Below, piece after piece: positions 1-64,000 of a stretch of DNA of 64,000 nt (positions are counted from its first letter, which is position 1; the number at the start of each line of letters is the position of its first letter). The translations under genes were made by a program, and so were the position numbers. A model generated the notes under the pieces. It searched no databases. It had not been told where the DNA came from and saw only the letters and a program-made list of their open reading frames with translations. The DNA comes from Kutzneria buriramensis (GTDB taxonomy: Bacteria; Actinomycetota; Actinomycetes; Mycobacteriales; Pseudonocardiaceae), in contig NZ_QUNO01000004.1 of assembly GCF_003387475.1 (NCBI RefSeq), forward strand, positions 248,001-312,000. Reading direction: 5' to 3'.

Positions 1-698
1 CTGAGCCTGGTGTCGGCCGGCGCCTCGGCGTCCCGCTGATACTTGCCGGTCAGCATGCCGCCGGCCAGCGGCGACCACGGCAGCAGGCCGAGGCCGGTCG
101 ACTCGCACGCCGGCACGATCTCCCACTCGATCTCCCGGCTGAGCAGGTTGTACTGCGGCTGGAGCGTGACCGGTTTGACCAGGCCGCGCGCTTCGGCGAG
201 GTCGACGGCCTTCTGCACCTGCCAGCCGAGGAAGTTGGACAGACCGTAATAGCGGATCTTGCCGGTCCGCACCGCGCCGTCGAGGAACTCCAGCGTCTCG
301 GCCAGCGGCGTGATCGGGTCCCAGGCGTGCACCTGGTACAGGTCGATGGTCTCGATCCCGAGCCGGCGCAGGGACGCGGTGAGCGCCTGGTCCAGGTGCC
401 GCCGCGACAGCCCGACCGCGTTCGGGTCGGTGGTGTCGGTCGGGAACCGGCCCTTGGTCGCGATCACGATCTTGTCGGTGACCTCGCCGGGTCGCGACGC
501 CAGCCACTTGCCGACGATCGTCTCGGAGACGCCGCCGGAGTACACGTCCGCGGTGTCGATCAGCGTCCCACCCGCGGCCGCGAACGCGTCGAGCTGCGCG
601 TGCGAGCCCTCCTCGTCGGTCTCGCGGCCGAAGGTCATGGTGCCGAGCGCGAGCGCGGACACCGAGCAGCCGCTGCCGCCGAGCTTTCGATACTCCAC
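1..698 (-). CDS. Aldo/keto reductase, 3' end outside the window
   Basis: An NAD(P)H-dependent aldo/keto reductase of the Tas/YajO-like type, which reduces aldehydes or ketones. The N-terminus reads VEYRKLGGSGCSVSALALGT. The AKR catalytic set is visible: Asp and Tyr in DTADVYSGG, Lys in ATKGRF and His in YQVHAWDP. About 232 residues are present and the last third of the usual 320-330 residues lies beyond base 1. I chose the GTG at 698 because a GGGAG ribosome site sits just upstream and the barrel's first strand begins at once. The substrate cannot be inferred. It lies on the same strand as the arginine deiminase gene, separated by about 75 bases. Confidence 0.88.
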   Translation of the reverse strand, partial: MEYRKLGGSGCSVSALALGTMTFGRETDEEGSHAQLDAFAAAGGTLIDTADVYSGGVSETIVGKWLASRPGEVTDKIVIATKGRFPTDTTDPNAVGLSRRHLDQALTASLRRLGIETIDLYQVHAWDPITPLAETLEFLDGAVRTGKIRYYGLSNFLGWQVQKAVDLAEARGLVKPVTLQPQYNLLSREIEWEIVPACESTGLGLLPWSPLAGGMLTGKYQRDAEAPADTRL

Positions 699-773
699 AA
701 TGGACTCCCAGGGCGTTTGAATGGCTTGCAATTCCATTCTGTCCCTGGAGTTACTCCATTTGCGGGGTATTTT

Positions 774-2006
774 CTACAGGGCCTCCCTCAGCACCGGGCA
801 GGACATGCAGCGCGGGCCGCCGCGGCCGGAGCCCAGCTCGGAGCCGCTGATCCGGAGCACCTCGATGCCGGCGTCCTCCAGCCGCGCATTGGTTTCCACA
901 TTTCGTTCGTACGCGACGACAACGCCCGGAGCGACGGCGAGCGTGTTGTTTCCGTCGTCCCACTGCTCGCGTTCCGCGGTCACCGCGTCCAGGCCGGTGT
1001 CGATCACGCGCAGCCGCTCGATGCCCATCGCGGTCGCGGCCGCGTCGAGGAACGGCGACGGGCCGTCGACGGTCACGCCGCCGGCGCCGTCGGGCCGCAG
1101 CGTGAAGGCGGACAGCGAGTCGCGGATCGCCGGGTACATCACCACGGCATCCCGGTCGACCATGGTGCACACGGTGTCCAGGTGCATGGTGGCGCGCTCC
1201 TGCGCGATCGGCACGGCGAGCACGGTGTGCGCGAGGCCGTCCAGGAACACCGAGCGGGCGAAGGACTCCGCGCCGGCGGGCGTGGTGCGCTCGCCGACAC
1301 CGATCGCCAGCACGCCCTGTGACAGCAGCAGGACGTCACCGCCCTCCAGCGGCGCCGAGTGCGCGCCGTAGGCGCGGGAGGTCTTGGCGAACCGCGGGTG
1401 GTACGCGTAGATCAGGTCGGTGATCGACGACTCGCGGCGGCGGGCCGGCATCACCAGCGACGACACGGCGACCCGGTCCGCGACCCAGGCCGAGGAGTCG
1501 CGGGTGAACAGCAGGTTGGGCAGCGGCGCGATGGCGAAGTCGTGCGGCTGGTGCATGTGCCGCACCAGCGACCCGCCCTCGGCGGCCGGCAGCTCCTCGA
1601 ACGTCATGCCGGCCATCAGCACCGTGGCCAGTTCGGACGGCACGAGCGTGGACAGGTGCGAGCGCAGCGCATCGGCCAGGTCGATGCCGAGCTGGCGCTC
1701 GTCGACGGCGGCGTAGATGCCGGCGGCTCGGGCGCGCTGGTCCTCCAGCGAGGTCCGCAGCAGGGTGGACAGCAGCAGCACCTCGACGCCCCGCGAGCGC
1801 AGCGTCTCGGCGAACGCGTCGTGCTCCTCCTGGGCCCGGCCGACCCAGGGGATGCCGTCGAACAGCAGCTGGTCGTTGTTGCGCGGGGTCAGCCGCTTCA
1901 GTTCCAGGCCGGGGCGGTGCAGCAGCACCGTGCGCAGCGGCCCGACCTCGCTGTCGACCCTCGGCGCGGGCGAGAAGTCCGTGGCAGAACTGATGTCTGA
2001 GGTCAC
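774..2006 (-). CDS. arcA: Arginine deiminase
   Basis: Hydrolyses L-arginine to citrulline and ammonia in the cytoplasm. About 410 residues, the normal family length. Family landmarks run in order: [14 protein letters not shown], a catalytic-His segment MHLDT, and the nucleophile Cys near the C-terminus in GGPRCMSCP. No ornithine carbamoyltransferase, carbamate kinase or arginine/ornithine antiporter gene lies nearby, so this is a stand-alone deiminase and not an arc fermentation operon. A GTG at 2024 extends the frame by six codons. I prefer the GTG at 2006 because TACCCT lies exactly 7 nt before it, the leaderless layout seen repeatedly in this window. Confidence 0.93.
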
Positions 2007-2013
2007 GGCCCCG

Positions 2014-2019
2014 AGGGTA
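2014..2019 (-). promoter_or_regulatory. -10 element of a leaderless arcA promoter
   Basis: TACCCT on the minus strand, followed by 7 nt and then the GTG at 2006. The identical hexamer and spacing occur before glf (44340-44345). No good -35 hexamer is visible. Inferred from position only. Confidence 0.5.
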
Positions 2020-2138
2020 ACCACGCGACAGTGGATTTGTCGCCCCTCAACCGGGTGTGACGGCGATTTCAGAAACAGAATGACGGTCCGAACAACGATC
2101 CGTTAAATAAATCGAGCGGTCACGCGTCGATCTGTTGT

Positions 2139-2957
2139 TCAGAGTCCGGGGATGACGCTGTGCAGCAGCGCGTACCCGACGAAGGACACGATGTCGAGGA
2201 TGGTGTGCGCGACCACCAGCGCCCACAGCCGGTTGAAGCGCTGCCAGACCCGGCCGAACACCAGCCCGAGCACGATGTTGCCGAGGAACCCGCCGAAGCC
2301 CTGGTAGAGGTGGTACGACCCGCGCAGCACGGCGGCGGTGACCAGCGAGGCGTTCTCGCCCCAGCCGAACCGGCGCAGCCGCGTGATCAGGTAGCCGACG
2401 ACCAGCGACTCCTCGGCCCAGGCGTTGCCGAAGGCGGACAGGATCAGCACCGGCACCCGCCACCAGGTGTCGCCCAGCGCCGACGGCACCACGTTCAGGT
2501 TGATGCCGATGGCCCTGGTCAGGAAGTAGAAGCCGAGCCCGGGAATGCCGATCAGGGCGGCCAGCCCGCAGCCGGCGAGCAGGTCCCTGCCCGGGCGGGT
2601 GCGGTCCAGCCCGACCAGCCGCGGCCCGATGCCCGCCCGCCACAGCAGGTACGCGCCGAGTGCGCCCCACGCCAGCAGTTGCAGCACGCCGGCCAGCTGC
2701 GCGAGCAGGTCGAGCAGGCTCACGGTGGCCTGCTGGACGTTGAGCGCCACGCTCTGCTGGTTCAACGGCTTCGGCTGGAGCAGGGCGTTGAGCAACGAGA
2801 TCAGGCTGCGCAGCCCGGACAGCCCCAGCGTCGCGCTGAAGACGATCAGCAGCTCCCAGGTGTAACCGCGCCGCTCTGCCGGATCCGTGATGGGATCGTC
2901 GATGACCCGCGCCGGCGCGATCCAGCCGCGCACGGTGCCTGATCCTTTTGGGCTCAT
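2139..2957 (-). CDS. CPBP-family intramembrane metalloprotease
   Basis: A 272-residue polytopic membrane protein with about six to eight hydrophobic segments. The C-terminal half carries the three CPBP (Abi/CAAX protease-like) motifs: an EES pair in AWAEESLVVGYL, a histidine motif RGSYHLYQG and a second His/Asp motif in AHTILDIVSFVG. The first motif is atypical: the usual EExxxR has Val in place of Arg, so activity may differ. Bacterial members process peptides or confer immunity, but the role here is unknown. It sits 18 bases downstream of the DUF2470 gene on the same strand and could be co-transcribed with it. Confidence 0.85.
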   Translation of the reverse strand: MSPKGSGTVRGWIAPARVIDDPITDPAERRGYTWELLIVFSATLGLSGLRSLISLLNALLQPKPLNQQSVALNVQQATVSLLDLLAQLAGVLQLLAWGALGAYLLWRAGIGPRLVGLDRTRPGRDLLAGCGLAALIGIPGLGFYFLTRAIGINLNVVPSALGDTWWRVPVLILSAFGNAWAEESLVVGYLITRLRRFGWGENASLVTAAVLRGSYHLYQGFGGFLGNIVLGLVFGRVWQRFNRLWALVVAHTILDIVSFVGYALLHSVIPGL

Positions 2958-2975
2958 GCGCGCGGACGCTACCGG

Positions 2976-3764
2976 TTACCCCTGCTGGACCTGCGTCAAG
3001 AACGGGCAGCCCATGAGGCGTCGCAGCTCGCCGGACAGCTCCTTGGCGTTGTGCACCGGACGTTCGAAGGCGATCCGGACGTCGTGGTCGCCCTCGACGG
3101 CCTCCACGCGCAGCCGCAGCCCCAGCCGGTCCAGCCCGAGCGGCCGGACGTGCCCGCCGCGCAGGTGCTCGGGCAGGTGCCGGCTGAGCAGCTCCACCAC
3201 GTCGCGGTGGGACAGCTCCAGGTGCCGCAGCCACTGGTCCTCGTCCCGGTGGAACGGGTCGGGCTCGGCCTCGCCGAACTCGTTGGGCCGCACCGAGCTG
3301 GTGCCCTCGGCGTCGGCGATGACCATCGAGGCGGGCGTCAACCGCAGCACGGTGGCGCCGTGGCCGGCGTCCAGCAGCCGCGGATCCGGCTTGGCCTCGA
3401 CCACCTCCAGCACCGCGGCGCGCGCCTCCTCGCCCTCCAGGGCCCGCAGCCAGCCGGTGATCCAGAGCAGCCCGCGCACCGGCTCCCGCAGCGGCACCGG
3501 CGCGGTGTCGGCGAGTTCGAGCATGCCGGTCAGCTCGCCGCGCGGGGCCTGACCGGCCAGCGCGACCAGCGGGTCGTTGTCGCGGAACAGCAGCGTGGCC
3601 ACGCCGTCGCCGTGCACGTGGTGCAGCATCGGCACCGTGCGCGAGGCCGACGCGGACGCCTCGTCGGCGCCGGGCAGCACGGCGGCCCGGCCGCCGCGTG
3701 CGGCGATCGTCCGGGCCCGCTCCGCCGCGCTGGGCGCCGGCGGCCGGTACGTGGCCTGGCTCAT
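2976..3764 (-). CDS. DUF2470-domain protein, probably iron-regulated
   Basis: 262 residues with no signal peptide or membrane segment. The N-terminal part resembles the flavin-reductase-like fold of HugZ/pyridoxamine-oxidase-type proteins. The C-terminal segment (about residues 175-260, around RDVVELLSRHLPEHL and FERPVHNAKELSGEL) is the DUF2470 domain. Relatives occur in haem or siderophore iron-utilisation loci. The start is firm: GGAGGTGAGCGG directly precedes the ATG. An iron-box-like operator lies 16 bases upstream. Haem handling is an inference from family context; no haem ligand can be assigned with certainty. Confidence 0.8.
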   Translation of the reverse strand: MSQATYRPPAPSAAERARTIAARGGRAAVLPGADEASASASRTVPMLHHVHGDGVATLLFRDNDPLVALAGQAPRGELTGMLELADTAPVPLREPVRGLLWITGWLRALEGEEARAAVLEVVEAKPDPRLLDAGHGATVLRLTPASMVIADAEGTSSVRPNEFGEAEPDPFHRDEDQWLRHLELSHRDVVELLSRHLPEHLRGGHVRPLGLDRLGLRLRVEAVEGDHDVRIAFERPVHNAKELSGELRRLMGCPFLTQVQQG

Positions 3765-3779
3765 CCGCTCACCTCCAAG

Positions 3780-3798
3780 TTAGGTCACCCTAACCTCC
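3780..3798 (-). promoter_or_regulatory. Iron box (IdeR/DmdR1-like operator)
   Basis: The plus strand reads TTAGGTCACCCTAACCTCC. It matches the actinobacterial iron-box consensus TTAGGTTAGGCTAACCTAA at 14 of 19 positions, including both TTAGGT and CTAACCT half-sites. It abuts the ribosome-binding region of the DUF2470 gene, a position suited to repression by Fe(II)-loaded IdeR/DmdR. Confidence 0.7.
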
Positions 3799-3854
3799 GG
3801 TCGCCGGTCTTGGGAAGTGCTCAATCGAGTGCACTCCGACCAGCGCCGACACCC

Positions 3855-5012
3855 TCACCGGCCCACCGCCATGCCGGCCTCCTCCGCCCAGGCTGCCACG
3901 TCGTCCCGCCGCAGCGCAGCGGCCAGCAGGTCGGGGAACCTGTCTGGAGTACAGGCAAACGCCGGAGCCCCCAGCTCCGAAAGGCGGGCGGCCAACTCGT
4001 GGTCGTACGCCGGCGCACCGCTGTCCGAAAGGGCGAGCAGCACCACGACGGTCACCCCGCTGGCCACCAGCTCGCGCACGCGGCGCAGCAACTCGCCGGC
4101 CACGCCGCCCTCGAACAGGTCGCTGATCAGCACCATCACCGAGTCGGCTGGCCGCTTGATCAACGACTGCCCGTAGGCCACCGCGCGGTTGATGTCGGTG
4201 CCGCCGCCCAACTGGGTGGAGAACAGGACGTCGACCGGGTCGTCCAGGGTCTCGGTCAGGTCCACGACCTCGGTGTCGAACACGACCAGCCGGGTGTCCA
4301 CGGCCTTGATCGACGCCAGCACCGCGCCGAAGACCGCGGAGTACACCACCGACTCGGCCATCGAGCCGGACTGGTCGACCAGCAGCACCACGTCCCGCAG
4401 CGAGGCGGTGCGGGACCGCCGCTGCCGCCCGATCAGGTCGTCGACGACCACGGTCCGCTGCGAGGGCTGGTAGTTCTTCAGATTGGCGCGGATCGTGGTG
4501 GCCCAGTCCACATCGGACAGTCGGGGCCGGTGGGTGCGCCGCGACCGGTCGATCGCGCCGTGCACGGCGTTCAGCAGCCGGTCGGCCAGCTTGCGCTCCA
4601 CGTCCTCGACGACCTTGCGCACCACCGCGCGGGCGGTCTCCCGAGTGCGGGCCGGGATCGCCCGGGACAGCGAGACGAGCGTGCCCACCAGCCGCACGTC
4701 CGGCTCGACGGTGGACAGCAGCTCCGGCTCCAGCAGCAGCTTGTTCAGGCCGAGGCGCTCGACGGCGTCGCGCTGCATGACCTGGACGACGGAGGTCGGG
4801 AAGTACGTGCGGACGTCGCCGAGCCAGCGGTGCAGCACCGGCGAGCTGCTGCCAAGGCCGGCGCTGCGCTTGCCGTCCGCGCCCTCGCCGCCGCCCCCGT
4901 AGAGCGCGGTCAACGCGCCGTCACGGCGCTCGTCGTCCTCGCCGAGGCCGCCCATCGCGCCCGCCGCGCCGCCGAGCAGCAGCCGCCAGCGCCGTTGCCG
5001 TTCGTCGGTCAT
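3855..5012 (-). CDS. VWA-domain protein of a MoxR/VWA operon
   Basis: 385 residues. The C-terminal half is a von Willebrand factor A domain with an intact MIDAS: DQSGSM near residue 217, a conserved Thr in GGGTDINRAV and a later Asp in LISDLFEGG. The N-terminal half is a charged helical region without a recognisable domain. The start overlaps the stop of the DUF5682 gene as ATGA (5009-5012), so translation is coupled. In MoxR/VWA systems the VWA protein is thought to be the metal-binding adaptor that passes substrates to the AAA ATPase. Length and order resemble E. coli YehP. This is the last gene of the operon. Confidence 0.88.
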   Translation of the reverse strand: MTDERQRRWRLLLGGAAGAMGGLGEDDERRDGALTALYGGGGEGADGKRSAGLGSSSPVLHRWLGDVRTYFPTSVVQVMQRDAVERLGLNKLLLEPELLSTVEPDVRLVGTLVSLSRAIPARTRETARAVVRKVVEDVERKLADRLLNAVHGAIDRSRRTHRPRLSDVDWATTIRANLKNYQPSQRTVVVDDLIGRQRRSRTASLRDVVLLVDQSGSMAESVVYSAVFGAVLASIKAVDTRLVVFDTEVVDLTETLDDPVDVLFSTQLGGGTDINRAVAYGQSLIKRPADSVMVLISDLFEGGVAGELLRRVRELVASGVTVVVLLALSDSGAPAYDHELAARLSELGAPAFACTPDRFPDLLAAALRRDDVAAWAEEAGMAVGR

Positions 5013-7192
5013 GACGTCGCTCCGATCAGCTCGCGGACGTGGGCGGCCAGCCGCTCCGCCCGGTCCTCGTCCCAGTCACCGGTGGGGGCGGCGACGGCCC
5101 GGCTGTCGCCGGCCATCACGCGGTCGCCGAGGGTGCGGCGCTCGGCACTGCTGAACTCGCCGACGGCCCGCCGCAGCAGCGGCAGCGCGTCGGCGAAGGC
5201 CTCCGGGGACAGACCGGTCAGCCAGTTGTCGATCAGTGCGAACAGCCGGTCGTCCGCCGCCAACAGGGCCGCCGAGCCACGGAGGAAGCCAGCGACGAAC
5301 GCCGTCGCGCCGGCGGTCGCGGACACCGCCCGGTGCAGCCGGGCCGCCACGGAATCGGTGTCCAGGTCGCCGGATTCCCACAGCAGCCGGGTCGCCCGTC
5401 CCGCCGGCAGGCCGTGCGCATCCGTCAGGGCGACCAGCCGGAGCAGGGCGTCCCGCCACACCGCGCGGTGGTCGTCGTCGGCGGCAAGGCCGGCGGCGTC
5501 CTGGGCGGCGTCGAGCGCGGCGACCAACTGGTCGGCGGTGTCGTCGTCCACGTTGCGGCAGGCCAACGGCAGCCCGACCGCGCCGCGCGCGAGCAGACCG
5601 TGCAGGGCGGAACGCAGCAGCTCGGGATCGGTGCCGCGGACCGAGCCGTAGCGAACGGTGCTGGCCAGCGACGGCAAGGCCTGCAACAACTCGGCGGCGT
5701 CGGTCGCGGCGGCGGCGCAGCGGTCGAGCGCCCGGCGCGCCGCGGCCACAGCGGTCGGTGACTCGCAGAAGACGGACTGCTCCAGCACCTCGCCGGCCTT
5801 CGCCACGCGGTCGGCGTCCTCGGCCCGTTGCCGAAGCACCTGCTCGGCGGCGGCCTCCACGGTGGTGCCGTGCCGCGCGGCGGCCGCGACGGCGACCGCC
5901 ATGCTCGGGTCCCACCGCACCCGCCACGCCTCGGCGAACGTGCCGGTGCTGTTGGTGTGGTCGGTCTCGCCCCACGGGACATCCAGCACCCGCAGCCGGC
6001 GCAGCAGTTTCGAGCGTTGCCGGTCCATGTCCTTACGGAGATCGAGCCGCATCTGCTTTTCGATCGCCGAGGCCGGCAGCCGCAGGCGTCGCTGGAGGCG
6101 CTCCAGGTCGGCGGCGAGCGGCGACCGCGGCACGCCCGCGCCGACCATGCCCAGTTCCTCGCCGACCACCAGCTTGTCGTGCACGAGCCGCAGCGGCGTG
6201 TCGTCACCGCCGCACAGCACGGCCAGCGTTGCCTCGCTGACCTCCGCCAGCCCCGGCGACGGCCGTCCACGCATGGCCGCGAGGGCGTCGGCCAGCCGGA
6301 CCGCCTCCACGGCGCTTGCCGTCGACGCCGGGAGGTCCTCCTCGCGGAGCACCGCGCAGGCGCGGGCGAACCACCGCGGCACGGCGTCGCCGGCGTCGGC
6401 CGTCTCCCACAGGTGCGCGTACCAGCCGGGGGAGGCGATGCCCGCCCCGTAGCCGGAGGCGTTGGCGAGCCGGCCGTGGCTCCACGGCACCCAGGTGCCG
6501 CTGATCTTCTTCTTGGGCAGGCCCTTCAGCAGCGCCGAATCGGCGGTGGCACTGGGCAGCTCCAGCAGCGCCGGCACGTGCCAGGCCCCGCAGACGACCA
6601 TGATCGGGCCCTCGACCTCCTTGAGCCCCTTGCGCAGCGCCTGCCGCATCGCCGCCTCACGACGCAGCGTGCGCTGGCCGACGTGGTCGGCGAACTCCTC
6701 GCGCAGCGCGGTCATCGCCTCCGCGACCGCCTGCGCCAGCCCGATCGGGTCGGCCGCCGCGTGCTGCTCGACGACGTCCTCCCACCAGCGTTCGGGATCG
6801 TCGAAGCCGGCGGCCTCGGCCAGCAGCCCCAGCGGGTCGATCGCCACCCGGTCCGGCTCGTCCTCCTCGCCGAGGGTGGCCGCCGCGGCCAGGTCGAAGA
6901 ACCGCAGCGGCACCTGGTGCTCGTCGGCCCAGCGCAGCGCCTGCCACTCCGGCGAGAAGCCGGCGAACGGCCAGAACGCGGCCGTCGCCGGATCGGTCTC
7001 GTCGTGCAGCAGCAGCGCCACCGGCGGGGTCAGGCCGCCGACGTGCGCGACCAGGCCGTCGGCCTCCGGCGGGCCCTCCACCAGCACCAGCGCCGGCTCG
7101 ATCGCCGCCAGCGCGGCGGCGACCATGCGGGCCGACCCCGGCCCGTGGTGGCGGATGCCGAGCAGCGTGACGCGCTCGGGGAGCTTGGGCAT
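5009..7192 (-). CDS. DUF5682 family protein
   Basis: 727 residues, cytosolic by sequence. The N-terminus carries LLGIRHHGPGSARMV and LVLVEGPPEADGL, the His- and Glu-containing signature of the EreA/ChaN/TraB-like superfamily to which DUF5682 has been related. The rest is a long helical region rich in Ala and Leu. The ATG at 7192 shares its A with the TGA of the MoxR gene (TGATG), and the 3' end overlaps the VWA start by 4 bases. Comparable to E. coli YehM. Its biochemical role is unknown; an esterase- or peptidase-like activity would be speculation from the fold. Confidence 0.82.
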   Translation of the reverse strand: MPKLPERVTLLGIRHHGPGSARMVAAALAAIEPALVLVEGPPEADGLVAHVGGLTPPVALLLHDETDPATAAFWPFAGFSPEWQALRWADEHQVPLRFFDLAAAATLGEEDEPDRVAIDPLGLLAEAAGFDDPERWWEDVVEQHAAADPIGLAQAVAEAMTALREEFADHVGQRTLRREAAMRQALRKGLKEVEGPIMVVCGAWHVPALLELPSATADSALLKGLPKKKISGTWVPWSHGRLANASGYGAGIASPGWYAHLWETADAGDAVPRWFARACAVLREEDLPASTASAVEAVRLADALAAMRGRPSPGLAEVSEATLAVLCGGDDTPLRLVHDKLVVGEELGMVGAGVPRSPLAADLERLQRRLRLPASAIEKQMRLDLRKDMDRQRSKLLRRLRVLDVPWGETDHTNSTGTFAEAWRVRWDPSMAVAVAAAARHGTTVEAAAEQVLRQRAEDADRVAKAGEVLEQSVFCESPTAVAAARRALDRCAAAATDAAELLQALPSLASTVRYGSVRGTDPELLRSALHGLLARGAVGLPLACRNVDDDTADQLVAALDAAQDAAGLAADDDHRAVWRDALLRLVALTDAHGLPAGRATRLLWESGDLDTDSVAARLHRAVSATAGATAFVAGFLRGSAALLAADDRLFALIDNWLTGLSPEAFADALPLLRRAVGEFSSAERRTLGDRVMAGDSRAVAAPTGDWDEDRAERLAAHVRELIGATS

Positions 7193-8289
7193 CAGGCGTA
7201 ACCGGCCAGGTCGTGGTCCTGGCAGGCGCGATACAGGTCGCGCCACTCGGGGCGCTCCTTCACCACGGCTTCCAGGTACTCCTGCCACGCGGCGGTGTCC
7301 GACACCCGGTCCTTGACCACCGCGCCGAGCAGGCCGGACGCCAGCTCGTCGGCGCCGAGCTTGCCGTCGCCGAAGTGCGCGGCCAGCGCCATGCCGCTGG
7401 TGATCACGGAGATCGCCTCGGCGGTGGACAGGCTGCCGCTGGGCTTCTTCAGCTGGGTACGTCCGTCCACGGTGGACCCGCCGCGCAGCTCGCGGAACAC
7501 CCGCACCACGCGGCGCACCTCCTCCAGCGCCGGCGGCTCGGCCGGCAGCTGGAGCGCCCGTCCGAGCTGGGCGGCCCGGCTCGAGACGATCTCCACCTCG
7601 GCGTCCTCGGACGCCGGCGGCGGCAGCACGACGGTGTTGAACCGGCGGGCCAGCGCCGAGGACATCTGGTTCACGCCGCGGTCCCGGTCGTTCGCGGTGG
7701 CGATGATCGAGAAGCCGGGCACGGCCTGCACCTGGAAGTTCAGCTCCGGCACCGGCAGCGCCTTCTCCGACAGCACGGTGATCAGCGAGTCCTGCACCTC
7801 GGACGGCATCCGGGTGAGCTCCTCGACCCGGGCGATCGCGCCGGTCCGCATCGCCCGCAGCACCGGGCTCGGCACCAGCGCCGCCTCGCTCGGCCCCTCG
7901 GCGATCAGGCGGGCGTAGTTCCAGCCGTAGCGGACGGACTCCTCGCTGGTGCCGGCCGTGCCCTGCACGACCAGCGTGGAGTCGCCGCTGACGGCCGCCG
8001 CGAGGTGCTCGGACAGCCAGGACTTCGCGGTGCCTGGGACACCGACCAGCAGCAGCGCTCGGTCGGTGGCCAGCGTCGCCACCGCCACCTCGACGATCCG
8101 CCGGTCGCCGACGTACTTCGGGGTGATCTTCGTGCCGTCGGACAGCTCGCCGCCCAGCACGTAGCGGACGACGGCCTGCGGCGAGAGCCTCCACATCGGC
8201 GGCTTGGGGCGGTCGTCGACCGCCGCGAGCGCTTCCAACTCGGCGGCGTACTGCTGCTCCGCAGACGGCCGCAGCACTGATTCGGTCAC
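7192..8289 (-). CDS. MoxR-type AAA ATPase
   Basis: 365 residues. AAA+ core: Walker A variant GVPGTAKS near residue 77, Walker B-like segment in IARVEELTRMP, sensor-1 ATANDRDRG and arginine-finger region SSALARRFN. The fold and insert pattern are of the MoxR branch of helix-2-insert AAA+ proteins, which usually work with VWA partners as ring chaperones. The GTG start overlaps the upstream stop as GTGA (8286-8289). Substituting GVPGTAKS for the canonical GPPGTGKT is typical of this YehL-like subgroup as I recall it. Sits centrally in the five-gene operon. Confidence 0.9.
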   Translation of the reverse strand: MTESVLRPSAEQQYAAELEALAAVDDRPKPPMWRLSPQAVVRYVLGGELSDGTKITPKYVGDRRIVEVAVATLATDRALLLVGVPGTAKSWLSEHLAAAVSGDSTLVVQGTAGTSEESVRYGWNYARLIAEGPSEAALVPSPVLRAMRTGAIARVEELTRMPSEVQDSLITVLSEKALPVPELNFQVQAVPGFSIIATANDRDRGVNQMSSALARRFNTVVLPPPASEDAEVEIVSSRAAQLGRALQLPAEPPALEEVRRVVRVFRELRGGSTVDGRTQLKKPSGSLSTAEAISVITSGMALAAHFGDGKLGADELASGLLGAVVKDRVSDTAAWQEYLEAVVKERPEWRDLYRACQDHDLAGYA

Positions 8290-9659
8290 TGATCGCCCCT
8301 TCGATCGAACGCGTCCCTCAGCTGGACGCGCAGGTGCAGCACGGCTTGTTCGTTGGTGTGTTCCGGCCAGCGCTCGGCGATCCGCGGCCACTGCTCGGTC
8401 AGCACGCCGACATCGCCCCTGGTCAGCAGCACGGGCGGCGGCCGGCCGGTCCGCCAGCCGGGCGTCACCGCGACGACGAAGCGGTTGAGCAGTGCCTCGG
8501 TGGTCGGCGCCGACCACGGCCCCGGCAGCTGCGAGCAGCCGTGGTCGAGCAGGTCGTACTTCCAGTCGTGGGACACCGCGACCAGCACCTCGGACGCCGA
8601 TCGCGCCGGCAGCGAGTCGATCGCGTCCAGCAGCGCCATGCCGGTCAGCACCTCGGACGCCGCCAGCGCCCACGGCACCGGGTCGGCGGCCAGCGGCAGC
8701 GCGTCGGCGATGCCCTGGAGCAGCGGCTTCGCCCACGGGCTCGCCACCACCTGGTCCAGCTCCCAGAACTCCGGCGGCACCGACGCGGCCGCCGCCCGCA
8801 ACCGGCCGGCGATGCCTGTCTCGGCGTTGCCGTCGTGCAACAGGTCCCGCTGCTCCGCGGCGTCCGGCTCCAGCTCGAACCGGCCGTCCGGGATCACGTC
8901 GGCGTCGCGCAGGCCGTCCCAGAGCCGCCGCTCCGCCCGTTGCGCCAGCGCCGTGCCGGGCAGCTTGCGCAGCAGCCGCAGCGCCAGGTCGTGCACGCCG
9001 GCCGCCCGGTCGTCCAGCGCGGCCTCCAGGATCGGCTCGTCCTCGATGGACAGGCCTACCTCCAGCGCGTTGACCAGCAGCTGCCGGTCGGCGGCACGGC
9101 GCTCCTCCGGGAACCGCTCGCCGATCAGGGCTCGCACCGCCGCCGGGTCCTGCCGCCGCCACAGCCGTAGGGCCGTCAGGCGCTTGCCCGCCGGCGCGTC
9201 CGGGTCGTACGGCTCCTGGTCGTTGACGCCGATCGCCCACGACCAGTCCTTGCTCAGCTGCGCCAGCCACTCGCCGCGCGCACCCAGCACGAGCCGGATC
9301 GCCGGGCGCAGCGTCGGCCGCGCCCCGCCCAGCGCCAGCAGCTGCGGCAACTGCGCGTACGCCGCGACCACGTGAGCCCGGCTGGCCGCCGCGCACCACT
9401 CCGTCAGCAACGCCTCGTCGTCCCAGCCGAGGACCTGCGCCAGCACGTTGCGTGCCGACTCGCCGGCCAGCTGCGCATTCTCCGGCGGCGCAAGGGGAAT
9501 CGGCACCAGGCCGTCCGGCGTCATCGGCAGCCGCGCCCCGAACCGGGCCAACCCCAGCGACGCGCAGTCGGCCAGCAGCGTGTCCCGCTCGACGTTGGCG
9601 CGCCGGGTGCCGACCAGCAGTTGCTGCACGGTGTCCTGCCACCGTTGCTCCATGTTCAC
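8286..9659 (-). CDS. DUF5691-like protein of the MoxR/VWA operon
   Basis: 457 residues, Ala/Leu/Arg-rich and probably an all-helical repeat protein; no membrane segment or catalytic motif is evident. Starts with V-N-M-E-Q-R-W. The GTG at 9659 overlaps the SWIM gene's TGA by 4 bases, matching the coupling elsewhere in this operon; an ATG two codons later is the alternative. I recall DUF5691 as the family that accompanies SWIM/MoxR/DUF5682/VWA sets in actinobacteria, but the name rests on context more than on a motif. Function unknown; a scaffold or adaptor is plausible. Confidence 0.65.
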   Translation of the reverse strand: MNMEQRWQDTVQQLLVGTRRANVERDTLLADCASLGLARFGARLPMTPDGLVPIPLAPPENAQLAGESARNVLAQVLGWDDEALLTEWCAAASRAHVVAAYAQLPQLLALGGARPTLRPAIRLVLGARGEWLAQLSKDWSWAIGVNDQEPYDPDAPAGKRLTALRLWRRQDPAAVRALIGERFPEERRAADRQLLVNALEVGLSIEDEPILEAALDDRAAGVHDLALRLLRKLPGTALAQRAERRLWDGLRDADVIPDGRFELEPDAAEQRDLLHDGNAETGIAGRLRAAAASVPPEFWELDQVVASPWAKPLLQGIADALPLAADPVPWALAASEVLTGMALLDAIDSLPARSASEVLVAVSHDWKYDLLDHGCSQLPGPWSAPTTEALLNRFVVAVTPGWRTGRPPPVLLTRGDVGVLTEQWPRIAERWPEHTNEQAVLHLRVQLRDAFDRRGDQ

Positions 9660-10894
9660 GAGACCACCTCCGGGAACGCCCCCGGCTCCGCGATCGCGCA
9701 CAGTTGCAGCGAATTCCCGTCCCACAGCCCCATCGCGTCGAACGGGTCGCCGCCGGTGCGGGCCAACGCCTGCGCCAGCGACGCGCCCGCCCGCACCGGC
9801 AGGGCTCGCTCGGCGGCGTCGATCAGGTACAGCGACCGGTCGTCCCGCGCCGGCCTCGTCCCCTTGCAGCACAACGGAACCAGTCGCAGCCACGGGTCGT
9901 TGACCAGCAGTGACTCCGCCGCCGCCAGCGCCTGATCCCAGGTGTCGGGCAACGGGATCGGCCCCGCCGGCCCCGACCGCGTCACCTCGCCGACCGCCAC
10001 CCGCCGCGGCAAACCGCCCGGGTAGGGGTGCATCACCGCCGCCAATTCCGCCCCGGGAGTCATTGCCGGCACGGGAATCGCTCCGCCGGCCGCGTGCCGC
10101 GCCGTGTACACCCACTGTTTGCGGGACCGCCCCCATGCCCACTGCCGGACGGTGCGGACCTTGCCGTCGTCACTGTCCAGCCGCAGCAGCACCACCCAGT
10201 CGTCCGCCCAGCTCTCGCCGGCCCGCACCTCCTGCTCGGTGGTGGTGAATCCCAGCCGAACCCTTGCCGCGTCGGAGAAATCCGTTCGGGTCAGCAGGTA
10301 GAGCCGTCCGATGTGGTCGGTCGCCTCCTCGTACCAGCGCGGTCGGTTCGCCCCCACCACCGACCGCAGCTCACCGATCGCCGACGCGATGCCGGGCGCC
10401 TGCGCGTCCACCATCCGCGCCATGATTCCCTGCCACCACAAAGGTTCCCGTGACGGCAGGGTGGCCAGGCCGCCGGCCGACAGGTCCGTCAGCCAGTCCG
10501 TGAGGCCCGCGATGCCCGCCCGCACCGACTCCTCGCGGCGCTTGCCCGGCTGCGCCGGCTTGCGCTCGGTGGTTGCGCGCGCGTGGCGGGCGTGCAGCCA
10601 GCTGCCGACCCAGTCCGGCTGGGGCTTCTCCTGAGTGGAACCGTTGGCGTGCAACAGTTGCAGCGCCACCGCGTGCTTGCACGGGAACTTCCGGGACGGG
10701 CAGGAGCACTTCGTCGCCCGGTCGCTGAGGTCGACGCAGACCTGGTACGGGCTCTTGCCGCTGCCCTGGCACAGCCCCCACAGCGCGGCGTCGTCATGGC
10801 CGAGTTCGGGCCATTTCGCCGGCACCGCCAGCTTGCTGGCCCCGGTCGCCACCTGGCGGTCCGGCGCCTGCGCCAGCACTGCTTCCACGTCCAT
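9656..10894 (-). CDS. SWIM zinc-finger protein, first gene of the MoxR/VWA operon
   Basis: 412 residues. A SWIM zinc-binding motif CxCxnCxH appears near residues 64-75 (CSCPSRKFPCKH). SWIM domains bind DNA or protein. The remainder is an unassigned mixed region with two short hydrophobic patches but no clear membrane segment. It is comparable in type to E. coli YehQ. The ATG has no ribosome site, but TATGGT lies 6 nt upstream, suggesting a leaderless operon mRNA starting at this gene. The operon then runs DUF5691, MoxR, DUF5682, VWA with overlaps of 1-4 bases at every junction. Confidence 0.87.
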   Translation of the reverse strand: MDVEAVLAQAPDRQVATGASKLAVPAKWPELGHDDAALWGLCQGSGKSPYQVCVDLSDRATKCSCPSRKFPCKHAVALQLLHANGSTQEKPQPDWVGSWLHARHARATTERKPAQPGKRREESVRAGIAGLTDWLTDLSAGGLATLPSREPLWWQGIMARMVDAQAPGIASAIGELRSVVGANRPRWYEEATDHIGRLYLLTRTDFSDAARVRLGFTTTEQEVRAGESWADDWVVLLRLDSDDGKVRTVRQWAWGRSRKQWVYTARHAAGGAIPVPAMTPGAELAAVMHPYPGGLPRRVAVGEVTRSGPAGPIPLPDTWDQALAAAESLLVNDPWLRLVPLCCKGTRPARDDRSLYLIDAAERALPVRAGASLAQALARTGGDPFDAMGLWDGNSLQLCAIAEPGAFPEVVS

Positions 10895-10900
10895 GACACG

Positions 10901-10930
10901 ACCATATGGGCACCCCCCGACAGTTTTGAA
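10901..10930 (-). promoter_or_regulatory. Probable promoter of the SWIM/MoxR/VWA operon
   Basis: On the minus strand, TTCAAA (10930-10925), an 18-base spacer, then TATGGT (10906-10901), 6 nt before the ATG at 10894. The predicted transcript would start at or one base from the start codon. Confidence 0.5.
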
Positions 10931-10984
10931 TGGCGCCGCCTTCGGCAGCGCGGCTCGGCCCCTTCGGGGCCGGTGCCTTCCCTA

Positions 10985-11053
10985 GCCGGATTTCGATCGC
11001 CCGCGTTGGCTCCTGCCGTGGTCAGGTCGGGTGGCGGGCGATCGAAATCCGGC
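10985..11053. repeat. Perfect 20-bp inverted repeat between divergent operons
   Basis: The left arm (10985-11004) begins GCCGGATTTCGATCG; the right arm (11034-11053) is its exact 20/20 reverse complement, with a 29-base spacer. It lies in the 320-base gap between the minus-strand MoxR/VWA operon (start 10894) and the plus-strand membrane-protein operon (start 11215). A smaller CGGCCCC/GGGGCCG hairpin lies at 10956-10972. The rest of the gap shows no gene. No poly-T follows, and both flanking genes point outward, so a terminator is unlikely; an operator or a small mobile-element remnant are alternatives. Confidence 0.75.
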
Positions 11054-11214
11054 GACGGTCCAGGCACCGGCGGGGCCTCGCCCTTTCCGGCGCTGGGGGG
11101 TAGTTGCCGCGACACCTGGCGCTCCGCCATTCGCGCAGGTCACAGTCGGATGAAGCCCGTTTGCCCGATGAGTACCGCGCTGGTAGGAATCAGCCGTCAT
11201 CCGAGGGGGGATTG

Positions 11215-12174
11215 GTGGAGAAGGTGACGTCTTCCGTCTGGCAGCCGCCGACGGGGCGTCCGGCGGGCCGGGATCCGGAGGTGCGCCGGAGCCTGTCGCA
11301 GCTGCGTGAGCACAGCGACCGGCTGGCGCGGACCTGGTCGGGGCTCGTCTTCCTCGCGGTCCTCTGCCTGTTCGCCGGCCTGTGGGCAAGCCTCCTGCTC
11401 GCGACGCTGGCCGTGGTGGTCACCGGCGTTCGGATGGCCGGGTTCTGGTTTCAGGTGGGACGACACCTCGGCGCGATGGAGCGGCTGCTCGCCGCAGAGC
11501 CGGCTCGATCGGTCGACGCCGAGTCCCTGGGCGGCCGCTTGCTCAAGATCGACGGGAAGGTGCTGCGCTTTCCCACCCGTATGCCCACGGGTCGGGTCTG
11601 GGTGGTTGGCCCGAACCGCGCCGGCGAGGCGGTCGTGTTCGTCGACGCGGTGATCACCCCGAACTTCGGTCAGGTGGTGTCCGCGACCCCGGAGCACCTG
11701 AGCGTCCGGCCCCAGCGTCAGTGGCGGCCGTGGCAGGCGGCACGGGCGGCGGGCAGGTCGGCGGCCCGTGCCCACGCCCGGCGGTGGCTCTTCACGATCG
11801 TGGTGACCATTTCGATCGGTGCCGAGCTGGCTCCGCAACCGCAGGTGCTGGGTTGGCTGTACGCGATCGCCGGCTCGGTGATCCTGGTGCTGGCCGGCCG
11901 GCAGTGGCTGCGGATCGTGCCCAGCCTGCACGCGTCGCGCCAGCTGCGGGAACCGCTCGTCGAGTACCCGGCACGGGTGATCACCGAGAAGTCGGTCGCC
12001 GTGACACTGCCGGACGGTTCCGAGCTGACGGGCGTGCTGCTCTGGTCCGTGCAGCTGCTGGCCAACGTCCGCGCCTCCGGACGGCTGTGGGTGGCGGGCG
12101 AACCCGCGACCGGCACGACGCTCGGCGTCGGGGTGCCGGAATACCCGATCGCGGGAGTTGTGCGTTTCAACTAG
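11215..12174 (+). CDS. Membrane protein, paralogue 1 of 3
   Basis: 319 residues, unrecognised. Two hydrophobic hairpins: one near residues 35-75 (around LVFLAVLCLFAGLW) and one near 185-225 (around WLFTIVVTISIGAEL). Between them is a soluble domain ending GRVWVVGPNRAGEAVVFVD, and after the second hairpin a C-terminal domain with VTLPDGSELTGVLLW and ASGRLWVAGEP. The next two genes repeat this order, so the three are tandem paralogues. I chose the GTG at 11215, 4 bases after a GAGGGGGG ribosome site; TTG at 11212 is the alternative. No function is assigned. Confidence 0.72.
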   Translation: MEKVTSSVWQPPTGRPAGRDPEVRRSLSQLREHSDRLARTWSGLVFLAVLCLFAGLWASLLLATLAVVVTGVRMAGFWFQVGRHLGAMERLLAAEPARSVDAESLGGRLLKIDGKVLRFPTRMPTGRVWVVGPNRAGEAVVFVDAVITPNFGQVVSATPEHLSVRPQRQWRPWQAARAAGRSAARAHARRWLFTIVVTISIGAELAPQPQVLGWLYAIAGSVILVLAGRQWLRIVPSLHASRQLREPLVEYPARVITEKSVAVTLPDGSELTGVLLWSVQLLANVRASGRLWVAGEPATGTTLGVGVPEYPIAGVVRFN

Positions 12175-12191
12175 CAGGGGGGAGACAAGGG

Positions 12192-13247
12192 GTGGACGAC
12201 ACCCTGTTGTCGGTCGCCGCGTGGCGGCCGGCCGAGCAATGGCAGGCCGACGACGAGTCGGTCGAGCTGTGCATGAAGGTGTACATGACGCGGGGCCGCT
12301 ATGTGCTGCTCACCGCGGGCGTGTTGGTGGCCTGGGCGGCGGTGCTGATCGCGCTGGGGGCCTCGACGGCCCTTGCCGTGGCGTTTCTGATCATCGCCGT
12401 GGCGATGGTCGGTCTGACCGGGTGGCGGTGGTTCGTCGTGGGCCGGTGGTTGCCGGCGGCCAAGGCGCTGCTGTCGGGTAGCCCGAGCCACCGGCTCCCG
12501 GCCGTGGTGGTGGCGCACAAGGACACCGGCACGGTGGTCGCTGTCGGCGATCGGTACCTGCGGGTGCGACTGCTCAGTTGGGGCATGCGGCAGGTCATCG
12601 CGCGCACCGGTGAGATCACGCTGGTCGGCCCGGACGTCAAAGGCAACGCCGTGGTGTTCGTGGACGGCCAGCCCGCCCCGCTGCCGGCGAGGGTCGTGGC
12701 GAAGCCGGCGCAGACAACCGTGGAGCCTGTCGTCCCGGTTTCCCGCAACGGCGCGCAGGACGCTGTGCCGATGTCGCATGCGAGGCAGCGTGCTCGCGCC
12801 CTGTTGATCCCGTTCGCCGCGCCGCTGCTGGTCATCGTCGCGCTGGTCTACGACGCGACTCAGCCGATTCCGCTGCTGACGGACGTGCGGATCGAGGCCC
12901 TTGCGATATACAGCTGGCCCATCGCGGCGTTCGGCGCCTTGGCCATGCTGGCCGGTCTGATCACGGTCTCTCCGCAACTGCGGCTGCCGAAACTGCTCGC
13001 GGCAGGGCAGTGGCAGGAGTACCAGGCGGTGGCGCTGAGCTGGCGCGGAGAGTCGCGGCGGCCGGTTGCGGATCTCACCGTGCAACTGACCCGTACGAAC
13101 GGCGAGTTGCGCCGGATGGTCGTCAAGGCGGCTCCGGTGGAGCTGGTGGCACACGTTCATGCCACCGGCACGTTGTGGATCATCGACGCGGGCACCGCCG
13201 CCGGCGTCCCCGGCTATCCGATCGCGGCACCTGCGAGGTTCGTGTGA
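12192..13247 (+). CDS. Membrane protein, paralogue 2 of 3
   Basis: 351 residues. Same plan as its neighbours: N-terminal hydrophobic hairpin (around VLLTAGVLVAWAAVLIALG), soluble segment ending GEITLVGPDVKGNAVVFVDG followed by APLPARVV, second hairpin (around LLIPFAAPLLVIVALV), then a C-terminal domain with HATGTLWIIDAGT and GYPIAAPARFV. GTG start 17 bases after paralogue 1, preceded by GGGGGAGACAAGG. Its stop overlaps the next start by 4 bases. Function unknown; the shared LVGP...VVFVDG segment is the best family marker. Confidence 0.72.
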   Translation: MDDTLLSVAAWRPAEQWQADDESVELCMKVYMTRGRYVLLTAGVLVAWAAVLIALGASTALAVAFLIIAVAMVGLTGWRWFVVGRWLPAAKALLSGSPSHRLPAVVVAHKDTGTVVAVGDRYLRVRLLSWGMRQVIARTGEITLVGPDVKGNAVVFVDGQPAPLPARVVAKPAQTTVEPVVPVSRNGAQDAVPMSHARQRARALLIPFAAPLLVIVALVYDATQPIPLLTDVRIEALAIYSWPIAAFGALAMLAGLITVSPQLRLPKLLAAGQWQEYQAVALSWRGESRRPVADLTVQLTRTNGELRRMVVKAAPVELVAHVHATGTLWIIDAGTAAGVPGYPIAAPARFV

Positions 13248-14260
13248 ACGACATGTGGCGGCCGCCGCTGGACCGACCGCTCGGCAGCGACCCGGCAATT
13301 CAGCTGGTGGTCAACTTCTGGCGGCGGCGCCGGCAGGTGCCGCAGATCATCTTCTGCCTGGCGGTGGCGGTGCTGATGTTCGCGATCCACCGCGGCTTCA
13401 GCCTGCTCGGCGTCATGCTTCTGCTTGCCGCGGTGGTGATGGTGGTCGGCTTGGTCCAGGCCCACAGTCGCGTGAAGTGGTGGCTGCCGGCGGCCCAGTC
13501 GCTGCTGGACGGCCCGCCGCCGGTGCGGGTGCGCAGCGAGACGGTTGGCGGCGAGAAGACGTGGACGCAGCTGTCCGTCGACGGTGGACGGCTGTACGTA
13601 CACCTGACGAACACCGAGGACCGCCTTCGGCAGCTGCTGGCTCGGCAGCGTGAGGTGTCGCTGGTGGGCCCGAACGCCGACGGCGTCGCGGCGGTGGTCG
13701 TGGACGGGTTTGCGGTGCCGCTGCCGGCGAGAGTCGTGCCCGCGCCGGCGTCACCGCGGCCGATCGCCGTCACGGACGGGGATCTGCCACGGGTGGGGGC
13801 GGCCAAAGCCGCGCGCGTGGTGTGGATATCGCTCGCGTTCGTCGGCCTTCTCGGCGGGAGTGCCATCTTCGACGTGCTGCTGACCGACGCCGGCTGGGTC
13901 GTGGCGACCCTCGGTTTCGTCGGGGCGCTGGTCCTGTTCGCGGTCGCGGCCCTCTTCCGGCGCGGCAACCAGCACCGCATGGTGAAGCTGCTGGGCAACG
14001 GCCCGTGGCAGGCCTACCCGGTGCAACTCCTGTCGTGGGCCGGCAATCCGGCCCCGATCGGGAAGCTGCGGCTGGCGCTGACCCTGCCGGACGGCAGCGT
14101 GCTGCCGGTCTGGGCCCGCTACGGCGAACCGTGGCTGATCGCCAACATCAGCGCCACGGGCTACCTCTGGGTGGCCGGCACACCCAGCTTCGGCGGTTCG
14201 GCCGTCGCCGGGCTGCCGGGCCTCCCCTTCGTCACGGCGGTGCAGTTCAAGGAGGGCTAG
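13244..14260 (+). CDS. Membrane protein, paralogue 3 of 3
   Basis: 338 residues. Repeats the family plan: hydrophobic hairpin near residues 25-70 (IIFCLAVAVLMFAIH), soluble domain with REVSLVGPNADGVAAVVVDG then VPLPARVV, second hairpin (WISLAFVGLLGGSAIF and FVGALVLFAVAALF), and a C-terminal domain with LTLPDGSVLPVWAR and ISATGYLWVAGTP. The start overlaps the preceding stop as GTGA. The 3' end overlaps the convergent hmgA by 4 bases. Function unknown. Confidence 0.72.
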   Translation: MNDMWRPPLDRPLGSDPAIQLVVNFWRRRRQVPQIIFCLAVAVLMFAIHRGFSLLGVMLLLAAVVMVVGLVQAHSRVKWWLPAAQSLLDGPPPVRVRSETVGGEKTWTQLSVDGGRLYVHLTNTEDRLRQLLARQREVSLVGPNADGVAAVVVDGFAVPLPARVVPAPASPRPIAVTDGDLPRVGAAKAARVVWISLAFVGLLGGSAIFDVLLTDAGWVVATLGFVGALVLFAVAALFRRGNQHRMVKLLGNGPWQAYPVQLLSWAGNPAPIGKLRLALTLPDGSVLPVWARYGEPWLIANISATGYLWVAGTPSFGGSAVAGLPGLPFVTAVQFKEG

Positions 14261-15429
14261 GGCCGCTGACGGCCCGACCAGGTCCAGGCGTACGCGGGGT
14301 CCTCGCACGCCTGGGCCGCCTCGCCGAGCTCCAGCGGCCGGAACGTGTCCACCATCACAGCGGTCTCGTCGAAGAACTCCGCCCCGAGCGACGCCTCCAC
14401 CGCCCCGGGCTGCGGGCCGTGCGTGCAGCCGGCGGGGTGCAGCGACAGCGAGCCGATGCCGATGCCGGAGCCCTTGCGCGCCTCGTAGTTGCCGCCGACG
14501 TAGAACATCAGCTCGTCGGAGTCGACGTTGGCGTGGTTGTACGGCACGGGAATCGACAGCGGGTGGTAGTCCACCTTGCGCGGGCAGAACGAGCAGACCA
14601 CGAAGTTGGGCCCCTCGAACGTCTGGTGCACGGGCGGCGGCTGGTGCAGCCGGCCGGTGATCGGCTCGAAGTCCCGGATGTTGAACGCCCACGGGTACAG
14701 GCAGCCGTCCCAGCCGACCACGTCGAACGGGTGGTTGGCGTAGGTGAAGCGGGTCACGCCGGCCCGGTGCCGGACCAGCACGTCCACGTCCTCGCCGTCG
14801 GCCAGCAGCGGCTCCGCCGGGCCGCGGACGTCCCGCTCGCAGTACGGGGAGTGCTCCAGGAACTGGCCCTTGGCCGACAGGTAGCGCTTGGGCGGGCCGA
14901 TGTGGCCGGTGGCCTCCAGCACGAGGATGCGCATCGGCTCGCCGGAGTTCGGCACCACCCGATAGGTGCACGACGTGGGGATCACCACATAGTCGCCGTC
15001 GCCCACGGTCAGCGCCCCGTAGATCGTCTCCACGACCCCGGAGCCCGTCTGCACGTAGAGCAGTTCGTCGCCGGTGGCGTTGCGGTAGAGCGGGCTCGGC
15101 GTAGTCGCGGCGACGAAGACGATCACCACGTCGGAGTTGCCGAACAGCACCCGGCGGCCGGTCACCGCGTCGGCGTCCTCCCAGGTCAGGTCGGGTGTCT
15201 TGAAGTGCCTGGGCAGCAGCGGCAGGTTCGGCTTCGGCGCGTTGCGGTGGTCGTCGACCACCTGCGCGTCGACGATCGCGGTCGGCAGGTGCCGGTGGTA
15301 GAGCAGGGCCGAATCCGACGAGAAGCCCTCCACTCCCATGAGCTCCTCGGCGTACAGACCGCCCTCCGGCGTGCGGAACTGGGTGTGCCGCTTGCGGGGG
15401 ATCTCGCCGACCTGACGGTAGTAAGGCAT
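14257..15429 (-). CDS. hmgA: Homogentisate 1,2-dioxygenase
   Basis: Non-haem Fe(II) ring-cleaving enzyme converting homogentisate to maleylacetoacetate in tyrosine/phenylalanine catabolism. 390 residues. The cupin-type C-terminal domain shows likely Fe ligands: His and Glu in the NHANVDSDELMFYVGG region and His in SLHPAGCTHGPQPG. The N-terminus MPYYRQVGEIPRKRHTQFR is typical. The ATG at 15429 follows GGAGAG. Divergent from the next gene; the 69-base gap holds two palindromes. The fahA and IclR genes on the other side complete a homogentisate regulon. Confidence 0.95.
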   Translation of the reverse strand: MPYYRQVGEIPRKRHTQFRTPEGGLYAEELMGVEGFSSDSALLYHRHLPTAIVDAQVVDDHRNAPKPNLPLLPRHFKTPDLTWEDADAVTGRRVLFGNSDVVIVFVAATTPSPLYRNATGDELLYVQTGSGVVETIYGALTVGDGDYVVIPTSCTYRVVPNSGEPMRILVLEATGHIGPPKRYLSAKGQFLEHSPYCERDVRGPAEPLLADGEDVDVLVRHRAGVTRFTYANHPFDVVGWDGCLYPWAFNIRDFEPITGRLHQPPPVHQTFEGPNFVVCSFCPRKVDYHPLSIPVPYNHANVDSDELMFYVGGNYEARKGSGIGIGSLSLHPAGCTHGPQPGAVEASLGAEFFDETAVMVDTFRPLELGEAAQACEDPAYAWTWSGRQRP

Positions 15430-15442
15430 TGGGCTCTCCGGG

Positions 15443-15459
15443 TGTCCGATAGTCGGACA
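15443..15459. promoter_or_regulatory. Palindromic operator 1 of the homogentisate regulon
   Basis: TGTCCGA-TAG-TCGGACA, a perfect 7-bp inverted repeat with a 3-base centre. It is 14 bases upstream of the hmgA ATG and just upstream of the -35 element of the divergent gene, so it could control both directions. The IclR-family regulator at 17539 is the obvious candidate ligand. Confidence 0.65.
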
Positions 15460-15462
15460 TCT

Positions 15463-15491
15463 TTGTTCAGCTGCCGTGACACCGCTAGCGT
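15463..15491 (+). promoter_or_regulatory. Leaderless promoter of the unknown gene-fahA-IclR operon
   Basis: -35 TTGTTC (15463-15468), 17-base spacer, -10 TAGCGT (15486-15491), then 7 nt to the GTG at 15499. The predicted transcript starts at the start codon. The -10 is covered by palindrome 2. Confidence 0.6.
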
Positions 15492-15496
15492 GTCAC
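15476..15496. promoter_or_regulatory. Palindromic operator 2 of the homogentisate regulon
   Basis: GTGACAC-CGCTAGC-GTGTCAC, a perfect 7-bp inverted repeat with a 7-base centre that overlaps the -10 of the rightward promoter. This position fits a repressor site. It differs in sequence from palindrome 1, so two proteins or two site classes may be involved. Confidence 0.6.
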
Positions 15497-15498
15497 CC

Positions 15499-16365
15499 GT
15501 GTCAAGCGCTGTAGAACTCCGTGCGCCCGGTCCACGAGGCACGCCGCCGCTGCTCGCGAGGCTCGTCGACGACGCGGCGCTGTTCCCGCCCGGCAACGCG
15601 ACGATGGCCGACGCGGTCCGTGGACACCTCGACGGGCGGACCGGCGAATGGGCCGGTGTGCTGGGCCTTTTCCTGTGTCCGGCGTCTCGGCTGCCCGAGC
15701 TCATCACCGAGCTGATCAAGGCCAAGCCGGTCAAGCCGGTGGCCATCTCGCTGGTCATCGACACCGGCCTGGGCGGGGTGCCGAAGGCCGTCTCCATCGT
15801 GGAGTCCCGCAGCGAGCTGCTGGCGCTGCGGATGGTGGAGATGCCGGCCCCGTCCGACGTGGACAAGGTGTGGCTGGAACGGGTCTCGGAGTTCGTGCCC
15901 GAGGACGTGATCCGCGTGGTCGAGCCGCGCCGCGGCGGCGCGGAGTGGCTGGACGGCGTCGCCCGGGTCATCGAGCACGGCAGCTGGCCGAAGCTGCGCT
16001 GCGGCGGCCTGAGCCACGAGGCGTTCCCGAGCGTGGACCAGGTCGCGGACTTCCTGTCCGTGGTCTCCGGCGGGGGCGTGTCCTTCAAGGCGACGGCCGG
16101 CCTGCACAACGCGGTCCGGCACACCTCCGAGGAGACCGGCTTCACCCACCACGGCTTCCTCAACCTGCTGGTGGCCACCGCGCGCTCGCTGTCCGGCAAG
16201 GACGTGCGGGAGGCGCTGGCCGAGACCGACGGCGAGAAGCTCGCCGAGGAGGCCAAGGCGCTGTCCGATCCGGCCGCGCACGCGGTCCGCGGCGTGTTCG
16301 CGTCCTACGGCTCGTGCTCGCTCACGGATCCGGTGAACGACCTGGAGAAGCTGGGGATGCTGTGA
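15499..16365 (+). CDS. Unknown protein between hmgA and fahA
   Basis: 288 residues, soluble, family not recognised. The N-terminus has LVDDAALFPPGNATMADAVRGH. Alternating beta and helical stretches (for example PVAISLVIDTGLG, LRMVEMPAPSD, KLRCGGLS and VSFKATAGLHNAVRH) look like an alpha/beta barrel. Its stop overlaps the fahA start by 4 bases, and it is controlled with hmgA across shared palindromes. Maleylacetoacetate isomerase is the step missing from this cluster, so this protein may act there or have an accessory role; no glutathione-transferase fold is apparent. The start is GTG 15499 on leaderless spacing; GTG 15490 would lie inside the -10. Confidence 0.75.
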   Translation: MSSAVELRAPGPRGTPPLLARLVDDAALFPPGNATMADAVRGHLDGRTGEWAGVLGLFLCPASRLPELITELIKAKPVKPVAISLVIDTGLGGVPKAVSIVESRSELLALRMVEMPAPSDVDKVWLERVSEFVPEDVIRVVEPRRGGAEWLDGVARVIEHGSWPKLRCGGLSHEAFPSVDQVADFLSVVSGGGVSFKATAGLHNAVRHTSEETGFTHHGFLNLLVATARSLSGKDVREALAETDGEKLAEEAKALSDPAAHAVRGVFASYGSCSLTDPVNDLEKLGML

Positions 16366-17537
16366 CCTGGATCGACGACCCGGAATTCACCGCGGACCAC
16401 CCGTTCGGGCCGCAGACGCTGCCGTACGGCGTGATCGACGAGGGCGTCGCGGTCCGGGTCGGCGGCCAGGCGCTGCCGCTGCGGCCGATCGCCGGCTCCT
16501 TCGGCGACCGGCTCGCGGAGCTGGTGTCGGCGGACTCGCTTGACCCGCTGCTGGCCGCGGACCGGCCGGTGTGGAGCGAACTGCGGGCCCGGCTGATCGA
16601 GCTCGTGACGGCCACCAAGGCGCCGCAGGGGGCCGCTCTGGCCCCGCTGGCGTCGGCCCGGCTGCCCTTCGCCGTCGGCGACTACGTGGACTTCTACTCG
16701 TCCCGGCACCACGCGGAGAACGTCGGCAAGATCTTCCGCCCGGACGGGGCGGCGCTGCTGCCGAACTGGACGCACCTGCCGGTCGGCTACCACGGCCGCG
16801 CCGGCACCGTCGTGGTGTCGGGCACCGACGTGGTGCGGCCCAAGGGCCAGCGCAAGGGCGAGCAGGAGCCCGTGTACGGCCCGAGCGTGCGGCTGGACAT
16901 CGAGGCCGAGGTCGGCTTCGTCTGCGGCGGGCCGGTCGCCGGCGAGGTGAGCACCTCCGCGGCTGCCGACCACGTCTTCGGCGTGGTGCTGGTCAACGAC
17001 TGGTCGGCGCGGGACATCCAGGCGTGGGAGTACCAGCCGCTGGGCCCGTTCCTGGCCAAGTCCTTCGCCACTTCGGTGAGCGCCTGGATCACGCCGCTGG
17101 AGGCGCTGTCCCGGGCCCGGGTGGCGCCGCCGACGCCACCGCATGCGCTGCTGCCGTACCTGGTCGAGGACACGGACTGGGGCCTGGACCTGGCGCTTCG
17201 CGTGTCGTGGAACGACACCGTCGTCACCGAGCCGCCGTTCGCGACCATGTCTTGGACGTTCGCGCAGCAGTTGGCGCACATGACCGTGAACGGCGCGACC
17301 GTCCGGCCCGGCGACCTGTTCGCTTCAGGCACCGTGTCCGGGCCGGAGAAGTTCCAGCGCGGCAGCTTCCTGGAGCTGAGCTGGGGCGGCAAGGAGCCGG
17401 TGGAGCTCAAGGACGGCTCCTCGCGCACGTTCCTGGAGGACGGCGACACGATCGTCATCACCGCGACCGCGCCCGGCGAGGACGGCTCGGTGGTGGGTAT
17501 CGCCGAGGTCGCCGGCACCGTGAGACCGGCGGCCTGA
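16362..17537 (+). CDS. fahA: Fumarylacetoacetase
   Basis: Hydrolyses fumarylacetoacetate to fumarate and acetoacetate, the last step of tyrosine degradation. 391 residues. The metal site is visible: Asp in YVDFYSSRHHAENVGKIFR, the two Glu in LDIEAEVGF, and Asp in VLVNDWSARDIQ. The Lys of GPFLAKSFATS also matches the family. The N-terminal FAH domain (residues 1-100) precedes the catalytic domain. The GTG start overlaps the upstream stop as GTGA, so translation is coupled. Followed after one base by the IclR regulator. Confidence 0.95.
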   Translation: MTWIDDPEFTADHPFGPQTLPYGVIDEGVAVRVGGQALPLRPIAGSFGDRLAELVSADSLDPLLAADRPVWSELRARLIELVTATKAPQGAALAPLASARLPFAVGDYVDFYSSRHHAENVGKIFRPDGAALLPNWTHLPVGYHGRAGTVVVSGTDVVRPKGQRKGEQEPVYGPSVRLDIEAEVGFVCGGPVAGEVSTSAAADHVFGVVLVNDWSARDIQAWEYQPLGPFLAKSFATSVSAWITPLEALSRARVAPPTPPHALLPYLVEDTDWGLDLALRVSWNDTVVTEPPFATMSWTFAQQLAHMTVNGATVRPGDLFASGTVSGPEKFQRGSFLELSWGGKEPVELKDGSSRTFLEDGDTIVITATAPGEDGSVVGIAEVAGTVRPAA

Positions 17538-17538
17538 C

Positions 17539-18180
17539 ATGGTCGAGCCGGCCACCCGCGAGAGCTCGCTGACCCTGGAGCGGGGCCTTGCCCTGCTCCA
17601 GGCCGTCGCGGACTCGGACACGGGTGCGCCGAGCATCAGCGACCTGGCCACCGCCATCGGGGCGTCCCGGGCGGCGGTCTACCGGCTGCTGGTGCCGTTG
17701 CAGGCGCGTGGGCTCGTGCTGCGTGACGGCTCGAAGGTGCGGCTGGGCCTCGGCGTGCTGCAACTGGCCGCCAAGGTGGTGCCGCAGCTGCGTATCGCCG
17801 CCACGCCGCCGCTACGCGAGCTCGCGGAGGGCGTGGGGGCGACGGCGCACCTCACCGTCGCGGAGGGCCCTGAGGCGCAGGCGGTGGCCGTTGTGGAGCC
17901 CTCCTGGACGACGTATCACGTGGCGTACCGGGTGGGCACACGCCACCCGGTCAGTCGCGGCGCCGGCGGCAAGGCGATGTCGCTGCCGCCGGGTGGCCCG
18001 GAGTGGATCGACAGCACCGGTGAGCTCCAGCCCGGCGCGTACGGCGTGGCCGCGCCCGTACGGGGCGTTCCGGGGCTGCGGGCCAGCGTCGGCGTCATCT
18101 CCATGGAGCCGATGGATCAGACCGTCGTGGGACCGCTGGTGGTCGCGGCGGCTGCCGCCGTCGCCGAGGCGCTTCGCTGA
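17539..18180 (+). CDS. IclR-family regulator of homogentisate catabolism
   Basis: 213 residues, somewhat shorter than the usual 250. A winged HTH lies at about residues 10-70 (SISDLATAIGASRAAVYRLL), then the IclR effector-binding domain with GATAHLTVAEG and GTRHPVSRGAGGKAM. It starts one base after the fahA stop. Operon position and the palindromes at 15443-15496 suggest it controls this cluster with an aromatic intermediate as ligand; that is inference. The short C-terminal domain lacks the usual last helices. Confidence 0.88.
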   Translation: MVEPATRESSLTLERGLALLQAVADSDTGAPSISDLATAIGASRAAVYRLLVPLQARGLVLRDGSKVRLGLGVLQLAAKVVPQLRIAATPPLRELAEGVGATAHLTVAEGPEAQAVAVVEPSWTTYHVAYRVGTRHPVSRGAGGKAMSLPPGGPEWIDSTGELQPGAYGVAAPVRGVPGLRASVGVISMEPMDQTVVGPLVVAAAAAVAEALR

Positions 18181-18184
18181 CGGC

Positions 18185-18808
18185 TCAGCCGGCGATGGTC
18201 TGGTAGAGCGCGAACAGGGCGAAGACCGCGAACACGAAGCCGGCGATGCGCTGGATGAGCTGCGGATGCACCCGAGCCCGGATCTTGCGTCCGATCAGGA
18301 CGGCAACGCCGGCGACGGTGACCAGCGCGAGCCACGCGCCGAGGCCGACGGCGAACGGGTGGCCGTAGTGCGCGGTGAGGCCGGCGGTGGCGAGCTGGGA
18401 GGCGTCGCCCCACTCGGCGGCGAACAGCACGCCGAAGGACGTCAGCGCGGCCCGGCGGAACGAGACCTCGCCGGCGCCGGAGCGGGCGGCGTCCTGCTCG
18501 CTGTCCTCCTCGGCGCCGAAGCCCTCGCGCAGCAGCATGAACGCGCCGATGGCGAACAGCGCCGTGACGACCCCGGTGGTCACCCGTTCCGGTAGAAGAG
18601 TCAGCACGCTGCCGAACGACACCGCGATCACGCACTGCACCAGGAACGCGACGCACACGCCGGTGAAGACCGGCAGCGCACGGTAGCGCGTGGTGAGCAC
18701 GAGCGTGGCGACGAGCGTCTTGTCCGGCAACTCCACCGCGAGCACGACGGCGAAGGCGGTCAGCAGCACCAGCAGTGTTGCGGCCACTGGGGTCAGTCCC
18801 TCCCACAT
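18185..18808 (-). CDS. UPF0016/GDT1-family Mn2+/Ca2+ transporter
   Basis: 207 residues, six predicted membrane segments in two repeated halves. Each half carries the family's ExGD(K/R)(T/S)-type motif: VELPDKT (with Pro for Gly) in the first and EWGDAS in the second. Bacterial members (for example MneA) export manganese. This fits the yybP-ykoY riboswitch found upstream. ATG 18808 has a weak ribosome site. GTG 18787, 10 bases after GGGAGGG, is a good alternative and would start just before the first membrane segment. Confidence 0.9.
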   Translation of the reverse strand: MWEGLTPVAATLLVLLTAFAVVLAVELPDKTLVATLVLTTRYRALPVFTGVCVAFLVQCVIAVSFGSVLTLLPERVTTGVVTALFAIGAFMLLREGFGAEEDSEQDAARSGAGEVSFRRAALTSFGVLFAAEWGDASQLATAGLTAHYGHPFAVGLGAWLALVTVAGVAVLIGRKIRARVHPQLIQRIAGFVFAVFALFALYQTIAG

Positions 18809-18875
18809 GTGGCCCGGACGGGGGACGTGCGACCCCGACCGGGCGCGCGTATCACCCGGCCGGAGGTCTCGTTCG

Positions 18876-18891
18876 CCCGCGATCACGCGGG
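18876..18891 (-). promoter_or_regulatory. Hairpin after the riboswitch, possible expression platform
   Basis: CCCGCG-ATCA-CGCGGG on the plus strand: a 6-bp perfect stem lying directly after the 3' strand of riboswitch helix P1 in the minus-strand RNA. No U-tract follows, so it is not a classical terminator. Confidence 0.4.
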
Positions 18892-18982
18892 TGAGGCACC
18901 GGATTCCGATGGCGGAACCAGTATGTCGATGCGCTCGCCGGGCCGCCGCGATGAAGGCGGACCCCGGGAACTACTCCCCTCA
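18892..18982 (-). promoter_or_regulatory. yybP-ykoY manganese riboswitch
   Basis: On the minus-strand RNA the conserved elements occur in order: GGGGAGUAG close to the 5' end, a variable arm, then AUCGACAUACUGG and a short GGUUCC...GGAAUCC hairpin. Helix P1 closes by TGAGG (18982-18978) pairing with CCTCA (18896-18892). These match the yybP-ykoY consensus that senses Mn2+. It stands 84 bases before a UPF0016 transporter, a class this riboswitch is known to control. A -10 TACAAT lies just upstream. Predicted effect: raised manganese turns the exporter on. Confidence 0.85.
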
Positions 18983-18992
18983 GGCGTCTCAC

Positions 18993-18998
18993 ATTGTA
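18993..18998 (-). promoter_or_regulatory. -10 element of the riboswitch promoter
   Basis: TACAAT on the minus strand, placing the transcript start near 18986, a few bases before the first conserved riboswitch element. No good -35 was found. Confidence 0.55.
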
Positions 18999-19036
18999 GC
19001 GGGCGCATGAGTTCCGCGCCGCGACCTGAGTCACAG

Positions 19037-19073
19037 GGTCCCGGGTCGACCGGGACCAAGGTCCCGCCGGGAC
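19037..19073. promoter_or_regulatory. GGGACC palindrome cluster upstream of cydA
   Basis: GGTCCCGG-GTCGA-CCGGGACC (19037-19057) is a perfect 8-bp inverted repeat. It is followed by GTCCC-GCC-GGGAC (19061-19073) and two more GGGACC-type half-sites before 19100. It sits 50-90 bases upstream of cydA and on the far side of the riboswitch promoter. It does not match the Rex consensus. Probable regulator-binding region; identity unknown. Confidence 0.5.
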
Positions 19074-19124
19074 AGGACGCCGGGACCTGAGCGGGGACCC
19101 CTCCGCGGTGGCAGTGTCGTCAGC

Positions 19125-20654
19125 GTGGACGTACTAGATGTGGCCAGGTGGCAGTTCGGGATCACCACCGTCTACCACTTCCTGATGGTGCCGCTGACCA
19201 TCGGGCTGTCCATTGTGGTCGCGGTCATGCAGACGGCCTGGGTGCGCACGGGGAAGGCGCACTACCTGGCGATGACCAAGTTCTGGGGCAAGCTGATGCT
19301 GGTCAACTTCGCCATGGGCGTCGTGACCGGCATCGTCCAGGAGTTCCAGTTCGGCATGACCTGGTCGGCGTACTCCCGCTTCGTCGGCGACGTGTTCGGC
19401 GCGCCGCTGGCGATGGAGGGCATCGTCGCCTTCATGGTCGAGTCGACCTTCCTGGGCCTGTGGATCTTCGGCTGGGAGCGGCTGCCCAAGCGGGTGCACC
19501 TGGCCTGCCTGTGGGCCGCGTCGCTGGCCTCGACCGCGTCGGCCTACTTCATCCTGTCGGCGAACTCGTGGATGCAGCACCCGGTCGGCATCGAGCTGGT
19601 GGACGGCAAGCCGCGACTGACCTCGATCTGGGCGCTGCTGACCAACAACACCGCCATCGCCGCCTTCACGCACACGGTCTCGGGCGGCTTCGCCGTCGCC
19701 GGCACGTTCCTGGTCGGCATCTCGGCCTGGCACTTGTGGAAGAAGCACAAGGCGTCCACCGAAGAACCGCTTGCGGGTTCGAGAATTGACACAGTGGACG
19801 ATCCGGACCGCAAGGTGTGGTCGGCCTCGCTCAAGCTGGGCGCCTGGATCGGCATGGTCGCCTTCGCGGCGGTCGCGCTGACCGGCGACACCCAGGGCAA
19901 GCTGATGTTCCAGCAGCAGCCGATGAAGATGGCCGCCGCGGAAGCTTTGTGCCACACCGAGGCGCCGGCCAGCTTCTCGATCTTCGCGTACGGCGACGTG
20001 TCCCGGCCGGACTGCGAGAACGTCAAGAGCATCACCGTGCCGGCGCTGCTGTCCTTCCTGGCCCACAACGACTTCACCACCGAGGTCAAGGGCGTGCAGG
20101 ACCTGACCGCGCTGTACGAGAAGAAGTACGGGCACAACTACCCGGTGGACCCGAGCCTGGGCGAGCTGTCGGGCAAGCCCGTCAACTACGTGCCCGACCT
20201 GCCCGTCACCTACTGGGGCTTCCGGTTCATGATCGGCTTCGGCGCCATCGCGGCCGGCGCGGCGCTGCTCGCGCTGTGGCTGACCCGGCGCGGCCGCATC
20301 CCACGGACCAGGTGGTTCCCGCGGCTGGCGCTGGCGTCGATCGCGACCCCGTTCCTGGCCAACAGCTTCGGCTGGATCTTCACCGAGATGGGCCGCCAGC
20401 CGTTCGTGGTCGTGCCCAACCCGACCGGCGTCGACGGCGTGTTCATGTACACCGCGCAGGCGGTGTCGCCGGGGGTGTCGGCCGGCCAGGTGCTGACCTC
20501 GCTGATTGCGCTCACCGCGGTGTACGGGGTGCTGGCCGTGGTGGAGGTGTTCCTGCTGGTCCGCTACGCCAAGGCGGGCGTGGCCGGCGTGATGCCGCCG
20601 ACCGACGGCGACAAGAGGAAGCCCGACGACGACGTGCTCGCGTTCGCGTACTGA
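19125..20654 (+). CDS. cydA: Cytochrome bd oxidase subunit I
   Basis: Quinol-oxidising, haem-carrying subunit of the high-affinity bd terminal oxidase. 509 residues, about nine membrane segments. The N-terminal haem ligand His is in TTVYHFLMVPLT, another His is in AAFTHTVSGGF, and the conserved segment reads EMGRQPF where the usual form is GRQPW. The short Q-loop is of the actinobacterial type. GTG start; CAGTGT 7 nt upstream may be a weak -10 of a leaderless transcript. First gene of a cydA-cydB-cydDC operon for low-oxygen respiration. Confidence 0.96.
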   Translation: MDVLDVARWQFGITTVYHFLMVPLTIGLSIVVAVMQTAWVRTGKAHYLAMTKFWGKLMLVNFAMGVVTGIVQEFQFGMTWSAYSRFVGDVFGAPLAMEGIVAFMVESTFLGLWIFGWERLPKRVHLACLWAASLASTASAYFILSANSWMQHPVGIELVDGKPRLTSIWALLTNNTAIAAFTHTVSGGFAVAGTFLVGISAWHLWKKHKASTEEPLAGSRIDTVDDPDRKVWSASLKLGAWIGMVAFAAVALTGDTQGKLMFQQQPMKMAAAEALCHTEAPASFSIFAYGDVSRPDCENVKSITVPALLSFLAHNDFTTEVKGVQDLTALYEKKYGHNYPVDPSLGELSGKPVNYVPDLPVTYWGFRFMIGFGAIAAGAALLALWLTRRGRIPRTRWFPRLALASIATPFLANSFGWIFTEMGRQPFVVVPNPTGVDGVFMYTAQAVSPGVSAGQVLTSLIALTAVYGVLAVVEVFLLVRYAKAGVAGVMPPTDGDKRKPDDDVLAFAY

Positions 20655-20664
20655 GGAGCCTGCC

Positions 20665-21672
20665 GTGGACCTGCCAACCCTGTGGTTCTGGGTGATCGCC
20701 GCGCTCTGGACGGGCTACTTCTTCCTGGAGGGCTTCGACTTCGGCGTCGGCATGCTGACCCGGCTGCTGGCCCGGGACAACACCGAGCGCCGGGTGCTGG
20801 TGAACACCATCGGCCCGGTCTGGGACGGCAACGAGGTGTGGGTGATCGTCGCCATCGGCGCCACCTTCGCCGCGTTCCCGCCCTGGTACGCCACCATGCT
20901 CTCGGCCGAGTACCTGCCGGTGCTGCTCATCCTGCTCGGTCTGATCGGGCGCGGGGTCGCGTTCGAGTACCGCGGCAAGGTGGACAGCGACCGCTGGCGG
21001 CGCGGCTGGGACGTGGTGATCACGCTCGGCTCGTGGATCCCGCCGCTGGGCTGGGGTCTGGTGATCACCGGCGTCGCGACCGGGCTGCCGATCGGCAAGA
21101 ACGGCGTGCTGGAGGGCGGTTTCCTCGCCCTGTTCACGTGGCCGGCGGTGCTGGGCGCGCTGGCGCTGGCCGGCTTCAGCCTGGTGCACGGCGCGGTGTT
21201 CGTGGCGCTCAAGACCGACGGCGACATCCGCCGACGGGCCCGCGCGCTGGCGCTGCGGGTCGGGCCGTTCTGCCTGCTGCCGCTGGCCGCGCTCATGGTG
21301 GCGGTGCAGGTGCGGCAGGGCGGGCTGGTGACGATCGTGATCGCGGCGGTCGGGCTGCTGGCCGGGGCCGGCGCGCTGGTGCGGTTGGCCGCCGGGCGCG
21401 AAGGACAGGCCTTCGCGCTGCTGGGGGTGCTCATCGCGACCGCGACGGCGGCCCTGTTCGGCTCCGACTTCCCGAACATCATCTCGTCCACTGTGGACCC
21501 GACGTACTCGATCACGGTGGCCAACGCGGCGTCGAGCCCGTACACGCTGGGCGTGATCACGTGGGTGGCGGCGTTCGGCACTCCGGCGATCCTCGTCTAC
21601 CAGGGCTGGACGTACTGGGTGTTCCGCAAGCGGATCAACGCCGCGCACATCCCGCCGGTGCACGTGCCGTGA
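20665..21672 (+). CDS. cydB: Cytochrome bd oxidase subunit II
   Basis: 335 residues, eight or nine membrane segments. The N-terminus LWFWVIAALWTGYFFLEGFD is the family signature. The next conserved region is TIGPVWDGNEVW. Together with CydA it forms the oxidase heterodimer. Starts 10 bases after cydA, and its stop overlaps the cydDC start by 4 bases. Confidence 0.96.
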   Translation: MDLPTLWFWVIAALWTGYFFLEGFDFGVGMLTRLLARDNTERRVLVNTIGPVWDGNEVWVIVAIGATFAAFPPWYATMLSAEYLPVLLILLGLIGRGVAFEYRGKVDSDRWRRGWDVVITLGSWIPPLGWGLVITGVATGLPIGKNGVLEGGFLALFTWPAVLGALALAGFSLVHGAVFVALKTDGDIRRRARALALRVGPFCLLPLAALMVAVQVRQGGLVTIVIAAVGLLAGAGALVRLAAGREGQAFALLGVLIATATAALFGSDFPNIISSTVDPTYSITVANAASSPYTLGVITWVAAFGTPAILVYQGWTYWVFRKRINAAHIPPVHVP

Positions 21673-24600
21673 GCCGGGGACCGCTGGGAGACCTACCGGC
21701 GCTGTCGCCGAGCGCGCGCCGTGCGCTGGGGGTGTGCGGCGCGCTCTCGGTGCTCAACGCCGTCGCCATCGTGGCGCAGGCGTGGGCGCTGTCGTCGGTG
21801 CTCGCGTCCGTGGTCACCGGGCACGGCGACCGGCCGTTCGCGTTGCTGGCCGGTGCGGTGGTGGCCCGATCGGTGCTGGTGTGGGCGCTGGACACCATGT
21901 CCGCGCGGGCCGCCGCCGGGGCCAAGGAGGAGCTGCGGGCGCGGGCGTTGGACCGGGCGCTCGCCCTCGGCCCGGAGTGGATCGCCACGCACGGGCCGGC
22001 CGAGCTGACTGTGTTGGCCACCAAGGGTTTGGACGCCCTGGACGCGTACTTCACCCGCTACCTACCGGCGCTGGTGACCGCCGCGGTGGTGCCATTGCTG
22101 GTGGGTGTGGCGATCCTGTTCCAGGACGTGCAGTCGGCGGTGCTGGTCGCCGTCACCGTGCCGCTGATCCCGGTGTTCGCCATCCTCATCGGCAAGTACA
22201 CCGAGCAGCGCACGGCCAAGTCCGCCGACGCCACCGCGCGGCTGTCCGGGCACCTGCTGGAGCTGGTGCGGGCGCTGCCGGTGCTGACCGCGTTCGGTCG
22301 GGCGGAGGCGCAGGCCGAGGCGGTGCGGCGGGTCGGGGACCAGCACCGCAAGGCCACCGGGTCGACGCTGCGGGTGGCCTTCCTGTCGGCGTTCGCGCTG
22401 GAAACCATTGCCACGCTGTCGGTCGCGCTGGTCGCCGTGGACATCGGCCTGCGGCTGGTCGGCGGCACGCTCGGCCTCGCCACCGGGTTGCTGGTGCTCG
22501 TGCTGACGCCGGAGTGCTACCTGCCGCTGCGCGCCGCCGGCGCGGCCTTCCATGCCAGTGAGGACGGGCTGGAGGCGGTGCGCCGGGTCGCCGAGATCGA
22601 CCACGTCGAACGGGGCGGCGGCGCGATCGCCGACGGCGAGATCAAGGTGGACCGGCTCTCGGTGGAGCGGCGCGGCGCGCTGGCACCCGACGGCGCCTCG
22701 TTCACCGTCCGATCAGGACACATCACGCGGCTGGATTCGCCCAGTGGGGCGGGGAAATCGACCACCTTGGCCGTGCTCCTGGGTTTCGTGCGGCCGACGC
22801 GAGGCCTGGTCACGGTCGGCGGTGTCGATCTGTCTACAGTGGATTTGTCGACTTGGCGACGGCAGGTGGCGTGGGTGCCGCAGCGGCCGGCGTTCAGCGC
22901 CGAGATCGTGGCGGACGAGCTGGCGCTGGTCGGCGGCGACCTGGTCGGCGTGACCGCCAGGGTCGGCGCGGCGCACCTGCTGGAGCGGCCGATCGTCGAG
23001 CTGTCCACGGGCGAGCGGCAGCGGGTGGCGATCGCCCGCGCCCTGCTGCGCGTCGAGCAGGGGGCGCGCTGGCTGCTGCTGGACGAGCCGACCGCACACC
23101 TGGACCCGGCGACCGCCGGCCTGGTCATGGCGGCGATCGAGGACGCCGCCGCGAACGGCGTGGGCGTGCTGCTAGCGACGCACCGCGTCGCCGCTGCCGA
23201 GGACGCCGCCACGGTGGCCGCGGTGGCGTCTCAGGCAGCGAAGGCGGACTTCGTGGCACCGCGCGCACGCATCGCCGACCTGCTGAACCGCCGGTCCATG
23301 ATCGGCGTCCTGCTCGGTGTGCTGGCCGTGGGCAGTGGCATCGCGCTGACCGCCACCGCAGCCTGGCTGATCGCCCGCGCGTCCCAGCAACCGCCGGAGG
23401 CCGCACTCGCGGTGGCCGTGGTCGCGGTGCGGGCGTTCGGCCTGGGCAAGGGCGCGCTGCGGTACGTGGAGCGCCTGGTCACGCACGACGCCGCGTTCCG
23501 GCTCGGGGGCAGCCTGCGTGGACAGCTGTGGGACGCCCTGGTCCGCATCGGCCCGGCCCGTACGATCACGCTGCGCCGCACCGACGGCGTGCAGCGCCTG
23601 GTCGACGACACCGACACCGTGCGGGACCTGGTGCCGCGCGTGCTGGTGCCGCCGCTGGTCGGCCTGCTCGTGGTCATCGGCGCCGTCGCCCTGGAGACGG
23701 CCGTGCTGCCCGCCGCCGGCGTGGTGTTCGCGGCCGCGCTGCTGGTCGCCGGTGTCGGCGGGCCTGCGGTGGCGCTGCTGGTGGAGCGGCGGGCCACCAC
23801 CGCGCTGGCCGCCGGCCGACGGGACGTCGCCGCGAAGGTGCTCACGCTGTTCGACGCCGCGCCCGATCTGATCGCCTTCGGCGCGGTCCGCCGCCGCCGG
23901 GCCGAACTCGCCGCCGTCGACGCCGAACTGGCCGCCACCGCCCGTCGGCAGGCGCTGGGCGCGGGTGCCGCGAACGCTGTCGTCATCGCCTCGATCGGCG
24001 TGGCGACCCTGATCTGTTCCTGGCTGGCCGCCTCGGCCGCCGGGCTCGACCCGGTGCTGGTGCCGCTGTTGGCACTGGTGCCGTTGGCCACGACCGAAGC
24101 GGTCGCGGCCATTCCCCCGGCGGCTCAGCAGTGGGGTGCCCTTAGGTCCGCCTTTCAGCGGGTCACTGAGCTGACCGGGAGTTGCGGGGAGGAGGGCTCG
24201 ACTCGTCGGGAGAGCCCTTCACCCCGCAACACAATCTTGTTGACCGGCGTGGATGTCCGCTGGCCGGGCGCCGAACGGCCCGCGCTGCGCGGCGTCGACC
24301 TGGACGTGCCGGCCGGCAGCCACGTCGCCGTGATCGGGCCGTCCGGCGCGGGCAAGTCCACGCTCGTGGCGCTGCTGCTGGGTTTCCTGCCCCCCGAAAG
24401 CGGCGCGGCCGAGGTGCCGGCCGTTGTGTCGTGGTGCCCGCAGGAGCCGCAACTGGTGTCCACGACCGTGCGCGAAAACCTGCGGCTGGGCGATCCCGGG
24501 GCGTCGGACGAACGTCTGCGCGAAGCTCTTTGCGACGCCCAACTGCCCGCCTGGACCGACCGGCTGGACGTCGTCGTCGGCACCGGCGGGGCGGCGGTGT

Positions 24601-24857
24601 CCGGTGGCGAGGCGCAGCGGCTGGCGATGGCCCGTGCCCTGCTGCGGGCCGATCATGCCGACCTCGTGCTGCTGGACGAGCCCACCGCGCACCTGGACGA
24701 GCCGACCGCCCAGGCGCTGCTCCAGCGGCTGCGGAGCCGGCTCGCCGGCCGTACCGTCGTGCACGTCACCCACCGGCTCGACGAGGCGGCCGACGCCGAC
24801 CTGGTGATCGAGGTGAGCGGCGGCACGATCCGGTCGCGCCAGCGAGAGGCGGTCTAG
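21669..24857 (+). CDS. cydDC: CydD-CydC fused ABC exporter
   Basis: 1062 residues joining two complete ABC half-transporters that are separate genes in E. coli. CydDC exports glutathione/cysteine or handles haem and is needed to assemble cytochrome bd. First half: membrane domain to about residue 310, ATPase with SPSGAGKST, LSTGERQR and LLLDEPTAHLD. Second half: membrane domain about 540-830, ATPase with GPSGAGKST, VSGGEAQR and LLDEPTAHLD. The first P-loop has Ser in place of the leading Gly, so the two ATP sites may be unequal. The GTG overlaps the cydB stop as GTGA. Its TAG may double as part of a TAGGCT element before the kinase gene. Confidence 0.93.
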   Translation: MSRGPLGDLPALSPSARRALGVCGALSVLNAVAIVAQAWALSSVLASVVTGHGDRPFALLAGAVVARSVLVWALDTMSARAAAGAKEELRARALDRALALGPEWIATHGPAELTVLATKGLDALDAYFTRYLPALVTAAVVPLLVGVAILFQDVQSAVLVAVTVPLIPVFAILIGKYTEQRTAKSADATARLSGHLLELVRALPVLTAFGRAEAQAEAVRRVGDQHRKATGSTLRVAFLSAFALETIATLSVALVAVDIGLRLVGGTLGLATGLLVLVLTPECYLPLRAAGAAFHASEDGLEAVRRVAEIDHVERGGGAIADGEIKVDRLSVERRGALAPDGASFTVRSGHITRLDSPSGAGKSTTLAVLLGFVRPTRGLVTVGGVDLSTVDLSTWRRQVAWVPQRPAFSAEIVADELALVGGDLVGVTARVGAAHLLERPIVELSTGERQRVAIARALLRVEQGARWLLLDEPTAHLDPATAGLVMAAIEDAAANGVGVLLATHRVAAAEDAATVAAVASQAAKADFVAPRARIADLLNRRSMIGVLLGVLAVGSGIALTATAAWLIARASQQPPEAALAVAVVAVRAFGLGKGALRYVERLVTHDAAFRLGGSLRGQLWDALVRIGPARTITLRRTDGVQRLVDDTDTVRDLVPRVLVPPLVGLLVVIGAVALETAVLPAAGVVFAAALLVAGVGGPAVALLVERRATTALAAGRRDVAAKVLTLFDAAPDLIAFGAVRRRRAELAAVDAELAATARRQALGAGAANAVVIASIGVATLICSWLAASAAGLDPVLVPLLALVPLATTEAVAAIPPAAQQWGALRSAFQRVTELTGSCGEEGSTRRESPSPRNTILLTGVDVRWPGAERPALRGVDLDVPAGSHVAVIGPSGAGKSTLVALLLGFLPPESGAAEVPAVVSWCPQEPQLVSTTVRENLRLGDPGASDERLREALCDAQLPAWTDRLDVVVGTGGAAVSGGEAQRLAMARALLRADHADLVLLDEPTAHLDEPTAQALLQRLRSRLAGRTVVHVTHRLDEAADADLVIEVSGGTIRSRQREAV

Positions 24858-24863
24858 GCTCGA

Positions 24864-25987
<1,124 letters not shown>

Positions 25988-25991
<4 letters not shown>

Positions 25992-26620
25992 TCGCGGGAC
26001 CGCTTGGCCACCCAGGCCGCCGCCTGCGTGCGGCGCTCCATGCCGAGCTTGGCCAGCACCGCCGTCACGTAGTTCTTGACGGTCTTCTCCGCCAGGAACA
26101 GGCGTTCCGCGATCTGCCGGTTGGTCAGACCGTCGCCGATCAGCGTCAGCACCTTGCGCTCCTGCTCGGTCAGCGGCGCCAGCTCGTCGGTCGGCTCCGG
26201 GCGGCGCATCCGCTCCAGCACGTGCGCCGTCGTCACGGGGTCGAGCAGCGAACGACCGGCCGCGACCTCCCGGACCGCCTGCACCAGGTCCTGGCCGCGG
26301 ACCTGCTTGAGCAGGTAGCCGGAGGCGCCGGCGAGGATGGCGTTGACCAGCGCCTCCTCGTCGTCGAAGGCCGTGAGCACCAGGCAGCGGGGGCCGTCGG
26401 TGAGCGCCCGCAGGTCACGGCACAGCGTCACGCCGTCGCCGTCGGGCAGCCGCATGTCGACCACGGCGACGTCCGGTTTGTGGGCCTGGGCCAGCACGAG
26501 AGCCTCGCCCACGCCGCCGGCCTCCGCGACCACGTCGATGTCGGCCTCGCTGTCGAGGAGGTCCCGCAGGCCGCGCCGGACGATCTCGTGGTCGTCGACG
26601 AGCAACACGCTGACCGTCAC
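25988..26620 (-). CDS. NarL/DevR-type response regulator
   Basis: 210 residues. The receiver domain has the acidic pair in LLVDDHE, phospho-acceptor Asp in VVDMRLPDGDG, Thr in LTAFDD and Lys in LLKQVRG. A LuxR-type HTH lies at about 145-205 (LTNRQIAERLFLAEKTVKNYV). It is the likely partner of the kinase encoded tail-to-tail beside it. The GTG start has TACCTT 6 nt upstream and no ribosome site, suggesting a leaderless transcript. The linker is richer in Pro and Glu than usual. Confidence 0.92.
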
Positions 26621-26667
26621 CGATTAAAGGTAGCCCGTAGTCGAATTCGGTGTGCCACCGTTGACGG

Positions 26668-27165
26668 GTGGCCGAGAACACGCTGCGGATCAAGCCCGTC
26701 GTGAACACGGACCGGGCGGCGCTCGGCCGGTTCGTCGCCAGCCGGTGGGGTGCGGTCACCGCCGTGGCGCACGGCACCGTGTTCCGGCCCGCCGAACTCC
26801 CGGGCCTGGTCGCCGTCCGCGACGGGCGGCTCGCCGGCCTGCTCACCTACGACGTCGGCGGCGACGCCCTGGAGATCGTCACCATCGACGCGATCACGCC
26901 CAACGGCGGCGTCGGCTCGGCGCTGCTGACCGCGGTCGCCGACGAGGCCCGCCGGCGAGAGGTGCGCCGGCTGGTCGTCACCACCACCAACGACAACCTG
27001 GACGCGCTGCGCTTCTACCAGCGCCGGGACTTCCGGCTGGTCGCGGTGCGGCCGGGTGCGGCCGACGAGGCGCGGCGGCTCAAGCCGCAGATCCCCGAGA
27101 TCGGGTGCTACGACATCCCGCTGCACGACGAGGTCGACCTGGTGCGGGAGCTGCCGGCCGGCTGA
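26668..27165 (+). CDS. GNAT-family N-acetyltransferase
   Basis: 165 residues with a single GNAT fold. The acetyl-CoA binding loop is PNGGVGSALLTAV near residue 85. The following strand and helix (RRLVVTTTNDNLDALRFYQRRDF) is the usual second conserved block. GTG start. Substrate unknown. Divergent from the response regulator and convergent with the macro-domain gene, whose stop it abuts. Confidence 0.88.
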   Translation: MAENTLRIKPVVNTDRAALGRFVASRWGAVTAVAHGTVFRPAELPGLVAVRDGRLAGLLTYDVGGDALEIVTIDAITPNGGVGSALLTAVADEARRREVRRLVVTTTNDNLDALRFYQRRDFRLVAVRPGAADEARRLKPQIPEIGCYDIPLHDEVDLVRELPAG

Positions 27166-27762
27166 TCAGCTGGCGGTCGTCAGCTCGCTGAAGACCTCGT
27201 CCCACGCCGCCGCCACCTGGCGGGCGCAGGTCTGCGGCTCCACCTCGCCGACCCCGGTGCCCAGGCCCGGCATCGCGATGGTGTGCACCGCGTCGCGCAC
27301 CGGGACGCCGGTCTCCAGCCGGGCGTGCAGCCACAGCCGGAACACCGCTCGGGCGGCGAGATAGGGGTGCACAGTGTCCGCCGGCAGCTGCTCGCCGGGT
27401 TCACGCATAGTGGGAGCGCTGATCATCCATTCGGGCGCGGCTTCACCCGTTGGCACGATGATGGCTTCACCCACGGGAAGTTCGCCGCCGTGGTAGGCGA
27501 GCACCCCGCTGCGCACGTTCTGCTCCACGTCCGGGAAGGCCCGCGAGTAGAGCGCGTCGATGCCGCCCCGCATCCAGCCGAACGAGTTGGCCGGGCTGAC
27601 CACGGCCTCGGCCTCGATGTCCAGCACGGAGCCGGGATGCACGCGGATGCCGGGACGGTTCTCGGCGACGGTCTGCCACGCCCGCGCCAGCGGCGCCTCG
27701 ACGGCGCACAGCACGAGTTCGAGCGGCGGAGTGGCCAGGTCGCCCTCCGGGTCGGCGGTCAC
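27166..27762 (-). CDS. Macro-domain protein
   Basis: 198 residues from the chosen GTG. It has the macro-domain signature: VVSPANSFGWMRGGIDALYSR, then LPVGEAIIVPTG, and MPGLGTGVGEVEP near the C-terminus, which line the ADP-ribose pocket. Members bind or hydrolyse ADP-ribose derivatives. The conserved Asn of the SPANS loop is present. A GTG at 27789 would add nine residues; AATGCT 6 nt before 27762 favours the shorter form. No ADP-ribosyltransferase gene is adjacent, so a toxin-antitoxin role is not supported. Confidence 0.8.
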   Translation of the reverse strand: MTADPEGDLATPPLELVLCAVEAPLARAWQTVAENRPGIRVHPGSVLDIEAEAVVSPANSFGWMRGGIDALYSRAFPDVEQNVRSGVLAYHGGELPVGEAIIVPTGEAAPEWMISAPTMREPGEQLPADTVHPYLAARAVFRLWLHARLETGVPVRDAVHTIAMPGLGTGVGEVEPQTCARQVAAAWDEVFSELTTAS

Positions 27763-27862
27763 AGCCCAAGCATTGCAGGCGACCGACACGCCGCGTAACT
27801 GGGGAGGCCACCGTCCGAGTGGGTGATATATGCCTCAACGACGTCCGCTCGACGCCCCGTCG

Positions 27863-27868
27863 TAGGGT
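27863..27868 (+). promoter_or_regulatory. -10 element of a leaderless pheA promoter
   Basis: TAGGGT, 7 nt before the GTG of pheA at 27876. No clear -35. Confidence 0.5.
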
Positions 27869-27875
27869 GTGGGGC

Positions 27876-28796
27876 GTGTCGCGCATCGGCTATTTCGGAC
27901 CGCAGGGAACCTTCACCGAGCAGGCCGTGCGCCAGCTGGCCGATCCCGAGACGAACGAGTTCGTGCCGTTTGCCACCACCCCCGCCGTGGTCGCCGCCGT
28001 GCGCGCCGGCGAGGTGGACCGCGGCTGCGTGCCGGTGGAGAACTCCGTCGAGGGCGCCGTGCCCGCCACCATGGACGCGTTGGCGCTGGGCGAGCCCGTC
28101 GTGGCCGTCGCCGAACACGTGCTCCAGGTCGAGTTCAGCCTGCTCGTGCGGGAGGGCATGACGCTGGACGCCATCCGCACCGTCGCCAGCCATCCCCATG
28201 GGCTGGCGCAGGTCCGGGAGTGGCTGGAGACCAACCTGCCCAAGGCCACCGCGATCGCCACCAGCTCCACCGCGGCCGCCGCCAAGGAGGTGCTCGCCGG
28301 CCAGTTCGACGCCGCCGTCAGCGCGCCCGTGGCCGCGCTGCACTACCCGCTGACCGCGCTGGTCACCGGACTCGGCGACGTGAAGGACGCCAAGACCCGG
28401 TTCCTGCTGCTGGCCAAGCCCGGCGCCCTGCCCGCGCCCACCGGGGCCGACCGCACGTCGCTCGTCGCCGTCACCCCCAACGAGGTCGGCGCGCTGTCCA
28501 ACGTGCTGCACGAGCTGGCGCTGCGGGAGATCAACCTGACCCGGCTGGAGGCCCGGCCCACCCGCGAGGTGTTCGGCACCTACCGGTTCTACCTGGACGT
28601 CGAGGGGCACATCGCCGAGCAGCGCATCGGCGACGCGCTGGCCGCCCTGCACCGGCGCTGCCTCGAGGTGCGGTTCCTCGGCTCGTATCCGCGGACCGAC
28701 AGCGAACCGACCGTCGTGCGGACCCCCACCACCGACGCCGACTTCTCCGCCGCCGCCGAGTGGTTGGCCGCCGTGCGGCGCGGGGAGCTCGCGTGA
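27876..28796 (+). CDS. pheA: Prephenate dehydratase
   Basis: Converts prephenate to phenylpyruvate in phenylalanine synthesis. 306 residues. The catalytic domain (1-185) opens IGYFGPQGTFTEQAV and has PVENSVEGAV and the TRF triad in DAKTRFLLL. A C-terminal ACT domain (about 195-275) carries the allosteric site (NEVGALSNVL and LEARPTREVFG), so feedback inhibition by phenylalanine is expected. The GTG at 27876 was chosen because the protein begins correctly there and a -10 lies 7 nt upstream. No chorismate mutase is fused. Confidence 0.95.
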   Translation: MSRIGYFGPQGTFTEQAVRQLADPETNEFVPFATTPAVVAAVRAGEVDRGCVPVENSVEGAVPATMDALALGEPVVAVAEHVLQVEFSLLVREGMTLDAIRTVASHPHGLAQVREWLETNLPKATAIATSSTAAAAKEVLAGQFDAAVSAPVAALHYPLTALVTGLGDVKDAKTRFLLLAKPGALPAPTGADRTSLVAVTPNEVGALSNVLHELALREINLTRLEARPTREVFGTYRFYLDVEGHIAEQRIGDALAALHRRCLEVRFLGSYPRTDSEPTVVRTPTTDADFSAAAEWLAAVRRGELA

Positions 28797-28860
28797 GCGC
28801 GCTTGCGAGCGAACGATCGAACACAGAAGCGGCGCTCGCGCTGCCGACGAAGGAGGCGGC

Positions 28861-29488
28861 GTGAGCACCCTGCGGCTGGTGCTCGTCCGGCACGGCGAAA
28901 CCCCGTCCAATGTCATCGGCTCCCTCGACTCCCGGCCGCCCGGGCCGTCCCTCACCGAGGTCGGTCGCCGCCAGGCCGCCGCCGTCGCCGAGTCCCTGGC
29001 CGCCCTGCCCGTCGTCGCCGTCTACGCCTCCGTCGCCGTACGGGCCCGGGAGACCGCCGCCCCCATCGCCGCCGCCCACGGCCTGCCCGTTCAGGTCGTC
29101 GACGGCATCCACGAGGCCTTCGTCGGCGACCTCGAGTGCCGTAACGACCCCGAGGCCCTCACCGCCTTCTTCGAGGTCTTCCACCGCTGGACCAAGTCCG
29201 GCGAGCTGTCGGTGCCCATGCCCGGCGGCGAGTCCGCCCAGCACGTTCTCGACCGCTTCCTCCCCGTCGTCGCCGACATCCGCTCCCGCCACAGCGACGG
29301 CGTCGTCGTCCTCGTCAGCCACGGCGCCGCCATCCGCATCAGCTCCTTCGCCCCTGTCCCCGAACGTCACCGCCGACTTCGTCGACCAGCATCGCCTGGA
29401 GAACACCGGCCGCGTCGTCCTGGAGGCCGACGGCGATTCCCCCACCGGCTGGCGCTGCCTCGACTGGGCCGGCCACCCGGTCGTCTGA
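28861..29488 (+). pseudogene. Histidine phosphatase (phosphoglycerate-mutase-like), frameshifted
   Basis: The reading frame opens well: GTG after AAGGAGG, then LRLVLVRHGETPSN (catalytic His motif), VYASVAVRARETA (second Arg) and VVLVSHGAAIRI (second His). After IRISSFA the frame is lost at a CCCC run (29351-29354) and the expected C-terminus, LSPNVTADFVDQHRLENTG onwards, continues in the next frame to the stop at 29486. Removing one C restores a 208-residue protein. So this is either a real one-base insertion or an assembly error. All catalytic residues precede the shift. The substrate is unknown. It lies 64 bases downstream of pheA. Confidence 0.85.
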
Positions 29489-29492
29489 GCGC

Positions 29493-29843
29493 TCAGCCCC
29501 AGCCGAGGTCGTGCAGAGTGTCGTCGTCGATGCCGAAGTGGTGGGCGATCTCGTGCACCACGGTCACCGCGACCTCGTCGACGACGTCGTCCTCGGTGTG
29601 GCAGATGTCCAGGATCGCCCGGCGGTAGATGAAGATCTGGTCGGGCAGGGCGAAGCCGTAGTGGCTGGTCCGCTCGGTGAGGGCGATGCCGTGGTACAGG
29701 CCGAGCAGGGTGGGGTCCTCGGCGTTGCGGTCCTCGACGAGGATCACGACGTTGTCCATGGCCTCGGCCAGCCGCGGCGGGATGAGGTCGAGCGCCTCGC
29801 CGACCAGCTCGTCGAAGCGCCGGTCGGTCATGGTGACGGCCAT
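29493..29843 (-). CDS. Small zincin-like metallopeptidase (DUF1025 family)
   Basis: 116 residues. The zincin motif HEIAHHFGIDDDTLHDLGW, near the C-terminus, gives two His ligands and the catalytic Glu, with a downstream Asp/His. That is the full signature of the short PF06262-type family, which is widespread in actinobacteria and has no known substrate. The start ATG at 29843 shares its A with the stop of the upstream septum-formation gene (TGATG), so the two are coupled; an in-frame ATG at 29831 is possible. Convergent with the frameshifted phosphatase, only 4 bases away. Confidence 0.9.
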   Translation of the reverse strand: MAVTMTDRRFDELVGEALDLIPPRLAEAMDNVVILVEDRNAEDPTLLGLYHGIALTERTSHYGFALPDQIFIYRRAILDICHTEDDVVDEVAVTVVHEIAHHFGIDDDTLHDLGWG

Positions 29844-30805
29844 CAGCCGCTCGGCGGGGGAGCGGTGCTGGTGGACGTGGCGGCCACGCCGGTGCCGACC
29901 CCCTTGACGGAGTTGGTGACGGGGCTGAGCCCGCTGCCGTCGTCGAGCTTCTGACCGACCTTGCAGTTGACCTTGGTCGACCCGACGTTCCAGCTCTCCT
30001 GCTTGACGGTGTCCCAGGTCAGCCCCAGCTTGGCCTTGGTCAGGTCGAAGCCGTTGGTGTAGTCGCTGGCGGCCTTGCCGCAGCGGGTGGCCAGCGCGGT
30101 CTGCTGCTTGTCGTCGGCGGGGAAGCCGTCGGGGAACTGCGACTTCAGGTCGACGATGCCGACGATCTCGTACGAGTGGGCGACGCCGCACGACACCGGG
30201 TCGCCGACGGCCTTGTCCTTGATGCCCAGGCACGTCCCGACCGGGTAGATGTTGGACTGGTCGCCACCCTTGGCGCTGCCGGTGGTGGGCTGGAGCGCGC
30301 CGCCGGGACCGGCCGCCTGGAGACCGCAGCGGATGGTGCGGGCGCCGCTCGACCACTGCTGGGCGGTGGGGTTGAGCGCGTTGGCGGAGTACTTGCCGTC
30401 CGGATCGAGCTTGCCGCCCATGAACTTGGACACGACGGGCCCGCAGTTGTCCTGGGCGATCTTCTGCCACAGGGTCCCGTCCGGGAACGGCGCGCCGGCC
30501 GGGTACTTCGACGTGAGGTCGAGCGTCCCGGCGATCTCGAACAGGTGCTTGGCCGAGCAGTCCACCTTGCTGATGTTCGCGGTGCCCGCCGGCCAGGTCA
30601 GACAGCTCCCGTCCGGGGCGTCGAACGCCACGTTCGGGTCGTCGGACGCCGCCGTCGCGGACAGGCCGTGGATCGGCCAGGAGAACAGCGTGCTCGAGGT
30701 CAGCACGATCAGGGCGCCGACCACGGCGCCCACCATCAGCAGCCGGGTCTGGCCGGTCCGCCGTTTCGGATGAAACCACTCAGCGAGTTCAGGCATCACA
30801 ACCAT
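29843..30805 (-). CDS. Septum-formation family membrane protein
   Basis: 320 residues with an N-terminal cytosolic tail and one membrane segment near 22-43 (LLMVGAVVGALIVLTSSTLF). The extracytoplasmic part has two copies of the septum-formation domain: GSCLTWP...VDCSAKHLFEIAGTLDL and GTCLGIK...VSCGVAHSYEIVGIVDL, each with paired Cys. A Thr/Ser/Pro-rich tail ends it. Members are actinobacterial envelope proteins linked to division by annotation only. Translation is coupled to the zincin gene. Divergent from the YgiB-like gene. Confidence 0.87.
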   Translation of the reverse strand: MVVMPELAEWFHPKRRTGQTRLLMVGAVVGALIVLTSSTLFSWPIHGLSATAASDDPNVAFDAPDGSCLTWPAGTANISKVDCSAKHLFEIAGTLDLTSKYPAGAPFPDGTLWQKIAQDNCGPVVSKFMGGKLDPDGKYSANALNPTAQQWSSGARTIRCGLQAAGPGGALQPTTGSAKGGDQSNIYPVGTCLGIKDKAVGDPVSCGVAHSYEIVGIVDLKSQFPDGFPADDKQQTALATRCGKAASDYTNGFDLTKAKLGLTWDTVKQESWNVGSTKVNCKVGQKLDDGSGLSPVTNSVKGVGTGVAATSTSTAPPPSG

Positions 30806-30863
30806 GATGCCCGTGCGGAGCGCCGGGCCGGGAGTAGGTACCGTTCACCACAGGAGGACGGCT

Positions 30864-31502
30864 ATGGCGGACGAGATGGACCCCGACGAGGCTGACCAGC
30901 CGAAACAGGGTCGGATGCGGTTCCAGGACGGTTCGACCACGCCGCGTGAGCCCACGCTCGCGGAGCGCAGGGCGCGCGACCGGGCGGCCAAGGAGGAGCG
31001 CGAGCACGAGGAGGCCGAGGCGGCGGCCCTCGCCCGCAAGAAGAAGATCCGCAAGCGGGTGATGATCGGCGGCGGCGTCACGGTCGGCCTGGTGGGCATC
31101 GTGGCCGCCGGCTACGCCCTGGCCAGCCCCTCCCAGTCGGTGGTGGCGCGCTGCACCGACAGCAGCGGCGTGGTCGTCAACGACGACTACTGCAACACCA
31201 ACTCGTCCTACTTCGCCGGCAACGGCGGCTACTACAACCCGGGAGGCGGGTTCTTCCTCTTCCCGGGCGGCCGCCAGTACCACTACTACTACGGCGGCTC
31301 GGGCAGCATCGGCCAGCGGGCGACCGGCGGCACGATCACCGCGCCCAGCGGCAGCACCACGGTGAAGACCACCAGCGGATCGACGATCTCGCGCGGCGGC
31401 TTCGGCGTGAAGAGCGGGAGCAGCGGCTCCTCCAGCCACAGCAGCGGCGGCGACAGCGGGTCGTCCAGCCACGGGAGTTCGGGCAAGAGCGGGGGCAGCT
31501 GA
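30864..31502 (+). CDS. YgiB/DUF1190-like membrane-anchored protein
   Basis: 212 residues. A charged N-terminus rich in Glu/Arg/Lys (about 20-70) precedes one membrane segment (around VMIGGGVTVGLVGIVAAGYAL). A short extracytoplasmic part follows with two Cys (RCTDSSG and DDYCNTN), an aromatic/Gly stretch (YYNPGGGFF, YHYYYGGSG) and a Ser/Gly low-complexity tail. The Cys pair followed by Tyr/Gly-rich sequence is what YgiB/YjfM proteins show. The start ATG follows AGGAGG. It lies immediately upstream of a YgiC-like ligase and a DUF350 protein, which supports the assignment. Confidence 0.72.
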   Translation: MADEMDPDEADQPKQGRMRFQDGSTTPREPTLAERRARDRAAKEEREHEEAEAAALARKKKIRKRVMIGGGVTVGLVGIVAAGYALASPSQSVVARCTDSSGVVVNDDYCNTNSSYFAGNGGYYNPGGGFFLFPGGRQYHYYYGGSGSIGQRATGGTITAPSGSTTVKTTSGSTISRGGFGVKSGSSGSSSHSSGGDSGSSSHGSSGKSGGS

Positions 31503-31505
31503 GCG

Positions 31506-32672
31506 GTGCGGCGGGAGACCTCACGGCCACGGCCGAACTGGCAGCAGCTCGTCGCGGAGCAGGGCCTGGTGTTCGGCTCGCCCTCGGCCGGCGCGAACGG
31601 CGCGCAGCGGCCCTACTGGGACGAGTCGGCGCACTACGTCTTCGAGATGGACGAGATCCTCTCGCTGGAGGCCGACGTCGAGCTGCTGCACTCGATGTGC
31701 CTGGACGCGGTGGACAACGTGGTGACCACCGAGCGGTACCGCGACTTCGCGCTGCCGGAGTGGCTGTGGCCGGCGATCGCCGAGTCGTGGAAGCGCCGCG
31801 ACCCGCACGTGTACGGCCGCTTCGACCTGCGCTACGACGCCAGCGGCCCGGCCAAGCTGCTGGAGTACAACGCGGACACGCCCACCTCGCTGGTGGAGGC
31901 GTCGATCGTGCAGTGGAACTGGAAGACCGACCTGCACCCGGACGACGACCAGTGGAACTCGCTGCACGAGAAGCTGGTGGAACGCTGGGGCGAGATCCGC
32001 GACCTGCTGCCGGGCAACGAGCTGCACTTCACCTGGTCCGGCGGCGACACCACCGGCGAGGACCACGTCACCATCTCCTACCTCCAGGAGACGGCGGCCG
32101 CGGCCGGCCTGGACACCGTCGGGCTGGCGATCGAGGACATCGGCTGGGACCGGCTGCTCAAGCGGTTCGTCGACCTCGAGGAGGCGCCGATGAGCACGGT
32201 GGTGAAGCTCTACCCGTGGGAATGGGTGGTCGAGGAGGAGTTCGGCCACTTCGCGGTCGAGTCGCTGCCGGGCACGCTGTGGGTCGAGCCGCTGTGGAAG
32301 ATGCTGCTGTCCAACAAGGCTCTGCTGGCCGTGCTGTGGGAGATGTACCCCGGCCACCCCAACCTGCTGCCGGCCTACCTGAACGACCCGGGCATGCTCA
32401 CGGAGTACGTGCGCAAGCCGCTGCTGGGCCGCGAGGGCGCGAACGTGCAGATCGTCGCGCCGGGCTACGAGACGCAGACCGGCGGCGTGTACGGCCGCGA
32501 GGGCCACGTCTACCAACTGTTCGATCCGCTGCCCGAGTTCGACGGCTACCGGCCGGTGCTGGGCGCCTGGATCGTCAACGACTCGGCGGCCGGCATGGGG
32601 ATCCGGGAAAGTGTCGGACTTGTGACCGACGACGGGGCCGCTTTCGTGCCGCACCGCATCGTCGAGTCGTGA
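31506..32672 (+). CDS. Glutathionylspermidine-synthase-like ATP-grasp ligase (YgiC/YjfC type)
   Basis: 388 residues with the C-terminal synthetase domain of GspS and no amidase domain. The ATP-grasp core is visible: GRFDLRYDASGPAKLLEYNADTPTS-type start, acidic and Lys residues in VKLYPWEWVVEEEFG, and the Gly-rich REGANVQIV loop. These enzymes make amide bonds to polyamines or peptides; E. coli YgiC and YjfC substrates are unknown. Begins with GTG 3 bases after the YgiB-like gene and is followed after 13 bases by DUF350. Actinobacteria lack glutathione, so the substrate must differ from glutathionylspermidine. Confidence 0.9.
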   Translation: MRRETSRPRPNWQQLVAEQGLVFGSPSAGANGAQRPYWDESAHYVFEMDEILSLEADVELLHSMCLDAVDNVVTTERYRDFALPEWLWPAIAESWKRRDPHVYGRFDLRYDASGPAKLLEYNADTPTSLVEASIVQWNWKTDLHPDDDQWNSLHEKLVERWGEIRDLLPGNELHFTWSGGDTTGEDHVTISYLQETAAAAGLDTVGLAIEDIGWDRLLKRFVDLEEAPMSTVVKLYPWEWVVEEEFGHFAVESLPGTLWVEPLWKMLLSNKALLAVLWEMYPGHPNLLPAYLNDPGMLTEYVRKPLLGREGANVQIVAPGYETQTGGVYGREGHVYQLFDPLPEFDGYRPVLGAWIVNDSAAGMGIRESVGLVTDDGAAFVPHRIVES

Positions 32673-32685
32673 ATACTGCCTGGCC

Positions 32686-33111
32686 ATGACGCTCGCTTCG
32701 CTCGGACAGGGCATCGGGGCCATCGCCCTGTACGCGGTCATCGGCCTGGTGCTGATGCTCGCCGGCTTCTACGTGATCGACTGGACCACGCCGGGCAAGC
32801 TGTCCCAGCTGGTCCGCGACGGCCGGCCGAACGCGGCCGTGGTGACCTCGTCGGGCCTGTTCAGCCTGGCCTTCATCATCGTGATCGCGATCTACAACTC
32901 GCCGGCCAAGCTGTCCGACGGGCTGATCACGGCGCTGGTGTTCGGCCTGGCCGGCATCATCGCCCAGGTGGTGGTGATGCGGATCTTCGAGTTCGCCATG
33001 CGGATGGACATCGGCGCGATGCTGGCGGCCGAGAAGTTCACGCCGGCCAGCGCCGTGGTGGCCGCCGCGAACGTCGCGCTGGGCCTGGTGGTGGCGGTCT
33101 CGGTCAGCTGA
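32686..33111 (+). CDS. DUF350 membrane protein (YjfL type)
   Basis: 141 residues, four predicted membrane segments arranged as two repeats: GIGAIALYAVIGLVLMLAGF, then VVTSSGLFSLAFIIVIAIYN, LITALVFGLAGIIAQVVVM and the last around VVAAANVALGLVVAVS. DUF350 proteins pair with GspS-like ligases and YgiB proteins in many bacteria. The trio may modify or sense the membrane or an envelope peptide, but no activity has been shown to my knowledge. Confidence 0.87.
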   Translation: MTLASLGQGIGAIALYAVIGLVLMLAGFYVIDWTTPGKLSQLVRDGRPNAAVVTSSGLFSLAFIIVIAIYNSPAKLSDGLITALVFGLAGIIAQVVVMRIFEFAMRMDIGAMLAAEKFTPASAVVAAANVALGLVVAVSVS

Positions 33112-33146
33112 GCGGATATCCGCGGGAGCCGGAAAAGTCGAAGCGG

Positions 33147-33152
33147 TAGATT
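33147..33152 (+). promoter_or_regulatory. -10 element of a leaderless serS promoter
   Basis: TAGATT, 7 nt before the GTG at 33160; no ribosome-binding site precedes the start. Confidence 0.5.
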
Positions 33153-33159
33153 TCTCCGG

Positions 33160-34419
33160 GTGATTGACCTCAGGACACTGCGAGAGAACCCGGAAGCGGT
33201 CCGCGCGTCGCAGCGCGCGCGGGGCGAGGACCCGTCGCTGGTGGACGCGTTGCTGTCCGCCGACGAGCGGCGCCGCTCCGCGGTGTCCCGGGCCGACGCG
33301 TTGCGCGGCGAGCAGAAGGCGCTGGGCAAGCAGGTCGGCAAGGCGCAGGGCGACGAGCGGGCGGCGCTGCTGGCCAAGGGCAAGGAGCTGGCCGCCGAGG
33401 TGAAGGCGGCCGAGGCCGAGCAGTCCGAGGCCGACGCGGCGCTGGTCGACGCGCAGAAGCGGATCCAGAACATCGTCGAGCCGGGCGTGCCCGAGGGCGG
33501 CGAGGACGACTACGTGGTGCTCAAGCACGTGGGCACGACGCCGGAGTTCGACTTCGAGCCGCGCGACCACGTGGAGATCATGGAGTCGCTCGGCGCGCTG
33601 GACATGGAGCGCGGCGCGAAGGTCTCCGGCTCGCGCTTCTACTTCCTCACCGGCATCGGCGCGCAGCTCCAGGTCGGCCTGCTCAGCATGGCCGTGCAGC
33701 AGGCGGTGGCCGCCGGCTTCACGCCGATGATCACGCCGTCGCTGGTCCGCCCGGAGATCATGGAGGGCACCGGCTTCCTCGGCGCGCACGCCAGCGAGGT
33801 CTACCGGCTGCGCGACGACGACCTGTTCCTGGTCGGCACCTCGGAGGTGCCGCTGGCCGGCTACCACGCCGACGAGATCCTGGACCTGTCGGCCGGGCCG
33901 CGCCGCTACGCCGGCTGGTCGTCCTGCTACCGGCGGGAGGCCGGCTCGTACGGCAAGGACACCCGCGGCATCATCCGCGTGCACCAGTTCGACAAGGTCG
34001 AGATGTTCTCCTACTGCCCGCCGGAGCTGGCCGCCGAGGAGCACCAGCGGCTGCTCGCGTGGGAGGAGGAGATGCTGGCCAAGGTCGAGCTGCCCTACCG
34101 GGTGATCGACACCGCCAGCGGCGACCTGGGCGCGTCGGCGGCCCGCAAGTTCGACTGCGAGGCGTGGGTGCCGACCCAGCGGGCCTACCGCGAGGTGACG
34201 TCCACCTCGAACTGCACCACCTTCCAGGCGCGGCGGCTGAACATCCGCTACCGGGACGCGGACGGCAAGCCGCAGACGGTGGCCACGCTCAACGGCACGC
34301 TGGCGACGACCCGGTGGATCGTCGCGATCATGGAGAACCACCAGCAGGCCGACGGCTCGGTGCGGGTGCCCGAGGCGTTGCGTCCGTACGTCGGCGGCGT
34401 CGAGGTGCTCAAGCCGTAG
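33160..34419 (+). CDS. serS: Serine-tRNA ligase
   Basis: Charges tRNA-Ser with serine. 419 residues. An N-terminal coiled-coil arm (about 1-105, many Glu/Lys/Arg/Ala) grips the tRNA. The class II catalytic core follows: motif 2 in [21 protein letters not shown] and motif 3 in [29 protein letters not shown] forms the serine pocket. The length is standard. Leaderless GTG start. A strong hairpin lies 14 bases past the stop. Confidence 0.97.
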
Positions 34420-34432
34420 CCGACGGCGAAAA

Positions 34433-34481
34433 CACGTGCGGCCCGCACCCGGTCCCCGAGATCGAGTGCGGGCCGCACGTG
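34433..34481 (+). terminator. Long stem-loop after serS
   Basis: A perfect 16-bp inverted repeat: arms 34433-34448 (CACGTGCGGCCCGCAC) and 34466-34481 with a 17-base loop, 14 bases after the serS stop. Only GGTTAT follows, so no strong U-tract. Likely a terminator or 3' stability hairpin. The rest of 34482-34594 shows no convincing gene. Confidence 0.65.
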
Positions 34482-34594
34482 GTTATCCAGCCTCTGCGTC
34501 GCCGATCGCCCCGAACGAGGCGCCGCGGAGGTCCCGGAACCCCTCGCCCAGGCCTGCACCTCCTACGACGCGGCGCGGCCCGGGACAGTTCCGT

Positions 34595-34616
34595 TTGTCA
34601 CCCGATCAGGTGACAA
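34595..34616. terminator. Hairpin at the end of the LLM oxidoreductase gene
   Basis: TTGTCACC-CGATCA-GGTGACAA, a perfect 8-bp inverted repeat that spans the stop codon of the minus-strand LLM gene. No U-tract. Possibly a weak terminator; an operator is less likely at this place. Confidence 0.4.
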
Positions 34617-35490
34617 GTTTGGGGAGGACCTCGGCGGCGACCTCCTCCAGGACGGCCTCCGCGCCGGCGTAGACGCCGTCGTGACGGGGCCACGGCGCCA
34701 CCACGTCGGTGAAGCCCAGTTCGGCCGCCCGGCCGAGGGTGTCCTCGTACAGGCCGCGGCTGGACAGCACGAAGGTCGGGCAGGCATCGGCCTGGAGGTA
34801 TCGATCCAGTTTGCCGAGCCGCCGGTCGGTGGCCGCGATGGCGTCGTCCATCCGCTCGGACGCCTCGGCGACGCCGCGCCACCAGGTCTCCACGTCGTCG
34901 CGCTTGTCGCCGCCGGTGGTGACCCAGCCGTTGCCGAAACGGGCGGCCAGCCGCATCGTGCGGGGCCCGTTCGCGGCCACCACGAACGGCACCCGCGGCG
35001 ACTGCACGCAGCCCGGTGCGGACCGCGCCTCCACCGCCTCGTACCACTCGCCGGCCCACGTGGTCAGCGGCGTCGTCAGCTGCCGGTCCAGCAGTTCCAC
35101 GAACTCCTCGAACCGCCCGGCCCGCTGCCCCGGGGTCAACGGCTCCCGGCCGAGCACCTCGTTGTCGTAGCCGGCCAGCCCGCCCGCTCCTACGCCGAGC
35201 GTGAACCGGCCGTCCGACACGTCGTCAAGGGTGGTCAGCTCTCGCGCGAACGACACCGGGTGCCGGAAGTTGGGCGAGGCCACCATCATGCCGAGCCGGA
35301 TCCGCGAGGTCACCATCGCGGCAGCGGTGAGCGTCGGCACGGCGCCGAACCATGGCCCGTCCACCAGCGACCGCCAGCCGAGGTGGTCGTAGGTCCAGGC
35401 ATGGTCGAACCCGTACTCCTCGGCCGTCCGCCACTTGGGCTCGGCCACCCACCAGCGGTGTTCGGGGAGGATCACAATGCCAACGCGCAC
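34606..35490 (-). CDS. LLM-class flavin/F420-dependent oxidoreductase
   Basis: 294 residues, a luciferase-like TIM barrel. Landmarks: VGIVILPEHRW, FDHAWTYDHLGWRSL, SRIRLGMMVASPNFRHPVSFA, FTLGVGAGG and the C-terminal PFVVAANGPRTMRLAARFGNGW. These features are shared by F420-dependent reductases of actinobacteria; the cofactor (F420 or FMN) is not decided by sequence. GTG 35490 was chosen because TACTGT stands 7 nt upstream; an ATG at 35514 would add eight residues but would include that hexamer. Confidence 0.88.
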   Translation of the reverse strand: MRVGIVILPEHRWWVAEPKWRTAEEYGFDHAWTYDHLGWRSLVDGPWFGAVPTLTAAAMVTSRIRLGMMVASPNFRHPVSFARELTTLDDVSDGRFTLGVGAGGLAGYDNEVLGREPLTPGQRAGRFEEFVELLDRQLTTPLTTWAGEWYEAVEARSAPGCVQSPRVPFVVAANGPRTMRLAARFGNGWVTTGGDKRDDVETWWRGVAEASERMDDAIAATDRRLGKLDRYLQADACPTFVLSSRGLYEDTLGRAAELGFTDVVAPWPRHDGVYAGAEAVLEEVAAEVLPKLVT

Positions 35491-35497
35491 CTTTCGG

Positions 35498-35503
35498 ACA
35501 GTA
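35498..35503 (-). promoter_or_regulatory. -10 element of the leaderless LLM gene
   Basis: TACTGT on the minus strand, 7 nt before the GTG at 35490. Confidence 0.45.
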
Positions 35504-35544
35504 GCGGGAGGCATGTTTCCGCGCAGGCAGTGCACGATGGTGGG

Positions 35545-36357
35545 GTGCAGAAGCCCCGACTTGTCGCCTCCGACGTGGACGGCACCCTGCTCACGCCGGC
35601 CGAGGACGTGAGCCCTCGCACGGCCGCGGTGATTGCCCGCGTGTTGGCCGCCGAGGTGCCGTTCGTGCTGGTCACCGGCCGTCCCCCGCGCTGGGTCCCC
35701 CGGGTGGCCGAGCTCGCCGGGGTGGCCGGCTACGCCGTCTGCGCCAACGGCGCGGTGCTCTACGACATCGGCGCCGATCATGTGATCGGAAAACACGAAC
35801 TCGACGCGATCCGGCTCCAGGAGCTTGCACGTGCATTGCTGGCGGCCGTCCCCGGCTGCCGGATCGCCACCGAGCGGGTGGGCGCGACCGCCATGGACGG
35901 CGCGAGCGAGCAGTTCCTCGCCGAGCCCGGCTACACCCACCCCTGGCCCAACCCGGACTCGGCGGCCGCGCCCCGCGGCGTGGTGCTGGGCAAGTCGGCG
36001 ATCAAGATGCTGGTCCGGCACCCGGAGATGACCAGCGGGCAGCTGGCCGAGGCGGCCACCGCGGTGTTCGGCGACGAGGTCTGCGTCACGTACTCCAGCA
36101 ACAACGGGCTGATCGAGGTCTCCGCCGCCGGCGTGACCAAGGCCACCGGCCTGGCCGAGGTCGCCGACCGGCTCGGGGTCGAGGCGGCCGACGTGGTGGC
36201 CTTCGGCGACATGCCCAACGACGTGCCGATGCTGTCGTGGGCCGGGCACGGGGTGGCGATGGCCAATGCGCACCCGCAGGCGATCGAGGTGGCCGACGAG
36301 GTGACGGGGCCCAACTCCGAGGACGGCCTGGCACTGGTCCTCGAACGCTGGTTCTGA
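35545..36357 (+). CDS. HAD-superfamily hydrolase, Cof type
   Basis: 270 residues. HAD motif I is DVDGTLLT near residue 10 (both Asp present), motif II VTGRPPRW, Lys in KATGLAEVADRLG and motif IV FGDMPNDVPML. The cap between motifs II and III places it in the Cof (class IIB) group, which dephosphorylates sugar phosphates or cofactors. GTG start; CACGAT 6 nt upstream could serve a leaderless transcript. Divergent from the LLM gene and followed after 20 bases by lhgO. Confidence 0.9.
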   Translation: MQKPRLVASDVDGTLLTPAEDVSPRTAAVIARVLAAEVPFVLVTGRPPRWVPRVAELAGVAGYAVCANGAVLYDIGADHVIGKHELDAIRLQELARALLAAVPGCRIATERVGATAMDGASEQFLAEPGYTHPWPNPDSAAAPRGVVLGKSAIKMLVRHPEMTSGQLAEAATAVFGDEVCVTYSSNNGLIEVSAAGVTKATGLAEVADRLGVEAADVVAFGDMPNDVPMLSWAGHGVAMANAHPQAIEVADEVTGPNSEDGLALVLERWF

Positions 36358-36377
36358 GTACGGCATGATGTCCGCCG

Positions 36378-39395
<3,018 letters not shown>

Positions 39396-39494
39396 CTGCT
39401 GGCTCACCACATCGATCGAGAGGTCCTGACGGCCGACGGGGCCAGTGTAGGGACGCGGCACGCTGCCGCCGGCAGAGCCCGTCCGGCCTGCCGC

Positions 39495-39500
39495 TATCCT
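39495..39500 (+). promoter_or_regulatory. -10 element of a leaderless glycosyltransferase promoter
   Basis: TATCCT, 7 nt before the GTG at 39508. Confidence 0.5.
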
Positions 39501-39507
39501 CGCCCCC

Positions 39508-40266
39508 GTGTCGAGTGAACACGTGGACCGCGTGCTGATCGTGGTACCGGCCTGGAACGAAGAGGAGGCCGTCGGCGACACGGTGCGCGAGATCTTCGCC
39601 GCGCTGCCCGACGTCGACGTCCTCGTGGTCGACGACGGGTCGACCGACCGCACCGCCCGGGTCGCGCGCGCGGCCGGGGCCATGGTCCTCGAACTCCCCA
39701 TCAACCTCGGTGTCGGCGGCGCGATGCGGGCGGGCTTCCGCTACGCCGTCCGGCACGACTACGACGCCGCCGTGCAGGTCGACGCCGACGGGCAGCACAA
39801 CCCCGTCGAGGTCAAGGACCTGCTCGCGGAGCTCGGCCACGCCGACCTGGTGATCGGCGTCCGGTTCTCCGGCAAGGGCGCCTACCATGTCGCCGGCCCG
39901 CGCAAGTGGGCCATGAAGGTGCTGGCCGTGGTGCTGTCGCGGGTCACCAAGACCAAGCTCACCGACACCACGTCCGGCTTCAAGGCGACCGGCCGCAAGA
40001 CGCTGCCGCTGTTCGCCGAGAACTACCCCACCGAGTACCTCGGCGACACCATCGAGGCGCTGGTCATCGCCGCCCGCGGCGGCTGCAAGATCGTCCAGGT
40101 GCCGGTGAACATGCGGGTGCGCCGGGCGGGCACCCCCAGCCACAGCCCGCTGAAGTCCTCGATCTACCTGTTCCGCGCCGGCTTCGCCCTGGTGCTGGCC
40201 CTGATCCGGCGCTGGGACATCAAGTCGAACGCGGACACCCCGCTGCCCACCGAGGTGAAGGCATGA
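39508..40266 (+). CDS. Polyprenyl-phosphate glycosyltransferase (PpgS/DPM1-like)
   Basis: 252 residues, cytosolic GT2 of the dolichol-phosphate mannose synthase class. LIVVPAWNEEEAVGDTV opens it; VLVVDDGSTDRT and VQVDADGQHNP (DAD metal site) follow, then a family C-terminal amphipathic region. It lacks the two membrane segments of longer DPM-like enzymes; instead a small DUF2304 membrane protein overlaps its stop by 4 bases. This is the arrangement of M. tuberculosis Rv3631 (PpgS, which makes polyprenyl-P-GalNAc) with Rv3632. The donor sugar is therefore a hypothesis only. Confidence 0.87.
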   Translation: MSSEHVDRVLIVVPAWNEEEAVGDTVREIFAALPDVDVLVVDDGSTDRTARVARAAGAMVLELPINLGVGGAMRAGFRYAVRHDYDAAVQVDADGQHNPVEVKDLLAELGHADLVIGVRFSGKGAYHVAGPRKWAMKVLAVVLSRVTKTKLTDTTSGFKATGRKTLPLFAENYPTEYLGDTIEALVIAARGGCKIVQVPVNMRVRRAGTPSHSPLKSSIYLFRAGFALVLALIRRWDIKSNADTPLPTEVKA

Positions 40267-40625
40267 GCGTCGCAACCCAGATCCTCGGCATCGTCGCCAG
40301 CCTCGTGCTGGTGGCGGGCATCATCGAGATGCTGCGCCGCCGCCAGTTCACCGAGAAGTACGCGGTGATGTGGCTGGTCGTCGCTGTCATCGTGCTGGTG
40401 CTGGCGATCTGGCCGCACTCGCTGGTCGACCTGGCCAACCTGATCGGCATCGCGATCCCGACCAACCTGCTGTTCTTCGTGGCGATCGTGTTCACCGTCG
40501 GCGTCTCGGTGCACCAGTCCTGGGAGCTGTCCCGCCTGGAGAGCGAGACCCGCAAGCTCGCCGAGGACCTCGCCATTCTCCGGCTGGAGATCGAGGAGAA
40601 GCTGAAGGACAAGGCGGACAACTGA
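40263..40625 (+). CDS. DUF2304 small membrane protein
   Basis: 120 residues with two or three membrane segments (ILGIVASLVLVAGIIEML, WLVVAVIVLVLAIWPHSL and TNLLFFVAIVFTVGVSVH) and a charged C-terminal helix (LAEDLAILRLEIEEKLKDK) that looks like a coiled coil. Its ATG overlaps the preceding stop as ATGA. DUF2304 proteins accompany GT2 polyprenyl-phosphate glycosyltransferases; the mycobacterial counterpart Rv3632 raises PpgS activity. Probably the membrane anchor of the preceding enzyme. Confidence 0.88.
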   Translation: MSVATQILGIVASLVLVAGIIEMLRRRQFTEKYAVMWLVVAVIVLVLAIWPHSLVDLANLIGIAIPTNLLFFVAIVFTVGVSVHQSWELSRLESETRKLAEDLAILRLEIEEKLKDKADN

Positions 40626-40630
40626 CGGCC

Positions 40631-41536
40631 ATGTCCACCGTCGACATCATGATGCCGTACTACGGCGACGTGGCCCTGATGCAGGACGCGGTCCGTAGCG
40701 TGCTGGCACAGGACGATCCGGAGTGGCGGCTGACCGTCGTCGACGACGGCCGGGCCGAGGGCGTGCCGGAGTGGTTCGCCGGCCTCGGCGACGAGCGGGT
40801 GCGCTACTTCCGCAACGAGCGCAACCTCGGGGTCACCGGCAATTTCAACCGGTGTCTTGAGCTCGTCGAGCACGAGCTGGTCGTGATGTTCGGGTCGGAC
40901 GACCTGATGCTGCCCAACTACGTGCGCACCGTGCGGGCCGTGCACCGCACCTACCCCGACGTCGGCATGATCCAGCCCGGCGTCGAGGTGATCGACGGCG
41001 ACGGCCGGCCGGTGCGCACGCTGGCCGACGAGACCAAGCGCCGGCTGTACGCGCCCCGGGTCGCCGGCCGCCGGCAGATGCGCGGCGAGGAGCTCGCCGT
41101 CAGCGTGCTGCGCGGCAACTGGATGTACTTCCCGTCGGTGTGCTGGAAGGCCAAGGCCATCACCGCCATCGGCTTCCGCACCGACCTCGCCATCATCCAG
41201 GACCTCGCGCTGGTGCTGGACCTGATGGAGCGCGGCGAGAGCCTGGTCGTGGACGACACGCTGTGCTTCCGCTACCGGCGGCACACCGCCAGCGCGTCCG
41301 GCTGGACGGCGCTGGAGGGCTCGCGGTTCGTGGAGGCGCGCAACTTCTTCGTGGAGGCGGCGGAGCGCATGCAGCGGCAGGGTTGGCCGCGTGCCGCCCG
41401 CGCCGCCCGCGCGCACCTGTCGTCGCGGCTGCACGCCCTGACCGTGCTGCCGACCGCGGTCTGGCAGCGCAACGGCGACGGCGTGCGCACGCTGATGCGG
41501 CACGCCTTCGGTCCCAGCCGGCACATCCCCGACTAG
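40631..41536 (+). CDS. GT2 glycosyltransferase
   Basis: 301 residues. GT-A fold with VDIMMPYYGDVALMQDAV, WRLTVVDDG, NLGVTGNFNRCLEL and a metal site in VMFGSDDLMLP. After the catalytic core comes IIQDLALVLDLMERGE and a basic helical C-terminus. Different from the DQDS group. ATG 5 bases after the DUF2304 stop, so part of that operon. Acceptor and donor unknown. The 3' end overlaps the convergent EspR-like gene by 4 bases. Confidence 0.85.
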   Translation: MSTVDIMMPYYGDVALMQDAVRSVLAQDDPEWRLTVVDDGRAEGVPEWFAGLGDERVRYFRNERNLGVTGNFNRCLELVEHELVVMFGSDDLMLPNYVRTVRAVHRTYPDVGMIQPGVEVIDGDGRPVRTLADETKRRLYAPRVAGRRQMRGEELAVSVLRGNWMYFPSVCWKAKAITAIGFRTDLAIIQDLALVLDLMERGESLVVDDTLCFRYRRHTASASGWTALEGSRFVEARNFFVEAAERMQRQGWPRAARAARAHLSSRLHALTVLPTAVWQRNGDGVRTLMRHAFGPSRHIPD

Positions 41537-41961
41537 GGGGCCTCGCCCTCGGGGTGCTCCAGCAGCCAGATCTGGTCCAGCATCGCCGTCACGGTGTCGC
41601 GGCTGCCGGGGGAGAGCCGGGCGGCGCGCAGCGCTATGTCGGTGACGCCGGCCTTCTTCATCGCCGCCAGCAGCTCCAGGTCCTGCTCGACGCGCGCGGC
41701 CTCGTTGTCGTCCAGGAAGTAGGCGACGGGCACCCCGAAGAAGGTGGCCAGCGCCGTGAGGTGCTGGATGGTCGGGTTGGTCCGGCGGCCGGTCCGCAGC
41801 TGCCAGATGTAGGTGTGCGAGATCGCCACGCCCTGCTGCTCGCGGATCGCCTCCGCGACCGCGGCGTGGCTGTACTCGCCCTGCCCGCTCGGATGCACCG
41901 TGTGGAACAGCGTGTCCAGCTTCTCCGCGATCGAGCGGGCGCCGTTGTCGTCGGTCACCAC
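41533..41961 (-). CDS. EspR-like XRE-family DNA-binding protein
   Basis: 142 residues. An N-terminal HTH (about 10-85) with KLDTLFHTVHPSGQGEYSH, YIWQLRTGRRTNPT and LATFFGVPVAYFLDD. This strongly recalls M. tuberculosis EspR in both sequence order and the FFxxxAYFxDD end of the HTH. The C-terminal helical dimerisation part follows (LELLAAMKKAGVTDIALRAARL). EspR is a nucleoid-associated regulator of cell-wall and ESX genes. The start is one of two adjacent GTG codons (41961, 41958). A -10 TACACT lies at 42006-42001. Confidence 0.85.
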   Translation of the reverse strand: MVTDDNGARSIAEKLDTLFHTVHPSGQGEYSHAAVAEAIREQQGVAISHTYIWQLRTGRRTNPTIQHLTALATFFGVPVAYFLDDNEAARVEQDLELLAAMKKAGVTDIALRAARLSPGSRDTVTAMLDQIWLLEHPEGEAP

Positions 41962-42000
41962 TCACCCGTTTTCGTGTCCGTGCCGAGGTCCGCCGGCATC

Positions 42001-42006
42001 AGTGTA
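42001..42006 (-). promoter_or_regulatory. -10 element of the EspR-like gene
   Basis: TACACT on the minus strand, predicting a 5' leader of about 33 nt before the GTG pair. No good -35. Confidence 0.4.
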
Positions 42007-42046
42007 AACCTCTGCTTATAGCCGTTGGTTGATCTTGAAACTGAGG

Positions 42047-42075
42047 TTGACCGCAGCGCGACGAGTCGATAGCTT
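42047..42075 (+). promoter_or_regulatory. Strong sigma-70-type promoter without an obvious gene
   Basis: TTGACC (42047-42052), exactly 17 bases, TAGCTT (42070-42075): one of the best promoter matches in the window. It points rightward into the 262-base gap and then antisense to the 3' end of the GT-C-like gene. No convincing ORF follows. Two direct ACGTGAG copies with 10-bp period (42092-42098, 42102-42108) lie just after the predicted start. Confidence 0.6.
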
Positions 42076-42223
42076 GTCGTGGTCGGCGTAAACGTGAGCT
42101 TACGTGAGTCGACAGGTTGTCAACGAAGGCTGCGGCCTGGGGGGAACGCGTCCCGCCGGCCCCGACGGGCGGTACGTGCCGGGACCGCGGGCGCGTTGTC
42201 GACAGCCGGCGCCGGTCAGCCGC

Positions 42224-44215
42224 TCAGCGGGTGGCCGGCGCCGGGATCACACCGCAGCCGGTGATCTTGTACAGCTTCAGCTCGCCGCTGGAGTCGACCA
42301 GCTCGAAGCCCGGCCGCGAGCCCGGGTCGACGATGCCCGGGTAGTCCTTGATCTGCGCGTCCCACGGCCAGAAGTTGAAGTCGCCGATCAGCATGTAGCT
42401 CACCCCGAGCGAGCGGGCGTCGGTGCACACGGCCGGATCCTGGCCCAGCTGGATCAGGTGCTTGGCCAGGTACTTCTGCTCCGGGCTCAGCGTCAGCTGG
42501 AGGTGCGGGTAGAGCGGCTTGCGGTTGATCAGCGCCCAGATCAGCGAGCTGCCGTCCCACGGGTTGCTGGCGACGACCGCGTTCTCCGGGATCTCGTTCT
42601 TGATCTTGTTGTAGAACGCCCGCTCGTCGCTGTCGACCAGGTTCCCGGTGTTGGAGGTGTCCTGGCCGGTGTAGTTCAGCGCGACCGTCCGCACGTGGTC
42701 GCCGACGTACAGGCCCTTGCCCAGGATCGCCAGCACGACCGTGAGAACCAGGGTCAGCGCCAGCGTCGAGGCGCCCAACCGGCCCAGCCGCTCGGTCGCG
42801 GTCAGCCGCTCGCGGGCCAGGTCGGCCAGCCGCACCAGCGAGAGCACCGCCAGCGGCACGGCGATCACCGGCAGCATCGCGGCCAGCCGGTACGAGTCGT
42901 TGTACCAGTAGCCGGTGATCCGCATGGTGATCGGCGTGTTCACCGCGGCCGTCAGCACGAACAGCAGCACGCTCACCGCGAACGAGCCGACCAGCCAGCG
43001 CTGCTCCCGCACCCGCCACACCAGGAACAGGCCCACGATCGCCACCGCGGACACCGCCCACAGCGACGGCCGGTCGTTGGTCGCGCCGAGCAGCGCCTCG
43101 CCCAGCGCCTTCGCGGTCGTCTCGAACGGCTTCCAGTAGAAGCTGCGCACCGGCGCGAAGATCGGCGTGGTCGCGGCCCACAGGAAGGCGCCGAAGAACA
43201 CCACCAGCGCGACCACGACGCCGATCACGCCGCGGGACGTGCGGCCCTCGCGGCGCATCCGCAGCGCCCAGCGGCCGATGCCGATGAACACCGGCACCAC
43301 GGCCAGCGCGACCAGGCTGAACAGCGAGTTCGGGTGGGCGAAGCCGCCGGCCAGCACCACCACCGGGACCAGCACCCAGGCGTGCGCGCGGCTCAGCGCG
43401 TCGTCCTTGGCCAGGCCGGCGATCGACAGCACCACGGCCAGGCCGGCGGGCAGCAGGGCCAGGCCCAGGGTGTTCGGCCACAGCACGCCGAAGCTGATCA
43501 GGCCCCACGGGAACGCGGTGAAGGCGGTGCTGAGCACGCCGGTGATCGCCATCGCCGGGACGGAGCGGCCGGCGACCTGGCGGACCAGCAGCAGGCAGCC
43601 CAGCGGCCAGCCGACCGCGACGATCACCCCGGTGGCCACGTTGGTGGCGACCGGGATCGACGAGCCGCTGCTGAGCAGCGTCAGCGAGGCGAAGTCGTGC
43701 CAGGCGCCGGGGTAGAAGCCGACCGGGATGCCCGGCGTGCCGATGCTGGCCAGCGTCAGCGGCGAGGCGTTGCCGCTGTCGAGGATGTAGGCCAGCGCGT
43801 TGTAGTGGAAGACGGCGTCGAAGGTCTGCGACAGGTTCTCCGGGCTGCCCATGCCCAGCACGATGGTCAGCGCGCCCAGCGCGATCGCCGGCAGCATGCC
43901 GATCAGGCCGGCGGCGGTGACCGGCCGCGGGTCGGCCGGGCGGACGACGGCGAACCGCCGGCGCAGCAGCAGCGCGACGAGCCCGGCCACGACGACCACG
44001 AGCAGTGACGCGATCAGCACCAGCGGCACCGACCAGTGGATGCCCAGCTTGCCGGCGACCGTCGCGGTGACCGAGATCACGGCCACGCTCAGGGTGGGTG
44101 CCAGCGCCCAGGCGGCGATACCGCGGATGCCAATGGCATAGCCCCCGAGCAGGCCGGGCAGGATGAGCCAGCCCACGGCCGCCAGGGCGACAGGTATCGT
44201 GTCGAGCCAGTTCAT
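42224..44215 (-). CDS. Large GT-C-like membrane protein (DUF6541 type)
   Basis: 663 residues with a dozen or more membrane segments and a C-terminal extracytoplasmic domain (about 540-663, from YVGDHVRTVALNYTG to LYKITGCG). The loop after the first segments holds an Asp-rich site (TFDAVFHYNALAYILDSG) suited to a GT-C active site. Length and plan match M. tuberculosis Rv3779 (666 aa), which acts with PpgS to add galactosamine to arabinogalactan. I infer a polyprenyl-phosphate-sugar dependent transferase. ATG 44215 follows GAGGA. Divergent from glf. Confidence 0.75.
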   Translation of the reverse strand: MNWLDTIPVALAAVGWLILPGLLGGYAIGIRGIAAWALAPTLSVAVISVTATVAGKLGIHWSVPLVLIASLLVVVVAGLVALLLRRRFAVVRPADPRPVTAAGLIGMLPAIALGALTIVLGMGSPENLSQTFDAVFHYNALAYILDSGNASPLTLASIGTPGIPVGFYPGAWHDFASLTLLSSGSSIPVATNVATGVIVAVGWPLGCLLLVRQVAGRSVPAMAITGVLSTAFTAFPWGLISFGVLWPNTLGLALLPAGLAVVLSIAGLAKDDALSRAHAWVLVPVVVLAGGFAHPNSLFSLVALAVVPVFIGIGRWALRMRREGRTSRGVIGVVVALVVFFGAFLWAATTPIFAPVRSFYWKPFETTAKALGEALLGATNDRPSLWAVSAVAIVGLFLVWRVREQRWLVGSFAVSVLLFVLTAAVNTPITMRITGYWYNDSYRLAAMLPVIAVPLAVLSLVRLADLARERLTATERLGRLGASTLALTLVLTVVLAILGKGLYVGDHVRTVALNYTGQDTSNTGNLVDSDERAFYNKIKNEIPENAVVASNPWDGSSLIWALINRKPLYPHLQLTLSPEQKYLAKHLIQLGQDPAVCTDARSLGVSYMLIGDFNFWPWDAQIKDYPGIVDPGSRPGFELVDSSGELKLYKITGCGVIPAPATR

Positions 44216-44304
44216 CGGTCCTCGCAAGCCCGGTCGCGTGCTGGGTCGCACGCAGTGTATGAGTCACCCGAAAACCGCCTGACCACGGACCCCGCGGCGG
44301 GTAG

Positions 44305-45540
<1,236 letters not shown>

Positions 45541-45547
45541 CGCCAAG

Positions 45548-47488
45548 ATGGCGAGCAAGACTGCCGACCGAAGCACCCAGGCCGCGCCCGCCGGCGCACG
45601 GGACACCGCCGGGGTGCCGAACCACTCGCTGCTACAGCGGGTGATCGCGCCGCGCGCCGGCGACCCGCTCGACGTCCGGGCGCTGTACCTGGACGAGGAC
45701 GCGTCCAACGAGCAGCGGACCCGTCCGCTCTCCCGGACCTCGCTGAGCATCCCGGAGCGGGCTGGCGTCTCGTTCGCCTCCTACTTCAACGCCTTCCCGG
45801 CCAGCTACTGGCGGCGCTGGACCACGGTCAACACCGTCGAGCTGCGGCTGACCGTGAGCGGGCCGTGCCGCGTGGACATCTACCGGTCCAAGGCGGACGG
45901 CCTCCAGGTGCACGACAGCGGCCGGGTGCTGGACCAGGGCGGCCCGGTGGTGTTCGAGCTGGACCTGACGCCGTTCGAGGACGGCGGCTGGTACTGGTTC
46001 GACGTCACCACCGAGGACGAACCGGTGACGGTGTCCGACGGCGGCTGGTACGCCACCACCCCGGCGCCGCGCGAGGTGCGCTCGGTGGCCATCGCCATCA
46101 CCACCTTCAACCGCCCCGACGACTGCGTCGGCGCGCTGCAGGCGATCGGCGAGGACCCGGCGGTGCTGTCCTCGGTCGGCAACGTGTTCGTGGCCGACCA
46201 GGGCAACAAGAAGATCCGCGACGCCAAGGGCTTCGACGTCGCGCAGACCCGGCTGGGCGACCGGCTGCGCATCGTCGACCAGGGCAACATGGGCGGCTCG
46301 GGCGGCTTCGCCCGGGGCATGTACGAGGCGGTCACCACGACCGACTGCGACCACGTGATGCTCATGGACGACGACATCGTCATCGAGCCGGACGCGATCC
46401 TGCGAGCGATGGCGTTCGCCCGCTACGCGGAGCGGCCGATGCTGGTCGGCGGCCAGATGCTCAACTTGCAGGCGCGCTCGCACCTGCACTCGATGGGCGA
46501 GGTCATCGACCGCTACGTGTTCTCGTGGCGGGCCGCGCCCAACTCGGCGTACAACCACGACTTCGACGAGGAGCCGCTGCGCGACGAGGAGTCGGCGAAG
46601 CTGCACCGCCGCATCGACGTCGACTACAACGGCTGGTGGATGTGCCTCATCCCGCGCAGCGTGATCGACGAGATCGGGCTGCCGCTGCCGCTGTTCATCA
46701 AGTGGGACGACGCCGAGTACGGCCTGCGGGCCAGCGCCGCCGGCTACCCGACGGTCAGCCTGCCGGGCGTGGCCATCTGGCACATGCCGTGGACGGACAA
46801 GGACGACGTCACCGACTGGCAGGCGTACTTCCACCTGCGCAACCGGTTGGTGGTCGCGGCGATGTACGGCCCGGCCCGGCCCGAGGGCATGTTCAAGCAC
46901 ACCATGAAGATGGCGCTCAAGCACCTGCTGTCGCTGGAGTACTCCACGGTGGCGCTGCACGACCGGGCCATCCAGGACTTCATGGCCGGCCCGTCGCGGC
47001 TGTTCGACCTGCTGCCCAACGCGCTGCCGGAGATCCGTGAGCTGCGCTCGCAGTTCCCGGACGGGCAGGTGCTGCCGTCGGCCAAGCAGTTCCCGCTGCC
47101 CACGATGGACCCGCTGGTGGCCGAGCACTTCCTCAATCCGCCGACCAACCCGGTGACCATCGGCAAGACGCTGGCCAGCGGCCTGGTGCACAACCTGCTG
47201 CCGGTCAAGCACGAGCACCACGAGCGGCCGCAGCTGAACATTCCGGCCCAGGACGCCCGCTGGTTCCTGCTGGCCCGGCTGGACGGCGCCACGGTGTCCA
47301 CTTCGGACGGTCGGGGTGTGTCCTACCGCAAGCGCGACCCGAAGATGTTCTGGTCGATGCTGCGCCGGTCCGTGCAGAACCACGCGATGCTCGCGCGGGA
47401 ATTCCCGCGGCTGGCCGTGGAGTACCGCCGGGCCAAGGCGGAACTGACGTCCATCGAGTCCTGGCGCAAGGTCTTCGAGGGCCGCTAG
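45548..47488 (+). CDS. glfT2: Galactofuranosyltransferase GlfT2
   Basis: Polymerises the galactan chain with alternating beta-1,5 and beta-1,6 galactofuranose. 646 residues. N-terminal beta domain to about 170, GT-A core (IAITTFNRPDDC, NMGGSGGFARGM, metal-binding MLMDDDIVIEP, catalytic-base region IKWDDAEYGLRA and IWHMPW), and a helical C-terminal domain to the end. Matches the mycobacterial enzyme's plan. It follows glf by 7 bases, as in M. tuberculosis Rv3809c-Rv3808c. A strong terminator follows. Confidence 0.96.
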   Translation: MASKTADRSTQAAPAGARDTAGVPNHSLLQRVIAPRAGDPLDVRALYLDEDASNEQRTRPLSRTSLSIPERAGVSFASYFNAFPASYWRRWTTVNTVELRLTVSGPCRVDIYRSKADGLQVHDSGRVLDQGGPVVFELDLTPFEDGGWYWFDVTTEDEPVTVSDGGWYATTPAPREVRSVAIAITTFNRPDDCVGALQAIGEDPAVLSSVGNVFVADQGNKKIRDAKGFDVAQTRLGDRLRIVDQGNMGGSGGFARGMYEAVTTTDCDHVMLMDDDIVIEPDAILRAMAFARYAERPMLVGGQMLNLQARSHLHSMGEVIDRYVFSWRAAPNSAYNHDFDEEPLRDEESAKLHRRIDVDYNGWWMCLIPRSVIDEIGLPLPLFIKWDDAEYGLRASAAGYPTVSLPGVAIWHMPWTDKDDVTDWQAYFHLRNRLVVAAMYGPARPEGMFKHTMKMALKHLLSLEYSTVALHDRAIQDFMAGPSRLFDLLPNALPEIRELRSQFPDGQVLPSAKQFPLPTMDPLVAEHFLNPPTNPVTIGKTLASGLVHNLLPVKHEHHERPQLNIPAQDARWFLLARLDGATVSTSDGRGVSYRKRDPKMFWSMLRRSVQNHAMLAREFPRLAVEYRRAKAELTSIESWRKVFEGR

Positions 47489-47497
47489 CCGACGCGA

Positions 47498-47538
47498 AAC
47501 GGGGCCGTCTCCCAGTGGGAGGCGGCCCCGTTCTGTTT
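47498..47538 (+). terminator. Rho-independent terminator after glfT2
   Basis: A 10-bp stem AACGGGGCCG/CGGCCCCGTT continues inward as TCTCCC/GGGAGG to an AGT loop, then TTCTGTTT. It starts 10 bases after the glfT2 stop. It also stands 8 bases past the stop of the convergent flippase gene, so it may serve both. Confidence 0.85.
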
Positions 47539-47545
47539 GCTGGTG

Positions 47546-48874
47546 TCAGGCCATCACGTGCTGCTGATCGGCGGTGGGCCGAGTGGCCTTGGCCAGCGCC
47601 ACAGCCATCACGAGCACCAGCGCGATCGGACCGGCCGAGGTCGACAGCACGACGCCCAGCACCGGGTCCACCGGCACGACGAAGGCCAGCGCCATCGCGG
47701 CAGTCCCGACCAGGTAGGCGACCAGGACGGTGCGGTGCCGACCGAGCGCGATCAGCGCGGGCTGGGTGACATTGGCGGTCATCAGGAACAGCGTGCCGAC
47801 GCCGAGACCGGCGAGCGTGGCCCCGGACAGGTTGCTCACGCCGGGCACGTAGATCGACAGCAGCCACGGGCCGAGAGTGCCGAGGAAAGTGACACCCAGC
47901 AGGCCGAGCGCCACGCAGGCGACGGAGGTGCGCAGGGTCTGCCGGCGCACACCGGCCTTGTCGCCCCGGCCGACGGCAGCGGTGAGTTGCGGCAGCAGCA
48001 TCGTCTGGAGCGGTACGAAGGCGAACATGGGCAGCCGGGTCAGGCCGATCGCGGCTCCGACGGCGGTGGCGAGCAACGGCATGGTCGCTTGCAGCTTGGC
48101 GCCGCCGATCACCGGCGGCAGGTTGACCACGGCCTGGTTGGTCAGGCTGGCCAGCACCAGCAGCACCAGGCCGATGGAGACGCCGAACCAGACCTTGCCG
48201 GCGCCGGCAACGTCGCGGGCGGGCGGGGTCGACATCAGCTGTCCCCAGCTCTGGCTGGTGCCGGTGCGCAGGATGAGCACGCCGACCAGCGCCGCGAACA
48301 CCTGCGCCAGCACGAACACCAGGCCGTAGGCCCACGGCTGGTGCACACCGAGGAACAGAAGCAGCAGCAACGGAATGATCCGGACCAGGCCCTCGGTGGC
48401 CTGGGTGGCCGCGTAGCCGCCGAAGCGCTGGCTGCCGGCAAGCACGCCACGAACCGTGGACGCGCAGGCGGTGGCGAACAGAGCGATGATCAGCTCGGCG
48501 AGCAGCTCCCAATGGCCGCCCAGCACCGGGCCGACCAGGAACGGCGAGACGATCAGCATCACCACGGTGGTGAGCGCGAACAGTCGCATCGACTGACGGG
48601 CCATGGCGTGCACGATCGGCGTCACCGCCCGTCCAGCGGCGCGTTCCTGGCTGACCGCGCGTGAACCCTCCTGCTCGACGCCCGAGAACACGCCCAAAGC
48701 GACGGTGTTGACCAGGTAGTACAGGCCGTTGATCAGGGCGGACAGGCCGATCTGGTCGAACGGTTTGATGGCGCGGGTCGTCACCGCCGTGAACACCAGC
48801 CCGGCCAGCACGACCAGGGCGAGTCCGCCGCCGATCAGGGGCATCGGGCCACGTAGCAAGGTCTTCAGGTTCAT
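47546..48874 (-). CDS. Polysaccharide/lipid-linked oligosaccharide flippase (MOP superfamily)
   Basis: 442 residues with about twelve to fourteen membrane segments, of the PST/Wzx branch. N-terminal ALVVLAGLVFTAVTTRAIKP leads into the first helices. Charged residues and a Gln/Asn-rich loop in the middle (SLTNQAVVNLPPVIGGAK) fit the family. It probably moves an undecaprenyl-linked glycan across the membrane. Divergent from two DQDS-type glycosyltransferase genes that likely build its cargo. ATG 48874 has a poor ribosome site. Confidence 0.82.
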   Translation of the reverse strand: MNLKTLLRGPMPLIGGGLALVVLAGLVFTAVTTRAIKPFDQIGLSALINGLYYLVNTVALGVFSGVEQEGSRAVSQERAAGRAVTPIVHAMARQSMRLFALTTVVMLIVSPFLVGPVLGGHWELLAELIIALFATACASTVRGVLAGSQRFGGYAATQATEGLVRIIPLLLLLFLGVHQPWAYGLVFVLAQVFAALVGVLILRTGTSQSWGQLMSTPPARDVAGAGKVWFGVSIGLVLLVLASLTNQAVVNLPPVIGGAKLQATMPLLATAVGAAIGLTRLPMFAFVPLQTMLLPQLTAAVGRGDKAGVRRQTLRTSVACVALGLLGVTFLGTLGPWLLSIYVPGVSNLSGATLAGLGVGTLFLMTANVTQPALIALGRHRTVLVAYLVGTAAMALAFVVPVDPVLGVVLSTSAGPIALVLVMAVALAKATRPTADQQHVMA

Positions 48875-48926
48875 GGGTCCGGTTCGCCAGAGGGTTGGTG
48901 TGGACAGGCCGGCTTTCGCCGAAGGC

Positions 48927-48932
48927 TATCCT
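48927..48932 (+). promoter_or_regulatory. -10 element of a leaderless glycosyltransferase promoter
   Basis: TATCCT, 7 nt before the GTG at 48940; identical to the element at 39495. Confidence 0.5.
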
Positions 48933-48939
48933 GCCCGAT

Positions 48940-49812
48940 GTGAAAGCGACGGCCGTCGTCACGGCGTACCACCCCGATGACCGGCTGGCCGCGGTGGTGG
49001 AGTCGGCGCTGAAGAGCTGCGAGACGGTCATCGTCTCCGACAACACGCCCCCCGGGTCCACCTCGGCCGCGGCCGGGCTGTCCGACCCGCGCGTGACCGT
49101 CCTGACCAACGGCAGCAACCGCGGCCTGGCCGGCGCCTTGAACGCCGCCGTGGCGCAGTTGCCGGCCGACACCGACACCGTGCTGTTCCTGGACCAGGAC
49201 TCGGTGCTGCCGGCCGAGCTGGTGCCGTCGCTGGCCGTGCACCTGGAGGCGGACAGCCGCATCGGCGTCGTCGCGCCGACGCCGTGGGACGCCGAGCACG
49301 GCGGCTCGTACGAGAAGGCCGCCGCGACCGGCCCGACGCTGGCCGACCGGGACGGCGTGATGACCTCCGGCATGCTGGTCCGCCGCGCCTGCCTGGACGC
49401 CGTCGGCCCGTTCCGCGAGGACTTCTTCGTGGACTGGGTCGACTTCGACTTCTGCATGCGGGCCCGCGCCAAGGGCTACCGCGTCGTGCAGGACACCACC
49501 GTGCGGCTGCCGCACTCGCTGGGCGACCGCCGCGAGCACCGGCTCGGCCCGTGGACGGTGCACGTGCTGCACTACCCGGTGTGGCGGCACTACTGGGTCG
49601 CCCGCAACAGCACGGTGCTGGCCCGCGAGCAGCGCAACGCGTGGTCGCTGTCGGCGGCGCTGTACCTGGCCCGCTGGACGTTCAACACCGCCGTCTTCGA
49701 ACCGCGCCGGCGCACGCACGTGCCCGCGCTGCTGCGCGGCTTCGCCGACGGCCTCACCGGCCGGTTCAGCGCGAAGTACCTGCCGGCCGGGGCCCAGTAC
49801 TCCGCGCGCTGA
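48940..49812 (+). CDS. GT2 glycosyltransferase, DQDS type
   Basis: 290 residues. Same landmark series as the gene at 38493: AVVTAYHPDDRLAAVV, VIVSDNTPPG, NRGLAGALNAAV, LFLDQDSVLP, MTSGMLVRR, FFVDWVDFDFCMRAR and LPHSLGDRREHRLG. Probably a dTDP-rhamnosyltransferase. The GTG at 48940 is the natural N-terminus and has a -10 7 nt upstream. Followed after 33 bases by a closely similar gene, so a tandem duplication is likely. Confidence 0.87.
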   Translation: MKATAVVTAYHPDDRLAAVVESALKSCETVIVSDNTPPGSTSAAAGLSDPRVTVLTNGSNRGLAGALNAAVAQLPADTDTVLFLDQDSVLPAELVPSLAVHLEADSRIGVVAPTPWDAEHGGSYEKAAATGPTLADRDGVMTSGMLVRRACLDAVGPFREDFFVDWVDFDFCMRARAKGYRVVQDTTVRLPHSLGDRREHRLGPWTVHVLHYPVWRHYWVARNSTVLAREQRNAWSLSAALYLARWTFNTAVFEPRRRTHVPALLRGFADGLTGRFSAKYLPAGAQYSAR

Positions 49813-49845
49813 GCCGCGCCCGATCCGAGGGAGCCCGTACCCGCG

Positions 49846-50745
49846 ATGGCCGAACCCGTCATCACCGCCGTCGTCACCGCCTACCACCCGGATCAGCGGC
49901 TGGCCGCGGTGCTCGACGCCGCCCTGGTGACCTGCGCGGACGTGCTCGTCGTCGACAACACGCCCAAGGGCGAGGAGTCGCTGACCGACACCTTCACCGA
50001 CGCCCGCGTGCGGGTGCTGCGGTCGGGCCGCAACGGCGGGCTGGCCGGCGCGCTCAACGACGCGGTGCGCGAGCTGCCGGCCGCCACCGACGCGGCGCTG
50101 CTGCTGGACCAGGACTCGACGCTGCCCGACGGCATGGTCGCCGCGCTGGCCGCGCACCTGGCCGACCCGAGCATCGGCGCGGTCGCCCCGACGCCGGTCG
50201 ACATCGCCGACGGCCGCAGCTACGAGCGGTTCGCGCCGACGGGCAGTGGGCTGGCCGACCGGGACACGGTGATCACCTCCGGCATGCTGGTCCGGCGCTC
50301 GGCGCTGACCGCGGTCGGCGGCTTCCGGGACGAGTTCTTCGTCGACTGGGTGGACAACGACTTCTGCCTTCGGTTGCGGCGCAAGGGCATTCGCATCGTG
50401 CAGGACCTGAACACGGTGCTGCCGCACTCGATCGGCGACCGCCGCGAGCACAAGGTCGGGCCGTTCACCTTCCGGGTGCTGCGGTACGCGCCGTGGCGGC
50501 ACTACTGGATCACCCGCAACGGTGTCGTGATGATCAAGGAACACGTCGGCGCGAACCCGAAGTGGGCGCTGATGGCGTTGCTCTACATCGGACGGCAGGC
50601 GGTCACCACCGCGCTGTTCGAGCCGAAGCGGTCGGCCACGCTGCCGGCGATCCTGCGCGGCATCCGCGACGGGCTCACCAATCGCACGACGCTGGCGTAC
50701 CTGCCGAAGGGCGCCGACTACCGCGAGCCGGCGCGCAGCCGCTAG
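49846..50745 (+). CDS. GT2 glycosyltransferase, DQDS type
   Basis: 299 residues, paralogue of the preceding gene: AVVTAYHPDQRLAAVL, VLVVDNTPKG, NGGLAGALNDAV, LLLDQDSTLP, ITSGMLVRR, FFVDWVDNDFCLRLRR and LPHSIGDRREHKVG. Different acidic and polar residues around the acceptor side suggest a different linkage. The 3' end overlaps the convergent SARP gene by 4 bases. Rhamnosyltransferase by motif; exact donor not provable. Confidence 0.87.
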   Translation: MAEPVITAVVTAYHPDQRLAAVLDAALVTCADVLVVDNTPKGEESLTDTFTDARVRVLRSGRNGGLAGALNDAVRELPAATDAALLLDQDSTLPDGMVAALAAHLADPSIGAVAPTPVDIADGRSYERFAPTGSGLADRDTVITSGMLVRRSALTAVGGFRDEFFVDWVDNDFCLRLRRKGIRIVQDLNTVLPHSIGDRREHKVGPFTFRVLRYAPWRHYWITRNGVVMIKEHVGANPKWALMALLYIGRQAVTTALFEPKRSATLPAILRGIRDGLTNRTTLAYLPKGADYREPARSR

Positions 50746-53700
50746 CGCGTCACGCCGCCGGCCACGCTCGGCCGCGGCTCCATGGCCTCGTGGCTGCCGT
50801 GCCGCTCGAAGGTTTCCCTTGCGGTGGCCCACATCGCGTCCGCCTGGTCGACACGGCCGGTCAAGGCCAGCACCGTCGACAGGTCACGCATGGTGCGCGC
50901 CTGCCACAGCGGCAGCGCCAACGCCGTCCACCACTGCAACGACCGCTGGAGGTGCTGCTCGGCGTCGTCGAGCCGGCCGGCGGCCAGATCGAGCTCGCCC
51001 AGGGTGCGCAGCACCAGCGCCTGGCCGAAGCCGTCCTGGAGCTGGCTGCACGTCTCCAGGCCGTCCAGCAGCGCCGCGTGTTCCTCGTCGCCACGGCCCT
51101 GACGGATGCGGACCTTCGCCAGCGCCTGCACGGTGTACACGAGCATGTGCGGGTCGCCCAGCTCCACCATCAGGCGCAGCGCCGAGCCGCAGTACGTGGC
51201 CGCGGCGGTCAGATCGCCCAGTCCGCGGTGGGCGATGCCGATGGCTCTGAGCGCCAGCGCCTCGCCGAAGCGGTTGTCGCACTCCTGGTAGTGCACCAGG
51301 GCGCGCTCGTACTCGCGGATGCCGGCGGCGAAGTCGCCCTGCTCGACGTGGATCATGGCGATGCCGTGCGCCACCCGGCCGTGGACCTGCGGCGGGTGCG
51401 CCGGCGTCAACGCCGACAGCACCGCCCGCATGGACCGCATCGCGTCCGTGAGCTCGCCCCGCTCCCGCTGCACGGTGGCCAGGTCGAGGTTGGTCATGGT
51501 GATCGCGTCGGCGTCCCCGAGCCGGTCGTAGATCTCCAGCGCCCGCCCGTAGTAGTCGCCGGCCTCGTCCAGCCGGTCCTGCTCCTGACGCAGCCGGCCC
51601 AGGCCGACGTACAGCGAGGCCTTGCTGGCCTCGTCGCCGGCCAGGTCGGCGGCGCGCAGCGCGGCCGAGTGCGTCTGCCACCACTGGTCGAACTGGTTGC
51701 GCGCGGTGAACACCGAGGCCGACAGCGCCGCGGCCAGACTGGTCGACGCCGTCACCAGGCCCAGCTCGCTGGCCCGCTCGACCAGCGTCACGAACACCGA
51801 GCGCTCGGCGTCGAACCAGCCGACGGGGTCGGCGGCGAGCCGGGCCAGCGTGCCCGAATCCATGGCGTTGTCGCGCGCGAGCAGGCGTGCCGACCAGCCG
51901 CGGGGCATGTGCGAGGTGGCCTCGTCGACCATGGCGACGGCGCACTGGACGACCCGCTCCAGGCTCGCCAGCGCCTCCGCCGGTGACTCCTCGGCCTCGG
52001 CCCGCTCGGTGGCGAACGCCCTGGTCAGGTCGTGCAGCTGGTAGCGGGGCGAGCCGGTCGCGTCGACCAGAGCGGTGTCCAGCAGGTAGCTGTCGGCGAG
52101 CCGCTCCAGGATCCGGTCCGCGGCCGGCACGTCCACGTCGAGCAGCGGGGCGACGAACCAGGAGGCGAACTCCATCGTGCCCAGCCAGCCCAGCATGCGC
52201 AGCGTGTGCCGGCCGGCGTCGGTGAGGCCCTCGTAACTGAGCAAAAGGCTGCCGCGGACCTCCATGTCGCCCACGGACAGCTCGTCGAGCAGTTGGTGGC
52301 GCTCCCGCAGCCGCGTCGCCATCAGCCGCAGCGGCCACTGCGGTCGCGCCGCCAGCCGGGCACCGCTGATGCGCACCGCCAGCGGCAGGTGGCCGCACAG
52401 TCGGACGATGTCCGCCGCCGCGTCGGGTTCCCGGGCGACGCGGTCCGTGCCGACCAGTGTCTCCAGCAGCGCCGTCGCCTCGGCCTCGGCGAACACCGCC
52501 AGGTCCACGTGCGTCGCCCCGGCCAGCGCCGGCAGCCGCCGCCGGCTCGTCACGACCACCGCGCATCCCGGGCCGCCCGGCAGCAGGTCGCGCACGTGCC
52601 GCTCGTCGGCGGCGTCGTCCAGCACGATCAACACGCGCCGGTCGGCGAGGATCGTGCGGAACTGGTTCGCCCTTTCCTCCAGGCCGTCCGGGATGGCCGG
52701 CGCCGGCACGCCCAGCGCGCGGAGGAAGCGCGCCAGCACCTCGGCCGGTTCGGCCGAGGTCGCGTGCACGCCACGCAGGTTCACGTACAGCTGGCCGTCC
52801 GGGAAGCTGTCCCGCACCTCGTGCGCCACGTGCACGGCCAGGGCACTCTTGCCCGCGCCGGGCGTCGCGGCGATCACACAGACCGTCGTGACGCTCGCTG
52901 GCGTGGTCAACCGATTGCGCAGCAGCTCGAACTCCGCCTCGCGGCCGGTGAAGTCGGCGACGTCCGGCGGCAGCTGCTGCGGGGCCGCTTTCGGCTCGGC
53001 GGCCGGTGGTTCGGGTTTCGGTTCCTCGACGGTCGGGCGCTGCACCTCGCCGCGCAGGATCTGCGTGTGCACGGCCCGGAACTCGGGGCTGGGCTCCACG
53101 CCGAGCTCGTCGATCAGCAGCCGGCGGGCGGTCTCGTAGCTGTCCAACGCCTCGGCCTGCCGGCCGGCTTGGTAGAGCGCGAGCATCAGCTGCCAGCGCG
53201 GGCGTTCGCGCAGCGGGTGGGCGTCGACCGCCGCGGCCAGCTCAGCGATCAGCTGCGGGCCGTGGCCCAGCTTGAGCTCCGCCTCCACGCGGTTCTCGGT
53301 CGCGCTCAGGCGCAGCTGCTCCATGCGATCGCGCTCGCGCTCGGCCCACGCCCCGTCGACACCGCCCAGTGCCGTGCCGCGCCACAGACCCAGCGCCGCC
53401 CCCAGCAGCGCGCTGGCCTCGGCATGCCGCTCCGCCGCGGCCGCGTCCCGCGCGGCGGCGACGGCCACCAGGAACTCGTTCAGGTCGACCTCTTCCGGCG
53501 GGAGCGCCAGCTCGTAGCCGGACGGGCGTCTCAGGATGACGCCGTCGCCGAGGACCTTGCGCAGCGTCGAGACGTAGGAGTGCACGCTGGCCCGGGCGCT
53601 GTCCGGCGGATTGTCGCCCCACAGCACGTCGACGAGGGTTTCGGTGCCCACCACATGACCGGCGTTCACCGCCAGCACGGCCAGCAGCGACCGTGGCTTG

Positions 53701-53768
53701 CGCCCGCTGATCTCGACGACACCGCCGTCCGAATGGGCGCACACCGAACCCAGGAGCCGCACGCGCAA
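50742..53768 (-). CDS. AfsR/SARP-family regulator with NB-ARC and TPR domains
   Basis: 1008 residues. An OmpR-type winged HTH (1-95) and bacterial transcriptional activator domain (about 100-245) make the SARP part. A Pro/Glu linker is followed by an NB-ARC ATPase with P-loop ATPGAGKS near 305, and a long TPR region (about 650-980). Such proteins activate secondary-metabolite or developmental genes. The start is an unusual TTG at 53768: GGGGGG lies 7 nt upstream and the protein then begins L-R-V-R-L-L-G as SARPs do. GTG 53762 is the alternative. Divergence from no gene and closeness to the secreted enzymes suggest, without proof, that it regulates them. Confidence 0.9.
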   Translation of the reverse strand: MRVRLLGSVCAHSDGGVVEISGRKPRSLLAVLAVNAGHVVGTETLVDVLWGDNPPDSARASVHSYVSTLRKVLGDGVILRRPSGYELALPPEEVDLNEFLVAVAAARDAAAAERHAEASALLGAALGLWRGTALGGVDGAWAERERDRMEQLRLSATENRVEAELKLGHGPQLIAELAAAVDAHPLRERPRWQLMLALYQAGRQAEALDSYETARRLLIDELGVEPSPEFRAVHTQILRGEVQRPTVEEPKPEPPAAEPKAAPQQLPPDVADFTGREAEFELLRNRLTTPASVTTVCVIAATPGAGKSALAVHVAHEVRDSFPDGQLYVNLRGVHATSAEPAEVLARFLRALGVPAPAIPDGLEERANQFRTILADRRVLIVLDDAADERHVRDLLPGGPGCAVVVTSRRRLPALAGATHVDLAVFAEAEATALLETLVGTDRVAREPDAAADIVRLCGHLPLAVRISGARLAARPQWPLRLMATRLRERHQLLDELSVGDMEVRGSLLLSYEGLTDAGRHTLRMLGWLGTMEFASWFVAPLLDVDVPAADRILERLADSYLLDTALVDATGSPRYQLHDLTRAFATERAEAEESPAEALASLERVVQCAVAMVDEATSHMPRGWSARLLARDNAMDSGTLARLAADPVGWFDAERSVFVTLVERASELGLVTASTSLAAALSASVFTARNQFDQWWQTHSAALRAADLAGDEASKASLYVGLGRLRQEQDRLDEAGDYYGRALEIYDRLGDADAITMTNLDLATVQRERGELTDAMRSMRAVLSALTPAHPPQVHGRVAHGIAMIHVEQGDFAAGIREYERALVHYQECDNRFGEALALRAIGIAHRGLGDLTAAATYCGSALRLMVELGDPHMLVYTVQALAKVRIRQGRGDEEHAALLDGLETCSQLQDGFGQALVLRTLGELDLAAGRLDDAEQHLQRSLQWWTALALPLWQARTMRDLSTVLALTGRVDQADAMWATARETFERHGSHEAMEPRPSVAGGVTR

Positions 53769-53944
53769 ACCTGATCCCCCCTCAAGGCTCGGTACCCAAC
53801 CCTGTGGGGCGTCCGACCCGTTGTCAATGAACGGCTGTCCACGAAAATCCCGGGCCGTGGACCAGCACGTCACCAGGACGCGCACAGCCCGGCAACCGTT
53901 GCGTGGCAACAGGTCGCCGGGCCGGACAAGAGGGACGAAAGGGC

Positions 53945-53980
53945 GCCGCCCGGCGGGTCTGGGGGGACCCGCCGGGCGGC
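53945..53980 (-). terminator. Terminator after the CHAP gene
   Basis: A perfect 15-bp inverted repeat, arms 53945-53959 and 53966-53980, with a 6-base loop, 20 bases past the minus-strand stop at 54001. In the minus RNA, GCCCUUUCG follows. The rest of 53769-53944 holds no recognisable gene. Confidence 0.75.
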
Positions 53981-54000
53981 TGTGGGGAGTGGACAGGTGG

Positions 54001-55443
54001 TCAGGCGAGGGTGTCCAGGTGCATGTCGCCGTTCGGCATGCCGGCGATGGAGATCGCCACCACGCCGCCGCCGTTGTCGGCGACCTTGGCGCCCTGCCAG
54101 GAGCCGTCGGCGGCGTACCGGATGTTGTCGTAGACGGTGCCCTCGACCAGGGTCTCCAGGTGCAGGTCGCCGTTCGGCATCGCGGTGATCGCCATCTCGT
54201 TCACGATCGCGCCGTTGTCGGACTCCTTCGCGCCCTGCCAGCCGCTGGTGGCCGCGTAGCGGATGTTGTCGTAGACGTGACCGTTGGACAGCGTCTCCAC
54301 GTGCAGGTCACCGTTGGGCATGGCAGCCGCGGACACCGCCGAGACGGTCGCGCCGTTGTCGGCCTCCTGCGCGCCCTGCCAGTGGCCGTCGCTGGCGAAC
54401 CGGATGTTGTCGTACACGTGGCCGCCGGACACGGTCTCCAGGTGCAGGTCGCCGTTGGGCATGCCGGCGATGGAGAGGGCGGAGACGGTCGCGCCGTTGT
54501 CGGCGATCCGGGCGCCCTGCCAGCCGCCGGTGGCCGCGTAGCGGATGTTGTCGTAGACGTGGCCGCCGGTCAGGGTCTCCAGGTGCAGGTCGCCGTTGGG
54601 CATCGCGGCCACCGCGATGGCGTCCACGTGCCCTCCGTTGTCCGCGACCTGCGCGCCCTGCCAGTGGCCGTCGCTGGCGAACCGGATGTTGTCGTAGACG
54701 ATGCCGCCGGCCAGCGTCTCGACGTGCAGGTCGCCGTTGGGCATGGCGGCCGACGCGACGGCCTGGATGCCGTTGCCGGGGTCGGCGACCTTCGGCTGCT
54801 GCCAGCCGCCGGTGGCCGCGTAGCGGATGTTGTCGTAGACCTTGCCGGTGGGCGCGGGGGCCGTCGAACCGCCGGTCACGCCCCGCGGGCTGACGTAGCC
54901 GGAGATGTTCATGCCCATCTTGGAGCTGTAGCCGATCGCCCCGGAGTAGTTGGAGTCCTGCACGACGGTCGAGGTCGCCGCCCAGTTGCCTTCGACACCG
55001 TTCTCGTCGCCGCCGATCGTGGTGATGTTGCCGCCGCTGACCCCGGTGACGATCGCGACGTGGTCGGCGTAGCCGTTGCCGCTGTAGTTGAACAGCACCG
55101 CGTCGCCGACGTGCGGGGTGTCGTGCATCGCGCCGTAGATCGCGAAGCTGCCGGCGCCGGCGGTCAGACCGGTCACGTTGGCCCCGGCCTGAGCCCATAC
55201 CCACTTGGCGAAGTCGGAGCACCAGAACTCGGGACTGCCACCGGAGCCTGTGCAGCTGCTGCCGTATCCGACGCCACCGGCGGTGTTCGTCGAGCAGGCC
55301 TTCTTGCCGAGGTTGGCGGCGGCGATCGAGGCGATGTCGGCCGGGGTGCCGGCACTCGCGGCGGTGGCGGTGAGCAGGCCGGCGGCCGGGACCAGCACGG
55401 CGAGGGAGGCGAGGACGGACAGGGCACGGGTCTTCTTGGACAT
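54001..55443 (-). CDS. Secreted CHAP-domain protein with six VYDNIR repeats
   Basis: 480 residues. Signal peptide 1-31 (ends ATAASAG). A CHAP-type cysteine amidase/endopeptidase domain (about 35-175): catalytic Cys75 in FWCSDFAKWVW, His128 in YADHVAIVTG, and HVGDAVLFNYSG between them. A short Thr/Ala/Pro linker precedes six 47-residue repeats (200-480), each starting xVYDNIR(Y/F)A and ending MPNGDLHLETL. The repeats probably form a six-bladed propeller or similar sugar-binding fold. Predicted role: cleavage of wall peptides while bound to a wall glycan. Lies 42 bases downstream of the SpoIID-type gene. Confidence 0.88.
   Translation of the reverse strand: MSKKTRALSVLASLAVLVPAAGLLTATAASAGTPADIASIAAANLGKKACSTNTAGGVGYGSSCTGSGGSPEFWCSDFAKWVWAQAGANVTGLTAGAGSFAIYGAMHDTPHVGDAVLFNYSGNGYADHVAIVTGVSGGNITTIGGDENGVEGNWAATSTVVQDSNYSGAIGYSSKMGMNISGYVSPRGVTGGSTAPAPTGKVYDNIRYAATGGWQQPKVADPGNGIQAVASAAMPNGDLHVETLAGGIVYDNIRFASDGHWQGAQVADNGGHVDAIAVAAMPNGDLHLETLTGGHVYDNIRYAATGGWQGARIADNGATVSALSIAGMPNGDLHLETVSGGHVYDNIRFASDGHWQGAQEADNGATVSAVSAAAMPNGDLHVETLSNGHVYDNIRYAATSGWQGAKESDNGAIVNEMAITAMPNGDLHLETLVEGTVYDNIRYAADGSWQGAKVADNGGGVVAISIAGMPNGDMHLDTLA
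54004..54846 (-). repeat. Six tandem 141-bp coding repeats (VYDNIR module), copy set 1
   Basis: Six copies of a 47-codon unit in the CHAP gene. Consensus elements: VYDNIRxAxxGxWQ, ADNG, AMPNGD(L/M)HLETL. Units with FASDGHWQGAQ and YAATGGWQ alternate, so sets of two may have been duplicated. Confidence 0.9.
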
Positions 55444-55485
55444 GACTTTTCCTTTCGAGGCTTCAGGATTTGTGGGAGGTGGCGC

Positions 55486-57006
55486 TCAGACGAGGGTGTC
55501 GAGGTGCATGTCCCCGTTGGGCATGCCGGTGATCGAGATGCCCTGCACGTGCCCGCCGTTGTCGGCGACCTGGGCCTGCTGCCAGTGGCCGTCGGTGGCG
55601 TAGCGGATGTTGTCGTAGACGACGCCGTTGACCAGCGTCTCGAGGTGCATGTCGCCGTTGGGCATGGCGGCGATGGAGATGGCCTGGACGGCGGCGCCGT
55701 TGTCGGCGACCTTCGGCTGCTGCCAGCCGCCGGTGGCCGCGTAGCGGATGTTGTCGTAGACGTGCCCGCCGGTCAGCGTCTCGAGGTGCAGGTCCCCGTT
55801 GGGCATCGCGGCGACCGCGATGGCGTCCACGTGGCCGCCGTTGTCGGCGACCTGGGGCTGCTGCCAGGCGCCGGTGGCGGCGTAGCGGATGTTGTCGTAG
55901 ACGACGCCGTTGACCAGGGTGTCGAGGTGCAGGTCGCCGTTGGGCATGCCCGCGATGGCGATGGCCTGCACGTGGCCGCCGTTGTCGGCGACCTGAGCGC
56001 CCTGCCAGTGGCCGTCGGTGGCGAAGCGGATGTTGTCGTAGACCACGCCGCCGGTCAGGGTCTCCAGGTGCAGGTCGCCGTTCGGCATGGCCGCGGCCGC
56101 GATGGCTTGCACGTGCCCGCCGTTGTCGGCCTCGCGGGCGCCCTGCCAGTGGCCGTCGCTGGCGAACCTGATGTTGTCGTAGACGATGCCGGCGCTCAGC
56201 GTCAGCAGGTGCATGTCGCCGTTGGGCATGCCCACCGCGACCGACGAGTTGACCGCGCCGCCGTTGTCGGCGACCTTCGGCTGCTGCCAGCCGCCGGTGG
56301 CGGCGTAGCGGATGTTGTCGTAGACGTCGCCCACCAGCGTCGACGTGGGCTGGGAGAGGGTGATCCCCGAGTAGTAGGTGTTCAGGATCTGGGCGTAGTT
56401 CTCGCCGGCCTGGGCGCAGCTCTGCGAGCCCCACTGGCTGGCCTTGGTGCCGTCGGCGCCCGCGCCGCAGGCCTCGCCGGTGTTGCCGGTCAGCGTGGCG
56501 CGGTACTGGGCCTCCATCACGGCGCCGCCGCGGCGCAGCACGATACCCCAGGTGTCGTCGACCGCCGCGTCCGTCGACGGCTGGTGGCTGCCGGCCTTGT
56601 ACACCTGCGAGTTGGTGTTGTCGTAGACGTCGAAGCACTGGCCGTTGGCGGAGCGGTCGCCGGAGTGGTTGGCCCAGTACCAGGCGTAGCTCTTCGCGGC
56701 GATCGCGCCGGCCCGCAGGGCCTGCGGGTTCCAGCCGGCGATCCACTCGTTGGGCAGCACGTCCTTGACGTAGGTCTTGAAGTCGACGGTGGAGACCTGC
56801 CCGGAGCTGAGCAGCACGCGGATCGTCGACGGCGGGTTCTGGTCGTCGTAGTGGCCGCCGCAGCCGGTGCTCGCGAACGGCGTCACTGCGTTGTTCATGG
56901 TGTCCGGAATGACCGTCGCCGCCGGCGCTGCCATTGCCGCCGGCGCTGCGAGCGCCCCGGCGAGCGCGAAGGCGATGCCCGTTGCGCCTAAGATTCCTGA
57001 CCTCAT
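55486..57006 (-). CDS. Secreted SpoIID/LytB-domain protein with six VYDNIR repeats
   Basis: 506 residues. Signal peptide near 1-27 (ends AAMAA). A SpoIID/LytB domain (about 60-215): VDFKTYVKDVLPNEW then NPQALRAGAIAAKSYAWYW, and a Cys pair around residues 124-180. SpoIID proteins cleave glycan strands lacking stem peptides. Six 47-residue repeats (226-506) match those of the CHAP protein. The two wall enzymes are adjacent in one operon and share the targeting module. ATG 57006; GGGAAG lies 5-10 bases upstream. A conserved motif lies at 57067. Confidence 0.88.
   Translation of the reverse strand: MRSGILGATGIAFALAGALAAPAAMAAPAATVIPDTMNNAVTPFASTGCGGHYDDQNPPSTIRVLLSSGQVSTVDFKTYVKDVLPNEWIAGWNPQALRAGAIAAKSYAWYWANHSGDRSANGQCFDVYDNTNSQVYKAGSHQPSTDAAVDDTWGIVLRRGGAVMEAQYRATLTGNTGEACGAGADGTKASQWGSQSCAQAGENYAQILNTYYSGITLSQPTSTLVGDVYDNIRYAATGGWQQPKVADNGGAVNSSVAVGMPNGDMHLLTLSAGIVYDNIRFASDGHWQGAREADNGGHVQAIAAAAMPNGDLHLETLTGGVVYDNIRFATDGHWQGAQVADNGGHVQAIAIAGMPNGDLHLDTLVNGVVYDNIRYAATGAWQQPQVADNGGHVDAIAVAAMPNGDLHLETLTGGHVYDNIRYAATGGWQQPKVADNGAAVQAISIAAMPNGDMHLETLVNGVVYDNIRYATDGHWQQAQVADNGGHVQGISITGMPNGDMHLDTLV
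55489..56331 (-). repeat. Six tandem 141-bp coding repeats (VYDNIR module), copy set 2
   Basis: Six copies of the same 47-codon unit found in the downstream CHAP gene, with very similar sequence within and between the genes. This points to recent duplication or gene conversion. Confidence 0.9.
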
Positions 57007-57066
57007 TTCGGCTTCCCTTTCCTCGTTCCCCTGGTGACAGGGAGAACGTTATGGGCCGCCTCTATG

Positions 57067-57080
57067 GGAAACCTTGAGGT
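57067..57080. promoter_or_regulatory. Shared motif upstream of the wall-enzyme operon
   Basis: GGAAACCTTGAGGT on the plus strand, 61 bases before the SpoIID-type start. It recurs with one change at 60572. An imperfect inverted copy (ACCTCGAGGTT) lies at about 57105-57115. Candidate operator. Confidence 0.5.
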
Positions 57081-57130
57081 GATCTCGACGTCGATCTCCA
57101 GGAGACCTCGAGGTTGCCTTTGTCGAGCAT

Positions 57131-57165
57131 GAAAAATGGCCCCTCGCCTGGGCGAGGGGCCATTT
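57131..57165 (-). terminator. Rho-independent terminator after the IstA-like gene
   Basis: A 15-bp inverted repeat AAATGGCCCCTCGCC/GGCGAGGGGCCATTT with a minimal loop. In the minus-strand RNA it ends in UUUUUC. It lies 13 bases after the stop of the HTH gene. Confidence 0.85.
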
Positions 57166-57177
57166 CGGGTGCCGGTG

Positions 57178-57621
57178 TCAGCAGGCGTTCTGGTTGCTGA
57201 GGTTCTGCCTTGACCAGCGCTTCAGCGACGCGACGCTGACGCTGCTGCGGCGCTCCGCCCGCAGTCGGCGCCAGATGGACTCGTAACTGTGGCCGCTGCG
57301 CCGCATTTCCCGGATCAGCGCGCCGTGATTGTCGAGATCGTGCCACGTGGTGCGCAGTAGCGGATTCTCGATCTCCGGATAGTGCCGGCAGACCAGCTCG
57401 CGCCACTCGGTCGACGTCACCTCGCCGATGCCGGGTCGAATGCCGGCGTCCGTCGCGCACTGGACGTACTTGCGTACGGTTTTGCGGTCCACGCCGGCCG
57501 TCGCGGCGATTTCGGTGACTGTGTGGCCGTTGTGCCAGCCGCGCAGCATCTCAACGATCTGTGTGGTGGTGAACGTCCGTCGACCCATGATTCTTCGCAC
57601 CTCGGTGATTCGTGTCGTCAT
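57178..57621 (-). CDS. Stand-alone IstA-like helix-turn-helix protein
   Basis: 147 residues. It matches the N-terminal DNA-binding part of IS21-type IstA transposases: TTTQIVEMLRGWHNGHTVTEIAA, GVDRKTVRKYV, then PEIENPLLRTTWHDLDNH, SYESIWRRLRAE and SVASLKRWSRQNL. The DDE integrase domain is absent and there is no IstB gene. The frame ends cleanly before a terminator. Its ATG overlaps the rhamnosidase stop as ATGA (57618-57621); an internal ATG at 57588 is possible. Either a decayed element or, as the coupling suggests, a domesticated DNA-binding protein. Confidence 0.75.
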   Translation of the reverse strand: MTTRITEVRRIMGRRTFTTTQIVEMLRGWHNGHTVTEIAATAGVDRKTVRKYVQCATDAGIRPGIGEVTSTEWRELVCRHYPEIENPLLRTTWHDLDNHGALIREMRRSGHSYESIWRRLRAERRSSVSVASLKRWSRQNLSNQNAC

Positions 57622-60446
57622 GACGTCAGGAAGCAGGCCTTGGCCGTGCCGTGGAGCGGGTCGGTTCCGAACGCCTGCACCGTGCACGGCGTCGGCCCGC
57701 TGAACGTTCGGTACACATAGGACCCGGCGGCCCCGAAGGCCACGGTTCGCTGGCCGGCGACGGCGCAGCTGTCGTGCTCCGCCGCGCACTGCCGGGCGAA
57801 CCCGGGCGGCGGGCCTGACCAGGTGTAACAAGCCTTCGCCACGCCGTACGCGGGATCCACGCCGACGGTGCCGGTGGTGCAGGGTGTCGCACCGTTGGTG
57901 CTGCCGGCCCAGTAGTCGCCGGCGGCCCCGAACGCCATCGGCCGCACGCCGCTGACCGCACAGGATCCGTTCTCGTCGGCGCACTTCGCCCAGTCGCCGG
58001 GCGGGGCACCGGGGGAGGCGTAACAGGCCTTTGCCTTGCCGGGCAACGGGTCCGAGTCGAACGCCGCCGCGGTGCAGGCGATGTTCCCGGTGGCGAGCCG
58101 GAAGTGGAACGCCCCGTCCGCCCCGTACGCGACCTCGTGGGTGCCGGTGAGCGTGCAGGTTCCGCCGGACGGGGCGCAGGTCGCGTACCCGGCCGGGCCG
58201 CCGGCGGGTGCCAGGTAGCACGTCTTCACCAGCCCGAAGGCGGGGTCGGCGCCGTGGAAGGCGTTGGCATCACAGGTGATCGGCCCGTCGGCGGTTCGAT
58301 ACACATAGCTGCCCGCGCCGAAGGCCACCACCTGGTCGGAGGTCGTCGGTGTGCAGGTCCCGCCCTCGGCGGCGCAGGGCGCGTAGCCCGGCGGCAGCTG
58401 GTTCGGCAGCACGGAGGTCGCGAACGTGGTGGGCGACGCGATGCCGGTGGCGGTCACCTCGTAGCTGCCCGCCGGCAGACCGGTCAGGTAGATGTACTCG
58501 CCGTCGGTCGATCCGTTGGCGGCGACTGAATGTCCGCCGGACCACGCCGTCGCCCCGTTCACCGTGACGGTGACGGACCTCGAACCGTAGGTGGGGATCC
58601 CGAGCCGAACCGTGCTACCGCTCGGGCTGGTCAGCTTCTCGGTCAGCGTGCCGTCGGCGAAGTCCCAGCTGCCGGTCGCTTTGCCCTGCGGCAGCGTGAG
58701 ATCACCCTCCACATGGGACAAGTTGCCCGGGTGCGGCGCGAAGTCGAAGCCGGTCGCGCTCGTCGGAGCCAGGCCCAGCACGGAGAACGTCAGCGCCGAG
58801 GTCGGTCCGGTGGACCAGCCGTGCGCGGCGCTCACGAAGGAGTTGTTGTAGTAGAAGGATCCGTCGTAGTTGAAGCTCTCCCAGAACGTGCTGTCCGTGC
58901 CGGCCGGCGAGTCGAGCATGTAGCCCCACTCGCGGCGCATCAGGTCCAGCGCGTTCACGTCGTCGCCGGCGGCGAGATGCGCGCTGACCTCCATCGAACC
59001 CGGGAAGGTGCCGATCAGCCCCGGGTACTCGGGCGTCACCGCGCCAAGGCTGTTCCACCGGCCGGCCAGCGCCCGCGTGATCCGGACGTTCTTGTCGCGC
59101 GTGTCGGTGAGCCCGAACCAGATCGCGAGCGAGTTGCCGTCCTGCGGGTAGAGCGTGCCGCCCGGCGAGTCCCGGTACAGGCCCACGGTCGGGTTCCACA
59201 ACGTGGCGTTGGCTGCCGACTTGATGCCGGACGCCAGCCGTCCCCAGGCGTTCGCGTCGGCGGCGTCGCCTACGGCCGTGGCCAGTTCGACGCCGAGGTT
59301 CAGCGCCTGGAACAGGATGGCGTTGGCCTCGACCACCTCGCCGGCGCGGCCCACGGGACCCCAGTCCGGCCACAGGTTCGACGGCACGTCCAGCAGCCCG
59401 TTGCCGTCGATCTGGCCGGTGATGAACCGCATCGCCGCCGCGTACTTCGGCCAGATTCCGGCGAGCCACGCCCGATCGCCGGTGTAGCGGTAGTAGTAGC
59501 CGGTGCCGACCAGAGCCCACAGGTGATACGTGTCCGAGCCGAACTCGTTGAAGGTCGGCCCCGCGTAGGGAAGTTCGCCGGTGGTCTTCTCCAGCGCGTA
59601 GAGCGCGTCCAGCGAGTTGCGGGCGGACGCCGTGTCGTCGGTCGTGGCGAACTCGGTCGGCAGCGAGACGCCCAGGTCGCCGGCCCAGACCGAGCGGTCC
59701 CGCTTCGCGCCGTCGGTCAGATAGCTGGCGGCCGGGCCCAGCACGCCGGAGTTGTCCCAGCCGCTGGTGGCCGACTTCAGCCGCGACTGGTCCGGCCCGA
59801 TGGTGTCCAGCTGCACGGTGTACGCGCCGGCGTACCAGATCCGGTTGAGCAGATCGTCGTTGGAATAGAAGTGATTCGCGTAGTCGTGCGGGTCCGCCTT
59901 GCCCGGCGCGGCGGTGAACTCCAGCGACACGCCGGTCAGGTCGACCCAGCCGTCGGTGGCCAGGAACAGTGTCAGGTAACGGAAACCGCCCCGCAGCTTG
60001 GCCGCGGGCACGGTGTACGTGCCGGCCCCGGCGACGTCGGCGAAGATCGCCCCGTCGTCACCGCCGAGCTGCCGGCTCGAATCGCTGTCCTCGCCGACGT
60101 AGCGCGAGGACTCCGAGAAGGCCAGCCCCAGCCGCTGCGAGGCGTCGCTCGCGCCGCCGAAGGTCAGCGTCACCAGCCCGCCGACGTCCTTGCCGAAGTC
60201 CAGCGTGATCAGCGAGTCCCGGCCGGCGATCCGCGTCGGCCGGCCGGACAACACGTTCGTCGGCGAGCCGACGCCGGCGCTCGCCTGGTACACCGCCACC
60301 GGCGCGAGCGTGCGCGAGGTCGGCGAGTAGTTGTACCGGTCCCAGACGTGCGACGGGGTTTGCGCCGACGCCCACGGCGTCAGCGGCCCCGTCGCCGCGA
60401 CCAGACCCAGCACTGCGGCGCCCACCCGTAGGGCGACAGATGTCAT
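57618..60446 (-). CDS. Secreted GH78-like alpha-L-rhamnosidase with Cys-rich repeats
   Basis: 942 residues. Signal peptide ending WASA. N-terminal beta domains (about 40-190), then the (alpha/alpha)6 catalytic domain: DGAKRDRSVWAGDLG holds the general-acid region (RDR where GH78 usually has RER), YHLWAL, YPQDGNSLA and a second acidic site in STFWESFNYDGS. A C-terminal beta domain ends near 680. Four repeats of about 60 residues follow (687-942), each with four Cys in the pattern CAxEGGxC...VAFGA...C...DPxxGxxKxCY, likely sugar-binding. Coupled to the IstA-like gene. A paralogue lacking the repeats lies upstream. Confidence 0.85.
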   Translation of the reverse strand: MTSVALRVGAAVLGLVAATGPLTPWASAQTPSHVWDRYNYSPTSRTLAPVAVYQASAGVGSPTNVLSGRPTRIAGRDSLITLDFGKDVGGLVTLTFGGASDASQRLGLAFSESSRYVGEDSDSSRQLGGDDGAIFADVAGAGTYTVPAAKLRGGFRYLTLFLATDGWVDLTGVSLEFTAAPGKADPHDYANHFYSNDDLLNRIWYAGAYTVQLDTIGPDQSRLKSATSGWDNSGVLGPAASYLTDGAKRDRSVWAGDLGVSLPTEFATTDDTASARNSLDALYALEKTTGELPYAGPTFNEFGSDTYHLWALVGTGYYYRYTGDRAWLAGIWPKYAAAMRFITGQIDGNGLLDVPSNLWPDWGPVGRAGEVVEANAILFQALNLGVELATAVGDAADANAWGRLASGIKSAANATLWNPTVGLYRDSPGGTLYPQDGNSLAIWFGLTDTRDKNVRITRALAGRWNSLGAVTPEYPGLIGTFPGSMEVSAHLAAGDDVNALDLMRREWGYMLDSPAGTDSTFWESFNYDGSFYYNNSFVSAAHGWSTGPTSALTFSVLGLAPTSATGFDFAPHPGNLSHVEGDLTLPQGKATGSWDFADGTLTEKLTSPSGSTVRLGIPTYGSRSVTVTVNGATAWSGGHSVAANGSTDGEYIYLTGLPAGSYEVTATGIASPTTFATSVLPNQLPPGYAPCAAEGGTCTPTTSDQVVAFGAGSYVYRTADGPITCDANAFHGADPAFGLVKTCYLAPAGGPAGYATCAPSGGTCTLTGTHEVAYGADGAFHFRLATGNIACTAAAFDSDPLPGKAKACYASPGAPPGDWAKCADENGSCAVSGVRPMAFGAAGDYWAGSTNGATPCTTGTVGVDPAYGVAKACYTWSGPPPGFARQCAAEHDSCAVAGQRTVAFGAAGSYVYRTFSGPTPCTVQAFGTDPLHGTAKACFLTS

Positions 60447-60571
60447 CGGTGCCCTCCACAGATCGACTGACGGGAAGGGCGGGAGGAGCGCTCCGGCTCT
60501 CCCCTCTTGGACCGGAACGACTCGTTCGCCGCGAATCGGACGCTATTCGCGGGGCGTTCGAAAATCCTTGA

Positions 60572-60596
60572 GGAAACCTTGGGGTCGACCTCAAGG
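60572..60596. promoter_or_regulatory. Shared motif and palindrome upstream of the GH78 gene
   Basis: GGAAACCTTGGGGT at 60572-60585 matches 13 of 14 bases of the motif at 57067. It is part of the near-perfect palindrome CCTTGGGGTCGACCTCAAGG (60577-60596), which overlaps the stop codon of the upstream GH78 gene. Candidate operator for the gene starting at 60446. Confidence 0.5.
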
Positions 60597-62501
60597 GGTC
60601 GAGGTGGTGTGCGTGCCGGCGGAAAACTGCTGGTAGGAGCCGTTCGACGAGGGGAGGTAGACCTTCGCGGCGCCGCCGGGCGGCACGGTCACCGTCAGGG
60701 TGAAGGCCTCGCCCCGCCTGACCCAGGACACGGTGACGTCGCCGAGCCGGCCCTCGGCGTGGGTGAGGTCGCCGGGATGCGGCCGCACGATCACCTGGCC
60801 GTCGACGACCGGGTCCGGCGCGAGGCCCAGCACGTACTCGGTCAGCGCGGCGGTCGGGCCGGTGGCCCAACCGTGGGCGTTGCTCATGTAGCTGCCGCCG
60901 CCGGCGTAGCCGAAGCTGCCGTCGGCCAGGTAGCCCTCCCAGAACGTGCTGTTCGTGCTGGTCGGGTTGGTGAGCATGTAGCCCCACTGGCGACGGATCA
61001 GGTTCAGCGCGCCGACGTCGTCACCGGCGACGAAATGCGCGTGCACCTCCATCGAGCCGGGGAAGGTGGCGATGTTCGAACCCCACTCCGGGGTCGTCGC
61101 CCCGTACGGGCCCCAGCGCGCCGTCAGCTGCCGCACGACCGTTTCCGGCTCGGCCGCCAGCCCGAACCAGACGGCGAGGGAGTTGCCGTCCTGCGGGTAC
61201 AGGCCGCTGCCGGGGTTGTCCCGGTAGAGGCCGGCCGAGGCGTCCCACAGCCGTTCGTTCACGGCGGCGGCCAGGCTCGTGGCGGTCGCGTTCCACCGAC
61301 GGGCGTCGGTGTCGTGGCCCAGCACCGTCGCGAGCCGCGCGCTGGCCTGGAGCACCCGGTACAGCAGGGCGTTGGCGGCGATGTTCTCGCCGCCCTGGTC
61401 GCCGCGCGCCCAGTCGTCGGTGGCGGTGACCGACATCAGCCCGGACGTGCCGATCTTGGCGGTGCTGTAGGCGAGCGCCTTCCTGTAGGCGGACCAGTGC
61501 TGTGCGAGCCACCGCCGGTCGCCGGTGGCGGCGAAGTAGCCGGCGAACACGGTCAGCGCCCACAGGTGGTACGTGTCCGAGTGCAGCGGCCAGGCGGCGC
61601 TGTCGTTGCCGGGGCAGATCGGCGCGCCGGCCATCGGCAACTCGCCGTTGGCCGACTGCTGCGAGAAGAGCGCCTCCAGCGAGTTGCGGGTGGACACGGT
61701 GTCGCCGGTCGACGCGTACGCGGTGGCGGAGGCGATGCCCAGGTCACCGGCCCACACCGCGCGGTCCCGCTTCGCGCCGTCGACCAGGATGGTGTCGCCG
61801 GGGCCGATCAGCGCGTCGTTCTCCCAACTCGACGGCGGCGGTGGCCACTCCCGGCCCGAACTCGGCGAGATCGTGTCCATCTGCACCGTGTACGCGCCCG
61901 CGTACCAGATCCGGTTGAGCAGATCGTCGTTCGAGTAGAAGTAGTTCCGGTACGCCCGCGGATTCGCCATCGTCGGCGCAGCCGTGAATTGCAGCGTGAG
62001 CGAGTCGAAGGAAACCCAGCCGTCGGTGTTCAGCACGACGGTGAGATAGCGGAATCCGCCGCGGATCTTGTCCGCCGGCATCGTGTAGGTCGTGCCGGGA
62101 GTCGCCGACGCGGTCAGGATGCCGTCGGGCTGGTTGCCGCCGGCGCCGCCGTTGGAGAAGTCGCTGCCCCTACTGGACACGAACGTCGTCGATTCGCTGA
62201 ACGCGAGTCCGATCTGCTGCGCCGCGTCGCTGGCGCCGGTGAACCGCAGCGTGACCAGGCCGCCGACCTCGCGTCCGAAGTCGAACACCACCGCCGACTG
62301 CGCGCCGGTGAGCGTGGTGACGCCGCCGCTGGCGTCCGCTTCCCCGTAGACCCGCAGGACACCGGTCGGCGTGAGCGTTCTCGACGCCGGGGACAGGTTG
62401 TAGCGTTCCCAGGGATTACCGGTCGCGGCGTTCGCGGTTGTCGTCGTGAGAAGAAACGTGGCGACAACGCCGACGCCGACCCACAGCGTCGCGGACCTCA
62501 T
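60591..62501 (-). CDS. Secreted GH78-like alpha-L-rhamnosidase
   Basis: 636 residues, signal peptide ending TANAA. Same domain order as its downstream paralogue (NPWERYNLSPASRTLTPTG, REVGGLVTLRF, YFYSNDDLLNRIWYAGAYTVQ, DGAKRDRAVWAGDLG, YPQDGNSLAVWFGL, STFWEGYLADGSF) but stops after the catalytic and C-terminal beta domains, without the Cys repeats. It has an extra loop with GAPICPGNDSAAW. Probable substrate: alpha-L-rhamnose-containing surface or plant glycan. The two arose by tandem duplication followed by gain or loss of the repeats. Confidence 0.85.
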   Translation of the reverse strand: MRSATLWVGVGVVATFLLTTTTANAATGNPWERYNLSPASRTLTPTGVLRVYGEADASGGVTTLTGAQSAVVFDFGREVGGLVTLRFTGASDAAQQIGLAFSESTTFVSSRGSDFSNGGAGGNQPDGILTASATPGTTYTMPADKIRGGFRYLTVVLNTDGWVSFDSLTLQFTAAPTMANPRAYRNYFYSNDDLLNRIWYAGAYTVQMDTISPSSGREWPPPPSSWENDALIGPGDTILVDGAKRDRAVWAGDLGIASATAYASTGDTVSTRNSLEALFSQQSANGELPMAGAPICPGNDSAAWPLHSDTYHLWALTVFAGYFAATGDRRWLAQHWSAYRKALAYSTAKIGTSGLMSVTATDDWARGDQGGENIAANALLYRVLQASARLATVLGHDTDARRWNATATSLAAAVNERLWDASAGLYRDNPGSGLYPQDGNSLAVWFGLAAEPETVVRQLTARWGPYGATTPEWGSNIATFPGSMEVHAHFVAGDDVGALNLIRRQWGYMLTNPTSTNSTFWEGYLADGSFGYAGGGSYMSNAHGWATGPTAALTEYVLGLAPDPVVDGQVIVRPHPGDLTHAEGRLGDVTVSWVRRGEAFTLTVTVPPGGAAKVYLPSSNGSYQQFSAGTHTTSTP

Positions 62502-62594
62502 CGACCGAAGTTAGCGCAGGTCGAGGGTTCCTCGCGTGCGCCGCACGGGGCGGTGTCACGAAAGGGAAAGGCTTCGATCCGTGTCCGTCGCGGC

Positions 62595-62627
62595 GGCCGG
62601 AACGACCGGTCGTCGGCCGTTCCGGCC
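62595..62627 (-). terminator. Stem-loop after glfT1
   Basis: A 10-bp inverted repeat GGCCGGAACG/CGTTCCGGCC with a 13-base loop, 32 bases past the glfT1 stop. No U-tract. The surrounding 62502-62658 shows no gene. Confidence 0.5.
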
Positions 62628-62658
62628 CGCGATTAGGCCATTCCGGAACGCGAATCGC

Positions 62659-63561
62659 TCACTTGCGGTAAAAACGCTCGTGCCGGCCCTGGAGCACCAG
62701 CTTCAGCCACTGCGCGAACAGCTTCGGGTCCTTGCGCACGGTCAGGAAGTACAGCCCGAACCGGGCCACCTCCAGCAGGCCGAGCTTGCGCAGGCCCGGC
62801 TGAGACAGCAGATAACCGCGGTTGCGGTACGTGTAGTAGCGCTTGACGTCGTTCTCCGGGTCCTGCGCGTGGAACCGGCCGCCCAGCATCGGCTTGAACT
62901 CGCCGCTGCCGTTGGGGTGCAGGTACTGGGTGCGCAGGCTGGTGCCGAACGGCAGGCCGCTGCGGACCAGGCGGCGGTGGATCTCGACCTCGTCGCCGCG
63001 GAAGAACAGCCGGTAGTCCGGCACGCCCACCACGTCCAGCGCCTCCGCGCGGAACAGGGCGCCGTTGAACAGCGAGGCGATGCCGGGCAGGAAGTCCTCG
63101 CCCAGCTCGTTGGCGCCGCGCTTCCAGGTCAGGCCCCGGCGCAGCGGGAAGGCCAGCTTCTCCGGGTCCTCGATGTCGGCGACCACCGGCGAGATCGCGG
63201 CCAGCCGGCGCTTGGTCGCCTCCTCGAAGAGGATCTGCAACACGTTCTCGTCGGCCGGGCGGCCGTCGTCGTCGGCCAGCCACACCCAGTCCGCGCCCAG
63301 CGCCAGCGCGTGCAGCATGCCCAGCGCGAAGCCGCCGGCGCCGCCGAGGTTGCGGTGCGAGGTCAGGTAGGTCGTCGGGATCCCGCAGGACTCCACCACG
63401 TCCTTGGCCGGGTGCAGGGGATCGTTGTCCACGACGACCAGGTGGTCGACCGGCTTGGTCTGGGCGGCCATCACCTTCAGCGAGGTGGCCAGCAGCTCCC
63501 GCCGGTTGTGCGTGACGATCACCGCCACGACCGCGCCCTTGGCCAGGCGCCGGGTGCTCAT
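62659..63561 (-). CDS. glfT1: Galactofuranosyltransferase GlfT1
   Basis: Adds the first galactofuranose residues to the rhamnosyl-GlcNAc linker of arabinogalactan. 300 residues, GT-A fold: VVAVIVTHNRRELLATSL, LVVVDNDPLHP, NLGGAGGFALGM, metal site WLADDDGRP, FNGALFRAEAL and FFRGDEVEIHRRLVRSG. The order with a Wzt-type ATPase gene upstream mirrors M. tuberculosis Rv3782-Rv3781. The ATG overlaps the ATPase stop by 4 bases. Confidence 0.93.
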   Translation of the reverse strand: MSTRRLAKGAVVAVIVTHNRRELLATSLKVMAAQTKPVDHLVVVDNDPLHPAKDVVESCGIPTTYLTSHRNLGGAGGFALGMLHALALGADWVWLADDDGRPADENVLQILFEEATKRRLAAISPVVADIEDPEKLAFPLRRGLTWKRGANELGEDFLPGIASLFNGALFRAEALDVVGVPDYRLFFRGDEVEIHRRLVRSGLPFGTSLRTQYLHPNGSGEFKPMLGGRFHAQDPENDVKRYYTYRNRGYLLSQPGLRKLGLLEVARFGLYFLTVRKDPKLFAQWLKLVLQGRHERFYRK

Positions 63562-64000
63562 GCGCTGTCCCCGTTCGGCAGCACCGGATCGCCGGTCAGG
63601 CCGAGCCGCTCCAGCTGCTCCTGCGACATGTGCTCGAACGGGTCGCGGCCCTTGTACGCCGTGAGCACCTCGCGCAGACCGCCCCGCATCTTCATCTGGC
63701 CATGGTCCATCCAGATGGCGGAGTTGCACAGCTCCATCAGGAACTCGTCGGAGTGCGAGGCGAACACCAGCAGGCCGGACCGCTTGACCAGGTCGTTGAG
63801 CCGGGTCCGGGCCTTCTCCATGAACGCCGCGTCGACCGCGCCGATGCCCTCGTCCAGTATCAGGATCTCCGGGTCGATCGAGGTCACCACGCCCAGCGCC
63901 AGCCGGACCCGCATGCCGGTGGAGTAGGTGCGGATCGGCATCGACAGATAGTTGCCCAGCTCGGAGAAGTCCGCGATGTCGTCCATCCGCTTGTCCATCT
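63558..64000 (-). CDS. Wzt/RfbE-type ABC exporter ATPase, N-terminus outside the window
   Basis: 147 residues of the C-terminal half. The ABC signature is YSTGMRVRLALG, Walker B LILDEGIGAVD, and the switch His is in VFASHSDE. The TGM-type signature and DEGIGAVD are typical of polysaccharide and teichoic-acid exporters. Homologous in position and type to mycobacterial Rv3781, thought to flip lipid-linked galactan with a Wzm permease. Walker A lies beyond base 64000. Coupled to glfT1 by ATGA. Confidence 0.93.
   Translation of the reverse strand, partial: MDKRMDDIADFSELGNYLSMPIRTYSTGMRVRLALGVVTSIDPEILILDEGIGAVDAAFMEKARTRLNDLVKRSGLLVFASHSDEFLMELCNSAIWMDHGQMKMRGGLREVLTAYKGRDPFEHMSQEQLERLGLTGDPVLPNGDSA

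Follow-up and report, generated by a model that had tools for sequence, protein, structure and literature searches.

The five genes at positions 3855–10894 of the window, the 64,000-nucleotide stretch of the Kutzneria buriramensis genome analysed here (contig NZ_QUNO01000004.1, positions 248,001 to 312,000), form a genuine operon, far beyond chance, because their order is kept across phyla and their overlapping junctions recur. We lean towards the interpretation that this operon encodes an ATP-driven MoxR–VWA remodelling machine of the YehL branch, equipped with a dedicated hydrolase subunit and acting in housekeeping or topology homeostasis. Family knowledge and conserved residues underlie the assignment of the MoxR protein as the likely motor and of the VWA protein as the likely adaptor; the hydrolase role is predicted, as are the assembly and the substrate of the machine. 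The proposed machine is old, widely conserved and little studied.

The operon is encoded entirely on the minus strand and opens with a SWIM zinc-finger gene (412 aa, ATG start, 10894–9656), which is followed by genes for a DUF5691 protein (457 aa, GTG start, 9659–8286), a MoxR AAA+ ATPase of the YehL subfamily (365 aa, GTG start, 8289–7192), a DUF5682 protein (727 aa, ATG start, 7192–5009) and a CoxE-like VWA protein (385 aa, ATG start, 5012–3855). Every junction overlaps, by 4, 4, 1 and 4 nt in turn, with GTGA between SWIM and DUF5691 (9656..9659), GTGA between DUF5691 and MoxR (8286..8289), TGATG between MoxR and DUF5682 (7192..7194) and ATGA between DUF5682 and VWA (5009..5012). These coordinates agree exactly with the initial annotation, and its domain calls were borne out by profile search, in which Pfam returned SWIM (E-value 5.8e-6), DUF5691 (6.1e-59), AAA_5 (6.2e-37), DUF5682 (1.3e-230) and VWA_CoxE (7.7e-53). 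The overlapping genes are probably translationally coupled. A GGAGG element lies seven bases 5' of the DUF5691 GTG start, and starting DUF5691 at the alternative ATG at 9653 would replace the overlap by a 2-nt gap after the SWIM gene. Upstream of the SWIM gene, a 25-nt inverted repeat with CCGGATTTCGATCGCCCGC arms occupies window positions 10980–11058 (92% complementary, 29-nt spacer); the repeat arm has one further single copy elsewhere in the genome. Downstream of the operon, positions 774–3764 carry arginine deiminase and DUF2470 genes that are common to Kutzneria and its relatives.

The arrangement was compared across 103 loci with DUF5682, a set made up of a genome-collection scan, regions from the window's order, the window itself, the second copy in the same genome and E. 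coli. The order SWIM–DUF5691–MoxR–DUF5682–VWA is found in 58 of the 103 loci, which include Actinomycetota, Bacteroidota, Cyanobacteriota, Pseudomonadota, Planctomycetota and Verrucomicrobiota. A further 15 loci, all of the Streptomyces type, have SWIM and DUF5691 in divergent orientation, and several of the remaining loci are interrupted by contig ends. Overlaps recur at all four junctions: DUF5682/VWA (70 of 91 loci, 51 of them by 4 nt), MoxR/DUF5682 (65/98), DUF5691/MoxR (45/68, with 43 overlapping by 4 nt) and SWIM/DUF5691 (37/64). Among 396 genomes drawn from the phylum, DUF5682 occurs in 24, and all 21 genomes with a clear DUF5691 also have DUF5682. The proposal that the genes constitute one coupled module is thus upheld, with gene order kept across phyla and overlaps recurrent; the five genes cluster rather than being scattered, and both the DUF5691 and DUF5682 frames are conserved across genomes. 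As far as sequence comparison can tell, the operon combines deep conservation with largely vertical inheritance. Separately, six Lentzea loci (L035–L037 and L039–L041) have the VWA gene displaced to a site upstream of the remaining four and in inverted orientation.

Four locus types were distinguished. Type A is the five-gene form of the window. Type B has the order MoxR–DUF5682–VWA–SWIM with a DUF4132 gene upstream and includes E. coli yehI...yehLMPQ; in type C (L017, L020 and L021), DUF5682 is fused to a C-terminal VWA domain; and the more distant type D occurs at L133. A second system in the Kutzneria genome (L004, G000:C18:256000-275000), with DUF4132, MoxR, DUF5682, VWA and SWIM genes consecutive, is of type B. 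At L126, an order-level type C locus, a 1648-aa open reading frame that lacks a Pfam match lies upstream of MoxR. DUF4132 sits before MoxR in YehL-type loci, and in some Bacteroidota (L054, L069 and L088) a DUF4132 gene comes after VWA in the five-gene operon, the L054 copy having HEAT repeats. We do not claim a replacement between DUF4132 and DUF5691, as hhalign gave no convincing homology between them (0.8%).

Sequence comparisons place the window MoxR in the YehL subfamily, apart from RavA and the MRP-type MoxR proteins. YehL is one of seven MoxR subfamilies, and we take the subfamily name from PMC3893208. BLAST gives the window protein 43% identity with E. coli YehL across 356 aa (E 5e-80), as compared with an E-value of 0.68 for RavA. 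In a tree with RavA and the other MoxR proteins of the genome, the proteins of types A–D and YehL form one clade with support of 100/99, in support of the suggested kinship with E. coli yehL/M/P/Q. The neighbouring DUF5682 and VWA genes that mark this subfamily are likewise present in the window. Conserved residues among the MoxR homologues comprise the Walker A motif GxPGTAK[ST], the acidic pair E156/E157, the sensor N200 and R215/R216. The Walker A motif had been described as a variant, a label that does not hold up: 99 of 100 homologues carry Ala in place of Gly, which makes it the usual form, and E. coli RavA has the same Ala in GPPGIAKS. The MIDAS of the VWA protein is complete, with DxSxS in 98/98, T272 in 97/98 and D298 in 98/98 homologues. 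With the MIDAS, Walker and zinc-ligand residues all intact, the residues expected of a MoxR–VWA machine are in place.

The E. coli yehLMPQ locus has homologous MoxR (43%) and DUF5682 (25%, with the same motifs) genes, an adjacent VWA gene on the same strand and a SWIM protein in the operon. By comparison, it has no DUF5691, its SWIM gene comes last, and the DUF4132 gene yehI and the WGR gene yehF lie upstream. The window operon departs from the type B gene set because SWIM comes first, DUF5691 is present and the SWIM body is unlike YehQ; on gene content and phylogeny it is classed as a distinct type within the YehL branch, with yehLMPQ as its sister type. The zinc finger of the SWIM protein (CxC...CxH, residues 63–74) is invariant, with C63, C65, C72 and H74 present in 78 of 78 ungapped homologues, and the protein body of about 300 aa has no Pfam family. 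The type A body shows no detectable homology to YehQ (hhalign probability 14%), so that the two proteins have little in common beyond the finger.

The DUF5682 protein carries the argument for a hydrolase subunit. Its AlphaFold model is of high confidence (pLDDT 92.0, pTM 0.88; the structure-prediction alignment left out the E. coli YehM row) and comprises an N-terminal α/β domain (about residues 3–217) and generic helical repeats at residues 424–696. The α/β domain aligns with ChaN (2g5g) with a Z-score of 9.5 and an rmsd of 4.5 over 154 residues in VIA-align, and also with 8b6h_DQ, a subunit of Tetrahymena complex IV (Z 10.3). Since Foldseek by itself returned no significant fold for this model (E > 0.04), the fold assignment leans on VIA-align as a second-look aligner, through which alone ChaN was matched, and on the conserved motifs. 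The match is therefore of moderate strength, and it agrees with the EreA/ChaN-like fold proposed from the sequence; Pfam gave no sequence-level match of DUF5682 to the TIKI, EreA or ChaN families. Types A, B and C all keep GxRHH, E(G)P, REM and G[AG][WF]H, which correspond to G12xxH15, E39, R178 and G202xxH205 in the window protein. The His/Glu/basic pattern of TIKI-family enzymes and the roles of its residues have been described (PMC6254334), and DUF5682 fits this pattern, having a pair of His motifs together with a Glu and a basic residue. Of the 2His/2Glu set in VvRRSP, the first Glu is missing from GxRHH, which has Arg in its place. Because the ChaN match is accompanied by GxxH, Glu, Arg and GxxH motifs kept throughout, DUF5682 is probably a hydrolase of the TIKI/EreA/ChaN type. 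It shares with these enzymes the α/β domain, the two GxxH motifs and the conserved Glu and Arg, and differs from them in its long C-terminal helical-repeat half.

The DUF5691 protein appears to be an α-solenoid of HEAT-like type. Its AlphaFold model (pLDDT 83.9) is all-helical with 26 helices, and profile matches ranging from 6e-5 to 7e-3 include a designed helical-repeat chain (6e-5) and an alphaRep (3e-3). The best VIA-align hit, the CpcE/CpcF phycocyanin lyase complex, has a Z-score of 8.6, which is within the background for helical repeats, and Foldseek alone gave no significant fold for this model. A role as scaffold or substrate-binding subunit is probable.

The best-resolved relative is NorQD, in which a finger of the VWA protein enters the MoxR pore; contact with the target is attributed to the MIDAS, and specificity is proposed to come from an N-terminal domain (PMC13036017, PMC9976466). 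The window operon shares the MoxR ring and a MIDAS-bearing VWA partner with NorQ/NorD, CbbQ/O and RavA/ViaA. These systems belong to another MoxR clade, RavA being the member compared, and have no hydrolase, solenoid or SWIM subunit. By analogy with NorQ/NorD, the VWA domain would dock in the pore of the MoxR hexamer and be twisted by ATP hydrolysis, serving as adaptor and transmission between the MoxR ring and DUF5682 or the substrate. DUF5682, bound to VWA, may then be the working part that hydrolyses or remodels the substrate, which the DUF5691 solenoid and the SWIM protein (a zinc protein that could bind protein or nucleic acid) would select. Binding of DUF5682 to VWA is suggested by type C, in which the two are one protein. 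In these fusions DUF5682 occupies the position of the proposed specificity domain of NorD, N-terminal to VWA, and for this reason we favour the model of motor, transmission and working hydrolase. If the hydrolase assignment is true, a MoxR–VWA motor would be coupled to a TIKI-fold enzyme, for which we found no earlier description.

Ranking second is a dedicated maturation chaperone, in which DUF5682 is a client that MoxR and VWA supply with metal or activate and that then works alone, with DUF5691 and SWIM assisting. The VWA protein is CoxE-like, NorQD is a system that puts metal into its target (PMC13036017), heme binding is possible for ChaN-fold proteins according to the title of entry 2g5g, and DUF5682 has invariant motifs like those of an enzyme. 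The single DUF5682–VWA polypeptide of type C is nevertheless more in line with a permanent subunit than with a client, and DUF5691 and SWIM would be left with no obvious role, so we regard this scheme as possible and somewhat unlikely. In the literature searched, neither a direct functional study of the YehL branch nor biochemistry on five-gene or Yeh members was found, SCO4804 of Streptomyces coelicolor excepted, and a text search of 5.39 million papers for the names DUF5682 and DUF5691 gave no match.

The connection to SCO4804 was drawn from genome context. Synteny and the locus numbers that we take pcrA and sucC to have pointed to SCO4803–SCO4805 as operon candidates, and a presumably close relative of S. 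coelicolor, G766 (8.6 Mb), was chosen by what we assume to be the phiC31 attB core, present in 1 of 393 genomes. The G766 DUF5682 gene has just one ATG/GTG start after the MoxR stop and before its GVRHH motif, and this start gives a protein of 815 aa and 86.24 kDa. The gap between MoxR and DUF5682 is 102 nt in G766, as compared with the published 103 for sco4804, and VWA and then sucCD follow downstream. The downstream gap can be read as 158 or –4 and does not exactly match the 171-bp gap published for sco4804. Given the synteny, the 815-aa length and the upstream gap, SCO4804 is very likely DUF5682, SCO4803 MoxR and SCO4805 VWA. The Streptomyces locus has the same five families as the window (the G766 DUF5682 and MoxR being 47% and 70% identical to those of the window) and is placed between pcrA and sucCD; unlike in the window, its SWIM and DUF5691 genes are divergently transcribed.

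SCO4804 is described as a hypothetical protein of 815 aa and 86.04 kDa with homologues in Alphaproteobacteria, Bacteroidetes and Cyanobacteria, and SCO4803–SCO4805 are annotated as hypothetical proteins with their family unrecognised (PMC8120823). The initial annotation held the function of the operon to be undescribed, which is nearly true, except that sco4804 was studied in 2021, though not as a DUF5682 gene (PMC8120823). TopA depletion induces sco4804 and its neighbours eightfold, a Tn5 insertion in sco4804 lowers topA promoter activity and the TopA level, and sco4804 overexpression raises topA promoter activity with a transient increase of topA and gyrB transcripts; this topA evidence comes from one transposon mutant, polar on sco4805, and from overexpression (PMC8120823). 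6His-SCO4804 bound DNA at 1 μM (PMC8120823). Such observations could suggest that DUF5682 regulates transcription by binding DNA, a role put forward for SCO4804, with the ATPase genes modulating it. The DNA binding, however, lacked specificity and was abolished by poly(dIdC), and no binding of SCO4804 to TopA was observed, so the authors conclude that the effect on topA is indirect (PMC8120823). In addition, the predicted fold is a ChaN/TIKI domain with helical repeats and enzyme-like invariant residues, and we consider a regulator highly improbable.

Returning to the remodelling machine with a hydrolase subunit, its role may lie in chromosomal housekeeping or in the homeostasis of stress. The Streptomyces genes sco4803–sco4805, which are probable orthologues, respond to excess negative supercoiling, and sco4804 indirectly raises the transcription of topA and, transiently, gyrB. 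On account of this response and of the effect on topA and gyrB, the substrate could plausibly be a protein that holds topoisomerase expression down or one that acts on over-supercoiled DNA. The evidence for the supercoiling link is indirect, comes from S. coelicolor only and would extend to the window operon by orthology. A bolder version, in which the branch is a general bacterial AAA+-powered TIKI-fold protease that responds when negative supercoiling is excessive and resets topoisomerase levels through cleavage or remodelling of a repressor, in E. coli yehLMPQ likewise, strikes us as unlikely. Despite being near-core in both E. coli and Streptomyces, the YehL branch is little studied. The tie to sco4804 would provide the family with its first phenotype, namely topoisomerase expression and supercoiling-dependent induction, together with a predicted active site as a target for mutagenesis and two hosts that are tractable.

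The initial annotation had favoured a phage-response or conflict system, in which SWIM would sense, MoxR–VWA would set a threshold and DUF5682 would kill or degrade. Other MoxR–vWA ternary systems, likewise composed of MoxR, vWA and further components, are predicted conflict systems (PMC7159879). By comparison, the five genes studied here are conserved rather than diversifying and are near-core in some taxa. Pfam found no VMAP, β-propeller or variable effector in the five proteins, the DUF5682 motif being constant, and bpMoxR scored 25.6 bits in the five-protein search, under the cut-off of 27. Kaur 2020 and a 2026 BREX paper do not mention YehL, SWIM, EreA or TIKI. DUF5691 is carried by 142 of 150 Streptomyces species, and yehLMPQ, counted as present at a coverage of at least 80%, by 5162 of 5426 E. 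coli genomes, in which it is nearly always chromosomal. At the order level alone the distribution is patchy, as would suit a defence system: DUF5682 is present in just 37 of 150 genomes of the window's order, so its role is dispensable in many of them. The chromosomal context is conserved in Streptomyces, where the loci lie between pcrA and sucCD, and the window copy adjoins its DUF2470 and arginine-deiminase genes. A MoxR+DUF5682 tree follows the phyla, with 8 label changes as compared with 23.2 after shuffling and with Actinomycetota and Bacteroidota each staying on a single side of a branch.

A survey of flanking genes, which had been proposed as a check for defence islands, gave no clear defence-gene signal. 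The 113 flank proteins from 20 low-GC loci belong mostly to housekeeping Pfam families (SUF, YceI, ABC, SDR and similar), and PADLOC gave a few restriction–modification or Cas12f-like matches among them, mostly single or generic (raw counts with no control set). The five operon proteins themselves gave nothing in PADLOC beyond the SWIM finger, and no DUF5682 relative was found among IMG/VR viral contigs. Some copies are on large plasmids, which would be in keeping with a defence role. Taken with the near-core presence in Streptomyces and E. coli, the fixed housekeeping contexts and the phylum-wise tree, the evidence indicates that the operon is probably not a defence system and that its distribution looks like that of a housekeeping or stress function; a phage-defence role is improbable.

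Three individual records concern mobile or viral sequences. Plasmid pOB3b3 of Methylosinus trichosporium OB3b (L171) carries SWIM–DUF5691–MoxR–DUF5682 amid insertion sequences, with no annotated VWA gene after them in the PLSDB gene tables, which are incomplete. An unverified 14-kb faecal record labelled 'Bacteriophage sp.' (MT835988.1, L169) encodes a nearly full-length DUF5682 with 27% identity and is possibly a mislabelled bacterial contig. On the Hymenobacter radiodurans plasmid NZ_CP037921.1, DUF5682 is annotated as three pieces and is perhaps a decaying copy.

Follow-up and report, generated by a model that had tools for sequence, protein, structure and literature searches.

A nameless TIM-barrel family encoded beside fahA is a candidate maleylacetoacetate isomerase unrelated to the glutathione-dependent enzymes

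Described isomerases and the Kutzneria homogentisate cluster

Maleylacetoacetate isomerases of the MaiA/GSTZ type (TIGR01262) are glutathione transferases, and in proteobacterial plasmids their gene, maiA, commonly adjoins fahA or hmgA. For the corresponding reaction in gentisate breakdown, actinobacteria have a non-GST answer in the mycothiol-dependent maleylpyruvate isomerase of the DinB/MDMPI type (TIGR03083), as cited in PMC3937715. In Bacillus anthracis, the isomerase gene of homogentisate breakdown could not be identified, and the fate of maleylacetoacetate was said to need more analysis (PMC4457819, 2015). An earlier guess at the missing isomerase came from Rhodococcus, where an enoyl-CoA hydratase gene beside fahA was named “mai” (PMC4591350); by the accessions given there, a single product without a name falls between hmgA (AII08874) and fahA (AII08876).

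We focused on a gene of Kutzneria buriramensis that lies in such a neighborhood, within a stretch of 64,000 nucleotides referred to here as the window. The features of its cluster are as follows.

14257..15429, minus strand: hmgA-like gene for a homogentisate 1,2-dioxygenase of a short divergent type, 390 aa (Pfam HgmA_N, HgmA_C)
15443..15459, unstranded: perfect palindrome TGTCCGA-TAG-TCGGACA between the divergent hmgA and candidate genes, putative operator
15466..15498, plus strand: TTGTTC and TAGCGT elements directly 5' of the GTG, conserved when the upstream stretches of relatives are aligned, probable promoter
15499..16365, plus strand: candidate maleylacetoacetate isomerase gene of a nameless family (ORF, DERA-like TIM-barrel model, 76 of 80 relatives precede fahA)
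16362..17537, plus strand: fahA, fumarylacetoacetase, translationally coupled through a 4-nt overlap (TIGR01266, 389.6 bits versus a cut-off of 375.3)
17539..18180, plus strand: IclR-type regulator gene (Pfam HTH_IclR, IclR_C), kept downstream in Pseudonocardiaceae

The candidate ORF runs from a GTG start to a TGA stop over 288 codons (288 aa), with a codon-position GC content of 0.73/0.48/0.93 that is usual for a high-GC coding frame. Its TGA lies over the GTG of fahA, confirming the overlap reported in an initial annotation of this DNA. That annotation had also noted a dioxygenase and a fumarylacetoacetase but no visible isomerase in the cluster; the HgmA domains and the TIGR01266 match bear out the first two, and the cluster contains no isomerase gene. 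The window HmgA scores 58.6 bits against TIGR01015, far under the cut-off, and therefore represents a divergent short type; it shares 48 to 52% identity with its counterparts in the Priestia and Kovacikia clusters discussed below.

The candidate and hmgA genes are separated by 69 nt. A regulated promoter shared by the two had been proposed, and they do have this divergent intergenic region in common, but hmgA is read from the minus strand. The palindrome is recognizable, often in imperfect form, in most Pseudonocardiaceae relatives, and it is likely an operator between the divergent genes; the IclR-type gene likely regulates the cluster. A sigma-70 scan of the intergenic region gave no match. 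Conservation of the TTGTTC and TAGCGT elements immediately before the GTG suggests a leaderless transcript, of which they are the probable promoter. A second perfect inverted repeat, GTGACAC-N7-GTGTCAC (15476-15496), lies just 5' of the start codon and overlaps this stretch. Elsewhere in the window, three tandem paralogues that appear membrane-bound (11104-14260, plus strand; 29 to 33% mutual identity) lie immediately 3' of hmgA and are read from the other strand, and genes that by eye resemble those of cytochrome bd oxidase subunits are followed by a long frame that likewise looks like a fused CydD-CydC ABC transporter (19125-24857, plus strand).

Neither the candidate protein nor a profile of 62 family sequences had a match in Pfam, NCBIfam, or PDB. 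In particular, the protein matched neither TIGR01262 nor GST domains at an E value of ≤1 (NCBIfam, Pfam), nor TIGR03083 or MDMPI_N in the same collections. It shares the proposed reaction and the gene neighborhood of MaiA but not its sequence. The Rhodococcus “mai” product, although from the same genomic neighborhood, is an enoyl-CoA hydratase/isomerase homologue encoded after fahA; the unnamed product preceding fahA there presumably belongs to the candidate family, judging from the accession numbers and the R. jostii locus (L093). An identity with CbiZ was dropped: the match (E value, 0.027) was under the CbiZ cut-off, was seen in 8 of the 62 members, and disagrees with the fold.

Conservation of the family beside fahA

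A scan of the genome collection placed the family at a minimum of 566 sites, and it is present in 18 of 296 actinobacterial genomes. Its closest relatives among the matches listed are from Kutzneria (92% and 88% identity), and members in the plasmid collection are labeled “hypothetical protein” or left unannotated. We counted neighbors for the best 80 of these at least 566 relatives. In 76 of them, fahA follows the family gene on the same strand, and in the other 4 it is absent from the fetched flank, with no case of another arrangement. Upstream, 68 have a short-type hmgA, half of them divergent (34) and half codirectional (34). Since fahA is fixed while the orientation of hmgA varies, fahA is the constant partner, which fits an enzyme that makes the substrate of FahA. 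In 15 of 17 further genome loci, fahA is next to the family gene. The exceptions are L028, where the fahA of that genome (G244) is on another contig, and L035, where a truncated copy of the family gene sits at a contig end beside hmgA. In seven of these genomes (G044, G083, G154, G256, G271, G279, and G281), a classical HmgA, partly encoded elsewhere, takes the place of the short type, and the pair of candidate and fahA is kept. At the level of whole genomes, FahA is found in 17 of the 18 candidate-bearing genomes versus 41 of 296 overall (Fisher P of about 1e-15), and all 24 plasmid records with the candidate carry FahA, which is present in 119 records.

The partnership extends to three phyla. 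In the Bacillota, Priestia megaterium has the order hppD-candidate-fahA-hisC-hmgA, and in the cyanobacterium Kovacikia the candidate gene overlaps fahA, and hmgA and hppD lie close by on the opposite strand. Compared with these two, the window proteins have 26 to 29% (candidate) and 42 to 46% (FahA) identity, and the order and strand of the pair are kept, so that recent shared ancestry as the only cause of the linkage was rejected. Conservation of the neighborhood, which the initial annotation had named as a check, was thereby found both among close relatives and across phyla. We consider it almost certain that the candidate acts in the homogentisate pathway.

Some relatives stand apart from this pattern. 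Two from Pseudonocardiales metagenome assemblies (L060:8001-8864 and L061:8001-8807; 63% and 59% identity) have no fahA or hmgA in the fetched flanks and have lost C273, and possibly they have changed function. The relative at L028 (6418-9154, G244) directly follows a gene that by eye resembles a FAD-dependent aromatic monooxygenase and might act on an analogous ring-cleavage product.

We then compared this distribution with that of known isomerases. The K. buriramensis genome encodes HPPD (contig C11), one HmgA, and FahA, and MaiA (TIGR01262) was not found across it at an E value of ≤1. Likewise, no MaiA above the cut-off was found in any of the 41 FahA-positive actinobacterial genomes, and no plasmid carries both maiA and the candidate among the matches listed (60 of 119 and 60 of 229). 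The initial annotation had named a separate isomerase gene elsewhere in the genome as grounds for refutation; a GST-type MaiA is absent, but the genome has 29 matches to the DinB superfamily, which may include a mycothiol-dependent isomerase. Its premise that known isomerases depend on glutathione overlooks precisely this DinB-type maleylpyruvate isomerase of actinobacteria (cited in PMC3937715).

Of the 41 FahA-positive genomes, 23 have neither the candidate family nor MaiA, suggesting that the step may be dispensable, not always enzymatic, or replaced again by a third solution. One Streptomyces-like genus accounts for 11 of these 23, every one of its genomes being included (G023, G104, G123, G153, G162, G172, G182, G222, G275, G285, and G295); these have HPPD, a classical HmgA, and FahA. 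In the FahA tree, the Streptomyces-like rows are nested within candidate-bearing Kitasatospora and Nocardiopsis rows, and therefore the candidate gene was apparently lost in this genus while FahA and the other pathway genes were retained (L032 is labeled in the tree as lacking the family owing to an E value threshold, and the gene is present). A mycothiol-dependent enzyme, nonenzymatic thiol catalysis, or direct hydrolysis may serve in these genomes. Inspection of 20 fahA loci from family-less genomes revealed no common candidate for a third isomerase, with a crude gene caller that misframes some GC-rich loci; hpd, hmgA, and fahA often adjoin there without other genes.

Barrel model and proposed mechanism

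The AlphaFold2 model, built from the 62-row family alignment, is a (beta/alpha)8 barrel (pLDDT, 94.2; pTM, 0.91) and not the GST fold, with its thioredoxin-like N-domain and helical C-domain; it also differs from the fold of DinB/MDMPI. The closest solved fold is that of DERA (DeoC). DERA uses a Schiff-base lysine in a KTSTG motif, and the following strand carries another lysine. A second structural aligner returned DERA or DERA-based designs in all of its top 41 rows (Z scores of 15.8 to 13.9), the best alignment covering 214 residues at 3.5 Å rmsd (Z, 15.8) and the next fold scoring 12.7, while Foldseek matches were weaker and mixed. Neither sequence nor profile comparison supported homology to DeoC: hhalign gave a probability of 0.2% over 16 columns, and none of the 62 members matched Pfam DeoC or TIGR00126. 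Given that this comparison is not significant, we describe a likeness of fold rather than common descent.

Conserved polar residues fall within the C-terminal parts of the strands or immediately beyond them, which is where TIM barrels have their active sites. D24, E142, R167, K197, T199, and H218 are invariant in the 62 sequences. By strand, the invariant or nearly invariant positions are D24 (strand 1), E114 (strand 4), E142 (strand 5), K165 and R167 (strand 6), and K197 and T199 (strand 7), to which H203, R207, H218, and N222 after strand 7 and C273 just after strand 8 are added. The structure prediction, another check named at the outset, thus gave an enzyme-like barrel with a conserved polar mouth. 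A DeoC model from the same phylum has the two DERA lysines on strands equivalent to 6 and 7, the strands that hold K165 and K197 in the candidate model, as judged by strand number (K165 is missing in L014). The motifs themselves differ, since KTSTG of DERA corresponds to KxR(T/C)GG and the strand-7 motif to FKATAGLHH, and the candidate has a long insert after strand 7.

From its place in the pathway, the gap left by the missing isomerase, and a barrel that looks like an enzyme, we think it probable that the candidate acts as a maleylacetoacetate isomerase and is not related to the glutathione-dependent MaiA/GSTZ enzymes, the reaction itself being read from gene context. HmgA would open homogentisate to the cis compound maleylacetoacetate, the candidate would convert it to the trans compound fumarylacetoacetate, and the translationally coupled FahA would split this into fumarate and acetoacetate. 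In the barrel, conserved Arg, His, and Ser residues may grip the carboxylates of the substrate, and a nucleophile or iminium of the enzyme, most likely from K197 on strand 7 and K165 on strand 6, perhaps together with C273 after strand 8, would add reversibly to the enone. C2-C3 would then become a single bond and could rotate without an external thiol, and elimination would release the trans isomer. The protein itself would thereby do the chemistry of glutathione in MaiA, and its own residues would, by hypothesis, replace the thiol cofactor of the DinB-type enzyme. K197 is the best-conserved candidate catalytic residue, followed by K165 and C273. Two family members lack parts of the set: one between hmgA and fahA (L014:1501-2388) is without K165, H203, and C273, and one beside fahA (L164:1501-2385) is without K197, H203, and C273. 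Both may be noncatalytic or altered versions. We regard covalent catalysis by a lysine or cysteine as no more than plausible. The chances appear evenly balanced for the wider proposal of a new, thiol-cofactor-free isomerase family with a class-I-aldolase-like TIM barrel, acting covalently through its own Lys or Cys and forming the usual solution in many Gram-positive bacteria and some cyanobacteria.

Alternative roles and significance

The gene context and a carboxylate-binding barrel would also fit a direct hydrolysis of maleylacetoacetate (by FahA or by some other enzyme) that yields maleate and acetoacetate, with the candidate acting on the maleate branch (e.g., hydrating maleate or isomerizing it from cis to trans) or being itself the maleylacetoacetate hydrolase. 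Such hydrolysis to maleate was reported for some Bacillus strains (Crawford 1976, as cited in PMC4457819), and many genomes are without any isomerase. We nevertheless regard this route as unlikely, given that TIGR01266 identifies FahA as a regular fumarylacetoacetase, that the candidate gene is immediately 5' of fahA, as expected for the maker of the FahA substrate, and that no maleate-pathway genes lie beside it in the loci read. A role outside catalysis in the main route, as a FahA partner, a chaperone, or a regulatory or accessory protein, also seems improbable. The isomerization would then proceed nonenzymatically with mycothiol or through a DinB-type mycothiol-dependent enzyme, which accords with the 29 DinB-type proteins of the genome and with the glutathione-dependent nonenzymatic bypass known in mice (cited in PMC11457941). 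The fixed coupling to fahA and the degraded putative active sites of L014 and L164 beside fahA point the same way, whereas invariant D, E, R, K, and H residues at the C-terminal strand ends of a barrel are a hallmark of enzymes, and Priestia and Kovacikia, which have the pair too, do not belong to the mycothiol-making actinobacteria. As for a regulatory role, which the initial annotation had mentioned, the window cluster already has its own IclR regulator. The conserved residues line the barrel mouth, for which reason regulation was rejected as the leading explanation.

The DERA-like fold and the lysines on strands 6 and 7 would also suit an aldolase-type enzyme of side-product repair, e.g., one clearing succinylacetone or other toxic compounds into which maleylacetoacetate or fumarylacetoacetate break down; side products are known to be toxic in animals (PMC11457941). 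So strict a tie to fahA would be unexpected for a repair enzyme while the same genomes miss the isomerase, and we consider this role very unlikely. A nonhomologous isomerase, as envisaged in the initial annotation, therefore offers the best explanation of the context, the absence of a GST-type MaiA, and the barrel model, although the many actinobacteria with HPPD, HmgA, and FahA that have neither protein count against it, as do the lost candidate catalytic residues of L014 and L164.

We found no description of an enzyme of this kind in the open-licence literature; subscription papers might contain one. The isomerase step of homogentisate breakdown had no gene in Gram-positive bacteria, and the family described here provides one directly testable candidate. 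If the proposed isomerase function is true, it would give a name to hundreds of genes and would add another chemical solution to enone cis-trans isomerization, with an isomerase that works without glutathione.
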